Source: Synechococcus sp. KORDI-52
Lineage (GTDB): Bacteria; Cyanobacteriota; Cyanobacteriia; PCC-6307; Cyanobiaceae
Length of the DNA stretch: 64,000 nt
Direction of reading: 5' to 3'
Assembly: GCF_000737595.1 (NCBI RefSeq)
Contig: NZ_CP006271.1
Coordinates: 1,612,001-1,676,000 of the forward strand
Positions 1 to 64,000 of the stretch are shown here, piece by piece (position 1 is the first letter of the stretch; each line of letters opens with the position of its first letter). The position numbers and the translations under genes are program-made. Under the pieces are notes generated by a model. It was not told where the DNA came from. It did no database searches and saw only the letters and a program-made list of their open reading frames with translations.

Positions 1-846
1 TGGAGCTCCATCGAGAGTCATAACACCTCGTTTGCCTTCTAAGCCATCAAATGGATCACCATCAGCACCAAGTGGTTCATACTGAACATTATGACCTGGT
101 TTGAAAATGCCAGCTTCGTGAATCAAAAAATTGGTCAAAGACGCCATCCAGTTGGCATCAGAATCATTCATCCCTAGCTTAAATGCACCTAAGCATATTT
201 CTCCAATCCCCGTTGGTTCGTAGCCAGCGATGATGTGATTCATGTCATGACAGACATAATACCCAGGATTTATTGAATCTTTGGTTGGTATTTTCATGCC
301 ATTGCGTTTGTAAAACTCTGCAAATTTCCGACCTAGGGTTTCCTTGTGCATGGATGAACAAGATTCCAAGATCTTGAAAAATTGCTCATCATATTGTCGT
401 GCGCCATGATTAAATGATTCTGGTCCATGCTTTTCTTGCAGAGATAAGAAGTAGCTTTCGTATCGCCTGATGTAATCAGTTGTGGTATCTACAGCTGAAT
501 GATCTATCATTTTCCGGCATACAGCAAGCACATCGCCTTCCAGTTCCAATTGCAGTGCAGCTTTATCCAATTTGCCAAGCTGTTGGGATGATCTTGGATG
601 TCTGCATAGTTCGAGCATCACACCCAATTGAATGTATCTTCTTCGAAGGGATTCATCGCCAACACATTGAGAAAGTTTGTCTTGATCAATGGGTGTTAGA
701 TTTTCAAATGAGTCGGGCGTTAGTTTTAATATGCTTAAAGCTATGGCCTGAAGAACGCTTCTTTGTTCAATTGTGCCTCGGTCCCCACAGTCGATTAAAT
801 CCTTGAGCCCCGCGGCAAAGGCTAGGCAAGTCTGTCTGTCGAGCAT
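1..846 (-). CDS. Coq4-like protein (3' end outside window)
   Basis: An open frame starts at ATG 846 and runs leftward off the window edge, giving 282 residues so far. Residues 200-216 hold HDMNH followed by 11 residues and Glu216, which fits the HDxxHx11E metal-binding signature of the Coq4 family. Eukaryotic Coq4 organises the ubiquinone biosynthesis complex; related proteins of unknown role occur in bacteria, including cyanobacteria. A cyanobacterium makes plastoquinone rather than ubiquinone, so the substrate here is unknown. No strong ribosome binding site is visible before the ATG. The C-terminus is missing, and no quinone pathway gene lies beside it in this window. Confidence 0.75.
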   Translation of the reverse strand, partial: MLDRQTCLAFAAGLKDLIDCGDRGTIEQRSVLQAIALSILKLTPDSFENLTPIDQDKLSQCVGDESLRRRYIQLGVMLELCRHPRSSQQLGKLDKAALQLELEGDVLAVCRKMIDHSAVDTTTDYIRRYESYFLSLQEKHGPESFNHGARQYDEQFFKILESCSSMHKETLGRKFAEFYKRNGMKIPTKDSINPGYYVCHDMNHIIAGYEPTGIGEICLGAFKLGMNDSDANWMASLTNFLIHEAGIFKPGHNVQYEPLGADGDPFDGLEGKRGVMTLDGAP

Positions 847-1089
847 TTGATTTTTGCAGTTGTCCCATTAAACACTATTTGTTTTGGTTTGCCTTGGTTT
901 GTCTTGATTGCAGATTTTGGGTCTGGCCTTTGTCTTCAAGTTCATGTGGAATAGTTTGCTGTTGATGTGATTTAACTTGATTTCAAGGCAGTGCATCAAT
1001 CCACTTCGGTAAGGTTTTGTTTGGAACATTTGCAGCTAAGACCAGTTTGGATGAAGCCCCTGGGAAGTTGTTATTTGTGGTTCGGTGAG

Positions 1090-1332
1090 CTAAAGCAGGT
1101 TGCCATTTGAATCGTAGTTGCTCATTCTTTGATGTTGATTCGCTGTATGGTGCGTCCAGACTTCTTTTACAGATAATTTGTTCAGCTGGTGAAGATCTAC
1201 TGATCCGGTGAATGGCCCCTCATTTTGTCTATTGATTGACGGCATCATTTCCGTCTTCGGATTATTTCTGATGCTCAAATGGAGCTGAGAATTTTCGATT
1301 CGGATATGTCCCCGACCATCGCTGCTCCGCAT
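1090..1332 (-). CDS. small hypothetical protein
   Basis: An 80-residue frame with an ATG at 1332. It is polar, rich in Asn, Gln and His, and has no signal peptide or membrane segment. I do not recognise the family. It shares the strand of the Coq4-like gene downstream of it, with a 243-base gap. Composition looks like protein, but support is limited to that and to the absence of a better frame on either strand. Confidence 0.45.
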   Translation of the reverse strand: MRSSDGRGHIRIENSQLHLSIRNNPKTEMMPSINRQNEGPFTGSVDLHQLNKLSVKEVWTHHTANQHQRMSNYDSNGNLL

Positions 1333-1800
1333 AATTTTTATTATGTATTTCTTGTCTTGATATTTCGCTCAACATCAATGTTCTCCATATTCTTGCACTG
1401 TGAATTGATTAGTGGCCCAAGTGTTCTTGAATTCATTGATGGTTGGTGATTGATAGGCTGTGACGGTATGGTGGTTTTTTACTTTTCTTTGGCACGCTTA
1501 CGCATGTTGGTTGCGATGTTGCTGCTGGCTTTCTTTGACGTACCTGGCGATTCGTGGCTCCAGGAATTTTATAGATTTGTACGCACTTCAGAGTGATCGC
1601 GCGCTGATGCTGTTGAAAGCGCTGCCTGTATTAAACAAATTAATGCTTGCATTCCTCAATATTTGGCACCAAAGAGTGTTCGGCCTGAGATTGATGTTCA
1701 TTCCTTCGCCGCGTGTGCTTTTGTCGACGGCTACAGAATTCATGGACTGCTGCATGCCAGCTTCTTGATTCGCTTGTAGACCGGTGAAAAGACGTCCGTC
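1333..1800. other. gap without a supported gene
   Basis: The only longer frame here is a rightward one at 1460-1768, very rich in Trp, Cys and Leu and without recognisable features, which I do not accept. The stretch probably holds the promoters of the divergent genes at 1332 and 1801. I see no clear repeat or hairpin. Confidence 0.4.
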
Positions 1801-2463
1801 GTGTTGGTCGTGGCTGCTGGGGAGCGAGCTTCCGGTTGGTTCCCACAGGGACCCACCAAGAGGGCGGGGGATGCAAGCAAAACTGTGCCGATCGTTTGCA
1901 TCTGCGGTCCTTCCGCTGCTGGAAAAACAACCTTTGCTGCCGACCTAGCTGGACGGTTGCGGCTCAGCGGAAGGCTTCCGCTCTTGATCGCCTGCGACGA
2001 CTATTACCGCAGTGGTTGGACCCCTGTCTCCCGCTATGGGTTTGACACGGTTGATGCCATTGATGCTGATCAGCTTCGGTTGCAGCTCAGCGCCCTTCGC
2101 TACAGGCAGCTGGATGCTCTGCGCAGCTACGACATGCGCACCCGCAAGGTTGGATCGACGTGCTTGAGCCAGCCTTATGACCTGATTCTGGTTGAGGGTT
2201 CCTACGGGCCGCAACTCCTGCTTGACGCTGTGCCGTTATCGCTTGTCGTTTACATCGATGCACCGCTTGTGCAGCGTCTGATCAGGCGTCTTTGGCGTGA
2301 TGTACGTGACCGTCACCGTCCGGCGGGATATGTGATTCGCCAGATGCTGCGGGAAATGCTGCCTGGGGAACGTCGTTTCGTTGCTCCGTTGAAGTGCAAG
2401 GCCGACGTGATCGTTCGTGATGTTGATCCAGGGTTGGCGACGGTTCTTGAGCGAGTGGTGTGA
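1801..2463 (+). CDS. uridine kinase-like P-loop protein
   Basis: A 220-residue protein with Walker A GPSAAGKT at residues 36-43, a DDYY motif shortly after the first strand (the acceptor-binding region in uridine and phosphoribulokinase-type enzymes) and a strand ending in VEGSYG. This is the layout of uridine kinase/phosphoribulokinase P-loop kinases, which phosphorylate a nucleoside or sugar hydroxyl with ATP. The substrate cannot be fixed from sequence. The frame opens with GTG 1801; the first 28 residues look unconserved, so the real start could be internal, but there is no in-frame ATG before the P-loop. The gene stands alone. Confidence 0.75.
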   Translation: MLVVAAGERASGWFPQGPTKRAGDASKTVPIVCICGPSAAGKTTFAADLAGRLRLSGRLPLLIACDDYYRSGWTPVSRYGFDTVDAIDADQLRLQLSALRYRQLDALRSYDMRTRKVGSTCLSQPYDLILVEGSYGPQLLLDAVPLSLVVYIDAPLVQRLIRRLWRDVRDRHRPAGYVIRQMLREMLPGERRFVAPLKCKADVIVRDVDPGLATVLERVV

Positions 2464-2497
2464 GTCCCTGTTTCCTTGTCTTGTCCAAGCAAAAAGA

Positions 2498-2521
2498 AAC
2501 CCCCGCCGAAGGCAGGGGTTT
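2498..2521 (-). terminator. Rho-independent terminator
   Basis: The stem AAACCCC/GGGGTTT encloses a short GC-rich loop and, read on the minus strand, is followed by TCTTTTTG. It lies downstream of the DUF3104 gene on that strand and could also stop the kinase gene from the other side. An almost identical hairpin occurs at 29021-29042. Confidence 0.75.
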
Positions 2522-2712
2522 CGAACATTTCTCGGGAGTGTTGCCTTGTTTCCACCCCGTGAAGCGTTTTTCCTCACAAAATAAATATGCCGACTCGAAG
2601 CCTGCCGCGGTACAGGTGATGGACACCCTCCGGGTTGGCTGGGTCGTCGTCTCGAGCAGCCTGTTGATTCATGACTTGGCTCTGAGCTTCGGCTGTCTCT
2701 TGATGCCCTCGG

Positions 2713-2976
2713 CTAGCTGTTTGGAACGATGTGGGTCACGAGGTCGGCACAGACCCAGCGGATCACCCCCGAATCCACATCGGCCACTTGAAATAGGGTT
2801 GGAACCTTGGGGTCTCTGGCTCCACCGTCCACGTGAATCACATCGGCCATCCACCAGTCGTCGGAGTCGGTGCTGCCACAGATCACGGTCATTCCAGTCT
2901 TCACGGAAAGAAAGACGGGCTCCTGGGCGATGGGCTCTTGGCTCACGGTGGCGACTGAGCAATCCGCAGGCAGCAT
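2713..2976 (-). CDS. DUF3104 family protein
   Basis: An 87-residue protein of the DUF3104 family, found mainly in marine Synechococcus and Prochlorococcus; its role is unknown. The conserved core runs from VKTGMTV through WWMADVI and VDGGARDPKVPTLFQV to the C-terminus. It resembles a small beta-rich domain, with no signal peptide or membrane segment. A second copy lies at 24945-25145 and matches across nearly the whole core. The 190 bases between its stop and the terminator at 2498-2521 hold no gene. Confidence 0.85.
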   Translation of the reverse strand: MLPADCSVATVSQEPIAQEPVFLSVKTGMTVICGSTDSDDWWMADVIHVDGGARDPKVPTLFQVADVDSGVIRWVCADLVTHIVPNS

Positions 2977-3086
2977 CTGTTTGTTGGTTCTTATGTACTA
3001 CTGACGCTAGCTCCGCTTGCAAGGGGCGGCTGGCTTTGGCGCGAATGGTCTGATCCAGCTACCAACCCTTCAGGACCTTCAGAGTC

Positions 3087-3371
3087 ATGGCCTCTTTCAA
3101 CATCAGCATCGAGGGTGGTGCCAGCTTTTCGTGCCCTGATGACGTCTATATCCTCGATGCGGCCGATGAGGCCGGCGTGGATCTGCCCTATTCCTGCCGG
3201 GCAGGAGCGTGCTCAACCTGTGCTGGACGCTTGGTGAGTGGGTCGGTGGATCAGACCGATCAAAGCTTTCTTGACGATGAACAGATGGGTCAGGGTTTTG
3301 CCCTGCTTTGCGTGAGCTATCCCACCGCTGATTGCGTCATCCAGGCCAATGCTGAAGAGCATCTGTCCTGA
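3087..3371 (+). CDS. plant-type [2Fe-2S] ferredoxin
   Basis: A 94-residue soluble ferredoxin that carries single electrons between partners such as photosystem I and reductases. Cluster ligands are Cys37, Cys42, Cys45 and Cys75 in the pattern Cx4Cx2Cx29C, within [14 protein letters not shown]. Length and fold order match the PetF type, but it diverges from the main photosynthetic ferredoxin (for example [14 protein letters not shown] at the N-terminus), so it may be an alternative paralogue. Its stop TGA at 3369-3371 directly abuts the stop of the convergent endonuclease III gene. Confidence 0.92.
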
Positions 3372-4070
3372 TCAGGGCTTGCGGGTGATCACCGGACGGC
3401 GTCGGTTCGGGTAGAGCTCTCGGCACATGGAACAGACGGTTCCGTCACAGCCCCGAGCCGTGCAGAACTCGCGACCCCAGAAGATGATCTGAAGGTGCAG
3501 CCGGTTCCAGTGTTCCTTCGGAAACAGGCGCTTGAGATCCTGTTCCGTACGGGCCACGTTGCTGCCGTCGCTCAAGCCCCAGCGTTGGGCCAGCCGGTGA
3601 ATGTGCGTGTCAACAGGGAAGGCCGGAACACCGAAGGCCTGGGCCATCACCACACTGGCTGTCTTGTGCCCCACTCCGGGTAGGGCCTCAAGCTCTTCAA
3701 AGCTCTGGGGCACGTCGCCGTTGTGAGCCGCTACCAGAATCTGGGCGAGGCGGCGGACATTTTTGGCCTTGGTTTTGGCCAGACCGAGTTGCCTGATGTA
3801 ACCAAGGATCTCCTCCTCGTCCAGTGCCGCCATGGCTGCAGGAGTTGGCCCAGCCCTAAACAACGCCGGAGTGACCTCGTTCACTTTCTTGTCGGTGCAC
3901 TGAGCACTCAGCAGCACAGCGATCAGGAGGGTGAATGGGTCGCTGTGATCTAGGGGAACCGGCGTTTCCGGGTATTGCTCGTGGAGGCGCCGCAGGATCA
4001 CCTCCACCCGCTCTGATCTGCGCAAGGGTTCATGGTGGGTTGTGTGATCTTGGCGCCTGGGGGATTGCAT
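3372..4070 (-). CDS. nth: endonuclease III
   Basis: A DNA glycosylase/AP lyase of base excision repair that removes oxidised pyrimidines. From the chosen ATG (4070, 232 residues) it carries the helix-hairpin-helix LPGVGHKTA with catalytic Lys136, and Asp154 in VDTHIHR. A longer frame begins at 4100, adding ten unlikely residues. The C-terminal cysteines lie in CTARGCDGTVCSMC with spacing x4, x4, x2, whereas the usual [4Fe-4S] loop of the family is Cx6Cx2Cx5C. The cluster may therefore be bound differently or be missing. Its stop codon touches the ferredoxin stop. Confidence 0.93.
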   Translation of the reverse strand: MQSPRRQDHTTHHEPLRRSERVEVILRRLHEQYPETPVPLDHSDPFTLLIAVLLSAQCTDKKVNEVTPALFRAGPTPAAMAALDEEEILGYIRQLGLAKTKAKNVRRLAQILVAAHNGDVPQSFEELEALPGVGHKTASVVMAQAFGVPAFPVDTHIHRLAQRWGLSDGSNVARTEQDLKRLFPKEHWNRLHLQIIFWGREFCTARGCDGTVCSMCRELYPNRRRPVITRKP

Positions 4071-4156
4071 CGCTTCGTTGCAACGCTTTTCAGCCGCCAC
4101 CGCCGTTGTTTTAGGAACAGAGGGTTGGATCCTTGGGTTAGAGAGGTCAGTCGACG

Positions 4157-5092
4157 TTGCAGCACTTCGGTTGGAGACGCCCCGCGGCAGCCATGCTGGT
4201 TCTGGTGAGTGTTTTGCTGTCGTCGTGCCGCAGCCGCGACCAGGAGAGAGCCACCGATTCCCGGCCCCAGGTGCTTACAACCTTCACAGTTCTGGCCGAC
4301 CTGGCCCGGAATGTGGCTGGTGATCGATTGCGGGTGGCTTCGATCGTCAAGCCCGGCGCTGAGATCCATGGTTACCAACCCACGCCGAGTGATATCCAAC
4401 GCGCCAGCCAGGCCGATCTGATTGTTGAGAACGGCCTGGGCCTGGAGTTGTGGGCCCAGCGCTTCACGGCCGCAGCTGGAGATGTTCCCACAATCACCCT
4501 CTCGGAGGGGATGGAGCCTCTGCTGATCACCGAGGACGCTTATTCCGGCAAACCCAATCCCCATGCCTGGATGTCCCCCAGACGCACCATGGCTTATGTG
4601 GACCATCTGGAGCGGGCCTTCAGCCAACTTGATCCAGCCGGTGCAGAGGTGTATGCGGCCAATGCCTCCGCCTACAAAGCCCAGCTCAAGGCCCTTGATG
4701 ACGAGCTGCGCACGGCGATCGCCGCGCTGCCTGCACAACAACGGTTGCTGGTGAGTTGCGAAGGGGCTTTCACCTATCTGGCCACTGACTATGGGCTTGA
4801 GGAGGCCTATCTCTGGCCGGTGAATGCCGAAAGTGAGATCACTCCCAAACGCATGGCACGGTTGATCAACACCGTTCGCGAGCGACAGGTGCCGACAATT
4901 TTTTGTGAGAGCACCGTGAGCGATAAAGCCCAACGGGAGGTGGCGGCGGCCTCAGGCGCTCGATTCGGGGGGACGTTCTACGTGGATTCCTTGTCCTCCC
5001 CGGACGGGCCCGCCCCCACCCTGTTGGACCTGCAGCGGCACAATGTGGATCTGATCCGTAAGGGCCTGAACCTGTCGGAGAGCAACCGCTGA
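4157..5092 (+). CDS. mntC: manganese ABC transporter, binding lipoprotein
   Basis: A cluster 9 (A-I) metal-binding protein. A lipoprotein signal ends in LSSC with Cys24. Metal ligands expected for the MntC/PsaA/SitA type are visible: His71 (IHGYQP), His136 (NPHAWM), Glu202 (CEGAF) and Asp277 (YVDSLS). There is no His-rich loop typical of ZnuA, and the two-His, Glu, Asp set fits manganese. The frame opens with TTG 4157; an ATG at 4193 would remove the RR-containing N-region of the signal, so TTG is preferred. It overlaps the next gene by one base (TGATG). Confidence 0.88.
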   Translation: MQHFGWRRPAAAMLVLVSVLLSSCRSRDQERATDSRPQVLTTFTVLADLARNVAGDRLRVASIVKPGAEIHGYQPTPSDIQRASQADLIVENGLGLELWAQRFTAAAGDVPTITLSEGMEPLLITEDAYSGKPNPHAWMSPRRTMAYVDHLERAFSQLDPAGAEVYAANASAYKAQLKALDDELRTAIAALPAQQRLLVSCEGAFTYLATDYGLEEAYLWPVNAESEITPKRMARLINTVRERQVPTIFCESTVSDKAQREVAAASGARFGGTFYVDSLSSPDGPAPTLLDLQRHNVDLIRKGLNLSESNR

Positions 5093-5847
5093 TGCGTATT
5101 GAGGCTGACCAGCTGTGTGTGGACTACAACGGCACCGTTGCCCTGTACGACGCCAGCCTGCATCTCCCTGCGGGTTGCATCTGCGGTCTGGTGGGCATGA
5201 ATGGTGCCGGGAAATCAACCTTTTTCAAAGCACTCACTGGTTTTGTCCGCCCTTCGCGGGGCAGGATCCGGATCAACGGCAGCAGCGTGGCCGAGGCGCA
5301 GCGTCATCAGGCGGTGGCCTACGTGCCTCAGACTGAAGGGGTGGACGCCCAGTTCCCCGTTTCGGTATGGGACGTGGTGATGATGGGCCGTTATGGCTCG
5401 ATGAATCTGCTGAGGATTCCCCGCAGTTCGGATCGCGTGGCCGTGCGGGATGCGCTGACGCGTGTTGACCTGCTCGAGCTGGCCGATCGTCCCCTTGGCA
5501 CCTTGTCCGGGGGGCAACGCAAGCGCACGTTCCTGGCGCGAGCCATCGCCCAGCGTGCCGATGTGCTGCTGCTGGACGAACCCTTCAATGGGGTGGATGT
5601 GCGAACCGAGCAGCTGATGGCCCAGCTGTTCCTTCAGTTCCGGGACGAGGGCCGCACGATTCTGATCTCCACCCACGACCTAGGCCACGTCCGTGATTTT
5701 TGCGATCTGGTGGTTCTGATCAACAAGACCGTGCTCGCCTATGGGGAAACCTCGGAAGTGTTCACCCCCGAGAATCTCGCCATGACCTTCGGCGGCGTGC
5801 CACCCGATCTGCTGACGGGCAACAGCTCCCCGGAAGACGCCATCTAA
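5092..5847 (+). CDS. mntA: manganese ABC transporter, ATP-binding protein
   Basis: The 251-residue ATPase that powers the importer. Walker A GMNGAGKS is at 35-42, signature LSGGQ at 138-142 and Walker B LLLDEP with Asp162-Glu163. It is translationally coupled to the binding protein through a TGATG overlap. The matching permease is not next to it: it lies 4.5 kb downstream at 10371, beyond four genes on the other strand. The gene converges on the flotillin-like gene at 5864 with only 16 bases between stops. Confidence 0.9.
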   Translation: MRIEADQLCVDYNGTVALYDASLHLPAGCICGLVGMNGAGKSTFFKALTGFVRPSRGRIRINGSSVAEAQRHQAVAYVPQTEGVDAQFPVSVWDVVMMGRYGSMNLLRIPRSSDRVAVRDALTRVDLLELADRPLGTLSGGQRKRTFLARAIAQRADVLLLDEPFNGVDVRTEQLMAQLFLQFRDEGRTILISTHDLGHVRDFCDLVVLINKTVLAYGETSEVFTPENLAMTFGGVPPDLLTGNSSPEDAI

Positions 5848-5863
5848 CAAGAGACTTCTTGGT

Positions 5864-7093
5864 TCAGTCGCTGACGTCGACCGCTTCTGAGAATTCCACC
5901 GGCAGCTTCAAGCCCGTGGATTTCTGAAATTGCTTGAGCAGGGTGGCGATCGTCAGGGTTGTTCCTCCTGGTTGCTCACCCACCAGGCTGACCTCCTCCA
6001 CCTCCACAGGCTGCACCGTATCGCTGAGCATCGTCAGCAACGGCTCCAGTTTCTGCAGCAGAAACAGGCGCTTGGCGTCATCCCCGGAGCGTTTCAGTGA
6101 CTCCACCAGATCCCGCAGACCCTCGGCCTGAGAGCGGCCCTGCTCAATGATCGTGGCGGCCTCCCCCTTGGCCTCAGCCATCATCGTCTGACATTCCGAT
6201 TCCGCCGGCGCCACGATGTCGGCCTGCAGTTGTTCCGTCACCTTCTTGATCCGCTCGGTTTGCACGGGCAGTTCAGCTTCGGCTCGCGCCAGTTCGGCTC
6301 CCACGCTGGCCTCCACTTCGGCGACGAGAGCCGCACGCCGTGTGAGGGCATCGGTGGTGCGTTTCTCTGCGTTGGCGGTGGCGATGGCCAGGTCTTTATC
6401 CAGGCGCCGCAGATCTGTGATGCGCTGGTTTTCCGCCTGCTGCACGGCGGATTGTGACTTGGCTTCTGCCTCGGCAATGCGCGAATCCCGCTTCAACTCC
6501 ACCAATTGCTTCCGCCCGATGGAATCGAGGTAGCGCACATCATCGGAAATGTTCTGAATCTGCAGGGTGTCCAGCACCAGCCCGAGGCGCTGAAGATCGT
6601 CCTCGGCTTCCTCAAGGAGGGTGCGGGCGAAGGTCACTTTGTCCTCATTCAGCTGTTCGGGGGTCAGGCTCGACATCACGCCTCTGAGATTTCCCTCCAG
6701 GGTTTCCTTGGCGATGTGTCGGATCTCGTCTTGGCTTTTCCCGATCAGCCGCTCGATGGCGTTGTGAATCCCCGGCTCATCTCCGGAGATCTTGATGTTC
6801 GCGACACCGGAGACGTTCAACGGTATGCCTCCTTTGGAGTAGGCGTTCTCGACCCGTAAATCGATGATCATGTTGCTGAGATCCAGCCGCATCACTTCCT
6901 CGAGAACCGGAATCCGCAAGGCGCTGCCACCACGAACCGTGCGGTATCCCACGTTTTGGCCACTCCCGGTGCGTCGCCGCAGTCCGGCGAAGATCAGCAC
7001 CTCACTGGGCTGACAGATGTAGTAGAGCTGGCGTAACAAAAGGATGAAGGCCCAGAGACCGGCAGCACCGGTAAGGCCGACAGCAACAAACAT
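5864..7093 (-). CDS. flotillin-like SPFH protein A
   Basis: A 409-residue membrane-anchored SPFH/Band 7 protein. One N-terminal transmembrane segment (about residues 1-25) is followed by the SPFH domain (about 30-200, with NAIERLIGKSQDEI and LEGNLRGVMSSLTPEQLNED) and a long Ala/Glu-rich coiled coil (about 200-330). Flotillins form oligomeric scaffolds in membrane microdomains. Its start overlaps the stop of the second flotillin by one base (TGATG), so the two are coupled. They share the same conserved blocks and are tandem paralogues, probably forming a hetero-oligomer. Confidence 0.85.
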   Translation of the reverse strand: MFVAVGLTGAAGLWAFILLLRQLYYICQPSEVLIFAGLRRRTGSGQNVGYRTVRGGSALRIPVLEEVMRLDLSNMIIDLRVENAYSKGGIPLNVSGVANIKISGDEPGIHNAIERLIGKSQDEIRHIAKETLEGNLRGVMSSLTPEQLNEDKVTFARTLLEEAEDDLQRLGLVLDTLQIQNISDDVRYLDSIGRKQLVELKRDSRIAEAEAKSQSAVQQAENQRITDLRRLDKDLAIATANAEKRTTDALTRRAALVAEVEASVGAELARAEAELPVQTERIKKVTEQLQADIVAPAESECQTMMAEAKGEAATIIEQGRSQAEGLRDLVESLKRSGDDAKRLFLLQKLEPLLTMLSDTVQPVEVEEVSLVGEQPGGTTLTIATLLKQFQKSTGLKLPVEFSEAVDVSD

Positions 7094-8352
7094 CAGAGGT
7101 CTCCTGAATCACGAAGGGTCGTTGTGCTGCTCAAGGTGGCCAACAGATCAATACCGAGGATCTGATGCACCTGGTCGAAGAACTGACGCACCACCCGGTG
7201 GTTGAGCTCCACAAGGCTGGCCAGGCTGGAGGCGTCATTCCCATCCAGCGTTGTGATGCGCTTCAGCTGGATGCGGCTGGGCAGTTGCGTTGCCTGGTTC
7301 AGCACCATCTCAATCTGTTGAAGCAGAAACACGAGTTCGGCGGTGCTGCCGGCTTCGTTCCAGACGGTGGTGAGCAGATCATTCACCAGCGCGCTGGCTT
7401 TCACGTCTTCTGCTGTTGCTGCCGCTCGGCCCCGGGCCCGCAACTCCTTGGCCTGTTGATTGGCCTGGGCTGGGAGAACCTCCTCCGCCTGGAGTCGTAA
7501 TCGCTCCAGTTGTGCACGCACCTGTTGCAGTTTCTGCTCAGCACGGGCCCGCGCCTCGAGCTCTGCGGCAGCGGTGCGTTCCTCTTCGGATCGTGCCTTC
7601 TTTTCCATTTCCGCGATCTGGGTGCGGACGGCGTTGTCTTTCTGCAGCACCGTGGTCTCGGCTTCGGTGCGGACGACTTCAGCCACTTCTTCCATTTCTG
7701 CCTCCACCCTCTCGGCCTGACCGATCGCTTCCGCTTCGGCGATTTCCGCATCCCGCACGATCTGGGCAACGCGTCGACGGCTGATCGAATTCAGATAGTC
7801 AACGTCGTCCGACACGCTCTGAATCTTGAGGGTGTCGAGCTGAAGGCCCAGTCGCCGCATGTCTGCACCGACATCCTCCGCGATCTGTTCAGCAAACCGC
7901 AGCCGGTCTTCATTCACCTGTTCCGGCGTGAGCTGAGCAAGCACGCTGCGCAGGTTGCCTTCCAGGTTCTCTTTCGCCACCTGCACGATCTCGTTCTGGT
8001 GATGGCCGAGGAAACGTTCAATGGCGTTGTTGCGGATCTCAGGATCCGTGCTCACCTTCACGTTGGCGATCGCCTGAATGTTGAGGGGCGTTCCCCCGTG
8101 GGAGTAGGCGTTGTTGACTTCCACCACAACCGGCAACAGGGTCACATCCATGCGCCGTGCTGTTTCCAGGATTGGTTTGACGAAGGTCCAGCCACCATTG
8201 GCCACCACGCGATAACCCTTTGTTCCCTGGCCCTGGTTCGAGCGCGAGCCGGTGACCACAAGCATTTCGTTGGGCCTGCAGATCCGGATCATCCAGCGGC
8301 TGATCAGGTTCAACGCCACCAGGGTGACCACCACAAAGGCGGCTCCCCCCAT
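7093..8352 (-). CDS. flotillin-like SPFH protein B
   Basis: The second SPFH/flotillin-type protein, 419 residues from the chosen ATG at 8352. That ATG follows AAGGTG at good spacing and begins directly with the membrane segment; an ATG at 8430 would add 26 atypical residues. The order is N-terminal membrane anchor, SPFH domain with NAIERFLGHHQNEI and LEGNLRSVLAQLTPEQ, then a strongly charged coiled coil rich in Ala, Glu and Arg. It is upstream of and coupled to flotillin A and belongs to the leftward four-gene unit starting at 10338. Confidence 0.85.
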   Translation of the reverse strand: MGGAAFVVVTLVALNLISRWMIRICRPNEMLVVTGSRSNQGQGTKGYRVVANGGWTFVKPILETARRMDVTLLPVVVEVNNAYSHGGTPLNIQAIANVKVSTDPEIRNNAIERFLGHHQNEIVQVAKENLEGNLRSVLAQLTPEQVNEDRLRFAEQIAEDVGADMRRLGLQLDTLKIQSVSDDVDYLNSISRRRVAQIVRDAEIAEAEAIGQAERVEAEMEEVAEVVRTEAETTVLQKDNAVRTQIAEMEKKARSEEERTAAAELEARARAEQKLQQVRAQLERLRLQAEEVLPAQANQQAKELRARGRAAATAEDVKASALVNDLLTTVWNEAGSTAELVFLLQQIEMVLNQATQLPSRIQLKRITTLDGNDASSLASLVELNHRVVRQFFDQVHQILGIDLLATLSSTTTLRDSGDL

Positions 8353-8482
8353 GATCAATTCACCTTGGTTGCGGGTGCTGAAGGAAAGAGGTGGAGCTCC
8401 GCTCTGGGCTTGGAGCAACTGTCTTGGCATCAGCGCCGAAAAAATCCATCTCCTGCTTAGCGGCGGAGCCCTGAGTCGACCA

Positions 8483-8989
8483 TCAACGTGATGGCTGTAG
8501 GGCTTCGACTTGCAGGGTGTGCTCGTCGCTGGCCACCACCACCACGCGGGTGTTGGCGGGCAGAACTCCTTTGGGACTGATGGCGGGTCGGCGCAGCAAA
8601 CTCCCTTTCACCGTCACTTCCACAAAACCGCGACGTTCAGCATCCATCGCCAGAGTCACCACCCCCTCGAGGCCGGTCAAGTCGTCGCTGCGCACCAGGC
8701 TGTCGGCCTCACGCCGACCAATCAGCCGCAGCAGACGGGTCGCCGCCAGACCCATGCCACAACCCAGGCCCAGGGCCACCAGGCTGGAGGGCCAGCCGGC
8801 GCCGTTGCGCATCAGCAGTTGCATCAGGAGTCCAGACAAGCCAAAGCCTGTGAGCCCAAACGACCAGAACGGAGTGCTGAACATCAGGCTCAGCGGCCCA
8901 CCTTCGCCATCGCTGACGCCGTCATCACTCAAAGAGAGGCCGATCAGCAGCAGCCCGGCGACAAGACAGAACAGATAGGAGTTGAGCAT
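8483..8989 (-). CDS. NfeD-like membrane protein
   Basis: A 168-residue protein with an N-terminal hydrophobic segment, two more in the first 90 residues, and a C-terminal beta-rich region (LEGVVTLAMD to the end) that resembles the OB-fold of NfeD proteins. NfeD partners of flotillins are usually encoded beside them, as here, which supports the assignment. It lies between the acyltransferase-like gene and the two flotillins, with 11 bases to the former. The family call is moderate; the membrane topology is clear. Confidence 0.7.
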   Translation of the reverse strand: MLNSYLFCLVAGLLLIGLSLSDDGVSDGEGGPLSLMFSTPFWSFGLTGFGLSGLLMQLLMRNGAGWPSSLVALGLGCGMGLAATRLLRLIGRREADSLVRSDDLTGLEGVVTLAMDAERRGFVEVTVKGSLLRRPAISPKGVLPANTRVVVVASDEHTLQVEALQPSR

Positions 8990-9000
8990 GGTGCGCGCGT

Positions 9001-10338
9001 TCAGAGGGGGGCTTCGGGCATCACCGCGACGAGAACCTGCTCCAGGTCCTGCATGAACAGCTGCATCGCCTCACGTCGATTGCTGCGGTATTGACTCAGT
9101 CTGGGTCTGACGGGCAACGCCTGCCCAAGACGCAGTTCCACCCGTTGCGCTCCGAGGCTCGGCTGTCCCCTCCAGGGTTTGTCTTCGATCCAGCCGATCG
9201 CCTCCTCAACCAGCAGCAACATCTCGGCAAAACGGTCGAAGTCGGGTCGATCGCTGATGTAGTGGCCACTCACGCTGGTGAAATGCTCCACCAGTCGCAT
9301 GCGCGTGAGCTGGAGGTCGGCTTCGCGCGCCTCCCAGTCGGCCAGGCTCCGCTCCAGGGGCGGGATTTGATCAACACCTTCCCTGTAGATCCGATCCCAG
9401 GCCGCCTGTTCGATCCGTCGGCAACGTTCCTGAAGATTGCCGACGGCACGCAGGCCGAAATGGGCCTCGGCTTTGGCCAGGCCTTGCAGGCGGTAGGCCT
9501 CGATGCGTTCGCTGAACGTTTGCTCTTGATTGGGTTTCAGCCGCTCAAGTTGTTCAAGGGCGCTGAGCAGATTCATCCCGATCTGGATCAGCCGGTCGCG
9601 CCGGTCTGTTTCGGGAGTCCCGGAGCTGCCAGTGGCGCTGGCAATGCCGAGATGGCGTTCCAGGGCTTTCAACCTCACATCAAGGACCCCCCAGTTGTGT
9701 TTCCTCCAGCTGTAGTGAATGCCCACAGGCAAGACCTCCAGTTGCCTCTCATCGCCTGCTTTCTCCAGGTCCTCCGCGGCCCAGAACGCCAGTTGAGCGA
9801 CCCCCGGTTCCAAAGGCGCCATCTCTCCTGACAAGTTGTTCGTTGCCCCTTCCGGCGCCACCACCAAGGGGTATCGCCCCTGGGCGAGAGCCGCGCGGGC
9901 CTGGGAGAGCGCTGGGCGGTCCAGGCGACCGCGATGGATCGCGATACCGCCACTGCGCTGGAGCAGCCAACCGATCACGGGGCCAGCCCAGATCGGAATG
10001 CCGCGGTCGTAGAGAAACCGCAGCTGGATGGGTCGTGCCAGCGGCAGATTGAGCCGACGGGCGGCCCGTGGAACACGGTTCCAGAACAAATCCGCCAGCA
10101 CCACCGGATCGCGGGTGCTGGGGTGGCGAAAGGCAATCAGCAGATTGCAGCGTCCCGACTGCTGGGCCGCAAAAGCTTTGGCCAGGCCATCCGCCGCATC
10201 GCGATGGCTGAGTTCGAGCCCCTGACTGCGGAAGAGCAGAGGCAGCAGCCGGCTGACCATGGCCTGCACCATCCGGCTGGGGCGGGTGGGCAGCCGCCGC
10301 AGTGCGGGACGGGCGTTCTGGGTGAAGGCGCGGGGCAT
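9001..10338 (-). CDS. PlsC-like lysophospholipid acyltransferase
   Basis: A 445-residue protein with the acyltransferase HX4D motif (HPSTRD, His72-Asp77) and a PEGATNN block matching the later PEGT-type motif of the 1-acylglycerol-3-phosphate acyltransferase family. These enzymes move an acyl chain onto a lysophospholipid at the membrane. The C-terminal 200 residues, rich in charged helices, exceed the roughly 240-residue core of simple PlsC enzymes and are not recognised. It leads the leftward unit with NfeD-like and flotillin genes, suggesting lipid remodelling of a flotillin microdomain. Its start is 32 bases from the divergent permease gene. Confidence 0.8.
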   Translation of the reverse strand: MPRAFTQNARPALRRLPTRPSRMVQAMVSRLLPLLFRSQGLELSHRDAADGLAKAFAAQQSGRCNLLIAFRHPSTRDPVVLADLFWNRVPRAARRLNLPLARPIQLRFLYDRGIPIWAGPVIGWLLQRSGGIAIHRGRLDRPALSQARAALAQGRYPLVVAPEGATNNLSGEMAPLEPGVAQLAFWAAEDLEKAGDERQLEVLPVGIHYSWRKHNWGVLDVRLKALERHLGIASATGSSGTPETDRRDRLIQIGMNLLSALEQLERLKPNQEQTFSERIEAYRLQGLAKAEAHFGLRAVGNLQERCRRIEQAAWDRIYREGVDQIPPLERSLADWEAREADLQLTRMRLVEHFTSVSGHYISDRPDFDRFAEMLLLVEEAIGWIEDKPWRGQPSLGAQRVELRLGQALPVRPRLSQYRSNRREAMQLFMQDLEQVLVAVMPEAPL

Positions 10339-10370
10339 CGAACCGGCAACAGCGCGCCCATACTGATCCG

Positions 10371-11195
10371 ATGGACCTCTTGCTGGAACCCCTCAGTCAC
10401 GCCTTCATGGTCAAGGCCTTGTTGATCAGCGCCCTCGTCGGGGGTGTTTGCGGGCTGCTGTCCTGTTTCATGACCCTGAAGGGATGGGCCTTGATGGGAG
10501 ATGCCGTCTCCCATGCCGTTCTCCCCGGCGTTGTGGTGGCCTACGCCCTGGGTCTCCCGTTCTCTCTCGGGGCCTTTGTCTTCGGTGTCGGTTCCGTTGC
10601 TGCCATCGGCTTTGTGAAGCAGAAGTCCCGGGTGAAGGAAGACACCGTCATCGGGTTGGTCTTCACCGGTTTCTTCGCCCTGGGTCTCGTTCTCGTCTCC
10701 AAGACGCGCAGCAACATCGATCTCACCCACATCCTGTTCGGCAACGTTCTGGGGATCTCGGCGGGAGACGTGCAACAGACCCTGGTGATTTCGGCGCTGG
10801 TGCTGGTGTTGCTGCTGCTGTTCCGCAGGGATCTGATGCTCTTCTGTTTTGACCCCACCCACGCCCGTTCGATCGGCATCAACACAGGACTTCTTCACTA
10901 CATGCTGTTGGGGCTTCTGTCCTTAGCCGCCGTCGCCGGTCTGCAGACCGTTGGCATCATCCTGGTGGTGGCCATGCTCGTGACCCCTGGTGCCACGGCT
11001 TATCTCCTCACCGATCGGTTTGACCGGATGACGTTGTTGGCCGTCACCAGCAGTGTTTTCTCCAGCGTCCTCGGGGTGTTCATCAGCTACTGGACCGACA
11101 GCTCCACCGCCGGTTGCATCGTTCTGGCCCAGACCGCGCAATTCATCCTGGCCTTCCTTCTGGCCCCGAAGCAGGGGGTGCTGCGACGTCTGTGA
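10371..11195 (+). CDS. mntB: manganese ABC transporter, permease
   Basis: A 274-residue integral membrane protein with about eight or nine hydrophobic segments, of the ABC-3 family (MntB/ZnuB). LKGWALMGDAVSHAVLPGVV near residue 36 is the family-defining block, and a GIILVVAMLVTPGATAYLL stretch marks the later core. It should pair with the binding protein and ATPase at 4157-5847. Here it is separated from them and must use its own promoter in the 32-base gap shared with the acyltransferase gene, or one inside that gene. Confidence 0.9.
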   Translation: MDLLLEPLSHAFMVKALLISALVGGVCGLLSCFMTLKGWALMGDAVSHAVLPGVVVAYALGLPFSLGAFVFGVGSVAAIGFVKQKSRVKEDTVIGLVFTGFFALGLVLVSKTRSNIDLTHILFGNVLGISAGDVQQTLVISALVLVLLLLFRRDLMLFCFDPTHARSIGINTGLLHYMLLGLLSLAAVAGLQTVGIILVVAMLVTPGATAYLLTDRFDRMTLLAVTSSVFSSVLGVFISYWTDSSTAGCIVLAQTAQFILAFLLAPKQGVLRRL

Positions 11196-11203
11196 TCGCT
11201 GGA

Positions 11204-11392
11204 TCAGTCCTCGTCGTCGTCCCAGTCAACGATGTCGTTGAAGCGCTGAACACCGGCTTCCCGGAAGTGAAACTCCTTGGCGGAACGCCCCTGGTCGGAT
11301 TTCGGTTGCTGGGAACCGTCCTGGTCCCACGGCTCGCTGTAATCAAGGTCGTCCCGCATGTCCTGGACCGGCTCAGGAGGCTTCGCTGTCAT
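11204..11392 (-). CDS. small acidic hypothetical protein
   Basis: A 62-residue protein from ATG 11392 (68 from 11410), ending in a very acidic tail (VDWDDDED). It has no signal peptide or membrane segment and I do not recognise a family. It overlaps the end of the gene at 11373-11573 by 20 bases, which suggests coupling. It sits 8 bases beyond the stop of the permease gene, convergent with it. Confidence 0.6.
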   Translation of the reverse strand: MTAKPPEPVQDMRDDLDYSEPWDQDGSQQPKSDQGRSAKEFHFREAGVQRFNDIVDWDDDED

Positions 11393-11573
11393 CCCACTTG
11401 GCTTTGCCATCCAGCAGTTCGATCAGCTCCTGTAGCTTGCCCATGGTGATGCGCACATCGGCACCGTCGGGAAGAACACCATCGGCCACCACGTTGTAGT
11501 GGTCACGGCACTGGTTGCGCAGTTCCTGCAGACGCTTTTTGGTGATGGTCTTCTTCTGTTCTGCCGTTGCCAT
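11373..11573 (-). CDS. conserved small hypothetical protein
   Basis: A 66-residue, mostly helical protein starting ATG 11573, with a Lys-rich N-terminus (KKTITKKRLQEL) and a second helix MGKLQELIELLDGKAKW. It looks like a genuine cyanobacterial small protein, but I cannot name the family. It is followed by an overlapping small acidic gene on the same strand. The upstream ABC ATPase gene ends 55 bases before it. Confidence 0.65.
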   Translation of the reverse strand: MATAEQKKTITKKRLQELRNQCRDHYNVVADGVLPDGADVRITMGKLQELIELLDGKAKWDDSEAS

Positions 11574-11628
11574 GGCGATTGCGGGGACTGGAACTCATCC
11601 CTAGCAGACCAGCGTGCTGTTTCTGGTG

Positions 11629-12417
11629 TCACCCGGGGAGGACCTGGCGAAAGCCATGGGCCTCGACCACATTGAGCGGGGTCATGAACAACCCACTCAG
11701 TTCGGCTGGCCGGAGCATGTCCCGCGGACTTCCATCTCCAACAATCGTTCCTTGCCTCAGGAACAGCACCCGTTGCATCTCCGGCACGATCGTGTCCACC
11801 CGGTGGGTGACTTGCACCACGGTGGTTCCCGCCTGGATCAAGCCCCGGAGGATGGTCAGCAATTGATGGCAGGCCCGTAGATCGAGGGCGCGGCTCGGTT
11901 CATCCAGCACCAGCACCTCGGGCTGGTGGACCAAGGCGCGGGCGATCAGAAGGCGGCGCCGCTGGCCGTCCGACAGTGCTCCGTACGAGCGCTCACGGAT
12001 GCCGTGGAGGTGCAGTTGATGGAGCAGATCCCGCGCCTGCTCCCATTGCTCCTGGCTGGGGTGCTGATCAAGGCCCAGCCGGGTGGCACCAAAGAAACTG
12101 CTGACCACCACTTCTTCAACAGCTGTGCGGGGATGAAGGCGTTGTTCCAGTTCGCTGGACACCACTCCCAGACGGGAACGCAACGCCCAGAGGTTCACCG
12201 TTTCGCTGCCGAACAGCCGTAGATGGGCGTCGGGCCGTACGACGGGATACAGGCTGCGGTCGATCAGTTTCACCAGGCTGCTTTTGCCCGCTCCATTGGG
12301 GCCCAACACCGTTGTTGATTGCCGCAGCGTCAGTTGCAGGTTGAGGTTGTGCAGCACCGGGCGATCGCCCAGCCATGCCTCCACATTGCGGAGATCGAGC
12401 CAGGTTTCAGTGGTCAT
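11629..12417 (-). CDS. ABC transporter ATP-binding protein (ModF-like)
   Basis: A 262-residue single ABC ATPase. Walker A GPNGAGKS is at 39-46, signature LSDGQ at 147-151 and Walker B VLVLDEP with Asp171-Glu172, followed by an H-loop in VTHR. The sequence resembles the stand-alone ATPases annotated as ModF or iron-complex type. No permease or binding protein is next to it, so substrate and partner are unknown. Its start overlaps the Nudix gene stop by 11 bases. Confidence 0.85.
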   Translation of the reverse strand: MTTETWLDLRNVEAWLGDRPVLHNLNLQLTLRQSTTVLGPNGAGKSSLVKLIDRSLYPVVRPDAHLRLFGSETVNLWALRSRLGVVSSELEQRLHPRTAVEEVVVSSFFGATRLGLDQHPSQEQWEQARDLLHQLHLHGIRERSYGALSDGQRRRLLIARALVHQPEVLVLDEPSRALDLRACHQLLTILRGLIQAGTTVVQVTHRVDTIVPEMQRVLFLRQGTIVGDGSPRDMLRPAELSGLFMTPLNVVEAHGFRQVLPG

Positions 12418-12838
12418 GGGCCTCCTTCAGCAGCCGTTCAATCACGATCGACAGGCCTGGCGCGACGGGCCGGAGCTCTTGCTGCCGCTCACTCCAGATC
12501 GATTCACGCAACAGATCGCTCAGGGACACCAGCTTCATCTCCTGGCCCTCCTTCAACTGCAGCTGGTTCAACGGCACGCCCAGGGGGCCGCGGAACAGAT
12601 GGGCCACCCGGTTGCCGCTGTCGTCGCTGAACCAAGGCTCGAGAGGTTCGGTGGGTGACCAATCGATCTCCTCCTGCAGTTCACGGTGCACGGCTTCGCT
12701 GGCGGTTTCACCCGGCTCGAGATGCCCGCCAAACAGCCCCCAATGGCCCGGATAAATGATTGAGTCGATGTCGTCTCGCAGCTGGAGTAGCCATCGGCCC
12801 TCCCGCTGGAGCATGGCCAGGGCGACGGCAGGCTTCAT
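12407..12838 (-). CDS. Nudix hydrolase
   Basis: A 143-residue hydrolase of nucleoside-diphosphate-linked compounds. The Nudix box GHLEPGETASEAVHRE plus LQEE fits GX5EX7REUXEE. ATG 12838 is chosen because it overlaps the stop of the upstream gene as ATGA, a classic coupling arrangement; a longer frame reaches 12865. The substrate cannot be deduced. It lies between a fibrillin-like gene and an ABC ATPase gene, all leftward and overlapping. Confidence 0.88.
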   Translation of the reverse strand: MKPAVALAMLQREGRWLLQLRDDIDSIIYPGHWGLFGGHLEPGETASEAVHRELQEEIDWSPTEPLEPWFSDDSGNRVAHLFRGPLGVPLNQLQLKEGQEMKLVSLSDLLRESIWSERQQELRPVAPGLSIVIERLLKEAHDH

Positions 12839-13332
12839 GGGGCCTCCTGCCTGAGGCGTGACCACTGGGCCAGCCCTCCCCCACGGCCGCGCGCCATCAG
12901 TGTTCCCTGCTGCTCGTTGAGTTCAATCAGGGCGAAGAAGGGCAGACGTTGGGGGATCGGTGCCGGCATCTCTCGCCGGTGCAGGACCTGTCCCCAGCAG
13001 GACAGCTCCAATGAGGCGAAGCTGAAGATCAGCAGCGGTCTGGAGCCCTTCAGCTGGGCATGGCCGCTGAACCGCAACTGGAAACCTCCCAGGGAGACCT
13101 GGTTGACGATGCTCAGGCCCTGTTCATTGCGGTTCAGGATCAGGCTGGCCTGCAACCAGCGGAGCAGTGTTCCCGTGCCAGGAGCCGGGGCATCCCCATT
13201 TCGACTCCAGGTTTGTTGCAACATCCAGCAGCCCGGTAGCTGCTCGATCAGGATGCCGGTGCCCCCACGGCGCGCCTGGCGCTCCCGTGAGAGAAGGTCT
13301 GCAGCAGACAGACCGGGCACAGCTGAGATCAT
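12835..13332 (-). CDS. hypothetical protein, possibly fibrillin (PAP)-like
   Basis: A 165-residue protein from ATG 13332, which is preceded by GGGAGG about 11 bases upstream (ATG 13353 is an alternative). The C-terminal two thirds are beta-rich (LSIVNQVSLGGFQLRFSG, ALIELNEQQGTLMARGRGGG), recalling plastid lipid-associated/fibrillin proteins that bind lipids at thylakoids. The similarity is by eye only and the N-terminus is not recognised. It starts the leftward overlapping unit with the Nudix and ABC genes and diverges from the small membrane protein at 13371. Confidence 0.6.
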   Translation of the reverse strand: MISAVPGLSAADLLSRERQARRGGTGILIEQLPGCWMLQQTWSRNGDAPAPGTGTLLRWLQASLILNRNEQGLSIVNQVSLGGFQLRFSGHAQLKGSRPLLIFSFASLELSCWGQVLHRREMPAPIPQRLPFFALIELNEQQGTLMARGRGGGLAQWSRLRQEAP

Positions 13333-13370
13333 GGGGTTCTGCAACCTCCCCATCTTTTAGGAGTCGGCCC

Positions 13371-13562
13371 ATGGAGCGCGACAAGCGCCGGACACCTCCC
13401 CTAACGGACCTGCTGTTGCAGGGACTGCGCATCGGTGCCAGCACCATTGCACTTGTTGAATTGCTGCGCAGCGACTGGATCGGAGGCGGGCTCGCCAGCC
13501 TGGCCTGGCTGCTGTTCGTTCAGGTGGAGCGGCGGCGGGCGCCGCTCAAACCCCCGTCCTGA
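13371..13562 (+). CDS. small membrane protein
   Basis: A 63-residue protein with ATG 13371 preceded by TTTTAGGAG, a good ribosome binding site. One hydrophobic stretch runs from about residue 28 to 52 (GGGLASLAWLLFVQV at its end), with a basic N-terminus (ERDKRR) and a Pro-rich tail. The family is unknown. Its last 17 bases overlap the end of the convergent gene at 13546-13794. Confidence 0.65.
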   Translation: MERDKRRTPPLTDLLLQGLRIGASTIALVELLRSDWIGGGLASLAWLLFVQVERRRAPLKPPS

Positions 13563-13794
13563 GAATTGAATCGATGCAGTTCGGGTGTTGACGGATGTAG
13601 GCGTTGAACTCCATGGCTAGAAGCCTTGCTTCAAAAGCATCGGTGGCGTAGAAGCACGACTCCAGCTTTTCTCCGTTGGATGTTTTGTGCCGGACTGTGT
13701 AGGCGGCCCGTCCCTTAGCAATGCTGGCCATGGACTGATGAAGCAGTGGGTTCAAGCTGGCACTCCTGCCGGCTCGAATTCCATAACCATTCAT
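13546..13794 (-). CDS. conserved small hypothetical protein
   Basis: Up to 82 residues from ATG 13794; an ATG at 13731 beginning MASIAKGRAAY gives a more compact 61-residue protein. The core (YTVRHKTSNGEKLESCFYAT, then DAFEARLLAMEFNAYIRQHP) reads like a small alpha/beta domain that I have seen only in marine picocyanobacteria. No function is known. Convergent overlap with the small membrane protein gene leaves no room for a separate terminator. Confidence 0.6.
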   Translation of the reverse strand: MNGYGIRAGRSASLNPLLHQSMASIAKGRAAYTVRHKTSNGEKLESCFYATDAFEARLLAMEFNAYIRQHPNCIDSILRTGV

Positions 13795-13864
13795 TCATGT
13801 TTGCGTTTCAACGCTTCGTGAAGCTGTGTGAAGCGTCCGACCGTTCGCCTTGCCCTCTGCCCTG

Positions 13865-14290
13865 ATGGTTCTGCCCATGGCCTCTTGCTCCCTGGTGTTC
13901 AAACTCGCTTTGGCGTCAGTGCTGTCCCTGAGTGTCTTGCCGGCCCGGGCCGACTGGCGTCCAGTGCAGGAGCCGGAGGCTTGGCAGTCACGTCGGGGCA
14001 ACCTGTTGCCCGGGGACGGCTGGATTTTCATGGAGGCTCTGGAGACCCCTGCGCTCAAAGCAGCGGAATACATCCGGGCTCCCCAAGTGGTGAACGGCTC
14101 TGTTGAAGTGGAGGCTGGTTTGTTGATCCAGCGCGCAGGTAAGGAACGTTGGACTTACCGCGTTCTGCCGATGCGTGCCAACTGTGCCAGCGGTCAGCTG
14201 GAGCAACGCCAGGCCGATGGAGCATGGACCGTCTACCCCGGTCGCGATGGAACCGTGGTTAAGGTCCGCTGGATCTGCGCATTGCGATGA
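13865..14290 (+). CDS. exported hypothetical protein
   Basis: A 141-residue protein from ATG 13865, with a typical Sec signal peptide (hydrophobic core then LPARA/DW near residue 31). The mature part has two cysteines (in RANCASG and RWICALR) and looks beta-rich. No family is recognised. Its stop overlaps the Hlip start by four bases (ATGA), so the two are probably translated together. Confidence 0.65.
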   Translation: MVLPMASCSLVFKLALASVLSLSVLPARADWRPVQEPEAWQSRRGNLLPGDGWIFMEALETPALKAAEYIRAPQVVNGSVEVEAGLLIQRAGKERWTYRVLPMRANCASGQLEQRQADGAWTVYPGRDGTVVKVRWICALR

Positions 14291-14508
14291 GTCGGCCTGC
14301 TTTTCGTTACGAAGAACCCGAACGCTTCGGGGAGTCGCTGACCACTGCACGTCCCTGGAACCGTTCCGCGCTGAGCGATGTGGAGCGTCTCAACGGCCGA
14401 GTGGCCATGCTTGGCTTCACTGCCGCCGTGGTGCTTGAACGCCTGACCGGATTGGGAATCGCAGCTCAGCTCCGTGCGGCGTTGCGCTGGTACCTCCAAT
14501 TGGGTTGA
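14287..14508 (+). CDS. high-light-inducible protein (Hlip)
   Basis: A 73-residue single-helix chlorophyll a/b-binding-like protein. The motif ERLNGRVAMLGF starts at Glu33, with Asn36 and Arg38 at the pigment-ligand positions of the family. Hlips protect photosystem assembly intermediates and bind chlorophyll and carotenoid in thylakoids under light stress. The hydrophobic helix follows directly. It is coupled to the exported protein upstream and lies 3 bases before the methyltransferase gene, which is an unusual neighbour. Confidence 0.9.
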   Translation: MSRPAFRYEEPERFGESLTTARPWNRSALSDVERLNGRVAMLGFTAAVVLERLTGLGIAAQLRAALRWYLQLG

Positions 14509-14511
14509 TTG

Positions 14512-15168
14512 ATGGCAGTTGTTCCTGTTCTTGAGGACTCCCAACGGTTCAAGTTGGACACCTCGGATGATGCCATCTTCTACAGCGAGCCTCGCTTCGT
14601 TCACCATCTGGACGCAGGTTTTCGGTCTCGACTGACGACCCTTTACAGGGACCGGATACCCCCTTGTGCCCAGGTTCTGGATCTGATGAGCAGTTGGGTC
14701 AGCCACCTGCCGGAGGACGTGAGTTACGACAAGGTCATTGGCCATGGTCTCAACGACGAGGAGCTGCGTTCCAATCCGCGCCTTGATCAGCACTGGGTCC
14801 AGAACCTCAACAGGGATCAAACCCTCCCCGTTGAGGACGGTTCGATCGATGCCACCCTCATCGTTGCCGGGTGGCAGTACCTGCAGCAGCCAGAGCCGAT
14901 CGCCGCTGAACTGTTGAGAATCACGCGGCCTCGGGGGCAGGTGATCGTCGCTTTTTCCAATCGGATGTTCTTCACCAAGGCCCCGCAGGTCTGGACCGAT
15001 GGTGACGACGGCGATCACCTCCGCTACATCGCAGAGGTGTTAGTGGCGCAGGGTTGGCCCAACCCGGAGATCATCGCCGAAGACACCCGCGCCGAAGGCG
15101 TGATGGGTTTGTTCGGAGGCAAAGGAGATCCATTTTTTGCTGTGGTGGCTCAGAAACCTCTGCACTGA
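14512..15168 (+). CDS. class I SAM-dependent methyltransferase-like protein
   Basis: A 218-residue protein from ATG 14512. VLDLMSSWVSHLP replaces the usual glycine-rich motif I, followed by the acidic and DATLIVAGWQYLQQP blocks and a strand ending in a Rossmann-type methyltransferase pattern. Motif I is degenerate (VLDLMSSW rather than LDxGxG), as in a known cyanobacterial and plant subgroup with unknown substrate, so catalysis is not certain. It follows the Hlip gene by three bases and is likely cotranscribed. Confidence 0.75.
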   Translation: MAVVPVLEDSQRFKLDTSDDAIFYSEPRFVHHLDAGFRSRLTTLYRDRIPPCAQVLDLMSSWVSHLPEDVSYDKVIGHGLNDEELRSNPRLDQHWVQNLNRDQTLPVEDGSIDATLIVAGWQYLQQPEPIAAELLRITRPRGQVIVAFSNRMFFTKAPQVWTDGDDGDHLRYIAEVLVAQGWPNPEIIAEDTRAEGVMGLFGGKGDPFFAVVAQKPLH

Positions 15169-15285
15169 TGCCCACCTCCTGTATCGGGTGACGGGATGCC
15201 GCTCTGGGTCTGAACGTCACGCAGCAGGGTGTTGGCCGCATGTTCCCCGCCATGTGCGTTGATCAGGTGATCAGCACCACGTCAC

Positions 15286-15993
15286 TTGCCCGGCCCATCC
15301 CGCCTGTCCCAACCTGTCGTCATTCTCGGCGGTTTTTTGATCACCGAGGAGGCGTATCGGCCCCTCGCCGATTGGATTGACCAGGCCACAGGTGCTCCTG
15401 TACGCATCGTGCCCTCGTCCAAATTGGATTGGCTGGCCACGAGCTGGGCCTTTGGCTGGTGCCGTTTGCTGGACCGTGTCGATGCCTGTGTGCGCGAACT
15501 GCAGCAGCTGTCGCCAACTGGTCGCGTCACCTTGATTGGCCATAGTTCCGGTGGCGTGATGTTGAGGCCTTACCTGGTCGACCAGACCTTTCTGAACCGG
15601 CGTTTCAACGGTGCGACCCGGTGCAATCGGCTGATCACCCTGGGCAGTCCCCATCAAGCGGTGCGGGCTACACCGCTAAGGGCTCGCGTGGATCGCGAGT
15701 TTCCGGGGTGTCCTGAAGCCGACCGGGTGGACTACGTCGCGGTTGCTGGTCGGCTCGATCCTCTTGGAGTCAATGCATCCGACTTTTCGAAGCGCAGCGC
15801 TGCCCGCAGTTATCGCCAGATCATGGGCGACCCGGATCTGGAGGGGGATGGCCTGGTGCCGATGCCATCAGCCTTGCTGCGGGATGCTCGTTGGATCGAG
15901 CTTTCCGATACGGCCCACGGAGGCTTGTTCGGCCAAAGCTGGTACGGCTCCACCGATCGAATTGAGTTTTGGTGGTCGCAGTTGGGTGACTGA
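15286..15993 (+). CDS. lipase/esterase-like alpha/beta hydrolase
   Basis: A 235-residue protein with the nucleophile elbow GHSSGG (Ser near residue 88) inside VTLIGHSSGGVML, a later Asp in GDPDLEGDGLVP and a C-terminal His in DTAHGGLF, a plausible Ser-Asp-His triad. It resembles triacylglycerol lipase-like and PGAP1-like proteins. TTG 15286 is the only start candidate after the in-frame stop at 15268, so it uses a non-ATG start. There is no signal peptide, so it probably acts on membrane lipid or an acyl ester in the cell. Confidence 0.75.
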   Translation: MPGPSRLSQPVVILGGFLITEEAYRPLADWIDQATGAPVRIVPSSKLDWLATSWAFGWCRLLDRVDACVRELQQLSPTGRVTLIGHSSGGVMLRPYLVDQTFLNRRFNGATRCNRLITLGSPHQAVRATPLRARVDREFPGCPEADRVDYVAVAGRLDPLGVNASDFSKRSAARSYRQIMGDPDLEGDGLVPMPSALLRDARWIELSDTAHGGLFGQSWYGSTDRIEFWWSQLGD

Positions 15994-16011
15994 ACCAGGC
16001 GATCGGGCATT

Positions 16012-16356
16012 GTGGCTTGCTTCGGCGATCAGACTGTGCAGCATTCGAAAGGTTTTGGGGGGCAGGCCAGCACGTCCAAGAGGAAGCCAAGCAAGAAGCG
16101 CAAGCCAGGGACCTCGAACCATCGACGTGAGCAATGTCCCCTGGGCCGCGATCCGGGTCTTGAAGCGATTCAGGCCAGGCAGTGCCTTGGATTGCCTTTG
16201 ACCGGGCGTTTGAGCGTTTCCCAGGTGAAGCGGGCGCACAAACGGCTTGCCGTTCAACATCACCCGGACAAGGGGGGAGATCCCGCACTGATGACTCGGT
16301 TCAATACGGCACGCGATGTGTTGCTTCAGCCCGAGATGGACCTGATTGCTGCGTGA
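16012..16356 (+). CDS. J-domain protein
   Basis: A 114-residue protein whose C-terminal half is a J-domain with HPD in AVQHHPDKGGDPALM, preceded by helix II (VSQVKRAHKRLAVQ). J-domains stimulate the ATPase of DnaK-type chaperones. The N-terminal half is Lys/Ser-rich and disordered (SKRKPSKKRKPG). Start GTG 16012 is uncertain. It lacks the Gly/Phe and zinc-finger regions of DnaJ, so it is a specialised type III co-chaperone with unknown client. Confidence 0.75.
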   Translation: MACFGDQTVQHSKGFGGQASTSKRKPSKKRKPGTSNHRREQCPLGRDPGLEAIQARQCLGLPLTGRLSVSQVKRAHKRLAVQHHPDKGGDPALMTRFNTARDVLLQPEMDLIAA

Positions 16357-16371
16357 TGGCCGTCAAGCCGC

Positions 16372-16494
16372 TCAGCTGCTACGGCTACGGCCGAGAACCA
16401 ACCAGGAGATCAGCACGAGACCACTCAGGCTGACAACGGTGTAAATCCAATCAGCGTATGGCGTCCAAAACAGTCCCACAACAGGGGCTGTCAT
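16372..16494 (-). CDS. small membrane peptide
   Basis: A 40-residue frame with ATG 16494. One transmembrane segment (WIYTVVSLSGLVLISWLVLG) ends in a basic tail GRSRSS. Longer upstream reading to 16587 is in frame but unlikely. Its ATG overlaps the stop of another hydrophobic frame at 16491-16583 as ATGA. I do not recognise the family; it could be a small thylakoid protein. Confidence 0.4.
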   Translation of the reverse strand: MTAPVVGLFWTPYADWIYTVVSLSGLVLISWLVLGRSRSS

Positions 16495-16583
16495 CGGTCC
16501 CAGACCAGCAGGAGGACCACGAACAACGCACCGAACACCAGGAATGGCGTCAGCAGTGTCAGCAGGGACTGTGTTTCGATCGT
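16491..16583 (-). other. hydrophobic 30-codon frame without start codon
   Basis: Directly upstream of and coupled by ATGA to the small membrane peptide, this frame reads as a hydrophobic helix (LLTPFLVFGALFVVLLLVWD and R) after an in-frame stop, but contains no ATG, GTG or TTG at a sensible place. It may be a genuine peptide with a rare start (ATC or ACG), a decayed gene, or a sequence error. Confidence 0.25.
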
Positions 16584-16702
16584 TCAAGCCGCAGCATGCG
16601 GATCATCCGGCTGTCTGTTTTGATCTGTCAAATCTCTTTTATCCACTGACATTCAGGCAATAGACCAACTCCTGTCATTTTCAGCCGGGATCGAGACATG
16701 GG

Positions 16703-16966
16703 ATGAACAACCGTCAGCGACAACTTCTTTTTGTTTTTCTGGCCTCGATGGGGTTGGGTTTGCTGGCCGGTCTGGCCTACACCTTCACCTCACAAATGAT
16801 TCGACCGGCCAAGATTGATCTGGATCCTGCGCTTCCGGATCAGAACAGGCGGCCTGAGCCCATGGGGCCTCCACCTCCTGAACAGACCCCAGGCCCTGCG
16901 GAGGCCGACTGTGCCGTTCCTCCCGGAGGAGGTCCGCCTGTCACGCAGGATTTCCAGCCCTGTTGA
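16703..16966 (+). CDS. small membrane protein with Pro-rich tail
   Basis: An 87-residue protein with one N-terminal membrane segment (about 7-30, LLFVFLASMGLGLLAGLAYT) and an extracytoplasmic or lumenal tail rich in proline and glycine with two cysteines, the last at the C-terminus. No family is recognised. ATG 16703 is the natural start. Confidence 0.6.
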   Translation: MNNRQRQLLFVFLASMGLGLLAGLAYTFTSQMIRPAKIDLDPALPDQNRRPEPMGPPPPEQTPGPAEADCAVPPGGGPPVTQDFQPC

Positions 16967-17122
16967 TGGCGACTTTTGATTGAGACGAGAGCTTTTGCGC
17001 CACAATCTTAAGGAGATATAAAAAAGCCCTCTTTCGATGTTCAAGATTGTTTCAATTGTCTGGTCTGATACCGAAGTGAAGAGCAACTTCCGGTGAAGGT
17101 TTAGAGCCTTTTCACAACGTTC

Positions 17123-17272
17123 ATGAACAGCGACCAGCGTCTCAGCTATCTGCACTTGATGAACAAGGCCGCTGAATCTGAAGACCGACAGAGTTACTTT
17201 TACTACCTGAAGCTTGCTGAGGAAACACTGCAACGCCAGGATCCCGAAGTGCTCTGGAAGCCAGTGGGCTGA
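17123..17272 (+). CDS. small helical protein
   Basis: A 49-residue frame starting ATG 17123: it begins MNSDQRLSYLHLMNKAAESE and continues with a Tyr-rich helix and LAEETLQRQDPEVLWKPVG. It looks like a soluble helical hairpin. Its stop lies one base from the stop of the convergent gene at 17274. The 106 bases upstream contain an inverted repeat ACAATCTT (17002-17009) and AAGATTGT (17043-17050) and a possible 19-codon leader frame at 17037-17096. Confidence 0.55.
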   Translation: MNSDQRLSYLHLMNKAAESEDRQSYFYYLKLAEETLQRQDPEVLWKPVG

Positions 17273-17273
17273 T

Positions 17274-17528
17274 TCAACGAATCACGTTGGCCTTGAAAAA
17301 ACCCATTCCAAGGCCAAATGATGATTTTTTATCGCGATGAAGCGTGACCGCGATATCGAAATCGAGCAGATCCGATTGTTCGATGTCTTCACGCTTCAGG
17401 TTGTGGACGTTGTCGGCCTCGAAGCGATCAATGATGACATCGCGATTGGTCTGCAGGTACGCCACGATCTGTTGCAGCACGTGGTCGCGCCAGGCCTCAC
17501 TGGCTTCGTTGCCGACGGGCTCGGTCAT
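17274..17528 (-). CDS. conserved hypothetical protein
   Basis: An 84-residue soluble protein, helical N-terminal half (WRDHVLQQIVAYLQTNRDVI) and a C-terminal half with DFDIAVTLHRDKKSS and a GLGMGFFKANV strand. It reads as a real small domain, but I cannot name it. It converges on the 49-residue gene with one base between stops. Confidence 0.6.
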   Translation of the reverse strand: MTEPVGNEASEAWRDHVLQQIVAYLQTNRDVIIDRFEADNVHNLKREDIEQSDLLDFDIAVTLHRDKKSSFGLGMGFFKANVIR

Positions 17529-17546
17529 GGCGGCTGGGAGTTCTGC

Positions 17547-17960
17547 CTACAGATTGAACCCGAACCTGCCGTTGACGTGAAGGCCGTGGGGGTGGGAATA
17601 GACCGGTGGGCCTACCCAAGGTGATGGTGCGACAACCGGGGCATGGCTTCGGTATCTGTTTTCGATGACTCTCCGGTTCCCCATGCCATGGGGGTAGGCG
17701 TAGACCCGTGGACCGATCCAGGGTGATGGTGCGAGCACCACCCTTCTGGGAACCGGCGTATACACCGATTCATAGCGTCGGTAACTGTTTTCAATGGCTC
17801 TCCTGTAGCCCTGTCTGTATCCCTTGTCATAGGCCTTCTTCTTCTTGCGGGAATGGTGATGCTGGTGGTGATCGTCATGGGCCTGACTTTCGGGAGCCAG
17901 GCCGATTCCGGCCACAGCGACAAACAGTGCAGCAGTGCCGAGACGTTGAGCGAGGGACAT
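17547..17960 (-). CDS. exported His/Tyr/Pro-rich repeat protein
   Basis: A 137-residue protein with a signal peptide ending near APESQA, then a His cluster (HDDHHQHHH) and a Lys cluster, followed by an internal duplication: VLAPSPWIGPRVYAYPHGMG and VVAPSPWVGPPVYSHPHGLH, each preceded by RRxIENxYR. The His cluster could bind metal; the aromatic/Pro repeats recall structural envelope proteins. It has no known family. It ends 18 bases from the gene at 17274 on the same strand. Confidence 0.6.
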   Translation of the reverse strand: MSLAQRLGTAALFVAVAGIGLAPESQAHDDHHQHHHSRKKKKAYDKGYRQGYRRAIENSYRRYESVYTPVPRRVVLAPSPWIGPRVYAYPHGMGNRRVIENRYRSHAPVVAPSPWVGPPVYSHPHGLHVNGRFGFNL

Positions 17961-18061
17961 GGATGATCAATGGACTGGGATCAACGTATTCCGGTTGGAC
18001 CGGTGAACCATGTCTGCTTCCCGTTCAAATATGACCGGATGCTGCCTGGCACCCGTCTGCC

Positions 18062-18154
18062 TTATTTCGTTTCTGTGTTTTGTTCGAGCACAAAGCGAAG
18101 CGCCCACAGGCCGGCATAGGAGCCAGTGAGAACGAGGAGGATCAGAATCAACAC
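18062..18154 (-). CDS. possible 30-residue membrane peptide
   Basis: From GTG 18154 a single transmembrane helix (VLILILLVLTGSYAGLWALR) is followed by a polar tail FVLEQNTETK. There is no ATG and no clear ribosome binding site; the frame opens after a stop nine codons before the GTG. The clean helix-plus-tail makeup favours a real peptide, but support is thin. Confidence 0.3.
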   Translation of the reverse strand: MLILILLVLTGSYAGLWALRFVLEQNTETK

Positions 18155-18210
18155 GACACATTCCCATCCAGGCCAATCGTTCTAACCGACGTTTGGCTTC
18201 AGCTGGGCCA

Positions 18211-18759
18211 TCAGATGGTCCAGTAGCCGTACCAGTCAGGGTGTTCTGGAGCCTCGTCATGTTGGGCGTCGGCAATCAGTTTCAGATGCCATTGGCCATT
18301 GCCATGAATCGGCAGCAGATCATCCAGCGCACGGTCCATCTCGACCCTGTGAAGATCATCCTTATGCACCTGTTCCTGTCCCTGAAGCCAACGCTGGCGT
18401 GCACGGGCTTTGGCCGATGCTGACGAACGGGCCACGATCACTCCGAACGCGTGCTGTTCCGCCATCGTTGTCGGGTCATAGGCCCCAAGGTTGACAAACC
18501 AGAGACGTGGCCCATCAGCAGCATTGGCTGGTTGCTCCGGTTGTTCAACAACCTCAATGCGGTACCCATCGCTGCGGTCGATGCAGCGGTAGCTGTCGAT
18601 ATGCAGGCCACGGCGAAGGCCGATCCATTCCTGGCGCAGTGCCGGCAGTGTGGCCTCGATGCTCTCTCCCACAACCCAACGCACATCGTGTTGCTCGACA
18701 TGGCAGCCCGAGCAACGCCCCCCCAGCACCACCAGGAACAGCTTTAGGGCGCTGCTCAT
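18211..18759 (-). CDS. DUF1543 family protein
   Basis: A 182-residue protein. Its opening LFLVVLGGRCSGCHVEQHDV and the following WVVGESIEATLPALRQEW are typical of DUF1543, a family of unknown function in marine and other bacteria. There is no signal peptide; the N-terminal hydrophobic strand belongs to the fold. Its start overlaps the stop of the upstream gene by four bases (ATGA), so the two form a coupled pair. Confidence 0.8.
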   Translation of the reverse strand: MSSALKLFLVVLGGRCSGCHVEQHDVRWVVGESIEATLPALRQEWIGLRRGLHIDSYRCIDRSDGYRIEVVEQPEQPANAADGPRLWFVNLGAYDPTTMAEQHAFGVIVARSSASAKARARQRWLQGQEQVHKDDLHRVEMDRALDDLLPIHGNGQWHLKLIADAQHDEAPEHPDWYGYWTI

Positions 18760-19139
18760 CGCTGTGCCGTTGACGTGTTGTCGGCATGGGCGACGACGGC
18801 GCGGCAGTGAGCGATGAACTCTTCGACATTCATGGATCCCTTGGATTCCATGGTCTGGAGACTCAGGATCTCAACGTTGGCGATGCCGTCGTTGTCGACG
18901 TGGCAGACCGTCGGATCTCGGCAGTCATCCAGATGTCGACCGTTCAAGGGCAGCCCGTCATACGGATCGGTTCCGTCACACCGGTGGAAAGCCCCGTGGA
19001 TGGCCTCCATCGCCTCTTTGACTTGAAAGGTGGCTCCTCGCTTCTTGGCCCGCTTGGTGATCGTCACTGCTGAACGGTTCAGCAGTCGCTTGTACGTGTC
19101 AACATCCATCTCCAGCCAGCTGGGTGGCGCGACAGTCAT
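18756..19139 (-). CDS. conserved hypothetical protein (HNH-like cysteine/histidine pattern)
   Basis: A 127-residue protein from ATG 19139 (132 from 19154). A segment DPYDGLPLNGRHLDDCRDP with flanking CHVDN suggests a small metal-binding or HNH-like region, but the catalytic pattern is not complete. It is coupled by ATGA to the DUF1543 gene. Function unknown. Confidence 0.6.
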   Translation of the reverse strand: MTVAPPSWLEMDVDTYKRLLNRSAVTITKRAKKRGATFQVKEAMEAIHGAFHRCDGTDPYDGLPLNGRHLDDCRDPTVCHVDNDGIANVEILSLQTMESKGSMNVEEFIAHCRAVVAHADNTSTAQR

Positions 19140-19178
19140 CGCAGTGCTTCCCATGCAACCCTCCGCTGCTTCATCTGC

Positions 19179-19379
19179 TCAGACGTTGTTCAGCCAGGCC
19201 ACAAACAACCGCCGGATCTCCGCTTCGTTGGTGACGCGCTCGCTCAGAGAGGCCGTCACGGCACCAGGGTGCTCTCGCTGAACGATCTGCTCCGCTTCAT
19301 AGGCATCTGCCGCTTCAACGGGCCTGAACCCAGCACCAACGCCTTCTGGTGTGCAATAAAAGACGGGATAACGGCTCAT
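19179..19379 (-). CDS. small conserved hypothetical protein
   Basis: A 66-residue protein from ATG 19379 (MSRYPVFYCTPEGVGAGFRP), with a mixed alpha/beta pattern and a C-terminal helix (EAEIRRLFVAWLNNV). Longer reading to 19409 is possible. No family recognised. It lies 40 bases before the coupled pair at 18211-19139 on the same strand. Confidence 0.55.
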   Translation of the reverse strand: MSRYPVFYCTPEGVGAGFRPVEAADAYEAEQIVQREHPGAVTASLSERVTNEAEIRRLFVAWLNNV

Positions 19380-19481
19380 CAGTTGGTTGCAATGTCCAAC
19401 CGATAGCAACGGTTGTGCGTTCGAGGGAAGGATGCATGGCCACGGCCTGAGCCAGGTCGTGGCCGATGTTCACGGGTGATC

Positions 19482-19682
19482 TCAGCGCGTCAGCAGCCAA
19501 ACGGCCAAACCGCCACAAGCAAAGCCTTTGATGAACTGCAACCAGGTGAGGCCGTAGGTGTCCAGCGAGAGTGTTCTCATCATCCAATTCAGAACTTCTT
19601 TGTGTTTCCGAATCAGGGGTGAGCTGTTGGCCGTGTTGAGTTGTGGAACTTGCTTGAGTCTGATCTCTGCGAGCTTGGCCAC
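19482..19682 (-). CDS. small protein with C-terminal membrane segment
   Basis: A 66-residue protein with a polar, basic N-terminal half (MAKLAEIRLKQVPQL) and a C-terminal hydrophobic stretch WLQFIKGFACGGLAVWLLTR, a likely membrane anchor. It is read from ATG 19682. The family is unknown. Confidence 0.5.
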   Translation of the reverse strand: MAKLAEIRLKQVPQLNTANSSPLIRKHKEVLNWMMRTLSLDTYGLTWLQFIKGFACGGLAVWLLTR

Positions 19683-20222
19683 CTTCGTTCATGTTCGCGA
19701 CTGAGATTTTACGGGGTCTGAGTGCTTGAGATCACACTTGCTTTCAACCTCGAGATCATCTGTTTGGCGATTGGATCGCGCTACCAGATCAACACTCTTT
19801 TCAGATGGCTTCGTTTCTCAGGCGTTGAACCGCTCTAGAACGAACTCAATGCTCACCCTGTTGAGATTGTGGATTGATGCACATCGTCTTTCTTTCGGCA
19901 GAACGATTCGGGTCACCACGTAGGCGCAAGGCAACAGCCGGAGCTCGGTCCATGACCGCCAGTCCCAGCAAAGTACTAACGCGGGCAAGACCAGCTTCTG
20001 ACAGTCATTCCTGGTGATTGATCTCAGGAGTGAGTTCTGGTCTGGTTGTTATGGCTCATCCATGGAGCCTTCTGCTGTGCTGTCGGCCTTGAGCATGCTC
20101 CTCTGGCAGAGGCGAGACCCGGACACTAGGTCTGTGATTCAAATCACATTCAACCAAGATCTGTCTCACACTTCGCACACGGCAATCGGGCAATCATTTG
20201 TTTGTTCGTTCCCACCCAAACA
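19683..20222. other. 540-base gap without a supported gene
   Basis: Only chance frames are present on either strand. I see no strong hairpin, repeat or RNA gene. It marks the left edge of the accessory region. Confidence 0.4.
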
Positions 20223-20606
20223 ATGTCTTACCTGTTTGAGTCCTTGCACAAAGGGCTTCTTGGAGGAATAACCGCTACAGCATTAGTTCATGGCGTAGCG
20301 ATTGCCCACCCTTATCCAGGACCGCACCCGCATCTCCAGCAAACAAAGTCAGCTGCTTTCCTGCGCGACTGTGGCTTTCAGACACCAGCCTCCGTTCAGT
20401 CGGTGAGCAGGGAATGTCCCAATATTGAACAAGGTTTATTGGGAACTGGTTCTTCGGTGCACATACTCAATACTGTTCAACGTCATCTGTCTGGGCAGAG
20501 AGGGATTTGGTACGAGGTACGCATCGTCCAAAACCGGGCACGAGGTGGGGCCTCAGTCAATGCACACAGCGGCATGATTGGTTGGCTTCGGGCTAATAAA
20601 TTCTGA
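20223..20606 (+). CDS. exported SH3-like hypothetical protein
   Basis: A 127-residue protein from ATG 20223. After a weak signal peptide ending near VAIAHP it has two cysteines and a C-terminal segment (VHILNTVQRHL, then WYEVRIV and GMIGWLRANKF) with the strand order of a bacterial SH3 domain, often a cell wall-binding unit. The role is otherwise unknown. The frame could start at 20202. Confidence 0.6.
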   Translation: MSYLFESLHKGLLGGITATALVHGVAIAHPYPGPHPHLQQTKSAAFLRDCGFQTPASVQSVSRECPNIEQGLLGTGSSVHILNTVQRHLSGQRGIWYEVRIVQNRARGGASVNAHSGMIGWLRANKF

Positions 20607-21090
20607 GGGCAGATCAAATCGAGCCGGATTGGGGTCATGATCCGTTGTCATATCATCCACACACCCGCCAGGTTCCATCACCTCGTGTGTGTGTGATCAG
20701 GGAGGGCAGCTTCACGTCCCTATGCACTGAAGACCACGACGTGTCGGACGAACAGAGACCAAACAGACAGCGGATGCTCCGAAGGGTCAGCTCCTGACGA
20801 GGTTTCTGAGGATCAGGTCGAGTTGACCCCGTCATCGTTCAAGCCTATCGACATCACTGATGCTGCTCTCTGCTGTTGCTTCCGATGTGTTCACCTCCTG
20901 TGACGACGGCGATACCTGTCGAACGACAAGGGGAGAATCGTTGCGGCTGGCCTGGATCATGACACCAGTTTCAGGTGGCAAAGCGCCAAACAAGTTCCTG
21001 CTGCAGCGGGCAGGGATCATCTGAACCGGATGTGGCCCATAGCCATTACGAGATAATCCTGGAGTACGACTAGCAATTGCCTCGGACAAG
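20607..21090. other. 484-base gap without a supported gene
   Basis: A run of CA/GT dinucleotides around 20654-20695 forms a possible weak hairpin (CACACAC against GTGTGTG), perhaps ending the upstream gene. The frames at 20653-20835 and 20832-21227 on the minus strand do not look like protein. Confidence 0.35.
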
Positions 21091-21546
21091 ATGATCCGTA
21101 CCACACTTACCGCAGCCGCTATTGCCATCAGTGGCCTGTCTGCAGTCAGCGCCAAACCTGCAGAGATCTCCCCCACAAACCTCATTAATGGTGAAACACC
21201 ACCAGGGAAAGTCGCTGGACTTGTCAATATTACGAAGCTAATTGACGTCGTCAGGCCAGATGGACTGCAATTGCTTGTTGGCAGAGGTACAAGGCTTCCT
21301 GGAACCAGAGTTGCTATTCACATCCATGAATTTGGGGGGTTTACCTGCATTATCTCGGGCGAGATAACAGACTTTGTTGAGGGGAAAGAAGATGTTAAGT
21401 ATGGTCCGGGTGAGTGTTATTACATGCCACCAAATACTCCGATGTCTGCCGCAAATCTTGGAGACGAGCCAGTCGTACTCATTGATTCCTTTGTGGTGAC
21501 ACCTGGTCAGCCCGTCATTACAAAGATTGAATCTGGCTTGAACTAG
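21091..21546 (+). CDS. exported cupin-domain protein
   Basis: A 151-residue protein with a Sec signal peptide (cut near SAVSAKPAE) and a single cupin barrel: GTRLPGTRVAIHIHEFGGFT is motif 1 with two His and the later PGECYYMPPNTPMSAAN is motif 2. Motif 2 lacks the usual His and has Pro-Asn instead. The substrate is unknown. An inverted repeat that may end transcription follows 22 bases after its stop. Confidence 0.75.
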   Translation: MIRTTLTAAAIAISGLSAVSAKPAEISPTNLINGETPPGKVAGLVNITKLIDVVRPDGLQLLVGRGTRLPGTRVAIHIHEFGGFTCIISGEITDFVEGKEDVKYGPGECYYMPPNTPMSAANLGDEPVVLIDSFVVTPGQPVITKIESGLN

Positions 21547-21567
21547 AAACACTCATCAATTTCACCA

Positions 21568-21594
21568 CTTCACTGGAAACAATATCCAGTGAAG
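21568..21594 (+). terminator. hairpin, probable terminator
   Basis: A perfect nine-base stem CTTCACTGG / CCAGTGAAG with a nine-base AT-rich loop lies just after the cupin gene. No T-run follows, so it may be a weak terminator or an mRNA-stabilising structure. Confidence 0.5.
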
Positions 21595-21911
21595 CAGGTC
21601 AGTAGGGGCTTTCCGTCATCAAGCACATGACAGCCCCCAGGCGCTTCCTTCGGGTGGTTGCAGTAGGGCTGGCTCCCGAAAGCTGAAAGCACTCCTGGCC
21701 GTTTTTCCTAACGCATGGCTGCACACACATGCACTGCCCTGCGAAAGCATTGCGTCACTGCGAACCATTGATACTGACATCTTCAAGCGCCTGCTGCGTT
21801 GGGTCGTGCATGAATTTTGAGAAGCAGCGCTAACTGAATTTCTCCTTGACAGGCTTTATTTTTTAGCGATGGCATTATGTATGCATCTCATAGAGTTCAT
21901 TGTTGAGTTGC
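21595..21911. other. gap without a supported gene
   Basis: Apart from a GC-rich patch with several short inverted repeats around 21610-21705, I see nothing here. It lies between the stops of the convergent cupin and Cys-rich genes. Confidence 0.35.
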
Positions 21912-22970
21912 TTAACGCTCACAGTTGTCGCCGCTATTGCATGGATAAATGGCGTATCCCTTCCCAACCAGTTCGGGTGTAGCACTGTTATTAATCATCC
22001 ACTTGTCCAGCCTTAGCACGTATTTATCGCCACTCTCAAGGAAGAGTCCAGCGAAATATATTTCAATAAAGGGCGGCCAGCCACCTGTGCCGCCTGGTTC
22101 GTTATCGGCATAGCACTTCCACCCGTTTGTTACTCCGTAAGAATCCATGCTGGGTGATGTGAAGTTGGTATTTGGCATCGAAGAGTCTGCCTCACATACC
22201 CAGGGGAAGAGGGCAAACGTGAAGGCGTGTTTGACACCATCAACATTTTTGTAAGGGTTTTTTCCGTTGTTGATTGAGCGAATACTGTTGCAAACATCAG
22301 GATTCCAGGGGCGAGCCATGCTGGCTCCTGCTCCGCAAATTTTCCCGGTTTCAATGTCATCTCCAACGTTGTACCATCCAGCCCAATACTTCATACGGCC
22401 GAATGTTGTTCCTGAGTTTGGATGGGTGAAGGTGCAGTGATTTCTGCCGTGGGGGCCTTTTCCGCAACCTGGTTGTGACGGACTTCCATCAAATCGCTCG
22501 ATGTATTTGATGTCACCTAAGCAGTCAGGTTGAATTCCGGCTCCATCGCAGTTGTGAAACACCCAATAATCAGTCCGACTACCCGCAGGAAAGCTTGCCC
22601 ATGTTCTTGCACCCATCTGCCATTGAGCACCTGCAATGATGTCTTCGTAGGGTCCACCACCACATGGGTTGGGTGTGTTGTGGTCGAGATTGAATTGAAA
22701 GGGACGATAGGTGAATGGGCTACAGCTGATGTCTTTTTTGCCTTCTCCACCTCCACCGCAATAGTTGGTTAATTTCGTCACAGGACCGCTGGGGTAGGGA
22801 ACCTTGGCCCAACAGAAACCTTGTCCGAGTCCACTCGTCAATATGGGCTTAGATGCTTGAAAATTTAATCGTTCTGTTGCTGCAGGTTGCTGTTGAGACG
22901 CTGTTGTTGAGAAGGGAGCGACAGGCGTTAATCCAGCAATCAGGAGAGTCAGTAACATGTTTTGGTTCAC
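21912..22970 (-). CDS. exported Cys-rich protein of unknown function
   Basis: A 352-residue protein with a short signal peptide (MNQNMLLTLLIAGLTPVAP) and a mature part rich in Gly, Trp, Tyr, Asn and Cys. About 16 cysteines, many in short loops such as NYCGGGGEG, PCGGGPYED and PCNSGDNCER, suggest a disulphide-stabilised extracellular fold. GAQWQMGARTWASFPAG and a DYWVFHNC segment look like a beta-sandwich or lectin-like core, but I recognise no family. The low-GC, Asn-rich makeup and isolated position suggest acquisition by transfer. Confidence 0.75.
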   Translation of the reverse strand: MNQNMLLTLLIAGLTPVAPFSTTASQQQPAATERLNFQASKPILTSGLGQGFCWAKVPYPSGPVTKLTNYCGGGGEGKKDISCSPFTYRPFQFNLDHNTPNPCGGGPYEDIIAGAQWQMGARTWASFPAGSRTDYWVFHNCDGAGIQPDCLGDIKYIERFDGSPSQPGCGKGPHGRNHCTFTHPNSGTTFGRMKYWAGWYNVGDDIETGKICGAGASMARPWNPDVCNSIRSINNGKNPYKNVDGVKHAFTFALFPWVCEADSSMPNTNFTSPSMDSYGVTNGWKCYADNEPGGTGGWPPFIEIYFAGLFLESGDKYVLRLDKWMINNSATPELVGKGYAIYPCNSGDNCER

Positions 22971-23338
22971 TGATATTTAGTAGGCTAGTAACGACCGAGC
23001 ATTTCGGTCTCGACGAGGTCACAATTCGATATAGGGATAAATCTCAACTCTCCCCTGGTTTATGTTTGACCATTCACGCAATGACACGGGTCACTCAGTT
23101 GTGTTTGGATCAGACTATTTTAATGGGGTTGTGAATGAACGAGTTTCACCAGCAACCAAAATGGTAGATGAACCGTTCATGAGGAACGTGGGCGGCTCCG
23201 TTGAAATCTCATGCTGCTGAAGTGTGGAATACTTCCTCCAGGCACAACCGAAGAGGGATGTGATGGCATACATGAGACTGCATATTCGTGTCTACAATCT
23301 CAACAAACTCTGAGACGTCCCTGCACAGTTCAGTGAAG
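22971..23338. other. gap without a supported gene
   Basis: The upstream region of the Cys-rich gene has a short hairpin GACCGA/TCGGTC near 22996-23012. A rightward frame at 22853-23134 is an unlikely shadow. Nothing else is evident. Confidence 0.35.
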
Positions 23339-23566
23339 TCAATCGCTGTCCACTAGTTCGAGGTCATTGATCAGGTCGCTCAGGTGTTCCAGGCATGGGT
23401 AGGTGTTGATCTTCTCAGGGGTGAACAGAGCATCGAGTTGCTGATGCACATCCCATAGAGCCTCTATCTGTCGGCGGTGGTCATTGGTTGTGAATGCTGT
23501 GTTGATCGACAGGCACGTAATGCAGCCTGTCGATGAAGCATTTCGAGGTGCCCAAAATGTGGGCAA
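23339..23566 (-). CDS. small acidic helical protein
   Basis: Up to 75 residues. The convincing part starts near LSINTAFTTNDHRRQIEALW and continues with DVHQQLDALF, LEHLSDLINDLELVDSD, an acidic helical protein. The first 18 residues look unnatural, so an internal TTG start is likely. The family is unknown. Confidence 0.45.
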   Translation of the reverse strand: MPTFWAPRNASSTGCITCLSINTAFTTNDHRRQIEALWDVHQQLDALFTPEKINTYPCLEHLSDLINDLELVDSD

Positions 23567-23692
23567 AAATCCTGAATGCCCAACAAAAAGAAAAAATACA
23601 CTTCAACGATCCCACCTTGCTGATACGTCTAACAATTGGAGCAGCTCAAAATATTCACAACTTAGAGAGGTTTAGCAAGGCAGAAATATGAG

Positions 23693-24796
23693 TCAAACCT
23701 CGTCTGGTACAGGATTAACAACTGGGTCAAGAGTAAATGCACGTTTTTCGTCAAAACGAACACTTCGAGTCAACTTTGATGGTTGCCCTGTTATGTCTAG
23801 GAGTGTGGGTCGATCATCAGCATATGAATGCCAGGGAATCGTCAGCTCAGGGCCGAATGATCCATCTTCAGGGCTTGGTTGGCCCACGTCAGCTTGACTC
23901 AAGTCGATTGGATTGGTTCGAGGTCCTGTGTAGATGCCGCTTTCACCATCTGGATCGGTTGGGCAGACTCTCTCTTGGCAGGACTCGCTAGAAGAATCAT
24001 TAGTTTGATTTTCCTGTGGATCTAGATGCTCTGAAGTCCCAGTTGATTGTCGATCCTCAATGTATTCTTCCGTCAATTCCATCATCACTCCAAAAGTTCC
24101 ACAAGCTGCCCGCAACAGCGGGGGAGTGAATGGCCAAAGAGTGCACGATGTCATCATGCCTTGAATAACATCAACTCCATCAGATGGTGTGAAGCCATCG
24201 TCTGATCCGGTTGGGCTTGTGTTGTGTTGATCGGCAATTGAACCTCCAATTTTTCTTCAAAGATCTGATTCGGAAGATCCTTGATTATTGTCGATTCCTG
24301 TCACTAAATCAATCCCGGAAAGACTCACGCCGGAAAAATCAGATACCCCTTTTGTTCCCGAGTCTTGGATTTGACCAGAAGGCGATCTATTCAGGACATC
24401 AAAGAAATCTTGTTAACTTTCTTCGAATGAATCGCTGGGATCAGCGGGTCCATCCGAGGTCGCGCCGGAGAATCCTGCTATATTTTGCTTGGCATGCGTA
24501 TGGAGATCAGCAGAAAAATTGCCAACCTTATTGAGAAACTTAGACATTCCTTCAAGATCACGATATTGATCAAAGCTAGCTTCAATCAGATTGTTCATAG
24601 AAGCATTATTTTTAGGGTCATATAAGGTGCCAAACGGATTATCTAGAGTAGAGGTTGCGACAGCAGAGGATGAACTCCAACTACAATTTGACTGGAATCC
24701 ATAGACAAACTGAAGTGTTGAGACATTTCCAATGTCTATTTATGAATGCTCCCCTTCAAGAAAAGAACGATGGTCGATAGCTTCTGTATCAAGCAT
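23693..24796 (-). pseudogene. single-frame gene broken by three in-frame stops
   Basis: From ATG 24796 (preceded by CGGAG at usable spacing and an upstream stop) one frame runs 368 codons to TGA 23693-23695. It is interrupted by TAA 24740-24742 (codon 19), TAA 24413-24415 (codon 128) and TGA 24257-24259 (codon 180), with no frameshift. The flanking residues on both sides of each stop look like one protein: acidic, Ser/Gly/Asp-rich, with a Pro-rich C-terminus. Each stop is one C-to-T change from Gln or Arg. The product is unrecognised. Most likely it is a recently decayed gene; stop readthrough is a remote alternative. Confidence 0.6.
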
Positions 24797-24944
24797 GATT
24801 CAATCTCCGAATTGAATGGTATTTCGAGGGGTATTTCCCTCCGATGCTTACACCATCTCTGATTTCTACCTTGAATTTGTTGACCTGCCTCATGCAGGTC
24901 TGTGACGTTGGTCACTGCGGCGTCACGGCTCCTATTCGGAAGCA

Positions 24945-25145
24945 GTGTTCCTTCACGTCAAAGCAGGCATGACTTTGGTCGTCACTGACACGGATGGCGC
25001 TTGGCGTATGGCTGATGTGATCTGGGTCGATGACGGTGCCAGGAACCCCAAAATCCCAACGTTGTTCCAGGTGGCTGATGTCGATAGCGGCGTCATCAAC
25101 TGGGTCAACGCTGACCTCGTGACCCATATCTGTCCGAGGGTCTGA
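24945..25145 (+). CDS. DUF3104 family protein (second copy)
   Basis: A 66-residue protein from GTG 24945. VKAGMTL, WRMADVIWVDDGARNPKIPT and LFQVADVDSGVINWV match the copy at 2713-2976 nearly residue for residue. It lacks that copy's first 20 or so residues; the frame upstream closes at a stop 14 codons before the GTG, so this copy is N-terminally shorter and may be truncated. Function unknown. Confidence 0.8.
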   Translation: MFLHVKAGMTLVVTDTDGAWRMADVIWVDDGARNPKIPTLFQVADVDSGVINWVNADLVTHICPRV

Positions 25146-25204
25146 TTTAAACGCTATCCTCGTATCAAATGACGTGCCCAGGGCCTGAAAACGTCGTTAG
25201 CGTA

Positions 25205-25354
25205 ATGGTTATGAAACTTCCTAATCCTGTCTACGTAGGCGGCGGCATCATCGTCGCGGTCATGTTCCTGGCTGTTTTCGTTGGCGGTGCCAACGCTGGT
25301 GACTGCCCTCGCAGCCAGTCAGCTGAAGCACCAGCTGCAAAGGGCAATTACTGA
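25205..25354 (+). CDS. small exported or membrane peptide
   Basis: A 49-residue protein from ATG 25205 (ATG 25211 also possible). It has a single hydrophobic segment (VGGGIIVAVMFLAVFVGGANA), which may be a cleavable signal, followed by a short polar tail with one Cys. The stop falls at the exact left edge of the 349-base duplication. Confidence 0.5.
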   Translation: MVMKLPNPVYVGGGIIVAVMFLAVFVGGANAGDCPRSQSAEAPAAKGNY

Positions 25355-25703
25355 GGCTGAACGCCTTTGTTGGCTGGGCGGACTCCATCAGATCGATGCC
25401 AGCTGACAACAAACGACTGCGCTGAATCAGCCGACCTGCAGCCTCTTCAATTGATTAGAGGCTCACCCCCAGTTGCCAGGCCAAGAGCCTGTCTTGCTCT
25501 GCTTCGGAGAGGAAGGGATCCAGGCAGTGCAGCAGATGTTCAGTAACCGCTGGTTCTCCAAGATCTTGAATGCCCCCCAGCCGCCAACGCTTGAAGGTGT
25601 CAGGTTCATTGGCCTGTAGCGCTGTAACCAATTCCCCCATCAGGAACAGGGCAGTCGGGTGTCGGTGGTCATGGCTCATGCGTGACTGAAATGAGTGTTC
25701 CCC
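25355..25703. repeat. 349-bp direct repeat, copy 1
   Basis: This segment is repeated at 28651-29000 in the same orientation with many point differences and a one-base indel. It carries the intact small gene at 25455-25679. Flanking sequence on both sides differs between copies, so the duplicated unit is well defined. Confidence 0.85.
25455..25679 (-). CDS. small conserved hypothetical protein (intact copy)
   Basis: A 74-residue helical protein from ATG 25679, with LFLMGELVTALQANEPDTFK and LLHCLDPFLSEAEQDRLLAW. It has no known domain. The paralogous copy at 28751-28969 has two premature stops. A one-base difference near the start shifts the first codons, so the two copies have different N-termini. 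Confidence 0.6.
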   Translation of the reverse strand: MSHDHRHPTALFLMGELVTALQANEPDTFKRWRLGGIQDLGEPAVTEHLLHCLDPFLSEAEQDRLLAWQLGVSL

Positions 25704-25923
25704 TGTGGGAGAGGTAAATCAGACTTCGAGGCTGTTATTCAGAAAAGCAACAAGAGGCAGATGGCAAGACCGCCCCCTAGCGATAGAAGCATTGAAGGCA
25801 CCACTCCACAAGCCCGGAGTTGAAAGGTAATTGCAGGTTCGTTCGAACGGCCTACCTAACGCTTGCCGAGAGAGATACGACATGCCTCAATTCAATTCAC
25901 CAGAGCCAAGTTTCGCGAACGAA

Positions 25924-26769
25924 CTACTTCAGGATCACGGGGACGGCCGTAGGGGCAAATAAGATATCTTCAGCATCGGTTATATGTGGCCTAACATAGC
26001 CAAGATCTGCATCATAATTAACAGAACTTCCGATGAAAGGACTCGTGTCTCCGGAAGATTCGTGAGTGCCATAAAGAGATTTTTTGAGCTTATCAACGAG
26101 TTCAGGATCTAAATTTAAAGCATAGCTCCGACTTACAGTCATCTTAACCAACTCCTGCTCTTTGCTAGAAAGATGATCGTAAAGCTCTTCATTTCCATCG
26201 TAGGGAATATATACAGTTTTCCAGTCCCACGTGTCGCTACCAGTCAATATTTTCAATGACATATGGCTTCGCTGCCTATCCTCGAAGTCGTAATTATAGT
26301 AGTCATCAAGCTCTACTTTTGCCCATATAGTAATCTTTTCCGAGGGGTATCTGACAAGCCTTGTCGCCTTAGCAGAGAATCTTCCTCCATTTGACCATGA
26401 GACACAAGGTCCGCCTTCCTTTCTGTTTACAACTAAATACGTGGATGTAAAGCTCTTGCCTTCATGAGTGTGATCTGCTTCAAAATAAATACTATTACCA
26501 ACACGATCTACTTCGCGAATTTCACTTGTCTTCCAGTTTTTATGCTCTCTTCGCAGTGGAGATAAGTAATAGCTTTGAAGGTCGCCAAGTGACACATAAT
26601 CTTTTTCGCAGATCGTCTCATACCTATCTTTAGAATAAGGGTCAAATTTCAAATAAACTTCTAAAATTTTCTTTGGCGACGGAGAGCATCCGGCAAGCAA
26701 TGCAGTAATAGATCCAGCAAGTAGGATGATCTTGCTGATGTTGCTTTTGAAATCATTGTTGACTTTCAT
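25924..26769 (-). CDS. lipoprotein of unknown function
   Basis: A 281-residue protein with a lipoprotein signal ending LLAGC at about residue 28. The mature part is Lys/Tyr/Asp-rich, with three further cysteines, a beta-rich middle (TWDWKTVYIPYDGN) and no recognised domain. Base composition is distinctly AT-rich compared with the core genes, as is that of the next gene upstream, suggesting transfer. Its start overlaps the stop of that gene by ATGA, so the two are coupled. Confidence 0.7.
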   Translation of the reverse strand: MKVNNDFKSNISKIILLAGSITALLAGCSPSPKKILEVYLKFDPYSKDRYETICEKDYVSLGDLQSYYLSPLRREHKNWKTSEIREVDRVGNSIYFEADHTHEGKSFTSTYLVVNRKEGGPCVSWSNGGRFSAKATRLVRYPSEKITIWAKVELDDYYNYDFEDRQRSHMSLKILTGSDTWDWKTVYIPYDGNEELYDHLSSKEQELVKMTVSRSYALNLDPELVDKLKKSLYGTHESSGDTSPFIGSSVNYDADLGYVRPHITDAEDILFAPTAVPVILK

Positions 26770-27008
26770 TTGCTTGACTCCTTTATTGCAAATCCCATGA
26801 GTACAAGTTGTGCACTAAAGCCATTATTCAGTGTTGTATAGATCTGATGAATTGCACTTTTCTCATTCGCCATACTTGAGAGACCATTGAAAATCATAAT
26901 TCCGCCAACAACCCAGCCAATTGCATGAATAGGTGGACTTGGCGAAGGACTTTGAGCCGGAGGCTTAGCCCGAGGCGGGTAAGAAGGTGGGGCATGAATA
27001 GAAGACAT
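26766..27008 (-). CDS. small Pro-rich membrane protein
   Basis: An 80-residue protein with a Pro/Ser-rich N-terminus (PPRAKPPAQSPSPSPPI) and two hydrophobic stretches (AIGWVVGGIMIFNGLS and FSAQLVLMGFAI). It is coupled to the lipoprotein gene by ATGA. The pair may form an envelope complex, which is inference from the coupling alone. Confidence 0.55.
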   Translation of the reverse strand: MSSIHAPPSYPPRAKPPAQSPSPSPPIHAIGWVVGGIMIFNGLSSMANEKSAIHQIYTTLNNGFSAQLVLMGFAIKESSK

Positions 27009-27083
27009 GGTGCTGCTAGATTGAAGAATTTTCTGTGTTGGCTTGAAAGCCAGAAGCTCTATGGATTGATTTAAAGAAAATCG

Positions 27084-27176
27084 TGTCGGGAGATGGATAG
27101 CGACACAAAGCGCCCCCTGCTTTCCCCTTGCGGGTCTTGTATAGCTTTCAGCTCAAATGCATCAGGCTTCCCGACA
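27084..27176. repeat. 93-bp element with inverted ends, copy A
   Basis: It begins TGTCGGGAG and ends CTTCCCGACA, an eight-base perfect terminal inverted repeat, with a smaller hairpin (CCCTTGCGGG) inside. It starts ten bases after the stop of the gene at 27186-27563. A second copy lies at 27593-27684 in the same orientation. Confidence 0.75.
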
Positions 27177-27185
27177 AGATATTGG

Positions 27186-27563
27186 TCAGCAGTACTGAAG
27201 TTTGCCGTTGATGGTTCCGCAGATGCGTGGCTTCCTGTTTGTCACTGGAGTGGGCATCGGGGTAGCCAGCGAAAAGTTTTTGTTAGCGGGTACTTTGCAG
27301 GTCAGGCCTTCGCAAACAAACCCTGCACCATCCAACGACACCGCCCCGTCTTTCAGTCGAGATTCCATTCGCGTTTTTGCACTGCGACCACGCCTAGTTT
27401 CAGCTTGCTCCATCATTTCTTCGATTTGCTCCATCGGAACCCCCTTATTGAGTAAGTCTTGAATAACCTCTTCAGGTGTTGGTGTGAGCTGCTGCGCTGC
27501 AACGGGCAGGGTTGCTGCTGCAACTACGAGTGCAGCTAGCGGGATGGTATTGATCGTGTTCAT
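27186..27563 (-). CDS. exported hypothetical protein
   Basis: A 125-residue protein from ATG 27563 with a Sec signal peptide (LAALVVAAATLPVAAQQ). The mature part has an acidic helix (PEEVIQDLLNKGVPMEQIEE), a basic linker and a C-terminal part with four cysteines ending in NGKLQYC. The gene is flanked on both sides by the 92-93-bp inverted-end elements, giving a cassette-like arrangement. Confidence 0.6.
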   Translation of the reverse strand: MNTINTIPLAALVVAAATLPVAAQQLTPTPEEVIQDLLNKGVPMEQIEEMMEQAETRRGRSAKTRMESRLKDGAVSLDGAGFVCEGLTCKVPANKNFSLATPMPTPVTNRKPRICGTINGKLQYC

Positions 27564-27592
27564 AGCTGGTTGGTTGTAGAAGAAGAATGTTT

Positions 27593-27684
27593 TGTCGGGA
27601 GCTGGATAGCGACACACACGTCCCCTGCTTTTCCCTTGAGGGTCTTGCATAGCTTTCAGCCCAAGGGCATCAGGCTTCCTGACG
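27593..27684. repeat. 92-bp element with inverted ends, copy B
   Basis: The second copy of the element at 27084-27176, about 80 percent identical by eye. Its left end is TGTCGGGAG; the right end CTTCCTGACG has two mismatches in the terminal repeat. The inner hairpin CCCTTGAGGG is kept. It lies 18 bases after the stop of the gene at 27703-28077 and 29 bases before the start codon of the gene at 27186-27563. Confidence 0.75.
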
Positions 27685-27702
27685 GGATGATTGGCAGGAT
27701 TT

Positions 27703-28077
27703 TCAATCAACTCTTCTTGTCATTACGTACTGGAAAGATGTATCCCCTTTCTGCGACATAAGAGCTGTTTCTACTCGCCAGCCGTCTCTTGCAAAATAAT
27801 TCAAGACCTGATCGATAGATGCTTCTTGATTGGCAGGACCAGGACTTTTTCCGCTCACAATATCAGTATTTTCAACACCATCAACAATTACTTTGAAGAC
27901 TCCATGACTAATCCATCCGCCTATCGTTTGCTGAATGGTTACAACCTTGTGCTGCCATCGAGCTTTTTGCTTAGCCCTCTGTTCAAAGATTGGAGGAGAG
28001 CTTGAGTTTGGTGATGAATTATTTGCAACTGCAGGGGGATAGCTTTCGTGCTCCCAACCCTTCCTGTGTTCAGTCAT
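27703..28077 (-). CDS. DUF4177-like hypothetical protein
   Basis: A 124-residue protein. The N-terminus is Ser/Asn/Pro-rich and probably disordered; the C-terminal part (WQHKVVTIQQ, then NYFARDGWRVETALMS and FQYVMTRR) has the strand-helix pattern of DUF4177 domains. Function unknown. Element B follows its stop. Confidence 0.55.
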   Translation of the reverse strand: MTEHRKGWEHESYPPAVANNSSPNSSSPPIFEQRAKQKARWQHKVVTIQQTIGGWISHGVFKVIVDGVENTDIVSGKSPGPANQEASIDQVLNYFARDGWRVETALMSQKGDTSFQYVMTRRVD

Positions 28078-28205
28078 TGATCTGAGGTGAAGTGCAAGGC
28101 TCTCGCCCCTTCAACACACAATCAACGATTCGACGAAAAACTTCCTCCCCTATTTGGGGGGAATTCAGTGAGGACTTGATGAATACGCTCCCCTAGGTGA
28201 GGGAG

Positions 28206-28571
28206 TCAGACCTCAACCGCTGCACCCCAGGCAGGAGTCTGCAACCGTTTCCAGCCTTGGCTTTGGAGTGATTGCCACAGCTGGTCGGCAGCGCGTCCTT
28301 GCGCAGGTAACGGCGTTCTTTGAGCAGTGGCGGGTCATCGGGCATGCTCCGGCCCCGATCAACGAAGACCTTGGGATCCTGGATCCATGCCTTCTCGTCC
28401 CGATGAAACCGCCAGATCCAGAATTCGTCGCGGTCGATCAGCCAGCAGGAGCTGGATGCGTTGCCAGTCCACCTGCGCTCGATGTTGATCGATGAACTCC
28501 AGCGTCTGACGCGGGTTGAGCAGCTGCCCGATGAAACCCTTCACCGCCTGTTTTGAAGCTCGACATCTCAT
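28206..28571 (-). pseudogene. DUF1651 pseudogene with two frameshifts
   Basis: Three overlapping frames together give a continuous DUF1651-like protein: LNPRQTLEFIDQHRAQVDWQ in one frame, then DEFWIWRFHRDEKAWIQDPK and LLKERRYLRKDAL in the second, then ADQLWQSLQSQGWKRLQTPA in the third, ending at TGA 28206-28208. The shifts fall near 28440 and near 28290. DUF1651 is a marine picocyanobacterial family of unknown role. Two GC-rich hairpins at 28143-28164 and 28187-28205 follow its end and may terminate it. Confidence 0.6.
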
Positions 28572-28650
28572 CTGAACTCCAGGCCTACCGGAAGGAACGA
28601 GCCCGGTTGAGGCAGGGCCAACGCAGCTCCCGGATCGTGGGCAGCACGGA

Positions 28651-29000
28651 GCCTGAACGCATTTGTTGGTTGGTCGGACTCCATCAGATCGTTGCCAGCC
28701 GACAACAAACGACTGCGCTTAATCACCCGACCTGCAGCCTCTTCATTTGACTAGAGGCTCACCCCCAGGAGCCAGGCCAGGAGCCTGTCTTGTTCTGCTT
28801 CGTAGAGGAAGGGAGCCAGTCAGTCCAGGAGAAGTTCAGTTACCGCTTGTTCTCCAAGGTCTTGGACACCCCCAAGCAGCCAACGCTAGAAGGTGTCAGG
28901 GTCATTGGCTCGTAGTGCTGTAACCAATTCCCCCATCAGGAACAGGGCAATGCGGGTATCGGTGGTCATGGCTCATGCGTGACTGCCATGAGTGTTCCCC
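28651..29000. repeat. 350-bp direct repeat, copy 2
   Basis: The decayed counterpart of 25355-25703, in the same orientation about 3.3 kb away. It carries the pseudogene at 28751-28969. Confidence 0.85.
28751..28969 (-). pseudogene. decayed paralogue of the 25455-25679 gene
   Basis: From ATG 28969 the frame gives MTTDTRIALFLMGELVTALR and continues parallel to the intact copy, but TAG at 28886-28888 (codon 28) and TGA at 28820-28822 (codon 50) interrupt it before the final TAG 28751-28753. Both stops replace residues present in the intact copy (Lys and Cys). Confidence 0.75.
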
Positions 29001-29020
29001 GCTCTTCTGAAACAAAAAGA

Positions 29021-29042
29021 AGCCCCCGCAAAGGCAGGGGCT
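29021..29042 (-). terminator. Rho-independent terminator
   Basis: Stem AGCCCC/GGGGCT with a small loop; on the minus strand it is followed by TCTTTTTG. It lies 31 bases beyond the DUF3303 gene and probably ends the leftward small-gene chain that begins at 31248. It is nearly identical to the hairpin at 2498-2521. Confidence 0.8.
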
Positions 29043-29073
29043 CCAAAAACATTTGTCAGAGCGTGAGCCTCAA

Positions 29074-29388
29074 TCAGGCACTCATCATTTCGAACAAGTC
29101 CTTGTGGCATGCACAGACCTCCTCATCGGTGAAAGCGGGCTGCATATCGAATTCCACTCCGAACATCGCGCGCCAGGGGGCGAAATGCTTGAACAGAACC
29201 ATGCTGCTTTCTGCTTTGCAGATCACTACGCCACTGCCAGTTTGAGGGCAGTGAGTGCGGCTGATCAATTCGAAGCCGTCAATGTGATCGCCTTCGGCTC
29301 CGCTAGCCATGTACTCAATCAACTTGGCGTAAGCAGCCTTTTGCCCTTCGATCTCGGGGAATTGCCAAGTGACGTTGTAAAGCTGCAT
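29074..29388 (-). CDS. DUF3303 family protein
   Basis: A 104-residue protein from ATG 29388, beginning MQLYNVTWQFPEIEGQKAAY. DUF3303 proteins are small ferredoxin-like-fold proteins found in marine cyanobacteria; no function is established. FKHFAPWRAMFGVEFDMQPA is the most conserved-looking segment. It is the last gene before the terminator of the chain and lies 31 bases from the RHH gene. Confidence 0.75.
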   Translation of the reverse strand: MQLYNVTWQFPEIEGQKAAYAKLIEYMASGAEGDHIDGFELISRTHCPQTGSGVVICKAESSMVLFKHFAPWRAMFGVEFDMQPAFTDEEVCACHKDLFEMMSA

Positions 29389-29419
29389 CTGTTCTGAAAA
29401 GTTAAGCCTCCTTCTAGCA

Positions 29420-29623
29420 CTAGAACCGTGGATTTCGTGCAGCGCAGGCGACATCAGCCTGCTCCTCAATCGCCTTAGCCACTGCATCACGGATGAACTG
29501 GCTTTGATCGTCCAAGCCCCGCAGGTAGGTGTCAACGGACTGAGGGAAGCGAACACATATCGGCTTTTCTGTCACTGGTTCGTCATGTTGCTGCTTGTAC
29601 TGGGTGTCTTCTCTTGGAGTCAT
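29420..29623 (-). CDS. ribbon-helix-helix protein
   Basis: A 67-residue protein: ICVRFPQSVDTYLRGLDDQS has the RHH pattern of a basic beta strand followed by a helix, then FIRDAVAKAIEEQ forms the second helix. Such small proteins bind DNA as dimers and often serve as antitoxins or autoregulators. ATG 29623 overlaps the stop of the GIY-YIG-like gene by four bases (ATGA), so the two are translated together. The dyad at 30735-30774 in the same chain is a candidate operator. Confidence 0.65.
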   Translation of the reverse strand: MTPREDTQYKQQHDEPVTEKPICVRFPQSVDTYLRGLDDQSQFIRDAVAKAIEEQADVACAARNPRF

Positions 29624-30318
29624 TTGCCTTGCTCGTACAGCTTTGCCGCCGTATCAGGAGTGGTGGATTGAGGCAGCTCCCAACCCACGGGTTTGACGCC
29701 TTCCAGGGTGGAGATTCGCTCGTCCCACAGACCCATCATTTGGTATTCACTCTTAAGGATGTAGTTGAGCGGTTTGCCATCAAGGGTGTAACTGGACGAC
29801 TGCTCTTCTTGCTTCTTGGCTCCCATACCAACTGCTGCGCCGAAGCCAGTCCAGATCGCCACGGTGGCATAACCATTTTCGGTCATAGCCCTGGCCACAC
29901 CAGGGACAAGGCCGATGGAGATAAACATGGCGAAAGCACCGCGTGCAAAGCGATCACGCATAAGTTGATCGGGGTTCTTAGTAACAGAAGCCTTTACGCT
30001 CAAAACCTTAATGGCTCGTTTGCTGGTGGATGCTTCCATCCACTCAACAAAGTCCTTGCTCTGCTGATCTGTGAGGTCGACCCATTCACGCCCACCTTGC
30101 TCTGGTGACGTGTAGATGGCGTAGCGCTTGTGAATGTTTGACTCCCAGCTGCGTGCGGCATCGCGGGTGGTGAACGAAGTGGTCTGGATGATGCTGGCCC
30201 TGCCGACGTCGTAATGAGCGGAGATCTGTTTTAGCCGTGTCTGAGGATGCTTGCTGATGTCGATTTTGAAGGCACCGCTGTAGTGATCAAGGACGAGATA
30301 TAGATCGCATTTATCCAT
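29620..30318 (-). CDS. GIY-YIG-like (T5orf172/Mug113) protein with membrane hairpin
   Basis: A 232-residue protein from ATG 30318, preceded by GGAG at good spacing; a longer frame to 30378 is less likely. Residues 1-85 match the T5orf172/Mug113 branch of GIY-YIG domains: YLVLDHYSGAFKIDISKHPQ with Tyr7 and Lys18, Arg28 in TRLKQI, and Glu59 in SWESNIHKRY, the positions that form the nuclease active site. Residues 127-144 and 150-166 are hydrophobic and may form a membrane hairpin. The C-terminal 65 residues are unrecognised. It is coupled on both sides: TGATG with the upstream gene, ATGA with the RHH gene. Confidence 0.65.
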   Translation of the reverse strand: MDKCDLYLVLDHYSGAFKIDISKHPQTRLKQISAHYDVGRASIIQTTSFTTRDAARSWESNIHKRYAIYTSPEQGGREWVDLTDQQSKDFVEWMEASTSKRAIKVLSVKASVTKNPDQLMRDRFARGAFAMFISIGLVPGVARAMTENGYATVAIWTGFGAAVGMGAKKQEEQSSSYTLDGKPLNYILKSEYQMMGLWDERISTLEGVKPVGWELPQSTTPDTAAKLYEQGK

Positions 30319-30700
30319 CAACCTTTCTCCATGAACTTGGTTGCAGCGCCCAAGTAGGCTCGGTGGATTAGTTCCCAATCGATGGCATTTTCGACAGCAT
30401 TGCTATCGCCATTGAGTGCATCGCGGATCTCAGCGAGATAAGGGAAATTTTGACCATTTGGTCCTCATTCCACCAAGTGGTCACCAGTTCAGTGATGGCC
30501 ATGCCAAACAGTTCGGCGACGTTGCTTAGCTGATCAGAGGTGCGGTTCAAAGCATTGAGACCTTCGTCGTTAAGGCCAAGCAGGACTGCCAGAGCGGTCA
30601 GGCGAAGGCCCCAAGCTTCTTTGTCATCAAAACCGCCTTTGACTTGGAGGGTCATGAGCACATCAGCTGCGGCGTACCTGGATTCTCCGGTGAATTGCAT
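30318..30700 (-). pseudogene. hypothetical gene with a -1 frameshift
   Basis: From ATG 30700 a protein-like frame runs 81 codons to WWNEDQ and then shifts: the following protein-like sequence (QNFPYLAEIRDALNGDSNAV, then AIDWELIHRAYLGAATKF and MEKG) is in the -1 frame and ends at TGA 30318-30320, overlapping the next start as TGATG. The unshifted frame continues to 30368 with unconvincing sequence. The shift falls at about 30450-30458, in CAAATGGTCAAAA. It may be a mutation, a sequencing error or, less likely, programmed frameshifting. Family unknown. Confidence 0.6.
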
Positions 30701-30734
30701 GGTGGCCTCGTCTCCGATGTCCACAGCACATCCA

Positions 30735-30774
30735 CGTATACATGGACTTGTCGAGCAATTAGTCCAGGTATACG
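30735..30774. promoter_or_regulatory. dyad with two GTATAC palindromes, candidate operator
   Basis: CGTATACatGGACT and AGTCCagGTATACG form an interrupted inverted repeat around a 12-base centre, and each arm also holds the self-complementary hexamer GTATAC. It lies 35 bases upstream of the start codon at 30700 on the minus strand, where a repressor site would be expected, and 38 bases beyond the end of the pseudogene at 30813. Confidence 0.5.
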
Positions 30775-30812
30775 CGGTTAAGTCCGAAGATCGCCAACCG
30801 GCGCTGCAGATC

Positions 30813-31129
30813 CTATGGATCGCTCTGATGGATGCGATTAGCAACACCTTTGGCCTGCCGGCAGAGGCTCCTGAAGGTCTGCTGGAGATCGCCAATCAGG
30901 TTTGGGTCTAACCCCTGGTTTACATACGCCAGCACGCTTTGCAGGTCTCCAAAGAACATTCTTTCGGCGTCCTCAAACGTCTCAAACGGATAAGCCCTGC
31001 GGATCTATTGCTTGTACCAGGGAACGCGGTTTGCCACTTTGATTCCGCCCATGCTATTGGGGCGCCGCCCACGGGCTTCTGGTCGATATAAAGAGCCTTG
31101 GCTTCTGCCAGCGCCTGTTCAGCGGTCAT
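30813..31129 (-). pseudogene. hypothetical gene with a frameshift and a stop
   Basis: From ATG 31129 (MTAEQALAEAKALYIDQKPV, then SKWQTAFPG) the frame must shift by one missing base near 31020 to reach YKQ, then TAG at 31005-31007, then IRRAYPFETFEDAERMFFGD and QSVLAYVNQGLDPNLIGDLQ to the stop at 30813. All three parts look like one 100-residue protein. Its start overlaps the 40-residue gene upstream by ATGA. Family unknown. Confidence 0.55.
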
Positions 31130-31248
31130 GGCATCCGTGGTGGTGCACCACATTCACTGATGGCTTTGCACCATTGCTGCAGCCAACCCCATTGTTCAGC
31201 CTCAGACAGGTGGCTCAGACGTCTTAATAGTTCAAGGGTCGGAGTCAT
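31126..31248 (-). CDS. 40-residue peptide gene
   Basis: ATG 31248 opens MTPTLELLRRLSHLSEAEQW followed by GWLQQWCKAISECGAPPRMP, a short amphipathic helical protein. Its TGA overlaps the next start by ATGA. It heads the leftward chain of coupled genes ending at the terminator 29021-29042. Confidence 0.5.
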   Translation of the reverse strand: MTPTLELLRRLSHLSEAEQWGWLQQWCKAISECGAPPRMP

Positions 31249-31330
31249 GCTTCGTCCTCGGTAGTAGCCGAGCACTGATGATGCTGGTTGAACGTCTTGT
31301 TAACCCACGTAGTCGATTGAACGTATTGCC

Positions 31331-31978
31331 ATGGATCTAAACGATTACAGATCTCCCGATCATGCGTTGGCGTATCTCGCCAAAGCTGACAGAATCCTGC
31401 ACCGAAGGGAGGGCGAGGTAGTGTTGTTGTCCTTTATCCCTCCGTCTTCGAAGCGCATCCTTGATCTCGGTACCGGCGACGGTCGTCTCATAGCAATGTT
31501 ATTACTTCATTGCAAGGACGCACATTTCGTCGGCATCGATAATTCCACCCCCATGATCGATGCGGCTAATCAACGTTTTGTGAATGAGTCGCGCGTTAAA
31601 ATTATTTCTCATGACTTTGCACAGACACTTCCCGACTTAGGCACTTTTGATGCCATTGTTTCTAGCTTTGCGATTCACCACTGCACGAATAGTCGCAAGC
31701 GATCTCTCTATGCCGAGGTCCTTGATCGCCTGAGCCCCCAGGGCGTCTTCTGCAACCTTGACCACGTCGCGTCACCCACAATGTCGCTCCATAAGAGATT
31801 TCTGGATGCCATGGCGATAAATCCAGAGGATGAGGATAAAGGCAATATCCTCCTGGATGTCGAAACTCAACTTAATTGGCTCCGTGAAATTGGTTTTCGC
31901 GACGTTGATAGCTACTGGAAATGGCTGGAGCTTTGCCTCTTTGGAGGGTTCGTCAGCCAGCATGTCTCAGATAAGTAA
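31331..31978 (+). CDS. class I SAM-dependent methyltransferase
   Basis: A 215-residue protein with motif I ILDLGTGDGR at residues 43-52, the acidic VGIDNS strand and FDAIVSSFAIHHC as motif post-II. It is a stand-alone small-molecule type methyltransferase with unknown substrate. It diverges from the small-gene chain with 82 bases between starts and sits at the right edge of the accessory region; its base composition is lower in GC than the ligase genes that follow. Confidence 0.8.
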   Translation: MDLNDYRSPDHALAYLAKADRILHRREGEVVLLSFIPPSSKRILDLGTGDGRLIAMLLLHCKDAHFVGIDNSTPMIDAANQRFVNESRVKIISHDFAQTLPDLGTFDAIVSSFAIHHCTNSRKRSLYAEVLDRLSPQGVFCNLDHVASPTMSLHKRFLDAMAINPEDEDKGNILLDVETQLNWLREIGFRDVDSYWKWLELCLFGGFVSQHVSDK

Positions 31979-32138
31979 TGCGGAGCTGTGATGCTAATTC
32001 TTCTTTAATTAGCATTCTATGTGAGAAGAGCTTCAAGACTGCTGCCGAAATCTCTCAGGTAGTTCCATGTCAACGCTCTGAAAGTTGGTGGCTGTCATGG
32101 GGTAACGGGTTGGTCACCGGGAGGATCCGGTTTGTCCG

Positions 32139-34628
32139 CTACCGCTCTTGTCGGAGTGCCTGTTCCTTCATCCGCTGAACCCGTTCGAGAACTGACTCGT
32201 TGCTGAGTCGAGAATTTAGCCGCTCCACCAACAGTGGAAAGGCCAGCGGGCTGGGCCGCGGGATTTCAACGTGCAGCCATTCCTGGCTTGAGGCGCGTTG
32301 CAAGGCCGCCTCCAGGCGCGCGATCTCCAGCTGGTCGTCGAGCACCTCCTGCTGCGCCTGCAGCAGCAAGCGGTTATTCGGCTCATGGCGGCTGAACACA
32401 TCAAAGAGCAGCGATGCACTGATCTGAAGCTGACCGGCGCTTTTGCTGGATCCAGGGAATCCCCGGTTCATCAGGCCAGCGATCTGGGCGATGGCGCGGA
32501 AGCGTCGCCGTTGCAGCTCGGACAGATTCAGTGCGTTTTTCAGATCCCGCTCCAGCTTTTGGCGATCGAGCAGCAGATCGATATGGTCCTCCAGTAGCTC
32601 CGCCATGGGGTAGCTCTTCGGTGCCAACAGCTCAAAGCCGTAGTCGTTCACCGACACCGTGATCGTGCCCCGCTCTAGACGGGTGAGCCGCGACGCCCAG
32701 AGGAAGCCGATGCCTTCATGCACGAACCGCCCTTCGAAGGGGTAGGCAAAGAGGTGTGTGCCTTCCCGGGTGCGACAGGTCTCAATCAACAGCTGCCCAA
32801 CCGTCGGTAACACCGAGATGTCCTGTTGTCGATCAAACAGGGGCTTCAGAGCCTGCAGTTCAGCGTTGTCGAGATCACCCCGGCTGGCACGGTCCACCTC
32901 GAGACGCAGGTGATGGGTCAGCAGATCGGAGAGGGCCATCTGTCCCCCAGCCCAGGCAGGCACCGTGCGCGTTTTCTTGGTGCTGACCTTCACGTAGGCG
33001 GTCATGTCGCGCAGCCGCAGGAATTCCAGCTGACGGCCCGAGAAGAAGAACACATCCTTCGGCTTGAGCTGGCTGATGAAGGTCTCCTCCACATGGCCGA
33101 GAACGGCACCACGCACAAAACGCACGGTGATCGCCGGTGCAGCCGTGATCGTTCCGACGTTGAGACGGTGCAGCCGGGCGATGGCCTTGTCGCGAACCCG
33201 GTAGCACTGGCTTGCCTGCTCCCACTCGAGCTTGCGGTAGCGGGGATAGGCCCCGAGGCACTCCCCGCCCTGCTCCAGAAACAGCATGCACCAGTCCCAG
33301 TCGTCTTGGCTCAGATCGGCGTAGGCCGCACAGCTCCGAACGGCCTGCACGGTCTTGTCGGGATTGAAGCCAGGGCCACAGGCCAACCCCGTGAGGTGCT
33401 GCAGCAGCACATCCAGAGGAGCCTTCGGCGGCTTGCGTTGTTCCACCAGACCCTCCCCCAGCCCCCGACGCACAGCACTGAGCTCAAGCAGTTCGAGCGC
33501 ATTGGTTGGCATGAACAGCACCTGGGATGTTCCACCGGGCAAATGCGCTGATCGCCCCGCCCGTTGCAGCAGGCGCGCCAGATTTTTAGGGCTGCCGATC
33601 TGCACCACCTGTTCCACTGGTTGGAAGTCCACCCCGAGGTCCAGGGAGCTGGTGCAGACCACCCAACGAATGCCGCCAGCTTTCACGGAGGCTTCGATCG
33701 CTTCCCGCTCGCTGCGATCAATGGCGCTGTGGTGCAGGGCCAATCCCTCCTCCATTTCCGGGCAGGCGAAGCGCAGACACTGGTGCCAACGCTCCGACTG
33801 ATTGCGGGTATTGGTGAACAACAAGGTACTGATCCCAGGATTCAGGCGGGCCACCAGCTCCTCGTACATCCGCAACCCGAGGTGTCCGGCCCAGGGGAAG
33901 CCATCGATCGTCTCTGGAAGGATGCTCTGAATCTCCGTGCTGCGTGCAGGGGCGCCCCCGATCAGCTGCGGTTCGCCTGACGTCCCTAGAGCATGGCGCG
34001 CTGCCTGCTCGATGTTGCCGATGGTCGCACTGATGGCCCAGGTCTGGAGCCCGGGGAGCAGCTGCCGCAACCAGCTCAGGCACAGCTCCGTCTGGCTGCC
34101 CCGTTTGCTGCCCATCAACTCGTGCCATTCATCGAGGATCACCGTCTGCAGCTGGCCAAACAACGCTTCAGCCTTGGTGTTGCTGAGTAGCAGAGCGAGG
34201 GACTCCGGGGTTGTCACCAGAATCTGTGGCGGTGCCTTGAGCTGTTTGGTGCGTTCGCTGCTGCTGCTGTCGCCATTGCGGATGCCCACCCGAATCGGCC
34301 AACCCATCGCCTCGATCGGTTCGCGGATCGCCAGCGACAAGTCGCGGCTGAGGGCCCGCAAGGGTGTGATGTAGAGCAAACGTATTCCCTTCAGCGGGTG
34401 CTCCTCCGCCAACATCCGCGCGATCGGTCCCATCACGGCGGCGAAGGTTTTGCCAGACCCTGTGGGCACTTGGATCAACCCATTTCGCCCCGTCAGATAA
34501 GCGCTCCAGGTCTCTTCCTGAAACGGCAGCGGAGTCCAGTTTCTCTGCGCGAACCAGGCATGAATCGGGTTCAAGCGAGGGTCGCTGGTTGCTGGTTTGG
34601 CCTTGGCCTTCGTTTTTGAAGCTGCCAT
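32139..34628 (-). CDS. ligase-associated DEXH helicase (Lhr-Core type)
   Basis: An 829-residue superfamily 2 helicase. Walker A VPTGSGKT is at 54-61 and the DExH box DEWH at 166-169; QRAGRSAHLPGG forms motif VI. The C-terminal half contains the winged-helix and beta-barrel domains of Lhr-Core proteins. In bacteria this helicase is encoded with an ATP-dependent ligase and an MBL-fold nuclease and is thought to act in DNA damage repair. Its start overlaps the ligase stop as TGATG. Length and domains are complete. Confidence 0.92.
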   Translation of the reverse strand: MAASKTKAKAKPATSDPRLNPIHAWFAQRNWTPLPFQEETWSAYLTGRNGLIQVPTGSGKTFAAVMGPIARMLAEEHPLKGIRLLYITPLRALSRDLSLAIREPIEAMGWPIRVGIRNGDSSSSERTKQLKAPPQILVTTPESLALLLSNTKAEALFGQLQTVILDEWHELMGSKRGSQTELCLSWLRQLLPGLQTWAISATIGNIEQAARHALGTSGEPQLIGGAPARSTEIQSILPETIDGFPWAGHLGLRMYEELVARLNPGISTLLFTNTRNQSERWHQCLRFACPEMEEGLALHHSAIDRSEREAIEASVKAGGIRWVVCTSSLDLGVDFQPVEQVVQIGSPKNLARLLQRAGRSAHLPGGTSQVLFMPTNALELLELSAVRRGLGEGLVEQRKPPKAPLDVLLQHLTGLACGPGFNPDKTVQAVRSCAAYADLSQDDWDWCMLFLEQGGECLGAYPRYRKLEWEQASQCYRVRDKAIARLHRLNVGTITAAPAITVRFVRGAVLGHVEETFISQLKPKDVFFFSGRQLEFLRLRDMTAYVKVSTKKTRTVPAWAGGQMALSDLLTHHLRLEVDRASRGDLDNAELQALKPLFDRQQDISVLPTVGQLLIETCRTREGTHLFAYPFEGRFVHEGIGFLWASRLTRLERGTITVSVNDYGFELLAPKSYPMAELLEDHIDLLLDRQKLERDLKNALNLSELQRRRFRAIAQIAGLMNRGFPGSSKSAGQLQISASLLFDVFSRHEPNNRLLLQAQQEVLDDQLEIARLEAALQRASSQEWLHVEIPRPSPLAFPLLVERLNSRLSNESVLERVQRMKEQALRQER

Positions 34629-36319
34629 CAGCGGTTCTCGATCAATGCCATCGCTGTCTGGAGTGAATCCGCTTCGTCGGCAGGTTTGTCGCGACGCCAG
34701 CGCAGAATCCTTGGGAAACGCACGGCGATGCCGGATTTGTGGCGTTTTGAGGGGTGGATGCCCTCAAATCCGATTTCAAACACCAGCTCGGATTTCAGGG
34801 ATCGTGCCGGCCCGAAGCGCTGCAGGGTGTTGCGGCGGATCCAGCGGTCGAGCTCAAGGATTTCGGCATCGTTGAGGCCGGAATAAGCCTTGGCGAAGGT
34901 CACCAACTGCGGCCTTTCAGTGTTGGTCCAGAGGCCGAAGGTGTAATCGGTGAACAGGTTGGCGCGACGTCCACTGCCGGCTTGGGCATAGAGGAGCACC
35001 GCATCGAGGGTCATCGGCTCCAGCTTGTGTTTCCACCAGTTGCCGCGTTTGCGGCCGCTCAAATAAGGCGATTCCGCCCGTTTGAGCATCAGGCCCTCAG
35101 CATTGTGCTGACGGGCCTGGTTGCGTTGCGCCTCAAGGTCCTCCCAGGAGTCGATCGACCAGGACGGGCTCTGCTGCAGGCGCCATGCCTCGGGATGCTT
35201 GATGTTGTCGAGCAGCTCAGCCAGCTGCTGCTGGCGCTGCCTTAATCCCTGCTGGCGGATGTCGACGCCCTGATGTTCCAGCAGGTCGTAGGCGATGAAC
35301 CGCATCGGGCAGTCCCGTTTCAACGTTGTTCCAACGGTTTTGCGCCCCAGCCGTCGTTGCAGCTGGTCAAAGCCAAGCGGTGTTGCTGCGTCCTGTCGCC
35401 AGCAGATCAGCTCGCCGTCGAGAACGCTGCCGGATGGCAAGGCCTTGGCCACCTCCACAAGCTCAGGAAAGCTCTCGTTCACCAGCTCCTCTCCACGGCT
35501 CCAGAGGTAGACCCCGGAACCGCGATGAATCAGTTGCCCGCGGATCCCATCCCATTTCCACTCCAGTTGCCAATCGTTCGCCGATGTCTCCTGCAACCGT
35601 TCCGGCTCCAGGGGACTAGCGAGATAAAAGGGGTAAGGCGTGCCCCTGGAACGATGCTCATCCGCGGTTGCGCTGGCGGTGAGTTGAGCGAAGCGCTCAG
35701 CAGACGGCTCAAACCCGCCCATCAGCCGTTGCACCACCAGGCTTTCTTCCAGTCCAAACGCTTCGGCAATGGCGCGGCTGATCAGGCCCGTCGACACACC
35801 CACACGGAATCCCCCCGTGAGCAACTTGTTGACGATCAAGTGCTGGTCGAGCGGGGTTCGGTGCCAGAGCCAGATCACGGCATTGGCCTGGTCGTCGTCG
35901 CTTCGGGTGCTGATGGCAGGGAGCAGCGTGTCCATCCACCAGCTCAGGGGCATGTCTCCCTCACCGCTGGGCAGACCGGGATCGCTTGCTGCAACCCGCT
36001 CCTGCACGGCGGGCCAGAGCAGGCTGATGGTTTCGGCTGAGTCGCCCACCTGGCCGTAGCAGTCGTCGATCAGCCAATCCGGCAGACCACCCCGGTCCCG
36101 CAGGATGTCGCGGAGTCGGCGACCGGTGATCAGGCGGCGGCGGCGTTTGCCCAACAGCAGCGTCAACGCCCAGGCGGCTTGCTCTTGATCGACCTCCTGA
36201 AAGTGATCCACCAGCGCCTGCACCTTGGCTTTGGTGCCCGTGATCTGATCCAGATGATTGAACAGGTCCTGAAAGGCCCGCATGCGCGCTTGAACGGGAT
36301 GGAACAAATGCCCCGCCAT
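34628..36319 (-). CDS. ATP-dependent DNA ligase
   Basis: A 563-residue ligase. Motif I EWKWDGIRG gives nucleotidylated Lys255; the adenylation domain is followed by an OB-fold domain (GFEGIHPSKRHKSGIAVRFP motif near the C-terminus) and preceded by an N-terminal DNA-binding domain. It seals nicks using ATP, alongside the cell's NAD-dependent LigA expected elsewhere. It is coupled to the helicase gene downstream (TGATG). This type accompanies Lhr-Core helicases and MBL nucleases. Confidence 0.93.
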   Translation of the reverse strand: MAGHLFHPVQARMRAFQDLFNHLDQITGTKAKVQALVDHFQEVDQEQAAWALTLLLGKRRRRLITGRRLRDILRDRGGLPDWLIDDCYGQVGDSAETISLLWPAVQERVAASDPGLPSGEGDMPLSWWMDTLLPAISTRSDDDQANAVIWLWHRTPLDQHLIVNKLLTGGFRVGVSTGLISRAIAEAFGLEESLVVQRLMGGFEPSAERFAQLTASATADEHRSRGTPYPFYLASPLEPERLQETSANDWQLEWKWDGIRGQLIHRGSGVYLWSRGEELVNESFPELVEVAKALPSGSVLDGELICWRQDAATPLGFDQLQRRLGRKTVGTTLKRDCPMRFIAYDLLEHQGVDIRQQGLRQRQQQLAELLDNIKHPEAWRLQQSPSWSIDSWEDLEAQRNQARQHNAEGLMLKRAESPYLSGRKRGNWWKHKLEPMTLDAVLLYAQAGSGRRANLFTDYTFGLWTNTERPQLVTFAKAYSGLNDAEILELDRWIRRNTLQRFGPARSLKSELVFEIGFEGIHPSKRHKSGIAVRFPRILRWRRDKPADEADSLQTAMALIENR

Positions 36320-36402
36320 CCTGACAAGACATTTTGTGAGCAGTGCTGGAAATCCGGTGGAAACCTGTGTTGATCTGAGCGACAGCTTCCTGAATCAGCC
36401 GG

Positions 36403-36663
36403 ATGGCACTCCTCTGGGACAACCTGGCGCAACAACTTGACACTGTCCGCGCCACTGAGTCAGTAACTGCCGTGGTGACTCCTGTGGCTGTTCCGGAAAC
36501 AGCTGAGGATCCTTCCGACCGTCAACGTCGACTGCAGAAGGCACTTGAAGCCATCAAAGACAGTGGCAACGCCATGATGATCGAGTCGCTCAATGCTGCG
36601 ATCGAAGGCCGCCAGGCGAATTTGAACCTTCCTGAACTTCCCGACGGCATCGCCAAGTTCTAG
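36403..36663 (+). CDS. small hypothetical protein inside the ligase cluster
   Basis: An 86-residue protein read opposite to its neighbours, between the ligase and nuclease genes. It has a helical segment (RQRRLQKALEAIKDSG, then MIESLNAAIEGRQ) and a Pro-rich C-terminus. No family is recognised. Its stop overlaps the nuclease stop by four bases; its start is 83 bases from the ligase start, so the two diverge. Confidence 0.65.
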   Translation: MALLWDNLAQQLDTVRATESVTAVVTPVAVPETAEDPSDRQRRLQKALEAIKDSGNAMMIESLNAAIEGRQANLNLPELPDGIAKF

Positions 36664-37646
36664 TCCGATTCGCCTTCAAACAGGGTCTCCAGCGGTTCCG
36701 CATCCACACCCTCCACGTCACGCAGGTAACGGGCTAGAACGTCGCTCTGGCCATGGGTGACGTACACCTTGCGGGCGCCGCTGTCCCGCACGGTCTGGAT
36801 CAGTCCAGGCCAGTCGGCATGGTCACTGAGCACGAAGCCCCGCTCGTAGCCCCGCCGTCTCCGGGCGCCGCGAACGGCCATCCAGCCTGAGGCAAAGGCA
36901 GTTTGGGGCGCCTTGAAGCGACGCATCCAGCTGGAGCGATGGGCCGAGGGTGGCGCCAGGATCAATCGCCCATGGAGCGGATCCTTGCGCGGCAGTTCAC
37001 TGACGGGCCGGCTGGGGGTCATGGGAATCCCCGCATCGCGGTAGTGACGCGTCACGGTCTCCACAGCGCCGTGCAGCAGCACCTCCTCCTCGACGCCAAT
37101 GGCCTTCAGCTCAGCCAGCAAGCGTTGGGCTTTGCCGAAGGCGTAGCAGAACAGCAGTGACGGCCTGCTGCGATCACCGCTCCACCAGGCATGAATGTCC
37201 TGGGCCACCTGAGCACCGCTCATCCATCGATAGATCGGCATCCCGAAGGTGGCTTCGGTGATCAACACGTCGCAGCGCACCGGTTCAAAGGGTTCACAGC
37301 TGGGGTCGTCATCCCGTTTGTAATCACCGCTCACCACCCACACCTCACCCTCCGACTCCAGGCGGACCTGCGCCGAACCCAGCACGTGTCCTGCACTGTG
37401 AAACGACACCTTGCACTGCCCCAGCCAGTGCTCCTCGCCATAGGCCACGGGGTGCAGCGTGATGTCTTGGCCGAGTCTTTGGCGCAGAACCCCTTCACTG
37501 GAAGCCACAGCCCAGTACTCCCCGCATCCGGGGCGGGCGTGGTCGGCATGGGCATGGGTGATCAAGGCCCGTGGCACCGGGCGCCACGGGTCAACCCAAG
37601 CCTTCGCCGCTCGGCAATACAACCCTTCCGGCGTGCGTTCGATCAA
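36660..37646 (-). CDS. ligase-associated DNA exonuclease (MBL fold)
   Basis: A 328-residue metallo-beta-lactamase/beta-CASP-like protein. HxHxDH is at His31-His36 (HAHADHARPG), with a further metal ligand set around SAGHVLGSAQV and VSGDYKRD. Known relatives are manganese-dependent nucleases encoded with Lhr-Core helicase and ATP-dependent ligase. It lies on the same strand as those two genes but is separated from them by an opposite-strand gene, so it has its own promoter upstream of 37646. Confidence 0.9.
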   Translation of the reverse strand: MIERTPEGLYCRAAKAWVDPWRPVPRALITHAHADHARPGCGEYWAVASSEGVLRQRLGQDITLHPVAYGEEHWLGQCKVSFHSAGHVLGSAQVRLESEGEVWVVSGDYKRDDDPSCEPFEPVRCDVLITEATFGMPIYRWMSGAQVAQDIHAWWSGDRSRPSLLFCYAFGKAQRLLAELKAIGVEEEVLLHGAVETVTRHYRDAGIPMTPSRPVSELPRKDPLHGRLILAPPSAHRSSWMRRFKAPQTAFASGWMAVRGARRRRGYERGFVLSDHADWPGLIQTVRDSGARKVYVTHGQSDVLARYLRDVEGVDAEPLETLFEGESD

Positions 37647-37713
37647 GCCCCGCTGCTGATCGCTGCGGCCAGTCTGAAAGCCCCGTAGCTTGAGTGCGTT
37701 TGTTCAGGCCTTA

Positions 37714-37947
37714 ATGAAGCTGCTCGCCGCCGCTCTGTTTGTTTCAGCCCTGGCTGTGCCCGGTTCCGCTCTGGCTCAGAAAAAGATTCCCAAGGCTCAA
37801 GGTCACAACCAATGCCCCCTGGGATACGTCAACACCCTGGGCACCACCTGTGTGTCGCCGATCTATTACGAGATGATGCCCACCAACGGTGAGGCCTGCC
37901 CCTCTGGCTGGATGAACGTTGGCGCTGGCTATTGCCGCAAGAAGTAA
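37714..37947 (+). CDS. small exported Cys-containing protein
   Basis: A 77-residue protein from ATG 37714 (TTG 37690 would extend it). A Sec signal peptide ends at GSALAQ; the mature part has four cysteines in QCPLGY, TTCVSP, ACPSGW and YCRKK, likely forming two disulphides. The family is unknown. Its stop TAA abuts the stop of the convergent thioredoxin-like gene with no base between. Confidence 0.65.
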   Translation: MKLLAAALFVSALAVPGSALAQKKIPKAQGHNQCPLGYVNTLGTTCVSPIYYEMMPTNGEACPSGWMNVGAGYCRKK

Positions 37948-38379
37948 TCACTTCTGTTGACGAGGCTTCAGGCCACTCCAGCGTTCGAGGGTGTTGATCG
38001 ATTGAACACCCTCCAGACGCGTTGCTCCTGGGCGTATCCACGTGGGAATGGATTCAATCTTGGCATCCCTGCATTGCTCAACCTGTTCGGGGAATGCATC
38101 GGGAAGACCACACTCCACATAATTCAGTTGGCGTCCGGCCTGTTTGCCGAAGAGCTTCATCTGCTGCTTGCAGGCTGGGCACCAATGGGCACCAAAAAAT
38201 TTAGCGCCAACCTTGTCGAGCTGGTCTGCCAATTTGATTGTTTGTTCCGTCGATTCCGTGGCGGGTTCAGCAATCGGTTGATTCCAGGGCTGTGCATCTG
38301 CTCTGAGGCACGACAAGCCCGTGAGCGCTGCCATCAAAACCAGGCCCCTCATGGCGTTTGGTTGGTTCAGATCTTTCAT
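37948..38379 (-). CDS. exported thioredoxin-like protein
   Basis: A 143-residue protein with a signal peptide (LVLMAALTGLSCLRADAQ) and a thioredoxin-like domain carrying Cys67-Pro-Ala-Cys70 in GAHWCPACKQQM, then a YVECGLPDA and a cis-Pro SIPTWI. This matches the thioredoxin-like tail of cyanobacterial VKOR fusions, which pass electrons during disulphide bond formation in the lumen or periplasm. Here it is a stand-alone protein. The Cys-rich secreted protein encoded beside it could be a substrate, which is inference. Confidence 0.8.
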   Translation of the reverse strand: MKDLNQPNAMRGLVLMAALTGLSCLRADAQPWNQPIAEPATESTEQTIKLADQLDKVGAKFFGAHWCPACKQQMKLFGKQAGRQLNYVECGLPDAFPEQVEQCRDAKIESIPTWIRPGATRLEGVQSINTLERWSGLKPRQQK

Positions 38380-38447
38380 GCCCCACGCTGTCTTGGTGAT
38401 CGAAAATCTATTCGAACCAGCATGTTGTCCTGGAGGCCGTTGCTGAC

Positions 38448-39380
38448 TTAACGGCTCATTTCCAGCATGCGCTGCATGGGCTTCATGGCTTTTACACGCA
38501 TCGATTCATCCATTTCGATCGCAGGCGTGAGGGTCTCCAGGCATGCCTTCAGTTTTTCCAGGGTGTTGAGCCGCATGTAAGGGCAGGCATTGCAGCTGCA
38601 TCCATCGATCCCCGGCACGTCGAGCAGGGTTTTTTCAGGAACCCGTTGCTGCATCTGATGCAGGATCCCCGGTTCCGTCAGAACGATGAAGCTGTTTGAG
38701 GAGCTTTGTTCGGCGTAACTCAACAACTTGCTGGTGGATCCAATGAAATCCGCCAGGTCCAGCAGATTCTGCTGGCACTCGGGGTGGGCGATCACTTCAG
38801 CCCCGGGATGTTCGTGCTTCAAGGCAAGCACGGCTTCTTCGCTGAAGGTCTCATGCACGATGCAGCGTCCCGGCCAGAGGGTCAGCTCGCGACCGCTCTG
38901 TTGCTGCACCCAGCGCCCCAGGTTCTGATCGGGGGCGAACAGAACGGGCCGATCGGCAGGCAGTTGGTTCACCAGATCAACGGCATTGCTGCTGGTGCAG
39001 ATCAGATCGCTTTGCGCCTTCACTGCGGCTGTGCAGTTGATGTAGCTCACCACAATGTGATCGGGGTGCTCCGATCGAAATTCGGCGAATTCATCGGAGG
39101 GACAGTCGTCCGCCAGGGAGCAACCGGCCTCCAGATCCGGCAGCACCACCGTCTTTTCCGGGCTGAGAATTTTGGCGGTCTCGGCCATGAAGTGAACACC
39201 GCAGAACACGATCACGTCTGCATCGGTGTTGGCGGCCTGGCGCGACAGCTCCAGGGAGTCACCGACGAAATCGGCGATGTCCTGGATTTCCGGCTCCTGG
39301 TAGTAGTGCGCCAGGATCACGGCATTGCGGTCCTGGCGAAGCCGGTTGATCGCCGCAACAAGGGCGGTGTCAGCGCTCAT
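38448..39380 (-). CDS. nadA: quinolinate synthase
   Basis: A 310-residue protein from ATG 39380 (an upstream reading to 39419 is unlikely). NadA makes quinolinate from iminoaspartate and dihydroxyacetone phosphate for NAD synthesis. [33 protein letters not shown] and the [17 protein letters not shown] block with conserved cysteines for the [4Fe-4S] cluster are visible. It diverges from the metallophosphoesterase gene with a 53-base gap. No nadB or nadC is in the window. Confidence 0.95.
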
Positions 39381-39433
39381 CAGGACCGGTTCGGGGCAGG
39401 ATGGCCACAGCCTAGGCATTCGCTCTGAAGCAT

Positions 39434-40282
39434 CTGCGACTTGCCATTGCCGGTGATCTGCACGGCGCCTGGGGCGATGCAGATGAGCAGCTGCTGCAGC
39501 AGCTCAAGCCCGACGCTGTTCTTTTCGTTGGTGATCTTGCTGATGGAGACCTGCGTCTGACGCGAAGGATCACGCGGCTTCCCTTCCCCGTGGCCGTGAT
39601 CCTGGGCAACCACGACCGCGGGCGAGATCGCAGTGGCGGCATCCTCGAGCAACAACTCACTGTGCTCGGCGATCTCCATTGCGCCTGGAGGTCGGTTCAC
39701 TGGCCCGAGCTCCCCTTGACGGTTGTGGGGGCGCGTCCATGCAGTCCCGGTGGTGGTTTTCACCTGTCGAAAGCGGTGGAAGCGGTGTACGGCCCGGTCA
39801 CGCTTGAGGCTTCAGCCGAGCGGATCGTGAAGGCCGCCGCCGATGTTCCCGCTGATCAGCCCTTGATCGTGATGGCCCACTGCGGACCCTCCGGATTGGG
39901 ATCAGAGGCCGCCAGTCCCTGTGGACGGGATTGGAAGACCCCGGCGGTGGACTGGGGGGATCAGGATCTGGCCTTGGCTTTGGATCTCATGGCCCGGACC
40001 CGACCCGCCGATCTGGTGATCTTTGGCCACATGCACCATGCCCTCAAACGCGGCTCCGGCTTTCGCCAGACTCTGCTGCGCCACCGCCAAGGTACGGCGC
40101 TGATCAACGCCGCCTGCGTGCCGCGCTCAGGGGTTGATGGGGAAGGACGACCTCTGCTGCATCTCTCCTGGGCGGAATTCAAGGGTTCCCATCTGATTCA
40201 GCTCGCTCATCGCTGGTACACCCCCGAGGCCGAGTTGATCCATCAGGAGCAGTTGCCGATGGATGCTTCGCTTTCGTGCTGA
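39434..40282 (+). CDS. metallophosphoesterase (TIGR04168-like), non-ATG start
   Basis: A 282-residue calcineurin-like phosphoesterase. The motifs GDLHG, GDLADGD, GNHDR and later GHMHH are complete only if translation starts well before GTG 39590. Upstream of GDLHG the frame is open to a TAG 15 bases before 39434, and it has no ATG, GTG or TTG; CTG 39434 (reading [11 protein letters not shown]) sits where the family methionine would be. It is thus probably a CTG start. The C-terminus overlaps the next gene by seven bases. Substrate unknown. Confidence 0.75.
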
Positions 40283-41361
40283 TCTACTTCTGCAGCAGCA
40301 GCCATGGCTTTGGCCATGCGGCCCGTGACGCCGCAGTGCTGCAGGAGCTTCGCCACCTGCGTCCCGAGTGGACATTGGTGATGAGCTCGGCTCTGCCAGC
40401 CGCAATGCTGACGATGCTGCTGGGGGATGAATCGATTCAGCAACGCCCCTGCCAGTGGGATGTGGGCATGGTGCAGGCCGATGCTCTCGGTGTGAACCGC
40501 GCCGCCACCCTCAGCGCCCTCGATCAGCTTGAACAAAGGCTGCCGGCGACGATTCAGGCGGAAGCCAGCTGGCTGGAATCGCAGGGGCAGCCGGTGCTGA
40601 TTCTCGGGGACATTCCTCCGGCCGCTGCCGCCTTGGCCCAACGTCTGGATGCCCCCCTGGTCTGGATGAGCAATTTCGGATGGGACGACATCTACGGCCC
40701 CTTGGGGGATGCCTTTCATCGCTGGGCCGATGCTGCAGCTGAGGCCTATCGGAGCGGTGATCTGCTGTTGCGCTGCCCTTTTGATCTAGCGATGAACTGG
40801 GGGATGGCTGAACACAGGCTTGGCCTGGTGTGCGGCCGCCCCCGGGCCATCCCACCTGCTTTTGAGGCTGGTCTGGATGATCTGCAAGCGCCCCTGGTGT
40901 TGGTGGGCTTCGGGGGTCTTGGTCTGTCGCTCAGCAGTGAGCTGTTTCAGCTCTGGCCAGGGCACCATTTCCTGTTGCCGGCCTCTGCTGAAGCCTCGTC
41001 ATCGTCTGAACTGGCTGGGTTGCCTAATCTCACGGTGCTGCCGGATGGCATGCGCCCTGTTGATGTGCTCGGTCGCTGTTCCCGTTTTCTGGGTAAGCCG
41101 GGTTTCAGCAGCTTCTGCGAGGCGATGGCCATCGGCGTTGGGCTTCACGTTGTCGAGCGCAGCGGATTTGCTGAAGCATCGGCACTGATGACAGGGCTGC
41201 AACGGCATGGTCAGTACCGATGCCTGACGCGATCTGATCTCGACACAGGGGCATGGCAGCTGGATCAGCCTTTGTTGCTGCCAAGTGATGCACCACTGTC
41301 TCCATCAGGGGCCCAAGACGCCGCTCGGAGACTGGTGGAATGGGTTGGAGACCATTTTTAA
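40276..41361 (+). CDS. glycosyltransferase-like protein (GT-B, MurG-like)
   Basis: A 361-residue protein from GTG 40276. [20 protein letters not shown] at the N-terminus matches the GHG-containing loop of GT-B proteins such as MurG-like transferases and the N-terminal domain of L-arabinokinase. A late FLGKPGFSSFCEAMAIGVG block fits the nucleotide-sugar binding side. Donor and acceptor are unknown. It overlaps the phosphoesterase gene by seven bases and ends in an AT-rich hairpin. Confidence 0.75.
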   Translation: MLIYFCSSSHGFGHAARDAAVLQELRHLRPEWTLVMSSALPAAMLTMLLGDESIQQRPCQWDVGMVQADALGVNRAATLSALDQLEQRLPATIQAEASWLESQGQPVLILGDIPPAAAALAQRLDAPLVWMSNFGWDDIYGPLGDAFHRWADAAAEAYRSGDLLLRCPFDLAMNWGMAEHRLGLVCGRPRAIPPAFEAGLDDLQAPLVLVGFGGLGLSLSSELFQLWPGHHFLLPASAEASSSSELAGLPNLTVLPDGMRPVDVLGRCSRFLGKPGFSSFCEAMAIGVGLHVVERSGFAEASALMTGLQRHGQYRCLTRSDLDTGAWQLDQPLLLPSDAPLSPSGAQDAARRLVEWVGDHF

Positions 41362-41385
41362 TTTGCAGGATTAAAAATTTTTTTT
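41355..41385 (+). terminator. AT-rich terminator
   Basis: TTTTTAAT and ATTAAAAA form an eight-base stem followed by a run of nine T. The stop codon of the GT-B gene lies inside the stem. Confidence 0.5.
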
Positions 41386-41568
41386 TGCTCCAATACGCGC
41401 TCACGCTAATGGCTTGTCCAATTGTTTGACTGGCATATATACCTATTGCCTCGAGGCTTCGGTTCGACAAAGTCATTGCGGATGAGTTTTCTTGTCCGCT
41501 TGAGCATTTCATTCGCTTCTGATCTGCTCCTCGTCCTCAGTTGAGGGCATGCTCTTTGAACGCTTTTT

Positions 41569-42291
41569 ATGGCTATCTCTGCTTTCAACGGTCGTCAGAC
41601 GCTTCAAGCGGCCGTGATTGTCGGAGTTCTGCCTGCTCTCTGTGCCCCGTTAACTGCTCGGGCAAGTTTGTTGCCGCCTTCCTCCAGGGCGCAGTTGGTC
41701 CACACCTCAGACGTTCAGCCCAGCCTGGCGATTCCCTATGTGATCACTCCCGAACGCCGGGCCATGCTCAACACGATTCGCTTCGCAGAAGGCACCTGGA
41801 AAGGGGGGCTTGATGTCGGCTACCGGGTCATGTTCGGTGGTGGGTTGATGCCTTCGCTCGACCGTCACCCCAATCGCGTGATCTACAGCTCTCGCTACGC
41901 CAGTGCTGCTGCAGGGGCTTACCAGTTCATGCCCTTCACCTGGACCATGGTGAAACGCAGCATCGGAGTGCGTGGTTTCGGGCCTGAGGCCCAAGACCAA
42001 GGTGCTCTGTTCCTGATCCAGAGACGTAAAGCTCTCGCCCTCACCGATACCGGTGTTCTCAGTCCCCTCCTTGCTGCCAAGTTGGCTCCGGAGTGGGCTT
42101 CCTTCCCAACCCTCGCTGGGCGTAGTTACTACGGCCAGCCCGTCAAGAAATACGCAAGGTTGCGCTCCTTCTATGACGTGAATCTCACCGAGCTGCGTCG
42201 CCTTCGCGATCTGAAGCGTCAAGCCCTGGTCACTCCAGCTCCACCCGAGGTCTGCACTGGGTCGCGAATCGCATGCGCAACCCAGCTCTGA
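41569..42291 (+). CDS. exported GH104 lysozyme-like protein
   Basis: A 240-residue protein with a signal peptide (AVIVGVLPALCAPLTARA). MLNTIRFAEGT with Glu74 as candidate acid, YRVMFGGGL and SSRYASAAAGAYQFMPFTW are the hallmarks of glycoside hydrolase family 104 phage-type lysozymes that cleave peptidoglycan. The C-terminal 80 residues, with two cysteines, extend beyond the catalytic core. It could remodel the cell wall or derive from a phage endolysin. Confidence 0.85.
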   Translation: MAISAFNGRQTLQAAVIVGVLPALCAPLTARASLLPPSSRAQLVHTSDVQPSLAIPYVITPERRAMLNTIRFAEGTWKGGLDVGYRVMFGGGLMPSLDRHPNRVIYSSRYASAAAGAYQFMPFTWTMVKRSIGVRGFGPEAQDQGALFLIQRRKALALTDTGVLSPLLAAKLAPEWASFPTLAGRSYYGQPVKKYARLRSFYDVNLTELRRLRDLKRQALVTPAPPEVCTGSRIACATQL

Positions 42292-42309
42292 GGAGAGCTA
42301 CGCCATCCT

Positions 42310-43119
42310 TCATCCGTCAGCGTCGCTTTGAAGCTTTCGCCCGACCGTGGCCTGAGCGATGAGATACGCGGCAACACCTCCCGCTAGGAAACCCACCCCA
42401 TTGCGCACAAGGGGCATCACTTCTGAAGTGCGTGTCACCACCGGTGCAACGCCGAAGACGCCGAACAGCATCACCCAAAGCGGAGATAGCAGAAGCAACC
42501 AGGCCCAGGCGATGGTTTCACCCTCTTTCCTGGGATAAGCCGCGAAGCCTGCAATCAAGCCACCGAGAATGGAGGTGGTCAGGGTCCAAAGCCACTGTTC
42601 ATGGGGCAGTCCCGGCACCACCTGGCATCCGCCCCGCTCCAGACAGATCTCCACGGCATTGAGCGCATCCGCAATGGCCCCATCCTCACCGTGATCCTTC
42701 ACGTAGTACTGGTTGCCGTAACGCGTCTGCAGCTCGACCCAGTAGGTACGGGGCATCATCGCGAAATAGGCATCGCCGACATTGAAGTTCAGAAGATTTC
42801 CCCCCCGGGGGTCGGCCACCAACAACAAGCTGCGTTCATCCAGGCCCCAGAACTCCCGTACGGCCAACCCCGGCGTGCGTTCGTACTGCGTTAGCACCCG
42901 CAGTTTCCAGCCCGTGCGTTCTTCCACATCGTCGAGGGATGTTTCCAGTTGGGCCCGTTGGGTCTCACTGAAGATCCGAGCGAGGTCAATCACTGGAGTC
43001 GGGTGATCCGGCAGCAGATCGGGGTTGTCGTAGGCCCCAACTGGAGCCACCAGAACCCCCAGGCTCACCAGAGCCACCACGACGACGCCCCACAGTTTTC
43101 GGATGTGATGTGGTCCCAT
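42310..43119 (-). CDS. TPM-domain protein, Psb32-like
   Basis: A 269-residue protein from ATG 43119. A signal peptide ending near VGAYDNPDLLP precedes a TPM domain (IDLARIFSETQRAQLETSLD, then WGLDERSLLLVADPRGGN) and two C-terminal membrane helices. This arrangement is that of Psb32, linked to photosystem II repair in cyanobacteria and plants. Longer reading to 43236 overlaps the divergent MidA gene and is unlikely. Confidence 0.85.
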   Translation of the reverse strand: MGPHHIRKLWGVVVVALVSLGVLVAPVGAYDNPDLLPDHPTPVIDLARIFSETQRAQLETSLDDVEERTGWKLRVLTQYERTPGLAVREFWGLDERSLLLVADPRGGNLLNFNVGDAYFAMMPRTYWVELQTRYGNQYYVKDHGEDGAIADALNAVEICLERGGCQVVPGLPHEQWLWTLTTSILGGLIAGFAAYPRKEGETIAWAWLLLLSPLWVMLFGVFGVAPVVTRTSEVMPLVRNGVGFLAGGVAAYLIAQATVGRKLQSDADG

Positions 43120-43150
43120 GGAACTGCTGTAGCGAACGGCATTCTCTCCA

Positions 43151-44350
43151 ATGGAACCGATGGCTGCGTCCTGTCCCGAGTGGTTGGCAACGCATCTGCA
43201 ACAGGCGGGGGGGGGCGTTCCCTTTTCCCGGTTCATGGATCTGGCTCTGAATGAGCCCGAGCATGGCTATTACGGCGCCGGCCGTGCGCGCATCGGACCT
43301 GAGGGCGATTTCGTCACCTCTCCATCCCTGGGCAGCGACTTCGCTGCCCTGCTGGTGCCCCAACTCATGGCCTGGCTGGCTTCCCTCTCCACGACAGATC
43401 CGGTTCAACGCCTGTCAATCGTGGAAATCGGGCCTGGTGAAGGCCATCTGGCCCGGGATCTGATGACTCAGCTGGGGGAGGCTGATCCAGCGCTCCTGAC
43501 TCGCCTCGAGATGGTGCTGGTGGAAGCCAATCCCGGCATGCGGCAGCGGCAGCAGCTTCTACTGGAGCAGGTGGATGGACTGCCGGTGCGTTGGTGCACG
43601 CTTGAGCAGCTTCGGATCACGCCGGTGCGTGGGGTGGTGATCGCCCATGAATTACTGGATGCCCTCCCGGTGGAACGGTTGGTGTGGCGGGATGGGTCGC
43701 TTCAACAGGCGTTGGTGGAGCTTGACCCAAACGCTGCTCTGCGCATGAGCCATCGGCCTCTTTCGGTTGGTTTACGGGACGAGATCAACCGTGTGTGCGG
43801 CCATGCCGGCATTCAGCTGCCGCCCCCTCATGCCGAGGAGGGGTGGACGACGGAATGGAACAGTTCCCTTCCCGACTGGTTCGCGGCGATGGCTGCCGCT
43901 GTGGAGGCAGGCGTGCTGCTCGTGATTGATTACGCCATGGAGGCGCATCGTTATTACACGGCCCAGCGCTCTGAGGGCACCCTGATGGCTGTCTCCAGCC
44001 AACAGGCGGGTCTGTCGCCCCTGGATCAGCCCGGCGCGCAGGACCTGACGGCACACCTCTGCATTGATGTCGTTGATGAGGCGGCTAAGCGCCATGGCTG
44101 GGTGGTGGGTGATCAGGCCAAGCAGGGCGAGGCACTGCTGGCCCTGGGCCTTGCGCAGCGCCTCCATGGCCTGCAGCAGCTACCGGGCCAACAGTTGGCG
44201 GAAGCCCTGCAACGGCGTGAAGCCCTGCTTCGCCTGGTGGATCCCGCGGGGCTCGGTGGGTTCCGCTGGCTCACCTACCGGCGCGGATTGCCGGAAGACG
44301 GCTTCAGCCTTTCAGGCGCTCAAGGCTGCTCAGAATCGCGTCGCGACTGA
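43151..44350 (+). CDS. MidA/NDUFAF7-type SAM methyltransferase
   Basis: A 399-residue protein. [20 protein letters not shown] and [20 protein letters not shown] are the family-specific opening; [15 protein letters not shown] is SAM motif I. In mitochondria the homologue methylates an arginine of a complex I subunit, so here it may act on the NDH-1 complex, which is inference. Its last 47 bases overlap the convergent aroB gene. Confidence 0.85.
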
Positions 44351-45419
44351 CGTCATCGCGAATCTCAACGGTTCCGATGCCGGTGGGCATCACGAAGCGC
44401 AGGCGACCGTCGTGCACCTTTTTGTCCCCCTGCAAGCTGTCCAGGACGGCATCGGCGGAGAGATCGGGCCAGGCGGTGGGGAGTCCGGCGCTGTCGATCA
44501 GCCGGCGTTGGCGCTCGGCGTCATCGCGACTCCAGCTGCCCCGCAGAACGGCGAGTTCGCCCACGGCCACCATGCCAATGGCGACCGCCTCGCCATGCAG
44601 CCAGGTGCCATAGCCGCAGAGGGTCTCCACCACATGGCCGAAGGTATGGCCGTAGTTGAGGATCGCGCGCAAACCCCCCTCCTTTTCATCGGCGGCCACC
44701 ACCCGCGCCTTGGCTGCGGCGGATCGCTGCAGGATTGAGCTCAGGCGTTCAGTCCCCAGTCCAGCTGGCGTGGTCGGGTCGGCGCAGGCCTCCAGTTCCT
44801 CGAACAGCTCCGTGTCGCCGAGAATTCCATACTTGATCACCTCGGCCATGCCGGCCCGGAACTCGCGTTCGGGCAGGGTGTTCAGGGTGGAGGGATCGAT
44901 CAGTACCAGCCGCGGCTGGTGAAAGGCGCCGATCAGGTTTTTGCCGCGGGGATGGTTGACCCCGGTTTTGCCACCGATCGACGCATCCACCATGGCCAGC
45001 AGGGTTGTGGGAACCTGCACCACCTGGATGCCCCGCAGCCAGGTGGCTGCCGCAAAGCCGGTCATGTCCCCCACAACGCCGCCGCCGAGGGCCACCATCA
45101 AGGAGCTGCGTTCGAGCTTGGCGTTGTAAGCAGCATTGTGGATCTCCGCCACCGTGGCTGGTGTCTTCTGGTTTTCGCCGGCGTCAATCACCAATAGCTC
45201 CACGCTGAAACCTGCCTTTCTGAGGCTGTTCAGGCAGGCCTCGCCGTAGGGGCTGGCGACATCCGGATTGCTCACCACCAGGACACGCCGACCGGCCTGC
45301 ACTCCAGCGTCCAGCATCTGCTGACCAAGCCTGGCCAGGCCGCCGTCTCCAATCACCACCTCGTAGGGATTGCGCTCCAGCGCAACGCGGATGTGATGCA
45401 ACGGGGTGATTGTGGTCAT
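44304..45419 (-). CDS. aroB: 3-dehydroquinate synthase
   Basis: A 371-residue NAD-dependent, metal-dependent lyase of the shikimate pathway that turns DAHP into 3-dehydroquinate. [19 protein letters not shown] (substrate-binding), [14 protein letters not shown] and [12 protein letters not shown] with metal-binding His are visible. ATG 45419 is chosen; its codon overlaps the ATG of the divergent permease in the tetranucleotide CATG. The C-terminus overlaps the MidA gene by 47 bases on the other strand. Confidence 0.96.
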
Positions 45420-46353
45420 GAAACCGTTGGAACCCACCTACTCTCGCAACAGTGTCGCTGGTCCTGTGCGCGAGAGATCAGTGCGCAACTCCCTGTCCGC
45501 CTGGGCGTTTCTGCTGCCGGCGGTGGTTCTGATCAGCCTGTCGGTACTGCTGCCGGCCCTGATGGCTCTGGTGATGAGTTTCACCGCCACGGGGCTGGAT
45601 GTCAGTGAACCCTTGCGTTTTGTCGGTTTGGCCAACCTGCAGCGCTTGCTTTCGGATCCGATGGCACGGCAGGTGCTGGTCACTACCTTTCTCTATCTGA
45701 TCGGCGTGGTGCCGCCCATCGTTCTTGGTGCCCTGGCCCTGGCGGTGTTGGTCAACCAGGGGTTGCCTGGGCGCTCCTTGCTGCGGGGAGCTTTCTACAC
45801 ACCCGTGCTGGTGTCGATCGTTGTGGCTGCCATTGCCTTTCGCTGGCTGTACGCCGAGAACGGATTGATCAATGGATGGTTGAGCGCGCTGCTCGGCGAT
45901 GCTTTCAGCCCCATCGGTTTTCTCACGACGCCGCAGCTGGCGCTGCCGGCCGTGATGTTGGTGACGCTTTGGAAGGGACTCGGTTACTACATGGTGATCT
46001 TTCTGGCGGGCCTGCAGGGCATACCGAAGGAGCTCTATGAGGCGGCGGAGCTGGATGGCAGCGAGGGCTGGAGAAAGCATCTCGACATCACATTGCCCTT
46101 GATGAGTCCCTACGTGACCCTGGTCGCCGTGGTGTCGTCGATCGCGGCCACGAAGGTGTTCGAAGAAGTGTTCCTGATGACCCAGGGAGGCCCCGCCGAT
46201 TCCACGCGAACCATCGTTTATTACGTGTACGACCAGGCCTTTGCCGAATTGGAGATCAGCTATGCCTGCACCCTGGGCCTGGCGCTGTTCCTGTTGGTGT
46301 TGCTGTTCACCATGATCCGGTTGGCCTTTGGCGGCGATCGTCCCTTGATCTGA
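45418..46353 (+). CDS. sugar ABC transporter permease (MalF/GgtC type)
   Basis: A 311-residue protein with six hydrophobic segments. [20 protein letters not shown] is the EAA loop that contacts the ATPase. It is the MalF/UgpA-type inner-membrane half of a carbohydrate importer; the partner permease, ATPase and binding protein are not in this window. Transport of glucosylglycerol-type solutes is common in this group, but substrate is not proven. ATG 45418 overlaps the aroB ATG; a start further in (about 45457) would free the promoter region. Confidence 0.85.
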
Positions 46354-46405
46354 CGCTGTCATCGGCCCTGCAAAGTGGCAAGCTGCGGGAGACGGCTCGG
46401 ACAGG

Positions 46406-47566
46406 ATGATCGGTGTTGTGGGAGGTGGTCAGCTGGCACGGATGCTCGTGCAGGCCGCCACGCAACGACAGGTTCCGATCACGGTGCAAACCTCCAACGC
46501 AGAGGATCCTGCCGCCCGGTTAGCGACCCGCCTCATCACAGCGGACCCGCGGGATGTGGCTGGTACCCGGGAACTGGTGTTGGGCTGTGATGGCATCACT
46601 TTTGAGAACGAGTGGGTCAACATCGATGCCCTCTTGCCTCTTGAACAGCAGGGAGTTCGCTTCTGCCCCTCATTGGCTGCGCTCTCGCCGCTGGTCGACA
46701 AACTCTCCCAGCGTCAGCTGCTCGACGACCTGGCAATTCCCAGTCCCCCCTGGTGCCCGCTCAGTCTGATTTCTCCAGCCCAACCCGCCTTGCCGCAGGG
46801 GTGGACCTTTCCCGTGATGGCCAAGGCCTCCCGCGGGGGATACGACGGCAAGGGCACGCTGGTGCTGCGCGATATCGATGAACTCGCGCAATTGCTGCGG
46901 GCGGTTTCAGCCGAAGACTGGCTTCTGGAGTCGTGGGTGGATTACGAACTGGAACTGGCTCTTGTGGTCAGCCGTGATCAACGCGGACGGATCCGTCATT
47001 TCCCCCTGGTGCAGACCCACCAGCACCACCAAGTCTGCGACTGGGTTCTGGCACCGGCACCGGTGGATCCCTCAGTGGCGGCCTTGGCCTACAACGTTGC
47101 TGCATCGCTGATGACGAAGCTCAGCTACGTGGGTGTGCTGGCTCTGGAGTTCTTTTATGGGCCTGCAGGACTGCAGGTGAATGAAATTGCCCCACGCACC
47201 CACAATTCCGGCCATTTCTCGATCGAGGCCTGCACCAGCAGCCAATTTGATCAGCAGCTCTGCATCGCGGCCGGTCTTCCTGTTCCCACACCAGAGCTCA
47301 AAAGCCGCGGTGCCTTGATGGTCAACCTTCTGGGCCTTGATTCAGACCACCACACTCCTCTTGATCAGCGGCTGCAGGCGCTGGAGGCCATGCCTGGGGT
47401 TCACCTGCACTGGTACGGCAAGTCGCCGGAGACGCCAGGTCGCAAGTTGGGACACGTCACTGTTCTTCTTGAGGGAGAAACGGTTTTGAAACGCCAGGAC
47501 GAAGCTCAGAAGCTACTTGATGCCATTCGTCGGATCTGGCCACTCGATGGCAAGAGACCCGACTAG
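46406..47566 (+). CDS. purK: N5-carboxyaminoimidazole ribonucleotide synthase
   Basis: A 386-residue ATP-grasp enzyme of purine synthesis that carboxylates AIR with bicarbonate. IGVVGGGQLARMLVQAA at the N-terminus, KASRGGYDGKGTLVLRD in the ATP-grasp domain and VNEIAPRTHNSGHFSIEACT for metal binding are diagnostic. ATG 46406 fits. It stands alone; the 627 bases that follow have no gene. Confidence 0.95.
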   Translation: MIGVVGGGQLARMLVQAATQRQVPITVQTSNAEDPAARLATRLITADPRDVAGTRELVLGCDGITFENEWVNIDALLPLEQQGVRFCPSLAALSPLVDKLSQRQLLDDLAIPSPPWCPLSLISPAQPALPQGWTFPVMAKASRGGYDGKGTLVLRDIDELAQLLRAVSAEDWLLESWVDYELELALVVSRDQRGRIRHFPLVQTHQHHQVCDWVLAPAPVDPSVAALAYNVAASLMTKLSYVGVLALEFFYGPAGLQVNEIAPRTHNSGHFSIEACTSSQFDQQLCIAAGLPVPTPELKSRGALMVNLLGLDSDHHTPLDQRLQALEAMPGVHLHWYGKSPETPGRKLGHVTVLLEGETVLKRQDEAQKLLDAIRRIWPLDGKRPD

Positions 47567-48193
47567 TGTTGTAAGTGAACTGCTGTGTTGGTGACGGCCT
47601 TTTTCTAGTGCTCTGATCTGACTCTCTTTCGACTTGGGGAGACTGTCGTGACGGTGACGTAGACCGGCCATGCAGCCGGAAACGAAACCCCACTTTGCCT
47701 CCCCTTCTGGTTCTTCCAGGTCGACCACTGGGGCTCGCACGGCATGGCGGTTCACCCTCTTGATATTCAAAGCCAGGACAAGAGTCTTAGCCTGTGGCCA
47801 ACCCAAAGATGGTTTGCCGAAGTTTGATGGGTTAACCCAAGTCACAAGCTGTTGTCCCGCCGCATAACCGTGCTGTCTCAATCCTGCAGATCGTGATTGA
47901 CCCAATTTGAGAGAACGAAAGTGTTGGCCTACAAGCGGCCGTCCAAGGATTCAACGGCGAAACTCGAGCTGCTCGCCGTGCTTCCTTTCCGTAACTTCAC
48001 TGGTTCCGAATGAACCAGGCACTAGAGTCGTGCTTCATTCGCACACCCCTCAAAGCACTTGCTCGGAGCGCTTCTACCTGTGATTTTTGCCCGATCCCTG
48101 AAGCAATACTCCTCTGGCTTGGTAAGCTGAATTCACGTTGATGAGGGGTGAAAGTCTTGCAAGGTAAATAAAATATATCTCGCGTTCGTTCAA
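47567..48193. other. 627-base gap with palindromes
   Basis: No frame is convincing. A perfect 12-base palindrome TGGGTTAACCCA lies at 47828-47839 and a seven-base stem CTGGTTC/GAACCAG with a five-base loop at 48000-48018. These could be protein-binding or RNA structures, but nothing links them to a known class. Confidence 0.4.
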
Positions 48194-48400
48194 TTAAAAC
48201 TCAAAAACTTCAAGCGTCCTTAAATCACCTTCTGACTTGACAATCAATTCGATGGAAATGATATTGTCGTATTCACGCATCCAGCCGTTGGTGAGGCTGG
48301 TGAACGATTTGAATGCAGCCTGAGCTTCCTCCAATGTTTCCAGCTGAGCGATAATCCCGTCACGACCAAGAGAATCGTTATAACAGATACAGTACAACAC
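48194..48400 (-). CDS. small hypothetical protein
   Basis: A 68-residue acidic alpha/beta protein (YNDSLGRDGIIAQLETLEEA, then WMREYDNIISIELIVKSEGD). The pattern of a LEEA helix followed by an ISIEL strand recurs in the 70-residue protein at 50240-50452, so they may be distant paralogues. Family unknown. Confidence 0.55.
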   Translation of the reverse strand: MLYCICYNDSLGRDGIIAQLETLEEAQAAFKSFTSLTNGWMREYDNIISIELIVKSEGDLRTLEVFEF

Positions 48401-48595
48401 TTTGACGTAACCGTAGGTCTACATAGCCGGTATAGCTGCTTTCAAAGCAATCAACAAGCTTGATTGCGGTAGGTAGAACACCTGTTGAAACGCCATGCTG
48501 CCAATGGATTTAGGCTTGATAGTCCAAATATGATGTGAATATGGTTTTCACGCACGTCGCCAGCTTCACTTAAGTGCCGATATCAAGCTGTACGG

Positions 48596-48847
48596 CTAGA
48601 AGCAATCAATGTCTGCGCTTGGAGCAAATTTTTGAAATATTTCGCACCAACTTACGTGAGGACTTGTCATTTGAAAGTTTTCGTTTGGATCGCACGGCCC
48701 TGCCCCATATTGACCGTACTTCGCCTGACAACTGTCGTGGGCTGGTCTTTTGGCAGAGGCATTGGGCTGATCGATCAACACTGCAGTCGCAGCAATCAGG
48801 CTTGACGTGGCAACAAGAAGTGTTCTGTTGAAGACTTTCGTGATCAT
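48596..48847 (-). CDS. small exported Cys-containing protein
   Basis: An 83-residue protein from ATG 48847 with a Sec signal peptide (TLLVATSSLIAATAVLID) and a mature part with four cysteines (SCQAKY, GPCDPN, WCEIF and the DCF C-terminus). The family is unknown. A longer frame to 48955 has an unconvincing N-terminus. Confidence 0.55.
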   Translation of the reverse strand: MITKVFNRTLLVATSSLIAATAVLIDQPNASAKRPAHDSCQAKYGQYGAGPCDPNENFQMTSPHVSWCEIFQKFAPSADIDCF

Positions 48848-48982
48848 GGCTAACAAGATTAATGGGACTTGATGAACAATTTGCTCATCTCCTCCATCAT
48901 CGTTTGCTTGCCTTACGCGTGTTTGGATCCAGATCACAAGTGCAAGTGATTTCACTCACGCACTTAAATGCCCTTGTTTGAT

Positions 48983-49183
48983 TTATCGGCAGTTGGAACT
49001 TTCCTCAAGAGTTGCTATCAGTTTTGCTATCGAATTTAATTGGTCGTTGGCTTTTAAATGTTGGCTTTCTGGAGTTTTGAGCGCGAGCTTTCTAAGCCTC
49101 TTTATCGTTTTCGGGCTTTTGTGCTCGGACGGCTTATGAATTAAGTCAATCTTTTCTGCGTATTGGGTGTTGAAATTTGTGCT
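48983..49183 (-). other. 66-codon Lys-rich frame without start codon
   Basis: Between stops at 49184-49186 and 48983-48985 the frame reads like a basic helical protein (AEKIDLIHKPSEHKSPKTIK, then LRKLALKTPESQHLKANDQL and IAKLIATLEES) but has no ATG, GTG or TTG. It may be the remainder of a broken gene. Confidence 0.3.
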
Positions 49184-49186
49184 TTA

Positions 49187-50239
49187 GGACAGTCTGCTGC
49201 GTAACCCTTGAATGAGAAGGCCGTTCCCGTTCAGAGCTTCCTCTTCCAATGGAGTGGGGAGAGTTCGTCAAGCCTCAATCCCCAGTGGTGGCTGACTCTT
49301 CCTGTCAGCACCACAGCTTCATCATTGCCAGTCGCTGATGGGTGGTCGCCAGGTTCGACAGTTTTTCTTCAGATGGCCGAGTCAACCTCTCAGTTTCGAT
49401 CATGGCGACCGGGGAACCTGCTGGCGGGGTTTTGGCTGAGACACGGCTGATTGACCGTGACAAGCAACCATGGGGTCTTCTCAATCGGTGCAGATCAGCT
49501 GGAACTCGCCGTCGTCTCCTCGCTCAACGATCCAAGAAAGCGATGTTGACAGTTGCCGACGATGCAAGTCAACGACCCACAGCATCCGCTGTCGCGGCCG
49601 TGGTGCAGAACGGAACCAGCGGGACTGGCCTGAGTGGTGATGAAGGATTGCGTATGGGTGGAGTCATGGCGCGTGCGATTGGTCCGTCTTGTCCGCTGAA
49701 TTGCGGAGTTCTCGATAGACCCGACGATGGAGCGACGATGCTCGTGTTTCTGCTGTTCGACCTTTGACGGTGCAAGACCTCCATTTCATCGCTCTTGATT
49801 CGCAGCACGAACAGCGCCAGGTCAAAAACGAACAGCTGTTGCCTCAAGTGGCGATTGCTTCCATTCAACATCCAGTCCTGCGACGCTCACGATTGGCCTC
49901 ACACCTGATCCGTTCTTCGATCCGTTGGCCGAGCAGCAGCAGTTGTGTCCTACACACGCCGGCGACCTCCTTCAGTGGTTTGCCCTTAAGCGCGCTGCAG
50001 CGACAATGGAGATCTTGCCCAACCACTTCCTTCATGGTGGTGAGGCAGCACAGCACTACGTGTTCTGCTTCATATCGTTCTTGAAGGTATGTCAGGCATT
50101 GCCTCAATCCCGCGATTGGGGTGAGATTTCTCATTGATCGAACGGATTGCCTTGACGTCAATTGAGTGGAGCTGGGTCTAAGGCAATCTTGATATCGTGC
50201 GGATGTCGGCTTAACTCATCTCCTTCTGCTACTGAATAC
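49187..50239. other. 1-kb stretch without a supported gene
   Basis: Frames of 80-140 codons exist on both strands (49342-49767 rightward; 49569-49871 and 49865-50161 leftward), but none has coherent protein composition or recognisable motifs, and they overlap each other. It could be decayed coding DNA or RNA-rich intergenic sequence. Confidence 0.4.
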
Positions 50240-50452
50240 TCAACTTTGTGAATGGTTGAAGTCTTGGAGTGCGTACTGGGCAAGGCATTTGTTTTTGTCG
50301 GTATCGGTTAAGGAGATCGCGGTTACGCTTTGGTTCCAGTTTCGACGGTTGATCAATTCGTTGAATTCGCTCAGAGCCTCTTCCAAGTCGTCAAAGCAGC
50401 CTGCGATTTCTTTTGTTTGCTTCCCTTGCATCACAGCAATTTCAAGGGGCAT
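50240..50452 (-). CDS. small hypothetical protein
   Basis: A 70-residue acidic protein from ATG 50452: MPLEIAVMQGKQTKEIAGCF, then DDLEEALSEFNELINRRNWN and SVTAISLTD. The LEEA helix-strand pattern recalls the gene at 48194-48400. A longer frame to 50593 has an unlikely Ser/His-rich extension. Confidence 0.55.
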   Translation of the reverse strand: MPLEIAVMQGKQTKEIAGCFDDLEEALSEFNELINRRNWNQSVTAISLTDTDKNKCLAQYALQDFNHSQS

Positions 50453-50580
50453 GTCGTTGATCCGTAAGCTATCAGACCTTACCCCTCCACTGTTGTGTAG
50501 TCGTTGATGCTTACTGCTGTGTGAACAAGTCTGGTCAGTGCTTGATCCGTCTTTAGTGTTCGGATGGTTTCGGTCCTCAG

Positions 50581-50724
50581 ATGCGCGACCCACATCTTGA
50601 CGAGCTCATTCAAATGGAAACCTGGGATTGGTGGAAAGCTCAGGTTTTTTACTTAAGAGAAAAAAAGGATTATGCGGATGCAGAAGCCTTGTTTTTGGAA
50701 TTCAAGCTTCCAGTGTCTGATTGA
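50581..50724 (+). CDS. small helical protein
   Basis: A 47-residue frame from ATG 50581: MRDPHLDELIQMETWDWWKA, then QVFYLREKKDYADAEALFLE and FKLPVSD. It reads as an amphipathic helical hairpin resembling a tetratricopeptide-like unit. No function known. Confidence 0.5.
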   Translation: MRDPHLDELIQMETWDWWKAQVFYLREKKDYADAEALFLEFKLPVSD

Positions 50725-50911
50725 ATAAGCTGCTCCAGTGGGTGCATCATTGAGCCGCATGTTGTGAATTGATGTTGCCAGGATCTTTCAATTTCAATGC
50801 GTACAGCGGCTCTCCATTTTGAAGTTGATGGTGACTCAGTGACCGTTCAGCCACCTTTTCTGTTCATCCAGCTTCATCTCATGTCGCTCGATTCAAAGCC
50901 TGGATACCACC

Positions 50912-51226
50912 TCAGGGGCGGCGCTCAAGAACAGCCTGTTCGAGGGCAGGCTGACTCATCGACGTCACCACAAACACTTCCTGAGCCAAGCTCCCCTTAC
51001 GAGCGACAAGCTTGTATCCCCCGTGGATCGGGGTCGAGACACGAAGTTTGAGCACAGGGCTGCGACCTCGCACACGACTGATTACAGCTGGTGTGATGGT
51101 TTGAATGTCTGTCTCGAGGGCCAAAGCCTTTAGCCACGGGATCAAGCCGTCCACATACGTGCTGTGGGTAATAACAACCCGGCCCAAAGCTGAACGAAAT
51201 CTCAAGAACTGGTGAAAGCTAGCCAC
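50912..51226 (-). CDS. DUF2103 family protein
   Basis: A 104-residue protein from GTG 51226 (a longer frame to 51319 has an unlikely N-terminus). LGRVVITHSTYVDGLIPWLK and SPVLKLRVSTPIHGGYKLVA match DUF2103, conserved across cyanobacteria and thought to be metal-binding in related archaeal proteins. It diverges from the gene at 51262 with 35 bases between. Confidence 0.8.
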   Translation of the reverse strand: MASFHQFLRFRSALGRVVITHSTYVDGLIPWLKALALETDIQTITPAVISRVRGRSPVLKLRVSTPIHGGYKLVARKGSLAQEVFVVTSMSQPALEQAVLERRP

Positions 51227-51261
51227 TTTGGCTATGCCAGAGAGAGAGCACCGGAGTCGTG

Positions 51262-51489
51262 ATGCTGAAATCAGTTGACGCCCTCCGCCGCTCAATTCGC
51301 GGGCCTTTGGAGGATGCATGTGGACCCCAGGCCCGCATGCTCACCGCCGAAGTGCATGGGTCTGAGGTGCGTGGCTTGGCACTGTGTCCAGGCCGTGTGG
51401 TGCGTTTCGTGATGGATGATCGGCTTGAGGGCCTACAGGTTGTTGATCTCCTGCGCCTCACCAAAGCCAGCCGGAAGCCGGCGGCCTGA
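51262..51489 (+). CDS. conserved cyanobacterial hypothetical protein
   Basis: A 75-residue protein from ATG 51262 (GTG 51259 is adjacent). SVDALRRSIRGPLEDACGPQ forms a helix and VHGSEVRGLALCPGRVVRFV, MDDRLEGLQVVDLLRLT a beta-alpha unit. Its stop lies one base from the convergent clpS stop. Function unknown. Confidence 0.6.
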   Translation: MLKSVDALRRSIRGPLEDACGPQARMLTAEVHGSEVRGLALCPGRVVRFVMDDRLEGLQVVDLLRLTKASRKPAA

Positions 51490-51490
51490 A

Positions 51491-51787
51491 TCAACAGCGT
51501 TCCAGGGGAGCCATCGTCAACCCCTCGGCTTGAAGTTGCTGGTGGTATAGCTCGGCTTGCTCCAGTGGGCCACACCACACCTCAGCGGAGCCCTGTCCAT
51601 CAATCCGGTTCGCGAGGGTCCAGGCCTTGTCTTCGCTCATACCTGGGATGATCCTCCGCAGGCAATCCACCACATGCTGAAAGGTGTTCACATCGTCGTC
51701 CAAAACGATCACCCGTGCCTGGGGATAGCGCTGGGTTGTCTCCTGTCGCTCGAGCACGATCGAGGACCCGGGGCTGGAGCTTGTCAT
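51491..51787 (-). CDS. clpS: ClpS-type protease adaptor
   Basis: A 98-residue protein from ATG 51787. ARVIVLDDDVNTFQHVVDCL is the ClpS core: the Asp-Asp and DVNTF residues bind N-degron side chains, and later RIDGQGSAEVWCGPLEQAEL completes the fold. It delivers N-end rule substrates to the Clp protease, whose proteolytic subunit is encoded 2.3 kb away. Cyanobacteria often have two ClpS proteins with different specificity; which this is cannot be told. It diverges from petN with 72 bases between. Confidence 0.9.
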   Translation of the reverse strand: MTSSSPGSSIVLERQETTQRYPQARVIVLDDDVNTFQHVVDCLRRIIPGMSEDKAWTLANRIDGQGSAEVWCGPLEQAELYHQQLQAEGLTMAPLERC

Positions 51788-51859
51788 GACAGTTGCCTCC
51801 GGCAAGGGGAAAAGATGCTGGACCCTAGGTAGAATCCCAACAATCGAGCGGTCAAGACA

Positions 51860-51961
51860 ATGTTGTTCACTTTGGGATGGGCGTCCTTGGCTGCCATGTT
51901 CAGTTTCTCCATCGCCATGGTTGTCTGGGGACGCAATGGTGACGGCACCCTGAACTTCTGA
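51860..51961 (+). CDS. petN: cytochrome b6f complex subunit PetN
   Basis: A 33-residue single-helix peptide: [20 protein letters not shown] followed by [13 protein letters not shown]. The Trp near residue 7 and VVWGR end of the helix are typical PetN (subunit VIII), needed for assembly and stability of the b6f complex in the thylakoid. It is followed eight bases later by a small membrane protein gene on the same strand. Confidence 0.92.
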
Positions 51962-51969
51962 TTGATTCT

Positions 51970-52119
51970 GTGCCGCAAGACGCACCACTTTTGAACCAGG
52001 CCCTGGCGGTCACAGCGGCGGTGCTTCTTGTTTTCGTCAGCGTTGCCGTGATTTATCTCTCAACGATCGAATGGCGAGACCGTCGGCGTCGCCAGGGTTC
52101 AACCAAATCGTCTTCCTGA
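51970..52119 (+). CDS. small membrane protein
   Basis: A 49-residue protein from GTG 51970 with one transmembrane segment (ALAVTAAVLLVFVSVAVIYL) and a strongly basic tail (EWRDRRRRQG, then STKSSS). It overlaps the next gene by 49 bases in a different frame. It probably belongs with petN in a thylakoid context, which is inference from position. Confidence 0.6.
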   Translation: MPQDAPLLNQALAVTAAVLLVFVSVAVIYLSTIEWRDRRRRQGSTKSSS

Positions 52120-53429
52120 TCGCGTCGGTTCGACGTCAGATCAGTCATCACCCTTGTTCGGCGTTTCTTCTGGGGCTTTGCCTGATCGTTCCAGGAGTTC
52201 TCCTGGGTGCGTCCAAGTTCAATCACGGTCTCAGCCGTCCAGAAACGACTGAGCTGGTTGCCTTCATGCGTCAGGCTCGGCTGATTCAGAGCTTTCAGGC
52301 CGATCCCTCTGCATCAGTTCCCCAGATCTGGGAGGAACGTTTTTCCGCGTTGCCTGCCCGTCATCGCTGGATGAGCCACGGACGAGAGTTGTGGTGGCTG
52401 ATCTGGCTGGACGATGGTGAACCTGTGCTGGCACTTCCGTCGTCATCGGAGTCGTCCTCATTGGAACTGCACTTCGCTGATGAACTGCATCGGAGCAGCT
52501 TTGATCAGGCTCCTCTGCTGGAGGCCAAGACTCCGTCTCTTTTGGAGGAAACCTGTCTGCGGCGTCTCACCAACGGAACAGCTGTTCAGTGGCAGCCCTC
52601 CGGCTTGGCCAAAATCAGTGGCCATCTCTTCCCTGCTTTGGCAAGCTTTTCCCACGGTTGTCTGAGTGTGTCGCTCCAGGATGATCGCCTGATCGCCGAG
52701 GGGTTAGTGGCCTCGAGACCCTTGGCGTCCCTGAAGGATCGAGCAAAACCGGGCAGAACAAATCTTGTTCGCCTCAACGCACCGTCGACGTATCTGGAGT
52801 TCAACAGTGTTTCCTTGCAACCGGTTCTGGGTTCGTTCCTCAACAACCCTTTGATCGCGGAGCAACTCACCAGCCGATACAACCTGCCTCAGAACCTGCG
52901 TGCTGTTCTGCTCGATGCCCCTGTCGCCCTCCGGGTGGAATCCCTCGAGGCAGGACGCTTTCGTGCCGCTGTTCAAGCCAGGTTGATGCTGCCCGCTGAT
53001 CAGATCGGCACACTCAGGTCCAGCCTTGCATCGGTTTCCGAAGCATTGAGGCGGAATGGCTTTCGTCGGCAACAACTTCGCTTGCAACGCGCGGATGCAT
53101 CACCGACCCAACGTTCCGCTGTGGTGTGGCTCAATCCTCAGGGTGATCCAAGTGGTGGCTGGTCGCTTGGGCCTGAGATGAGTGGGCAGGTGGAGCTGCT
53201 GCTCGCCCTGGGGCAGGCTCCCACACTCGGGGGGGCGCCCACCCTTCAACGCCTTGGGGACCAACGCCTGCGCCTTCGAGCTCGACCTGACGAATTGGTT
53301 CAGCTGGGTTGGTTAGGACCGGGCTGGCCCAGTGTCATTCGAGCTGCACCTCAGCTTGAGCTGGAGATGACAGCTCTACCCAACCAGCAACAGCCCGGAT
53401 GGCTTCGGCTTCAGTTGGAACTGCGCTGA
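52071..53429 (+). CDS. conserved membrane-anchored hypothetical protein
   Basis: A 452-residue protein from ATG 52071. One membrane segment (about 30-47, FLLGLCLIVPGVLLGASKF) is followed by a large soluble domain rich in Ser, Leu and Arg with no recognised motif. Its length and repeated LxLRxxx strands suggest an extracytoplasmic beta-rich domain. The N-terminus overlaps the previous gene by 49 bases, and its last 19 bases overlap the convergent thf1 gene. Confidence 0.7.
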   Translation: MARPSASPGFNQIVFLIASVRRQISHHPCSAFLLGLCLIVPGVLLGASKFNHGLSRPETTELVAFMRQARLIQSFQADPSASVPQIWEERFSALPARHRWMSHGRELWWLIWLDDGEPVLALPSSSESSSLELHFADELHRSSFDQAPLLEAKTPSLLEETCLRRLTNGTAVQWQPSGLAKISGHLFPALASFSHGCLSVSLQDDRLIAEGLVASRPLASLKDRAKPGRTNLVRLNAPSTYLEFNSVSLQPVLGSFLNNPLIAEQLTSRYNLPQNLRAVLLDAPVALRVESLEAGRFRAAVQARLMLPADQIGTLRSSLASVSEALRRNGFRRQQLRLQRADASPTQRSAVVWLNPQGDPSGGWSLGPEMSGQVELLLALGQAPTLGGAPTLQRLGDQRLRLRARPDELVQLGWLGPGWPSVIRAAPQLELEMTALPNQQQPGWLRLQLELR

Positions 53430-54058
53430 GCCTGTTCTGCCAAACGGCGCTCCTTCTTGCGCTTCTCGGCCGCGATGGTTTCCTCAACCAGTTCAACGGC
53501 CTGATCCATCCGCTCGCTGTTGGAGCCAAACAGCGTCAGATCCTTCTCGACACGATCGGCAGGCATGCCAAGGCTTGCGGCCCATTCCTGGCTCTGTTTG
53601 ACCAATGACTCACTGTCCGTGCCGCTGGCATCCGCTGCGGCCGCCTTGAGAAGGCTCATCAGTCCAACGGCCATCAAACGTGAGTAGTGGCTGCCGTCTT
53701 TGAGGCGATGAGACGACAGCAAACTCTTGAGCTTCTCGGGATCCTTCCCTTTGGCCTGGTCAACCAGCGACGTGTTGATCTTGCGTAGCTTCGCCGCATC
53801 GAAGCCATTGCTGCTGCAGAGGGCACTGAACAAGGCGTCGGTCTGCGCTTCTGGCCGATAGCCCTTGGTGAATGTATCGAACACGGTGCACAGCCCGACG
53901 CTGAAAAGCTCGTTGGCTTCAAATCGACTTTGATGGCTCAGCAAATGCAGTTCCACCAGCAGCTCATCAGCAAGGCGGCGGTACAGCGGGGCAATCACGT
54001 GGGGAAAGGCCTGATGAAACGCTCGTTTGCTGTCGGCGATGGTCTGACTTGCGGCCAA
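53411..54058 (-). CDS. thf1: Thf1/Psb29 photosystem II assembly factor
   Basis: A 215-residue helical protein from TTG 54058. TIADSKRAFHQAFPHVIAPL, ADELLVELHLLSHQSRFEAN and the later YRPEAQTDALFSALC segments are typical of Thf1/Psb29, required for FtsH complex stability and photosystem II repair. A coiled coil rich in Lys and Glu ends the protein. No ATG is available near the conserved N-terminus, so the TTG start is accepted. Two Clp genes and an ftsH gene lie close by. Confidence 0.93.
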   Translation of the reverse strand: MAASQTIADSKRAFHQAFPHVIAPLYRRLADELLVELHLLSHQSRFEANELFSVGLCTVFDTFTKGYRPEAQTDALFSALCSSNGFDAAKLRKINTSLVDQAKGKDPEKLKSLLSSHRLKDGSHYSRLMAVGLMSLLKAAAADASGTDSESLVKQSQEWAASLGMPADRVEKDLTLFGSNSERMDQAVELVEETIAAEKRKKERRLAEQAQRSSN

Positions 54059-54076
54059 CGTGCAGTCCTGGAATGA

Positions 54077-54733
54077 ATGGCCGGAACCCTAGCGCCGCGG
54101 ACATCGCCGTTAGGATTGCGCGACCCTGCTGATACTCAGATGATCCCCATTGTGATTGAGGAGTCCGGCCGGGGAGAAAGGGCCTTTGACATTTATTCCC
54201 GGCTGCTGCGCGAGCGCATCATCTTTCTTGGTGAAGCTGTCACCAGTGACTCCGCCAACCGGATCGTGGCTCAGATGTTGTTCCTCGAAGCCGAGGATCC
54301 CGAGAAAGATATCTACCTCTACATCAACTCGCCTGGCGGTTCGGTCTACGACGGCCTGGGCATCTTCGACACGATGCAGCACATCAAACCGGATGTGCAC
54401 ACGGTGTGCGTTGGCCTGGCCGCCAGCATGGGGGCTTTCCTGCTTTGCGCCGGGACCAAGGGCAAGCGCAGCAGCCTGCAGCATTCCCGGATCATGATTC
54501 ACCAGCCATTGGGTGGTGCCCAGGGTCAAGCCAGTGACATCCGCATCCAGGCGGACGAAATCCTCTTCCTCAAGGACCGCCTCAACAGGGAACTTTCTGA
54601 TCGCACCGGGCAGCCTCTTGATCGGATCCAACAGGACACCGATCGCGACTTCTTCATGTCACCCTCTGAAGCGGTGAACTATGGGTTGATTGATTCGGTG
54701 ATCGACAAGCGTCCCGTTCAGGCTGTCGCTTGA
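54077..54733 (+). CDS. clpP: ATP-dependent Clp protease proteolytic subunit
   Basis: A 218-residue serine protease subunit that forms a barrel with ClpC or ClpX. Ser117 in GLAASMGAF and His142 in [10 protein letters not shown] are catalytic, with Asp in the [11 protein letters not shown] block. The first 20 residues may be a propeptide. Its stop overlaps the start of the DUF2256 gene as TTGA. Confidence 0.95.
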
Positions 54734-54885
54734 AGAAGGGAAGTTCGAAAGTCAATCGTCCCAGCAAGATCTGTCCGGTCTGCGCTCGTCCCTTTGAGTG
54801 GCGCAAAGCCTGGAGAAATTGCTGGGACGATGTTGTGTACTGCTCTGAGCGTTGCCGTCGACGCAAGAACAAATTCAATCCATAA
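54730..54885 (+). CDS. DUF2256 zinc-ribbon-like protein
   Basis: A 51-residue basic protein from TTG 54730, overlapping the clpP stop as TTGA. Cysteines in [19 protein letters not shown] and [13 protein letters not shown] form two Cx2C or CxxxC pairs that probably bind zinc. DUF2256 proteins are widespread in marine bacteria; their role is not known. It ends at a strong terminator shared with ftsH. Confidence 0.85.
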
Positions 54886-54919
54886 AAAAGACCCCGCCTG
54901 ATCAAGACGGGGGTTTTTT
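54884..54919. terminator. bidirectional Rho-independent terminator
   Basis: AAAAAAGACCCCG and CGGGGGTTTTTT flank a 10-12-base loop, giving a T-run on both strands. It separates the convergent DUF2256 and ftsH genes. Confidence 0.88.
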
Positions 54920-54936
54920 ATTGATGTGTTGGAGAA

Positions 54937-56856
54937 TCAGTCCAGGGTGACCACGGTGCGGTCTTTCTCAGGAACAGCGGTGAATTCCGCAACAATGGCC
55001 TTGAACTCATCGCCATTCATGGTTTCTTTCTCGATCAGCAGTTCCACCAGGCGGTCCATGGCTTCGCGGTTGGCAGCCACGATTTCCACGGTTTCGTCAT
55101 AACAACGCTTCACCATGTTGCGGACTTGAACATCGATCTGTTGGGAGATCGATTCGGACACGTCACTGCGGGACATCAAATCGCGGCCCAGGAACACTTC
55201 CTGGCTGCCGCCTTCAAGGGCAACAGGGCCGAGATCACTCATGCCGAGCCGGGTCACCATGTTTCGAGCCATCGAAGCCACCTGTTGGATGTCGCCACCG
55301 GCTCCTGTGGTCACTTCCTGATGCCCAAACACCACATCTTCTGCGGCGCGGCCACCAAGGGCACCCATGATGCGGGCCTTGAGCTGAGCGCGAGTGACAA
55401 GAGTTTGTTCTTCGTCCGGCGAGAACCAGGTCAGGCCCTGGGCCTGACCACGGGGAACGAGAGTGACTTTCTGTACCGGATCGTGGTCCTTGACCAGGGT
55501 CCCGATCAGGGCATGGCCCACCTCGTGGTATGCAATCAGACGTTTGCTGCGACCATCGGTGAGGGGACGACCCTCCATTCCGGCGATGATGCGATCGACA
55601 GCGTCATCGATCTCGCTCAAACCGATGGCGTCTTTGCGGCGGCGGGCGGTGAGGATCGCTGCCTCGTTCATCAGGTTGGCCAGGTCAGCACCAGTAAAGC
55701 CAGGGGTGCGGCGGGCGATGCTTTCGAGGGACAGCTCTTCTTCGAGTTTTTTGTTGCGGCAGTGCACATCCAGGATGGCGAGGCGGCCCTTGATGTCCGG
55801 AGCATCCACGGTGACCTGACGGTCAAAACGGCCGGGACGCATCAGAGCTGAGTCCAGAACGTCAGGACGGTTGGTGGCGGCAATGATGATGATGCCGCTG
55901 TTGCCTTCGAAGCCATCCATCTCCGTCAGGAGCTGGTTCAGCGTCTGTTCGCGTTCGTCGTTGCCTCCACCAATGCCGGCTCCGCGCTGGCGCCCAACGG
56001 CGTCAATTTCGTCAATGAAGATCAAACAGGGGCTGTTCTCTTTGGCTTTCTTGAAGAGATCGCGGACGCGGCTGGCGCCAACGCCAACGAACATCTCAAC
56101 GAACTCAGAACCAGAGAGAGAGAAGAAGGGAACACCTGCTTCACCGGCAATGGCCTTGGCGAGAAGGGTTTTACCGGTGCCGGGAGGGCCGACCAGCAGA
56201 AGGCCTCGGGGAATCTGAGCACCCACGGATGTGAACCGTTCTGGCTGCTTCAGGAATGTCACCACTTCCTGAAGTTCCTGCTTGGCTTCGGTGACGCCGG
56301 CCACGTCATCGAACATGACGCCGGTCTCCGCTTCCATCATGAAACGGGCTTTGCTTTTGCCGAACTGCATGGCCTGGCCGGGGCCGCCAGGCATGTTGCT
56401 GTTGCGGCGGGCCAGGAAGATCAGAGCACCGATCAGCAGCAGCGGGAACGCCAGATTGCCCAGCACACCAAGGGCTGGAGGTGCCGTGCGGGGGGGATGA
56501 ATGTCGAAGCTGATGCCTTCGGTCTTCAGCGTGTTAATCAGCTCAGGGGCCAGACCGGGCAGGTCAACGCGCAAACGCTGAACGCGGTTGTCCAGGTCAG
56601 GATCGACCGCTTCGATCACTGCGTTGCGACCACCGTCGTAGATATCAACGGCTGTGACACGACCGGCTTCGACGTAATCAAGGAAGCGGCCATAGCTCAT
56701 GCGCGCCACCGCAGCATTGCGCGGGGCGACGGTGGTGCCATTGCTGTCCTGGCTGAGGTTGTTGATGCCTCCGTTGCTCACCACCTGCCAGCCAATCAGC
56801 AACACGACGCCGATTGGCAGAAGCCAGAGGGCAAGAAGTCGCCAGCGCTGGTTCAT
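54937..56856 (-). CDS. ftsH: FtsH membrane protease
   Basis: A 639-residue AAA protease. Two N-terminal membrane segments (about 7-25 and 132-150), Walker A GPPGTGKT at 223-230, the SRH region after [20 protein letters not shown] and the zinc motif HEVGH at 444-448 are all present. FtsH hexamers remove damaged D1 protein during photosystem II repair; Thf1, encoded nearby, stabilises them. The N-terminus matches a cyanobacterial FtsH of the thylakoid class. Confidence 0.96.
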
Positions 56857-56914
56857 GAGCCAAAGAAATTCGTTAACGAGTGTAAAGGAGTTGGCCTGAT
56901 TTCTGAGACCCTGA

Positions 56915-58144
56915 TCAAAGGCTTCTCAGAGCAACAATCGGGTCGAGCTTTGCGGCTCGGCGGGCGGGCACGACGCCGAAGAACAGTCCGATGGATCCTG
57001 AGAGTCCAACCGTGATGACAACTGTTGTGGCCCCGATCGCCGCCGGTAATGGTGTGAGGGCAGCCACAAGACTGACTGCTCCTAACCCCACCAGCGTGCC
57101 CACCGCTCCGCCCAGGCTTGCGAGCACCAGAGACTCCACCAGAAACTGCTGAAGCACATCACTGCTTCGGGCTCCCAGGGCCTTGCGCAAACCGATCTCT
57201 TCGGTTCGCTCGCTGACAGACACCAGCATGATGTTCATGATTCCGATGCCTCCCACCAGCAGGGAGATCCCTCCGATGGCCGCAAGCATCAGGGTGAGTC
57301 CTCCGGTGATGGTGCCGACGATGGTGAGGGCATCCTTCTGAGAACGCACTGCGAAATCGTCGTCACGAAGAATGCTGTGGCGTTGACGCAACAGGTTGGT
57401 GATCTGAAATCTTGCTGCTCCGGTGCTCTTTTCGTCTCTGGCTTCAACGCTGATGGAGTTGAGGCTTACGCCATAAATCGGATCCCGACCGGTGATCCGG
57501 TTCACCATTGTTGTGATTGGGATGTAGATGTTTTCATCCTGGTTGCTGCCAAAAACAGCTCCTTTGGGTGCCATCACTCCGACAACCCTGAAGGACTGAT
57601 TGCTGATGCGCACCTGCTGCCCGATCGCCGCGCCGGTTGGAAACAGTTTGGTGCGCAGATCAGAACCAAGGACGGCTACGGCTCTCGCCGATGATTCCTC
57701 TTGATCGGTGATGAAGCGACCCTTCGCGATTTCAAACTTCCGTACTGCGAGGAAATCCGGAGTGACCCCGAAAACCGCACCAGTGGCACTGCGGGCTCCC
57801 GCCTGCACCACCTGATTGGTGTTGATCAGAGGCGCGACCCTCGTGACGCTTGGAACTTGAGCGGCAATGGCTTCGGCATCTTCCAGAACAAGTGTTTTGG
57901 GTCGGGTGACACCTTGACGTCTGGTGTTTGTGTTGCCCGGAACCACAAACAGCACATTGGCTCCAAGGTTGTTCAACTGCCCTTCGGCCAGTCCTTGCGC
58001 TCCTTTTCCCACCCCCACAAGGGTGATCACCGAGGCGTTGCCAATCACGATGCCCACCATGGTGAGCAAGCTGCGAAGTCGGTTGCTCTGCAGGGTTGAC
58101 AGGGCCATCCGCACCGTTTCCGTTGCGGGCATGCGGCGGTTCAT
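56915..58144 (-). CDS. MacB/DevC-like ABC transporter permease
   Basis: A 409-residue protein with one N-terminal and three C-terminal membrane helices around a periplasmic MacB-type core ([20 protein letters not shown], then [20 protein letters not shown]). Such permeases work with an ATPase and a membrane fusion protein to export compounds or extract lipids; neither partner is adjacent. It lies 14 bases from the pyruvate kinase gene, on the same strand. Confidence 0.85.
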
Positions 58145-58157
58145 GCTGTGCTGTTGT

Positions 58158-59609
58158 TCAGATCAGTGTCGCCTCAGCTTCGTTGTTGACGATGCTCACC
58201 TTGACCAGATCCGTGGATCCAGAGACGCCCGCATGGGTTCCTGCTGACTGGACCACGAGGTCTCCCTCCTCGAGTAAGGCCAGTTCCTGGGCTCTGACCA
58301 TGGCGGCGTGGAAGGTCTGCGTGGTCCGCTCCCCCTGTGGAATCACCAACGGAGTCACGCCCCAGACCAGTTGAAGACGACAGGCGACTGTGCGATCCGG
58401 TGTGACGGCCAGGATGGGAGCTGCTGGACGGAACTTACTGACATTGCGAGCTGTGGCTCCACTTTTGGTCAGGGGAACAATCGCGGAAGCGTTGAGCTGG
58501 CTGGCGATGGTGCTCACCGCACCACTCAAGGCATTGGGAATGGTGCTGGGAAGGTGACTGTCGATGGAGCGTTGGGGATAGTCCTTCTCGATCCGTCGGG
58601 CAATGGTGGCCATGGTCTGCACCGCTTCAACAGGGAAATCTCCCACTGCGGTCTCGTTGGAGAGCATCACAGCATCGGTTCCATCGAGGATGGCGTTGGC
58701 CACGTCGCTGACTTCGGCGCGGGTCGGGCGTGGGCTCGAGGCCATCGAATCCAGCATCTGGGTGGCCGTGATGATGGGGATGCCCAGGCTGTTGGCCTTG
58801 CGGATTAGTTCCTTCTGCAGCAGCGGAACTTCCTCGGCCGGCATTTCCACCCCGAGATCACCGCGGGCCACCATCACGCCATCGCAGAGGGGAAGGATCG
58901 AATCGATCTGATCGATCGCTTCAAACTTCTCGATCTTGGCCACCACAGGGGTCTCATGCCCCTGGTCACGGATCAGCCCACGGATCTCTTCCATGTCGGA
59001 AGGATTTCGAACGAAGCTGAGAGCCACCCAGTCCACCCCTTGACTGAGACCAAAAGTCAGATCGGTCTTGTCCTTGTCTGTCAGGGCGCGAACGGAGAGC
59101 TGGACGTCCGGGAAGTTGACCCCCTTGTTGTTCGAGAGAACACCGCCCACGGTGACGGTGCAATGCAGGGTCTGCTGGGCTTTGTCGACGGTATCGACCT
59201 TCATCTCAACGCGGCCGTCGTCAAGCAGGATCCGACTTCCAGCGGTTACTTCGTCGGCGAGTTTGTCGTAGGTCACCGTGGCGATCGTCTTGTCGCAGCT
59301 CACGGGTCGTGACGTGAGTGTGAACGGATCACCATTGGCCAGGGTGATCGGTCCCTCCGCGAAGCGTCCGAGTCGGATCTTCGGGCCCTGAAGGTCCTGA
59401 AGGATGCCGATGGTCTGACCCAGTTCCTCAGACACCTGACGGATCGTGGCGATGCGTGCGGCGTGTTCGCTGTGGTCGCCGTGGGAGAAGTTCAGCCTGA
59501 ACGTGGTGGCACCAGCCTTCACGAGCTCCTTGATCCGCTCCGGACTCTCCGTGGCAGGGCCGATGGTGGCCACGATCTTGGTCCGTCGGTTCAGGTCGAA
59601 CTGGCCCAT
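58158..59609 (-). CDS. pyk: pyruvate kinase
   Basis: A 483-residue protein from ATG 59609 (594xx-based longer reading starts at 59642). RRTKIVATIGPATESPERIK at the N-terminus, EKFEAIDQIDSILPLCDGVM and ARGDLGVEMPAEEVPLLQKE with the cation and substrate residues, and EVSDVANAILDGTDAVMLSN in the barrel are diagnostic. It converts phosphoenolpyruvate and ADP to pyruvate and ATP. Length fits the standard bacterial form without the extra C-terminal domain seen in some cyanobacterial isozymes. Confidence 0.95.
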   Translation of the reverse strand: MGQFDLNRRTKIVATIGPATESPERIKELVKAGATTFRLNFSHGDHSEHAARIATIRQVSEELGQTIGILQDLQGPKIRLGRFAEGPITLANGDPFTLTSRPVSCDKTIATVTYDKLADEVTAGSRILLDDGRVEMKVDTVDKAQQTLHCTVTVGGVLSNNKGVNFPDVQLSVRALTDKDKTDLTFGLSQGVDWVALSFVRNPSDMEEIRGLIRDQGHETPVVAKIEKFEAIDQIDSILPLCDGVMVARGDLGVEMPAEEVPLLQKELIRKANSLGIPIITATQMLDSMASSPRPTRAEVSDVANAILDGTDAVMLSNETAVGDFPVEAVQTMATIARRIEKDYPQRSIDSHLPSTIPNALSGAVSTIASQLNASAIVPLTKSGATARNVSKFRPAAPILAVTPDRTVACRLQLVWGVTPLVIPQGERTTQTFHAAMVRAQELALLEEGDLVVQSAGTHAGVSGSTDLVKVSIVNNEAEATLI

Positions 59610-59665
59610 ATCGCGGCTGAAAATCCCTGCGGAAACTACCATCCGGGCGTTTCCGAACCGGCCTC

Positions 59666-59995
59666 ATGGAGATGAATTCCTATCAGCACGCGGCCCGAAA
59701 GACCGCTGCCTACCCGGATGTGGGCTGCAATCCCGTTTATCCAACCCTTGGTTTGACGGGGGAAGCCGGCGAAGTGGCCGACAAGGTCAAGAAGGTGATT
59801 CGAGACCGTGAGGGCGTTTTTGATGCAGGCACGCGCGAAGCGATCAAGTTGGAACTGGGCGATGTGCTCTGGTATGTGGCTCAGCTGTCTAGCGAACTCG
59901 GTTATGACCTGGAGGAGGTGGCTGAAGCCAACCTTCAAAAGCTGTCGAGCCGGGCTGCCCGTGGGCGCATCGGCGGCAGCGGAGACCAACGTTGA
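59666..59995 (+). CDS. MazG-like nucleotide pyrophosphohydrolase
   Basis: A 109-residue all-alpha hydrolase: LTGEAGEVADKVKKVIRD and LELGDVLWYVAQLSSELG give the ExxE and ExxD metal sites of MazG-type enzymes, which hydrolyse nucleoside triphosphates to monophosphates and may lower (p)ppGpp or house-clean damaged nucleotides. It overlaps the next gene's TTG-based frame by four bases. Confidence 0.85.
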   Translation: MEMNSYQHAARKTAAYPDVGCNPVYPTLGLTGEAGEVADKVKKVIRDREGVFDAGTREAIKLELGDVLWYVAQLSSELGYDLEEVAEANLQKLSSRAARGRIGGSGDQR

Positions 59996-60003
59996 TCGTG
60001 CTG

Positions 60004-60477
60004 ATGCTTCGTCGTTTGTTAACGCTTCTGTGCTGCCTGCCTCTGCTGCTGGCCCTGGCATTGCCCTGTGATGCCGCTGAACTGCAACTCAGTGGAATAC
60101 GTCTGGATCCCTGCGGTGAGCAGGATCCAGGCAATCAACCTGACTTGAGTCGCCCAATGGGTGCCAGCTGTTATGTACTGACAGGGGACGTGGAGAACCG
60201 AGGTAAAAACAGTGTCATCGACACGGACGTCTACGCTCGGATCCTCGATGCCAGTGGTGAGCCGGTGCTCCAGAACAGAACCCGTGTGGGTTCCATCGGA
60301 GATGTCAACCCTGGTCAATCCCCCTTTGCCCTGCACATTTCTGTTCCCGCCGGAACGCCTGGACCATTCGTTGTCAAAAATGCACGGGCCCGTGGTTTCA
60401 ATGCTCCGGTGCGAAGTCGCGCCGAGGCCGATGACGACGATCTATTGCCTCTGGAGAGAAGCATCAATCTGGAGTGA
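60004..60477 (+). CDS. exported FxLYD-like hypothetical protein
   Basis: A 157-residue protein from ATG 60004 (TTG 59992 is an alternative, overlapping the MazG stop). A signal peptide (LLTLLCCLPLLLALALPCDA) is followed by a beta-sandwich-like region (YVLTGDVENRGKNSVIDTDV, then VLQNRTRVGSIGDVNPGQSP) resembling FxLYD domains. No function known. Its stop touches the YggT gene stop. Confidence 0.65.
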   Translation: MLRRLLTLLCCLPLLLALALPCDAAELQLSGIRLDPCGEQDPGNQPDLSRPMGASCYVLTGDVENRGKNSVIDTDVYARILDASGEPVLQNRTRVGSIGDVNPGQSPFALHISVPAGTPGPFVVKNARARGFNAPVRSRAEADDDDLLPLERSINLE

Positions 60478-60774
60478 TCACCAAGTGGCACCAGACATAT
60501 AAAAGGCATTGATCGACTGCCCCACGAGGCCCTGCAGCAGATTCAGGGCCAAGAAGGCCAGGATGGCCGAAAGGTCGATGCCTCCCAGTGGTGGGATCAA
60601 CCCCCGGAAGGCATTGAGATAGGGGTCGGTGATCGCACTCACGCTGCTCAGCACAGGATTGCCCCAGTCGAGGTTGGGGAACCAGCTCAGGAGAACCCGA
60701 ACGATCAACACCAGGGAATAAATCTGCAGGGTTTGGGACAGCACCTGCAGCAGGGTGACGGGAAGAGATTCCAT
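60478..60774 (-). CDS. YggT family membrane protein
   Basis: A 98-residue protein with two membrane helices (SLVLIVRVLLSWFPNLDWGN end of the first; ILAFLALNLLQGLV in the second) and the YggT-typical ITDPYLNAFRGLIPPLGGID loop. In cyanobacteria and chloroplasts relatives (YlmG) help in nucleoid or thylakoid organisation. It is followed leftward by the convergent exported-protein gene with no spacing. Confidence 0.9.
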   Translation of the reverse strand: MESLPVTLLQVLSQTLQIYSLVLIVRVLLSWFPNLDWGNPVLSSVSAITDPYLNAFRGLIPPLGGIDLSAILAFLALNLLQGLVGQSINAFYMSGATW

Positions 60775-60798
60775 GACGGGAGCTGATCTCCTCCGACT

Positions 60799-61299
60799 TT
60801 ATGCAGCTTCCGTCAGATCGGTCGCACCCAAATCTGGAAGCACGGAGAAGGTGCGATGGAATTTTTCGGTGAGGGTGAGCCAGTACGAGCGGCCTTCGCT
60901 TTGTCGGCGCCGTTCGATGAAGTCCTGCGCCATCAGCTCTTTGATGTGGTCGTAGGCCCCAGAGCCGCGTAGATCCACGAGATCCGACTGGAGGATCCGT
61001 TTCTTCAGCGCAATGGTCGCGAGGGTTCGCAAGGTTGCTGTGGAAAGGTTCACCGGCAGCAGGTCTTTGACCAGATCGCCCATGCCTGGACGCAGCTGAA
61101 GGCCGTAGCGACCGCTCTGCTCAACGATCTCCAGGGCGCTGTCCCGCTGGGCGTAGGAGGCCGTCAGGGCCACGAGAGCCTCTTCCACAGCCCGACGATC
61201 GGAGTCGGCCAGCTCGGCCAGTTCGCCGATGCTGACTGGTCGGCCCTTGAGGTAAAGAATCGCTTCGAGCCGGGTTGGCAGGGATGGAGACGTCATCAC
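60799..61299 (-). CDS. scpB: segregation and condensation protein B
   Basis: A 166-residue winged-helix protein that joins ScpA and SMC in chromosome condensation. RLEAILYLKGRPVSIGELAE and LSTATLRTLATIALKKRILQ with VDLRGSGAYDHIKELMAQDF are typical. No scpA lies nearby. It ends 24 bases before the YggT gene on the same strand. Confidence 0.93.
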   Translation of the reverse strand: MMTSPSLPTRLEAILYLKGRPVSIGELAELADSDRRAVEEALVALTASYAQRDSALEIVEQSGRYGLQLRPGMGDLVKDLLPVNLSTATLRTLATIALKKRILQSDLVDLRGSGAYDHIKELMAQDFIERRRQSEGRSYWLTLTEKFHRTFSVLPDLGATDLTEAA

Positions 61300-61335
61300 A
61301 ACCCCTCGAGAGTTCTCAAATTACCGCCCTGAAAC

Positions 61336-62865
61336 TCAGAGGAACAGGCCATAGGCAGGGTTGGTCGTTTCATCCCAGTAGCGATACCCCAGGGCATTGA
61401 GGAATTGGGTCCAACCTTCCATCTCCTGTTCAGGCACCAGCACGCCCACAACGATTCGGCCGGTGTCGGCACCGTGGTTTCTGTAGTGAAAGATGCTGAT
61501 GCTCCAGCCGGGGTGCAGGGCGTTAACGAAGTTCATCAAGGCACCCGGGCGTTCGGGAAACTCAAAGCGATAGAGCAGCTCCTTGCAGTCCCCGGCGCAG
61601 GCTGTCTGCGCTGAAGACGGCAACCGGCCTCCCACCATGTGACGCAGGTGGACCTTGGCAAATTCGTTGTCGCTGAGATCGAGGCAGGGGAGGCCTCCAC
61701 GTTCCAGTTGGCTCAGGAGTGAAGCTCGGTCGTTGTCATCGTTCACCTGCACGCCGATGAAGATCTGCGCTGTGGCGCTGTCGGTCATGCGGTAACTGAA
61801 TTCCGTGAGGCTGCGCTCCCGCAGCAGTTCGCAAAGCCGCCTCAGGCTCCCGGGTGTTTCGGGAATTTCCACGGCCAACATCGCCTCTCGCTCTTCACCG
61901 AGCTCAGCCCGTTCGGCGATGAAGCGCAGTCGGTCGAAATTCATGTTGGCCCCGCAGGCCACCGCCACAAGATCGCGTCCCGCCAGGTGGCGATCGTTCA
62001 CGTCCTGCTTGAGCCCCGCCACCGCAAGAGCACCGGCCGGTTCAAGGATGGAACGGGTGTCTTCAAAGACGTCCTTGATCGCGGCACAGATGGCATCGGT
62101 GTCGACCCGCACCATGCGATCGACGAAGTTTTGGGCCAGCTCAAAGGTGTGTTCGCCCACCTTTCGCACGGCAACGCCGTCTGCAAAGAGACCCACCTGC
62201 TCCAGTTCCACCCGCCGCCCCTGCTCCAGGGAACGGCTCAGGGTATCGGCATCGATCGGCTCCACGCCGATCACCTCCGTTTCCGGCCAGAGCCGTTTGA
62301 CATAAGCGGCGATTCCTGCAATCAGACCACCCCCGCCCACGGCGACATAGATCGCATTCGGTGGCTGCTCGGCCTGGCGCATGATCTCCATGCCGATCGT
62401 CCCCTGACCTGCGATCACCTCCGGATCGTCAAAGGGATGAATCAGGGTGAGGCCCTCGGCCTCGCATCGCCGCCGGGCTTCCGCGGAACACTCGTCGTAG
62501 GTCTCTCCGTGGAGGACCACTTCACCACCCAGGGCGCGCACGGCGCGCACTTTCACTTCTGGTGTGGTGCTCGGCATCACGATCACGGCCCGACAGCCAA
62601 GCCGCTGGGCACTCAGGGCAACGCCCTGGGCATGGTTGCCGGCACTGGAGGCAATAACACCGCGCTTCAGCTCGTCTTCGCTGAGCTGCGACATGCGGTT
62701 GTAGGCGCCCCGCAGCTTGAAGGAGAACACAGGCTGGAGATCCTCACGCTTCAGCCAAATCGCATTGTTGAGCCGGCGGCTCAGATTGGGGGCGTGATCC
62801 AGGGGGGTTTCACGCGCCACGTCATAAACACGGGCGCGCAGGATCCGCTGCAGGTAGTCGGTCAT
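61336..62865 (-). CDS. ilvA: threonine ammonia-lyase (biosynthetic)
   Basis: A 509-residue PLP enzyme from ATG 62865. PLP-binding Lys50 lies in FSFKLRGAYNRM; SSAGNHAQGVALSAQRLGCR and the GGGGLIAGIAAYVKRLWP glycine loop follow. Two C-terminal ACT-like domains (from about residue 330) fit isoleucine feedback control. It deaminates threonine to 2-oxobutanoate for isoleucine synthesis. It diverges from dxs with 80 bases between. Confidence 0.95.
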   Translation of the reverse strand: MTDYLQRILRARVYDVARETPLDHAPNLSRRLNNAIWLKREDLQPVFSFKLRGAYNRMSQLSEDELKRGVIASSAGNHAQGVALSAQRLGCRAVIVMPSTTPEVKVRAVRALGGEVVLHGETYDECSAEARRRCEAEGLTLIHPFDDPEVIAGQGTIGMEIMRQAEQPPNAIYVAVGGGGLIAGIAAYVKRLWPETEVIGVEPIDADTLSRSLEQGRRVELEQVGLFADGVAVRKVGEHTFELAQNFVDRMVRVDTDAICAAIKDVFEDTRSILEPAGALAVAGLKQDVNDRHLAGRDLVAVACGANMNFDRLRFIAERAELGEEREAMLAVEIPETPGSLRRLCELLRERSLTEFSYRMTDSATAQIFIGVQVNDDNDRASLLSQLERGGLPCLDLSDNEFAKVHLRHMVGGRLPSSAQTACAGDCKELLYRFEFPERPGALMNFVNALHPGWSISIFHYRNHGADTGRIVVGVLVPEQEMEGWTQFLNALGYRYWDETTNPAYGLFL

Positions 62866-62945
62866 TTCACCATTCTCCCAAGGCTCCGATCCAGACGGCA
62901 TCCAGGTTGGTTCCCGTAGATTGCTGACATTGGACTTGGCAGTGC

Positions 62946-64000
62946 ATGCATCTCGGAGATCTCAAGCATCCGAATGAACTGCACGGCCTTAGCCCGTCTC
63001 AGCTTGAGGATGTGGCTCGGCAGATCCGTGAGCGGCATCTGCAGGTGGTGTCAACCAGCGGTGGTCACCTTGGGCCTGGACTGGGGGTTGTGGAGCTGAC
63101 CCTGGCGCTGTACCAGACCCTGGATCTTGATCATGACCGCGTGATCTGGGATGTGGGCCATCAGGCCTACCCGCACAAATTGCTCACCGGCCGGTTCAAC
63201 GATTTCGATTCCCTGCGCCAGCAGCACGGGGTTGCTGGTTACCTCAAGCGCTCAGAGAGCGATTTTGACCACTTTGGAGCCGGCCACGCCAGCACGTCCA
63301 TTTCAGCGGCGCTGGGCATGGCCATGGCACGGGACAACCGGGGGGAGTCCTTCAAGTGCGTTGCCGTCATCGGTGATGGAGCCCTGACAGGCGGCATGGC
63401 CCTTGAGGCCATCAACCACGCAGGACATCTCCCCGATACACCGCTCCTTGTGGTGCTGAACGACAACGACATGTCGATCTCCCCTCCGGTGGGGGCGCTG
63501 TCGAACGTGCTGAACCGTGCGCGGCTCAGCCCACCGATGCAGTTTCTCTCTGGCAGTGTTGAAGAGAGCGTTCGTCACCTTCCTTTCATGGGTGGCGAAC
63601 TTCCTGCGGAACTCAATCGTCTGAAGGGAAGCATGCGTCGCCTCGCGGTGCCCAAGGTGGGCGCCGTCTTCGAAGAGCTCGGCTTCACGTACATGGGGCC
63701 GATCGATGGGCATGACATCGGTGAGATGATGCGTACGTTCCAGGCGGCCCACCGCGAGGGTGGTCCTGTGCTGGTGCATGTTGTCACCAAAAAAGGCAAG
63801 GGTTACCCCTACGCCGAGGCCGATCAGGTCGGTTACCACGCCCAATCGTCCTTTGATCTCAGCACTGGCAAGGCGATTCCGTCGTCGAAACCCAAGCCCC
63901 CCAGCTACAGCAAGGTGTTCGGGCAGACCCTGGTCACGCTCTGTGAGCAGAACAGCCGTGTGGTCGGCATTACTGCTGCGATGGCCACCGGAACCGGACT
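62946..64000 (+). CDS. dxs: 1-deoxy-D-xylulose-5-phosphate synthase (3' end outside window)
   Basis: ATG 62946 opens a frame running off the window edge after 351 codons. [21 protein letters not shown] (residues 143-150) and [20 protein letters not shown] carry the thiamine diphosphate- and magnesium-binding residues. Dxs condenses pyruvate and glyceraldehyde 3-phosphate in the first step of the MEP isoprenoid pathway, feeding chlorophyll and carotenoid synthesis. Confidence 0.97.

Follow-up and report, generated by a model that had tools for sequence, protein, structure and literature searches.

The locus at positions 29420–31248 of the window, the 64,000-nucleotide stretch of the Synechococcus sp. 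KORDI-52 chromosome analysed here, is most likely what is left of a membrane-tethered nuclease gene carried on an island. Foreign or reshuffled genes specific to this strain appear to have recombined as a patch into a variable chromosomal site, and the one recognisable gene among them encodes a T5orf172-type GIY-YIG domain with a predicted hydrophobic hairpin behind it. By analogy with the phage-defence nuclease SNIPE, the better-preserved proteins of two relatives with the same layout, in genomes G242 and G228, would anchor the nuclease domain at the inner membrane, facing the cytoplasm, and cut the DNA of mobile elements or phages as it comes in, and the membrane would keep the nuclease away from the chromosome. 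The window copy seems to be in the process of being lost, with a motif glycine replaced, three further positions changed, a mainly non-synonymous pattern of substitutions and a pseudogene as its sister, and an adjacent ribbon–helix–helix (RHH)-like ORF would be present by chance of recombination. We see about an even chance that this account is right as a whole, that is, with a foreign or reshuffled patch, a membrane-tethered nuclease, a decaying copy and a chance RHH-like neighbour all included. The features on which it draws are listed in Table 1.

Table 1. Features of the locus and of the adjoining DUF3303 block, in window coordinates
Feature	Position	Strand	Remarks
ORF, 40 aa	31126..31248	−	ATGA overlap with the next ORF
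Orphan ORF, 69 aa	30920..31129	−	
Orphan ORF, 110 aa	30368..30700	−	Ends ahead of the TGATG at 30318 and in another frame
48-codon open frame	30318..30464	−	Ends in the TGATG overlap; perhaps a frameshifted 3' part of the 30700 gene
T5orf172/GIY-YIG gene, 232 aa	29623..30318	−	Domain at residues ~3–95, hydrophobic hairpin-like stretch at ~122–170, Asp20
RHH-like ORF, 67 aa	29420..29623	−	ATGA overlap with the nuclease gene; its final 12 residues are encoded by the DUF3303 leader
DUF3303 leader block	29389..29474	−	Conserved in G242, G216 (to 29462) and G225 (to 29474)
DUF3303 gene, 104 aa	29074..29388	−	Own leader; common to several genus-mates; outside the island
Terminator-like hairpin	29019..29044	−	3' of the DUF3303 gene

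A GIY-YIG Domain without Its Motif Glycine

The 232-aa protein, whose TGA stop takes up the extra bases 29620–29622, matches the Pfam families T5orf172 (29 bits against a cut-off of 20) and MUG113 (23.5 bits against 22.3) and resembles phrog_681, named "endonuclease" (E = 1.3e-6). Residues Tyr7, Lys18, Arg28 and Glu59, which we take to be the catalytic GIY-YIG positions, are invariant in a four-sequence alignment. With Pfam scores above the cut-offs and this alignment, the initial annotation was right in describing a T5orf172/GIY-YIG-like domain that keeps its Tyr, Lys, Arg and Glu. The glycine of the second motif (KIG), a mark of the GIY-YIG domain, is replaced by Asp20 in the window copy. 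This change, like the run of the RHH-like ORF into the DUF3303 leader, had been overlooked in the initial annotation.

The AlphaFold2 model of the full window protein, computed from a two-sequence input, has a mean pLDDT of 51 and is usable at best for the N-terminal domain. There, the predicted order of elements over residues 4–65 is strand–strand–helix–strand–helix, with block means of pLDDT 66–74 in residues 1–70. The top two Foldseek rows are both the GIY-YIG nuclease Slx1, with probabilities of 0.97 and 0.99 and E values of only 0.033 and 0.12; none of the 101 matches reached an E value of 0.001 or better. A sequence search with the family profile at E values up to 1 found no relative of solved structure, and the best PADLOC match of the window protein, GajA with 10.8 bits, is at chance level.

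Behind the nuclease domain, residues 122–170 are hydrophobic and weakly match phrog_37025 (E = 7.8e-4). The 19-residue hydropathy is 1.61 in the window copy, a value also reached by 118 of 2,000 shuffles, and 1.54 in G242, where 222 of 2,000 shuffles reach the same. The G228 protein has two clear hydrophobic segments at the matching place, with values of 2.06 and 1.66, and is the sole such case. As the values of the window copy and G242 are borderline and that of G228 is clear, we consider the hairpin likely for the family and uncertain for the window copy; the membrane hairpin proposed in the initial annotation is thus supported for the family and weak in the very protein for which it was predicted. 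Six of the 17 GIY proteins measured (window, G228, G239, G679, G434 and G083) reach a hydropathy of at least 1.6 anywhere in their sequence, the segment of G083 being N-terminal and ahead of the GIY part, and the other 11, including G242, stay below that value. With 6 proteins reaching the threshold and 11 not doing so, the fusion of a GIY nuclease to a membrane part may have arisen repeatedly, yet it would not be the rule.

Relatives and Their Surroundings

A family profile built from four sequences matched 4 of the 34 genomes of the genus, at full length only in the strain's own genome and in G242, as well as 15 of 400 genomes of the family and 5 of 386 of the phylum, the own genome being included each time. 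The T5orf172 model scored 36–38 bits in G242, G228, G191 and G638. The whole layout of GIY domain plus hairpin was found only in G242 (236 aa, 56% identical) and G228 (899 aa, 32% identical over the shared part), and the proteins of G191, G638 and G705 consist of the GIY part only (117–122 aa).

Several of these genes lie close to genes of mobile elements or phages. In G242, the gene follows a 229-aa ORF by the same TGATG overlap as in the window; the C-terminus of this ORF is head-assembly-like (phrog_1052, E = 2.4e-12; phrog_1018, E = 1.7e-6), and primase/helicase-like and excisionase-like ORFs lie 2.5–4 kb further. In G228, an integrase gene (phrog_1, E = 2e-58) is 1.2 kb away and a tRNA-Thr gene 2.3 kb away. 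The GIY genes of G638 and G705 are 167 and 158 bases, respectively, from a tRNA-Pro gene; further out, G638 has a primase-polymerase and an integrase, and G705 has a capsid gene. G191 has a Vsr gene close by and also a DUF6339 gene that matches defence-candidate models. A pair made up of a short GIY protein and a helicase of 1,171–1,198 residues was noticed as well and is a candidate for phage defence. The tie of the GIY relatives to mobile or phage elements is one of proximity only. None of 18 proteins from the neighbourhoods of the relatives had a match at E values up to 1e-3 in the window or in the sister locus in a comparison of phage- and satellite-type genes, and no tRNA gene marks an island in the window. 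We reject carriage of the window gene by a phage or plasmid: neither 50,697 phage records nor 72,556 plasmid records contained a match, and two scans of viral contigs gave no confirmed relative.

The main rival to the tethered nuclease is a free-standing, homing-type selfish T5orf172 gene that copies itself between sites and whose neighbours are incidental. The borders of similarity fit such a gene: there is a second chromosomal copy, with which the DNA similarity begins 10 bases before the start codon, at the same TGATG, and the similarity to G242 sets in 13 bases ahead of that codon, a pattern that a move of the gene by itself would leave. As the similarity starts at these 10 and 13 bases, the upstream ORFs of the window, the sister locus and G242 share no similarity in their DNA. 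T5orf172 homing genes are reported to neighbour the capsid and terminase genes of phages (PMC10448857), and in G242 the ORF ahead of the gene is head-assembly-like. On the other hand, Pfam finds no DNA-binding domain above its cut-off in the window, G242 and G228 proteins, and a homing enzyme would not be expected to have the hydrophobic stretch. The lack of any relative in the phage, plasmid and viral-contig collections and the presence of just two copies in the own genome likewise speak against it, and we consider the homing explanation unlikely, although it deserves real weight.

Signs of Decay in the Window Copy

The view that the window copy is on its way to loss builds on the substitutions of the window copy and on the state of its sister. 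The KIG glycine column contains Gly in all 17 relatives read by eye, the broken sister copy included, the count leaving out the broken G206 and the partial or fragmentary G655. Three further residues, Trp48, Phe62 and Phe80, all present in G242, G228 and G191, have changed to Ser, Ile and Val in the window copy; the sister copy keeps both Phe and has Arg at 48. The sister copy (G000:C1:1447145) lies elsewhere in the same chromosome, is 90% identical over 592 bases and is interrupted by two in-frame stops, a TAA and a TAG. When the own genome was searched for T5orf172 in six frames, the sister copy alone was listed (37.7 bits), the window copy being absent from the result.

The changes assigned to the window branch comprise 23 non-synonymous and 5 synonymous ones, as compared with the ratio of 3.6:1 expected without selection (binomial P = 0.82 against neutrality and 0.0009 against an omega of 0.3), with the distant G242 as the outgroup and 18 changes left unassigned. 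The pairwise pN/pS of 0.57 is below 1, and we thus keep in view that it is compatible with some past selection or with selection on one branch. All 232 codons of the window frame are open, in contrast to the broken frame of the sister copy; this counts against decay and could be caused by some remaining selection. Judged by the sequence, the window copy is nevertheless probably worn and on the way to loss, and we infer that it has little or no activity.

The open frame beside a broken sister and a pN/pS of 0.57 instead of 1 would also be expected of a protein that is still used as a non-cutting DNA-binding or structural GIY-fold protein, with Asp20 as an adaptive loss of catalysis. Such a function is harder to reconcile with the changes at several further conserved positions, and a change of the Asp20 type is seen in none of the 17 relatives read; we regard it as distinctly improbable.

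Gene Order and the Recombination Junction

The initial annotation listed five leftward ORFs between 31248 and 29420, including those starting at 31248 (40 aa), 31129 (69 aa), 30318 (232 aa) and 29623 (67 aa), and all five are present. It further took them to form one coupled chain with overlapping starts and stops. The two ATGA overlaps do exist, at 31129/31126 and 29623/29620, but the TGATG at 30318 does not join the ORF from 30700, which ends in a TAA at 30370–30368. The TGA of the TGATG (30320–30318) closes a different frame that has been open for just 48 codons since a stop at 30467. Either the 30700 gene is frameshifted or two unrelated frames meet at 30318; the 30700 ORF has no relatives in 33 other genomes of the genus, and a frameshift is thus unprovable. 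In addition, 219 bases (30919–30701) lie between the ORFs of 31129 and 30700, so that the chain is not unbroken, and a sixth leftward gene, DUF3303, had been omitted. We reject an operon in view of the out-of-frame junction, the gap and a DUF3303 block with its own leader and terminator. A promoter scan carries no information, with one site in the sequence and an average of 1.4 in shuffles.

The upstream ORFs were restricted to the strain in our searches. The joined reading of the window's upstream ORF did not match the sister locus or G242, the 69-aa ORF at 31129 was without relatives in the 250 further genomes of the family searched, and for the joined reading of the 31129 region only the own genome among 251 gave a match. 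The DNA of 30700–31330 found only the window itself in 34 genomes of the genus among up to 8 candidates scored per genome, many of these places being filled by repeats at 28.9 kb. The 40-aa ORF was covered by the family libraries, by the loci around the GIY relatives and by the DNA query.

The DUF3303 gene (58.4 bits in Pfam) sits between the RHH-like ORF and the terminator. In G242 and G216, the gene, its leader and the terminator are conserved as one block that corresponds to the window from 29007 or 29002 to 29462, and in G225 the block is conserved over 29023–29474. Because the three elements are conserved together in these genomes, the terminator most likely belongs to DUF3303. A terminator scan found 2 terminator-like sites against a mean of 2.5 in shuffles and, given these numbers, is no evidence in itself. 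The hairpin that the five ORFs had been thought to share is thus real, at 29044–29019, and in all likelihood is DUF3303's own; as evidence of linkage, a shared terminator is rejected on the same grounds as the operon.

The upstream neighbour of the DUF3303 leader is a 92-aa gene in G242 and G225, and, within the 200 bases aligned, G216 has the same sequence as this gene ahead of its leader. The island takes the place of this neighbour in the window. The alignment of the leaders, together with the fact that four of five relatives of the RHH-like ORF end at about the corresponding place, locates the left recombination junction of the island in the DUF3303 leader, at approximately 29462–29474.

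The identity of the RHH-like ORF is itself weakly defined. Its match to DUF6290 is below the Pfam threshold (14.1 bits against a cut-off of 27), its 19 matches in the PDB are artificial alpha-repeat proteins with no RHH chain among them, and a single-sequence model gives one long helix with a pLDDT of 65. The relatives of the ORF have in common a KP-x-x-VR start followed by a helix-rich pattern, which we take to be RHH-like. We read the relatives in five other genomes (G222, G101, G277, G295 and G304): four end close to the point at which the window ORF passes into the DUF3303 leader, and that of G295 continues for a few residues with a sequence of its own. No GIY gene lies within 1.5 kb of any of the five, and the 67-aa protein of the window (P0002) had no match at E values up to 0.1 in the stretches around the GIY relatives, G242 included. 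Because four of the five relatives end at the leader entry and no GIY–RHH linkage is seen either way, the RHH-like ORF is, on the sequence comparisons, a bystander and its tail a recombination scar.

A gene pair conserved across genomes, the criterion for type II toxin–antitoxin systems, was found in the examined relatives of neither gene, and with no P0002 near the GIY relatives and no GIY gene near the RHH relatives, the toxin–antitoxin-like pairing suggested in the initial annotation is not supported. Neighbourhoods without the RHH gene, which that annotation had named as grounds for refutation, are what the relatives examined show. A working toxin–antitoxin-like or anti-phage operon of a nuclease and an RHH regulator, as proposed there, would agree with the ATGA overlap of the two ORFs, the open 232-codon frame and the retained Tyr, Lys, Arg and Glu, but it is largely refuted by the neighbourhoods, where relatives of the two genes are not neighbours, and is made very improbable also by an RHH tail that is a recombination junction, an RHH match that is itself subthreshold and the loss of the motif glycine.

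Comparison with Known Nucleases

The closest likeness of the tethered nuclease proposed here is to SNIPE. According to its published description, SNIPE is a nuclease with DUF4041 and GIY-YIG parts that is bound to the membrane and cuts the DNA of phages as it is injected; it is toxic to its host without the membrane segment, and the membrane holds it off the host DNA and at the place where phage DNA enters (PMC13190303). A GIY-YIG domain joined to a membrane segment is common to both, the membrane part being a prediction in our case. In the window family, however, the nuclease is N-terminal and the hydrophobic part C-terminal, whereas the membrane segment of SNIPE is N-terminal to the nuclease; the window protein is also short and its motif glycine is gone. 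In Pfam, neither the window protein nor that of G242 matches DUF4041 at E values up to 1. Given the reverse order of the parts and the lack of DUF4041, we do not count the window family as a member of SNIPE, although by analogy it could work by the same logic.

T5orf172 nucleases, including Odn of phage ICP1, are described in passages of two studies as mobile and linked with conflict between phages and satellites (PMC8263062, PMC10448857). The homing and conflict nucleases share with the 232-aa protein the Pfam domain PF10544; as far as those passages go, they carry DNA-binding domains of the CapR type and RepA_N, and the window family has a hydrophobic stretch instead (PMC8263062, PMC10448857).

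As a more speculative extension, in which we place little confidence, picocyanobacterial islands may carry a small membrane-tethered GIY-YIG nuclease, with the nuclease first, the hairpin second and no DUF4041, that was built independently of SNIPE and would cut invading DNA at the membrane, the window holding a dying copy of it. A long arm of leucine-rich-variant repeats in the G228 protein would then be a possible sensor. In the titles and abstract openings of the GIY-YIG literature on picocyanobacteria, membranes, anti-phage systems and islands, we found no membrane-joined GIY-YIG nuclease other than SNIPE.

The window locus itself would be a case of ordinary island decay. The family is of wider interest because a membrane-bound GIY-YIG nuclease has only recently been shown to cut phage DNA during entry (PMC13190303). 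If the extension is true, a second architecture would show that membrane-based discrimination between foreign and own DNA arose more than once. In ocean picocyanobacteria, genes of the phage or integrase type lie near members of the family, and the proteins of G242 and G228 are directly testable. Among the candidate systems of PADLOC, PDC-S57, under which name we found no literature, has no match at E values up to 0.1 in the window protein and in G705, and weakly matches the GIY part in G638 (21.1 bits), G242 (14.8 bits) and G191 (13.6 bits).

GIY-YIG genes near helicase genes
Four genomes, G638, G705, G191 and G206, each have a short GIY-YIG gene near a gene for a ResIII/SNF2-type helicase; in all four, the GIY gene was the initial match. 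In the first two, the genes are divergent, with a spacing of 90-100 bases, and the helicase has 1,171-1,198 residues. The helicase gene lies within ~2 kb of the short GIY-YIG gene in G191 and ~0.7 kb from a broken copy in G206. Used as the starting query, the helicase matched 6 of 225 genomes, over most of its length in G191, G206, G023 and G056 and partially in G218 and G111; no GIY match was found in the 13-14 kb of sequence covered for G023 and G056. The top PADLOC matches were partial (DrmD, 34.3 bits). The two genes are possibly an undescribed defence pair. A further GIY-YIG protein, of 899 residues in G228, combines the domain with a pair of hydrophobic segments and a long arm of LRV/HEAT-like repeats, and its gene is near an integrase and tRNA-Thr.

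Coordinates of the loci and repeated stretches (L, locus coordinates)
Feature	Genome	Position
GIY-YIG + helicase	G638	L036:2959-7024
GIY-YIG + helicase	G705	L037:7315-11274
GIY-YIG + helicase	G191	L090
Broken GIY copy + helicase	G206	L089
899-residue GIY-YIG protein	G228	L012:2989-5688
Broken sister copy and joined ORF	own	L002:1501-2672
Related stretch pair	window	28748-29003 and 25452-25703
74-aa ORF	window	25679-25455
Terminator stretch	window	29013-29048

Sister copy and repeated stretches
At the sister locus, the disrupted nuclease gene continues into the 3' part of another ORF, which by eye resembles one gene near the G242 DUF3303 locus and one near the G222 RHH relative; this junction is another recombination scar.

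The stretch of ~36 bases spanning the terminator hairpin after DUF3303 has copies of 85-93% identity elsewhere in many genomes of the genus, two or more in some. Two related stretches in the window, one containing a 74-aa ORF and the other (at 28.9 kb) degraded in appearance, have several more copies in the same genome and in many genus-mates, and apparently represent a multi-copy small-gene family.
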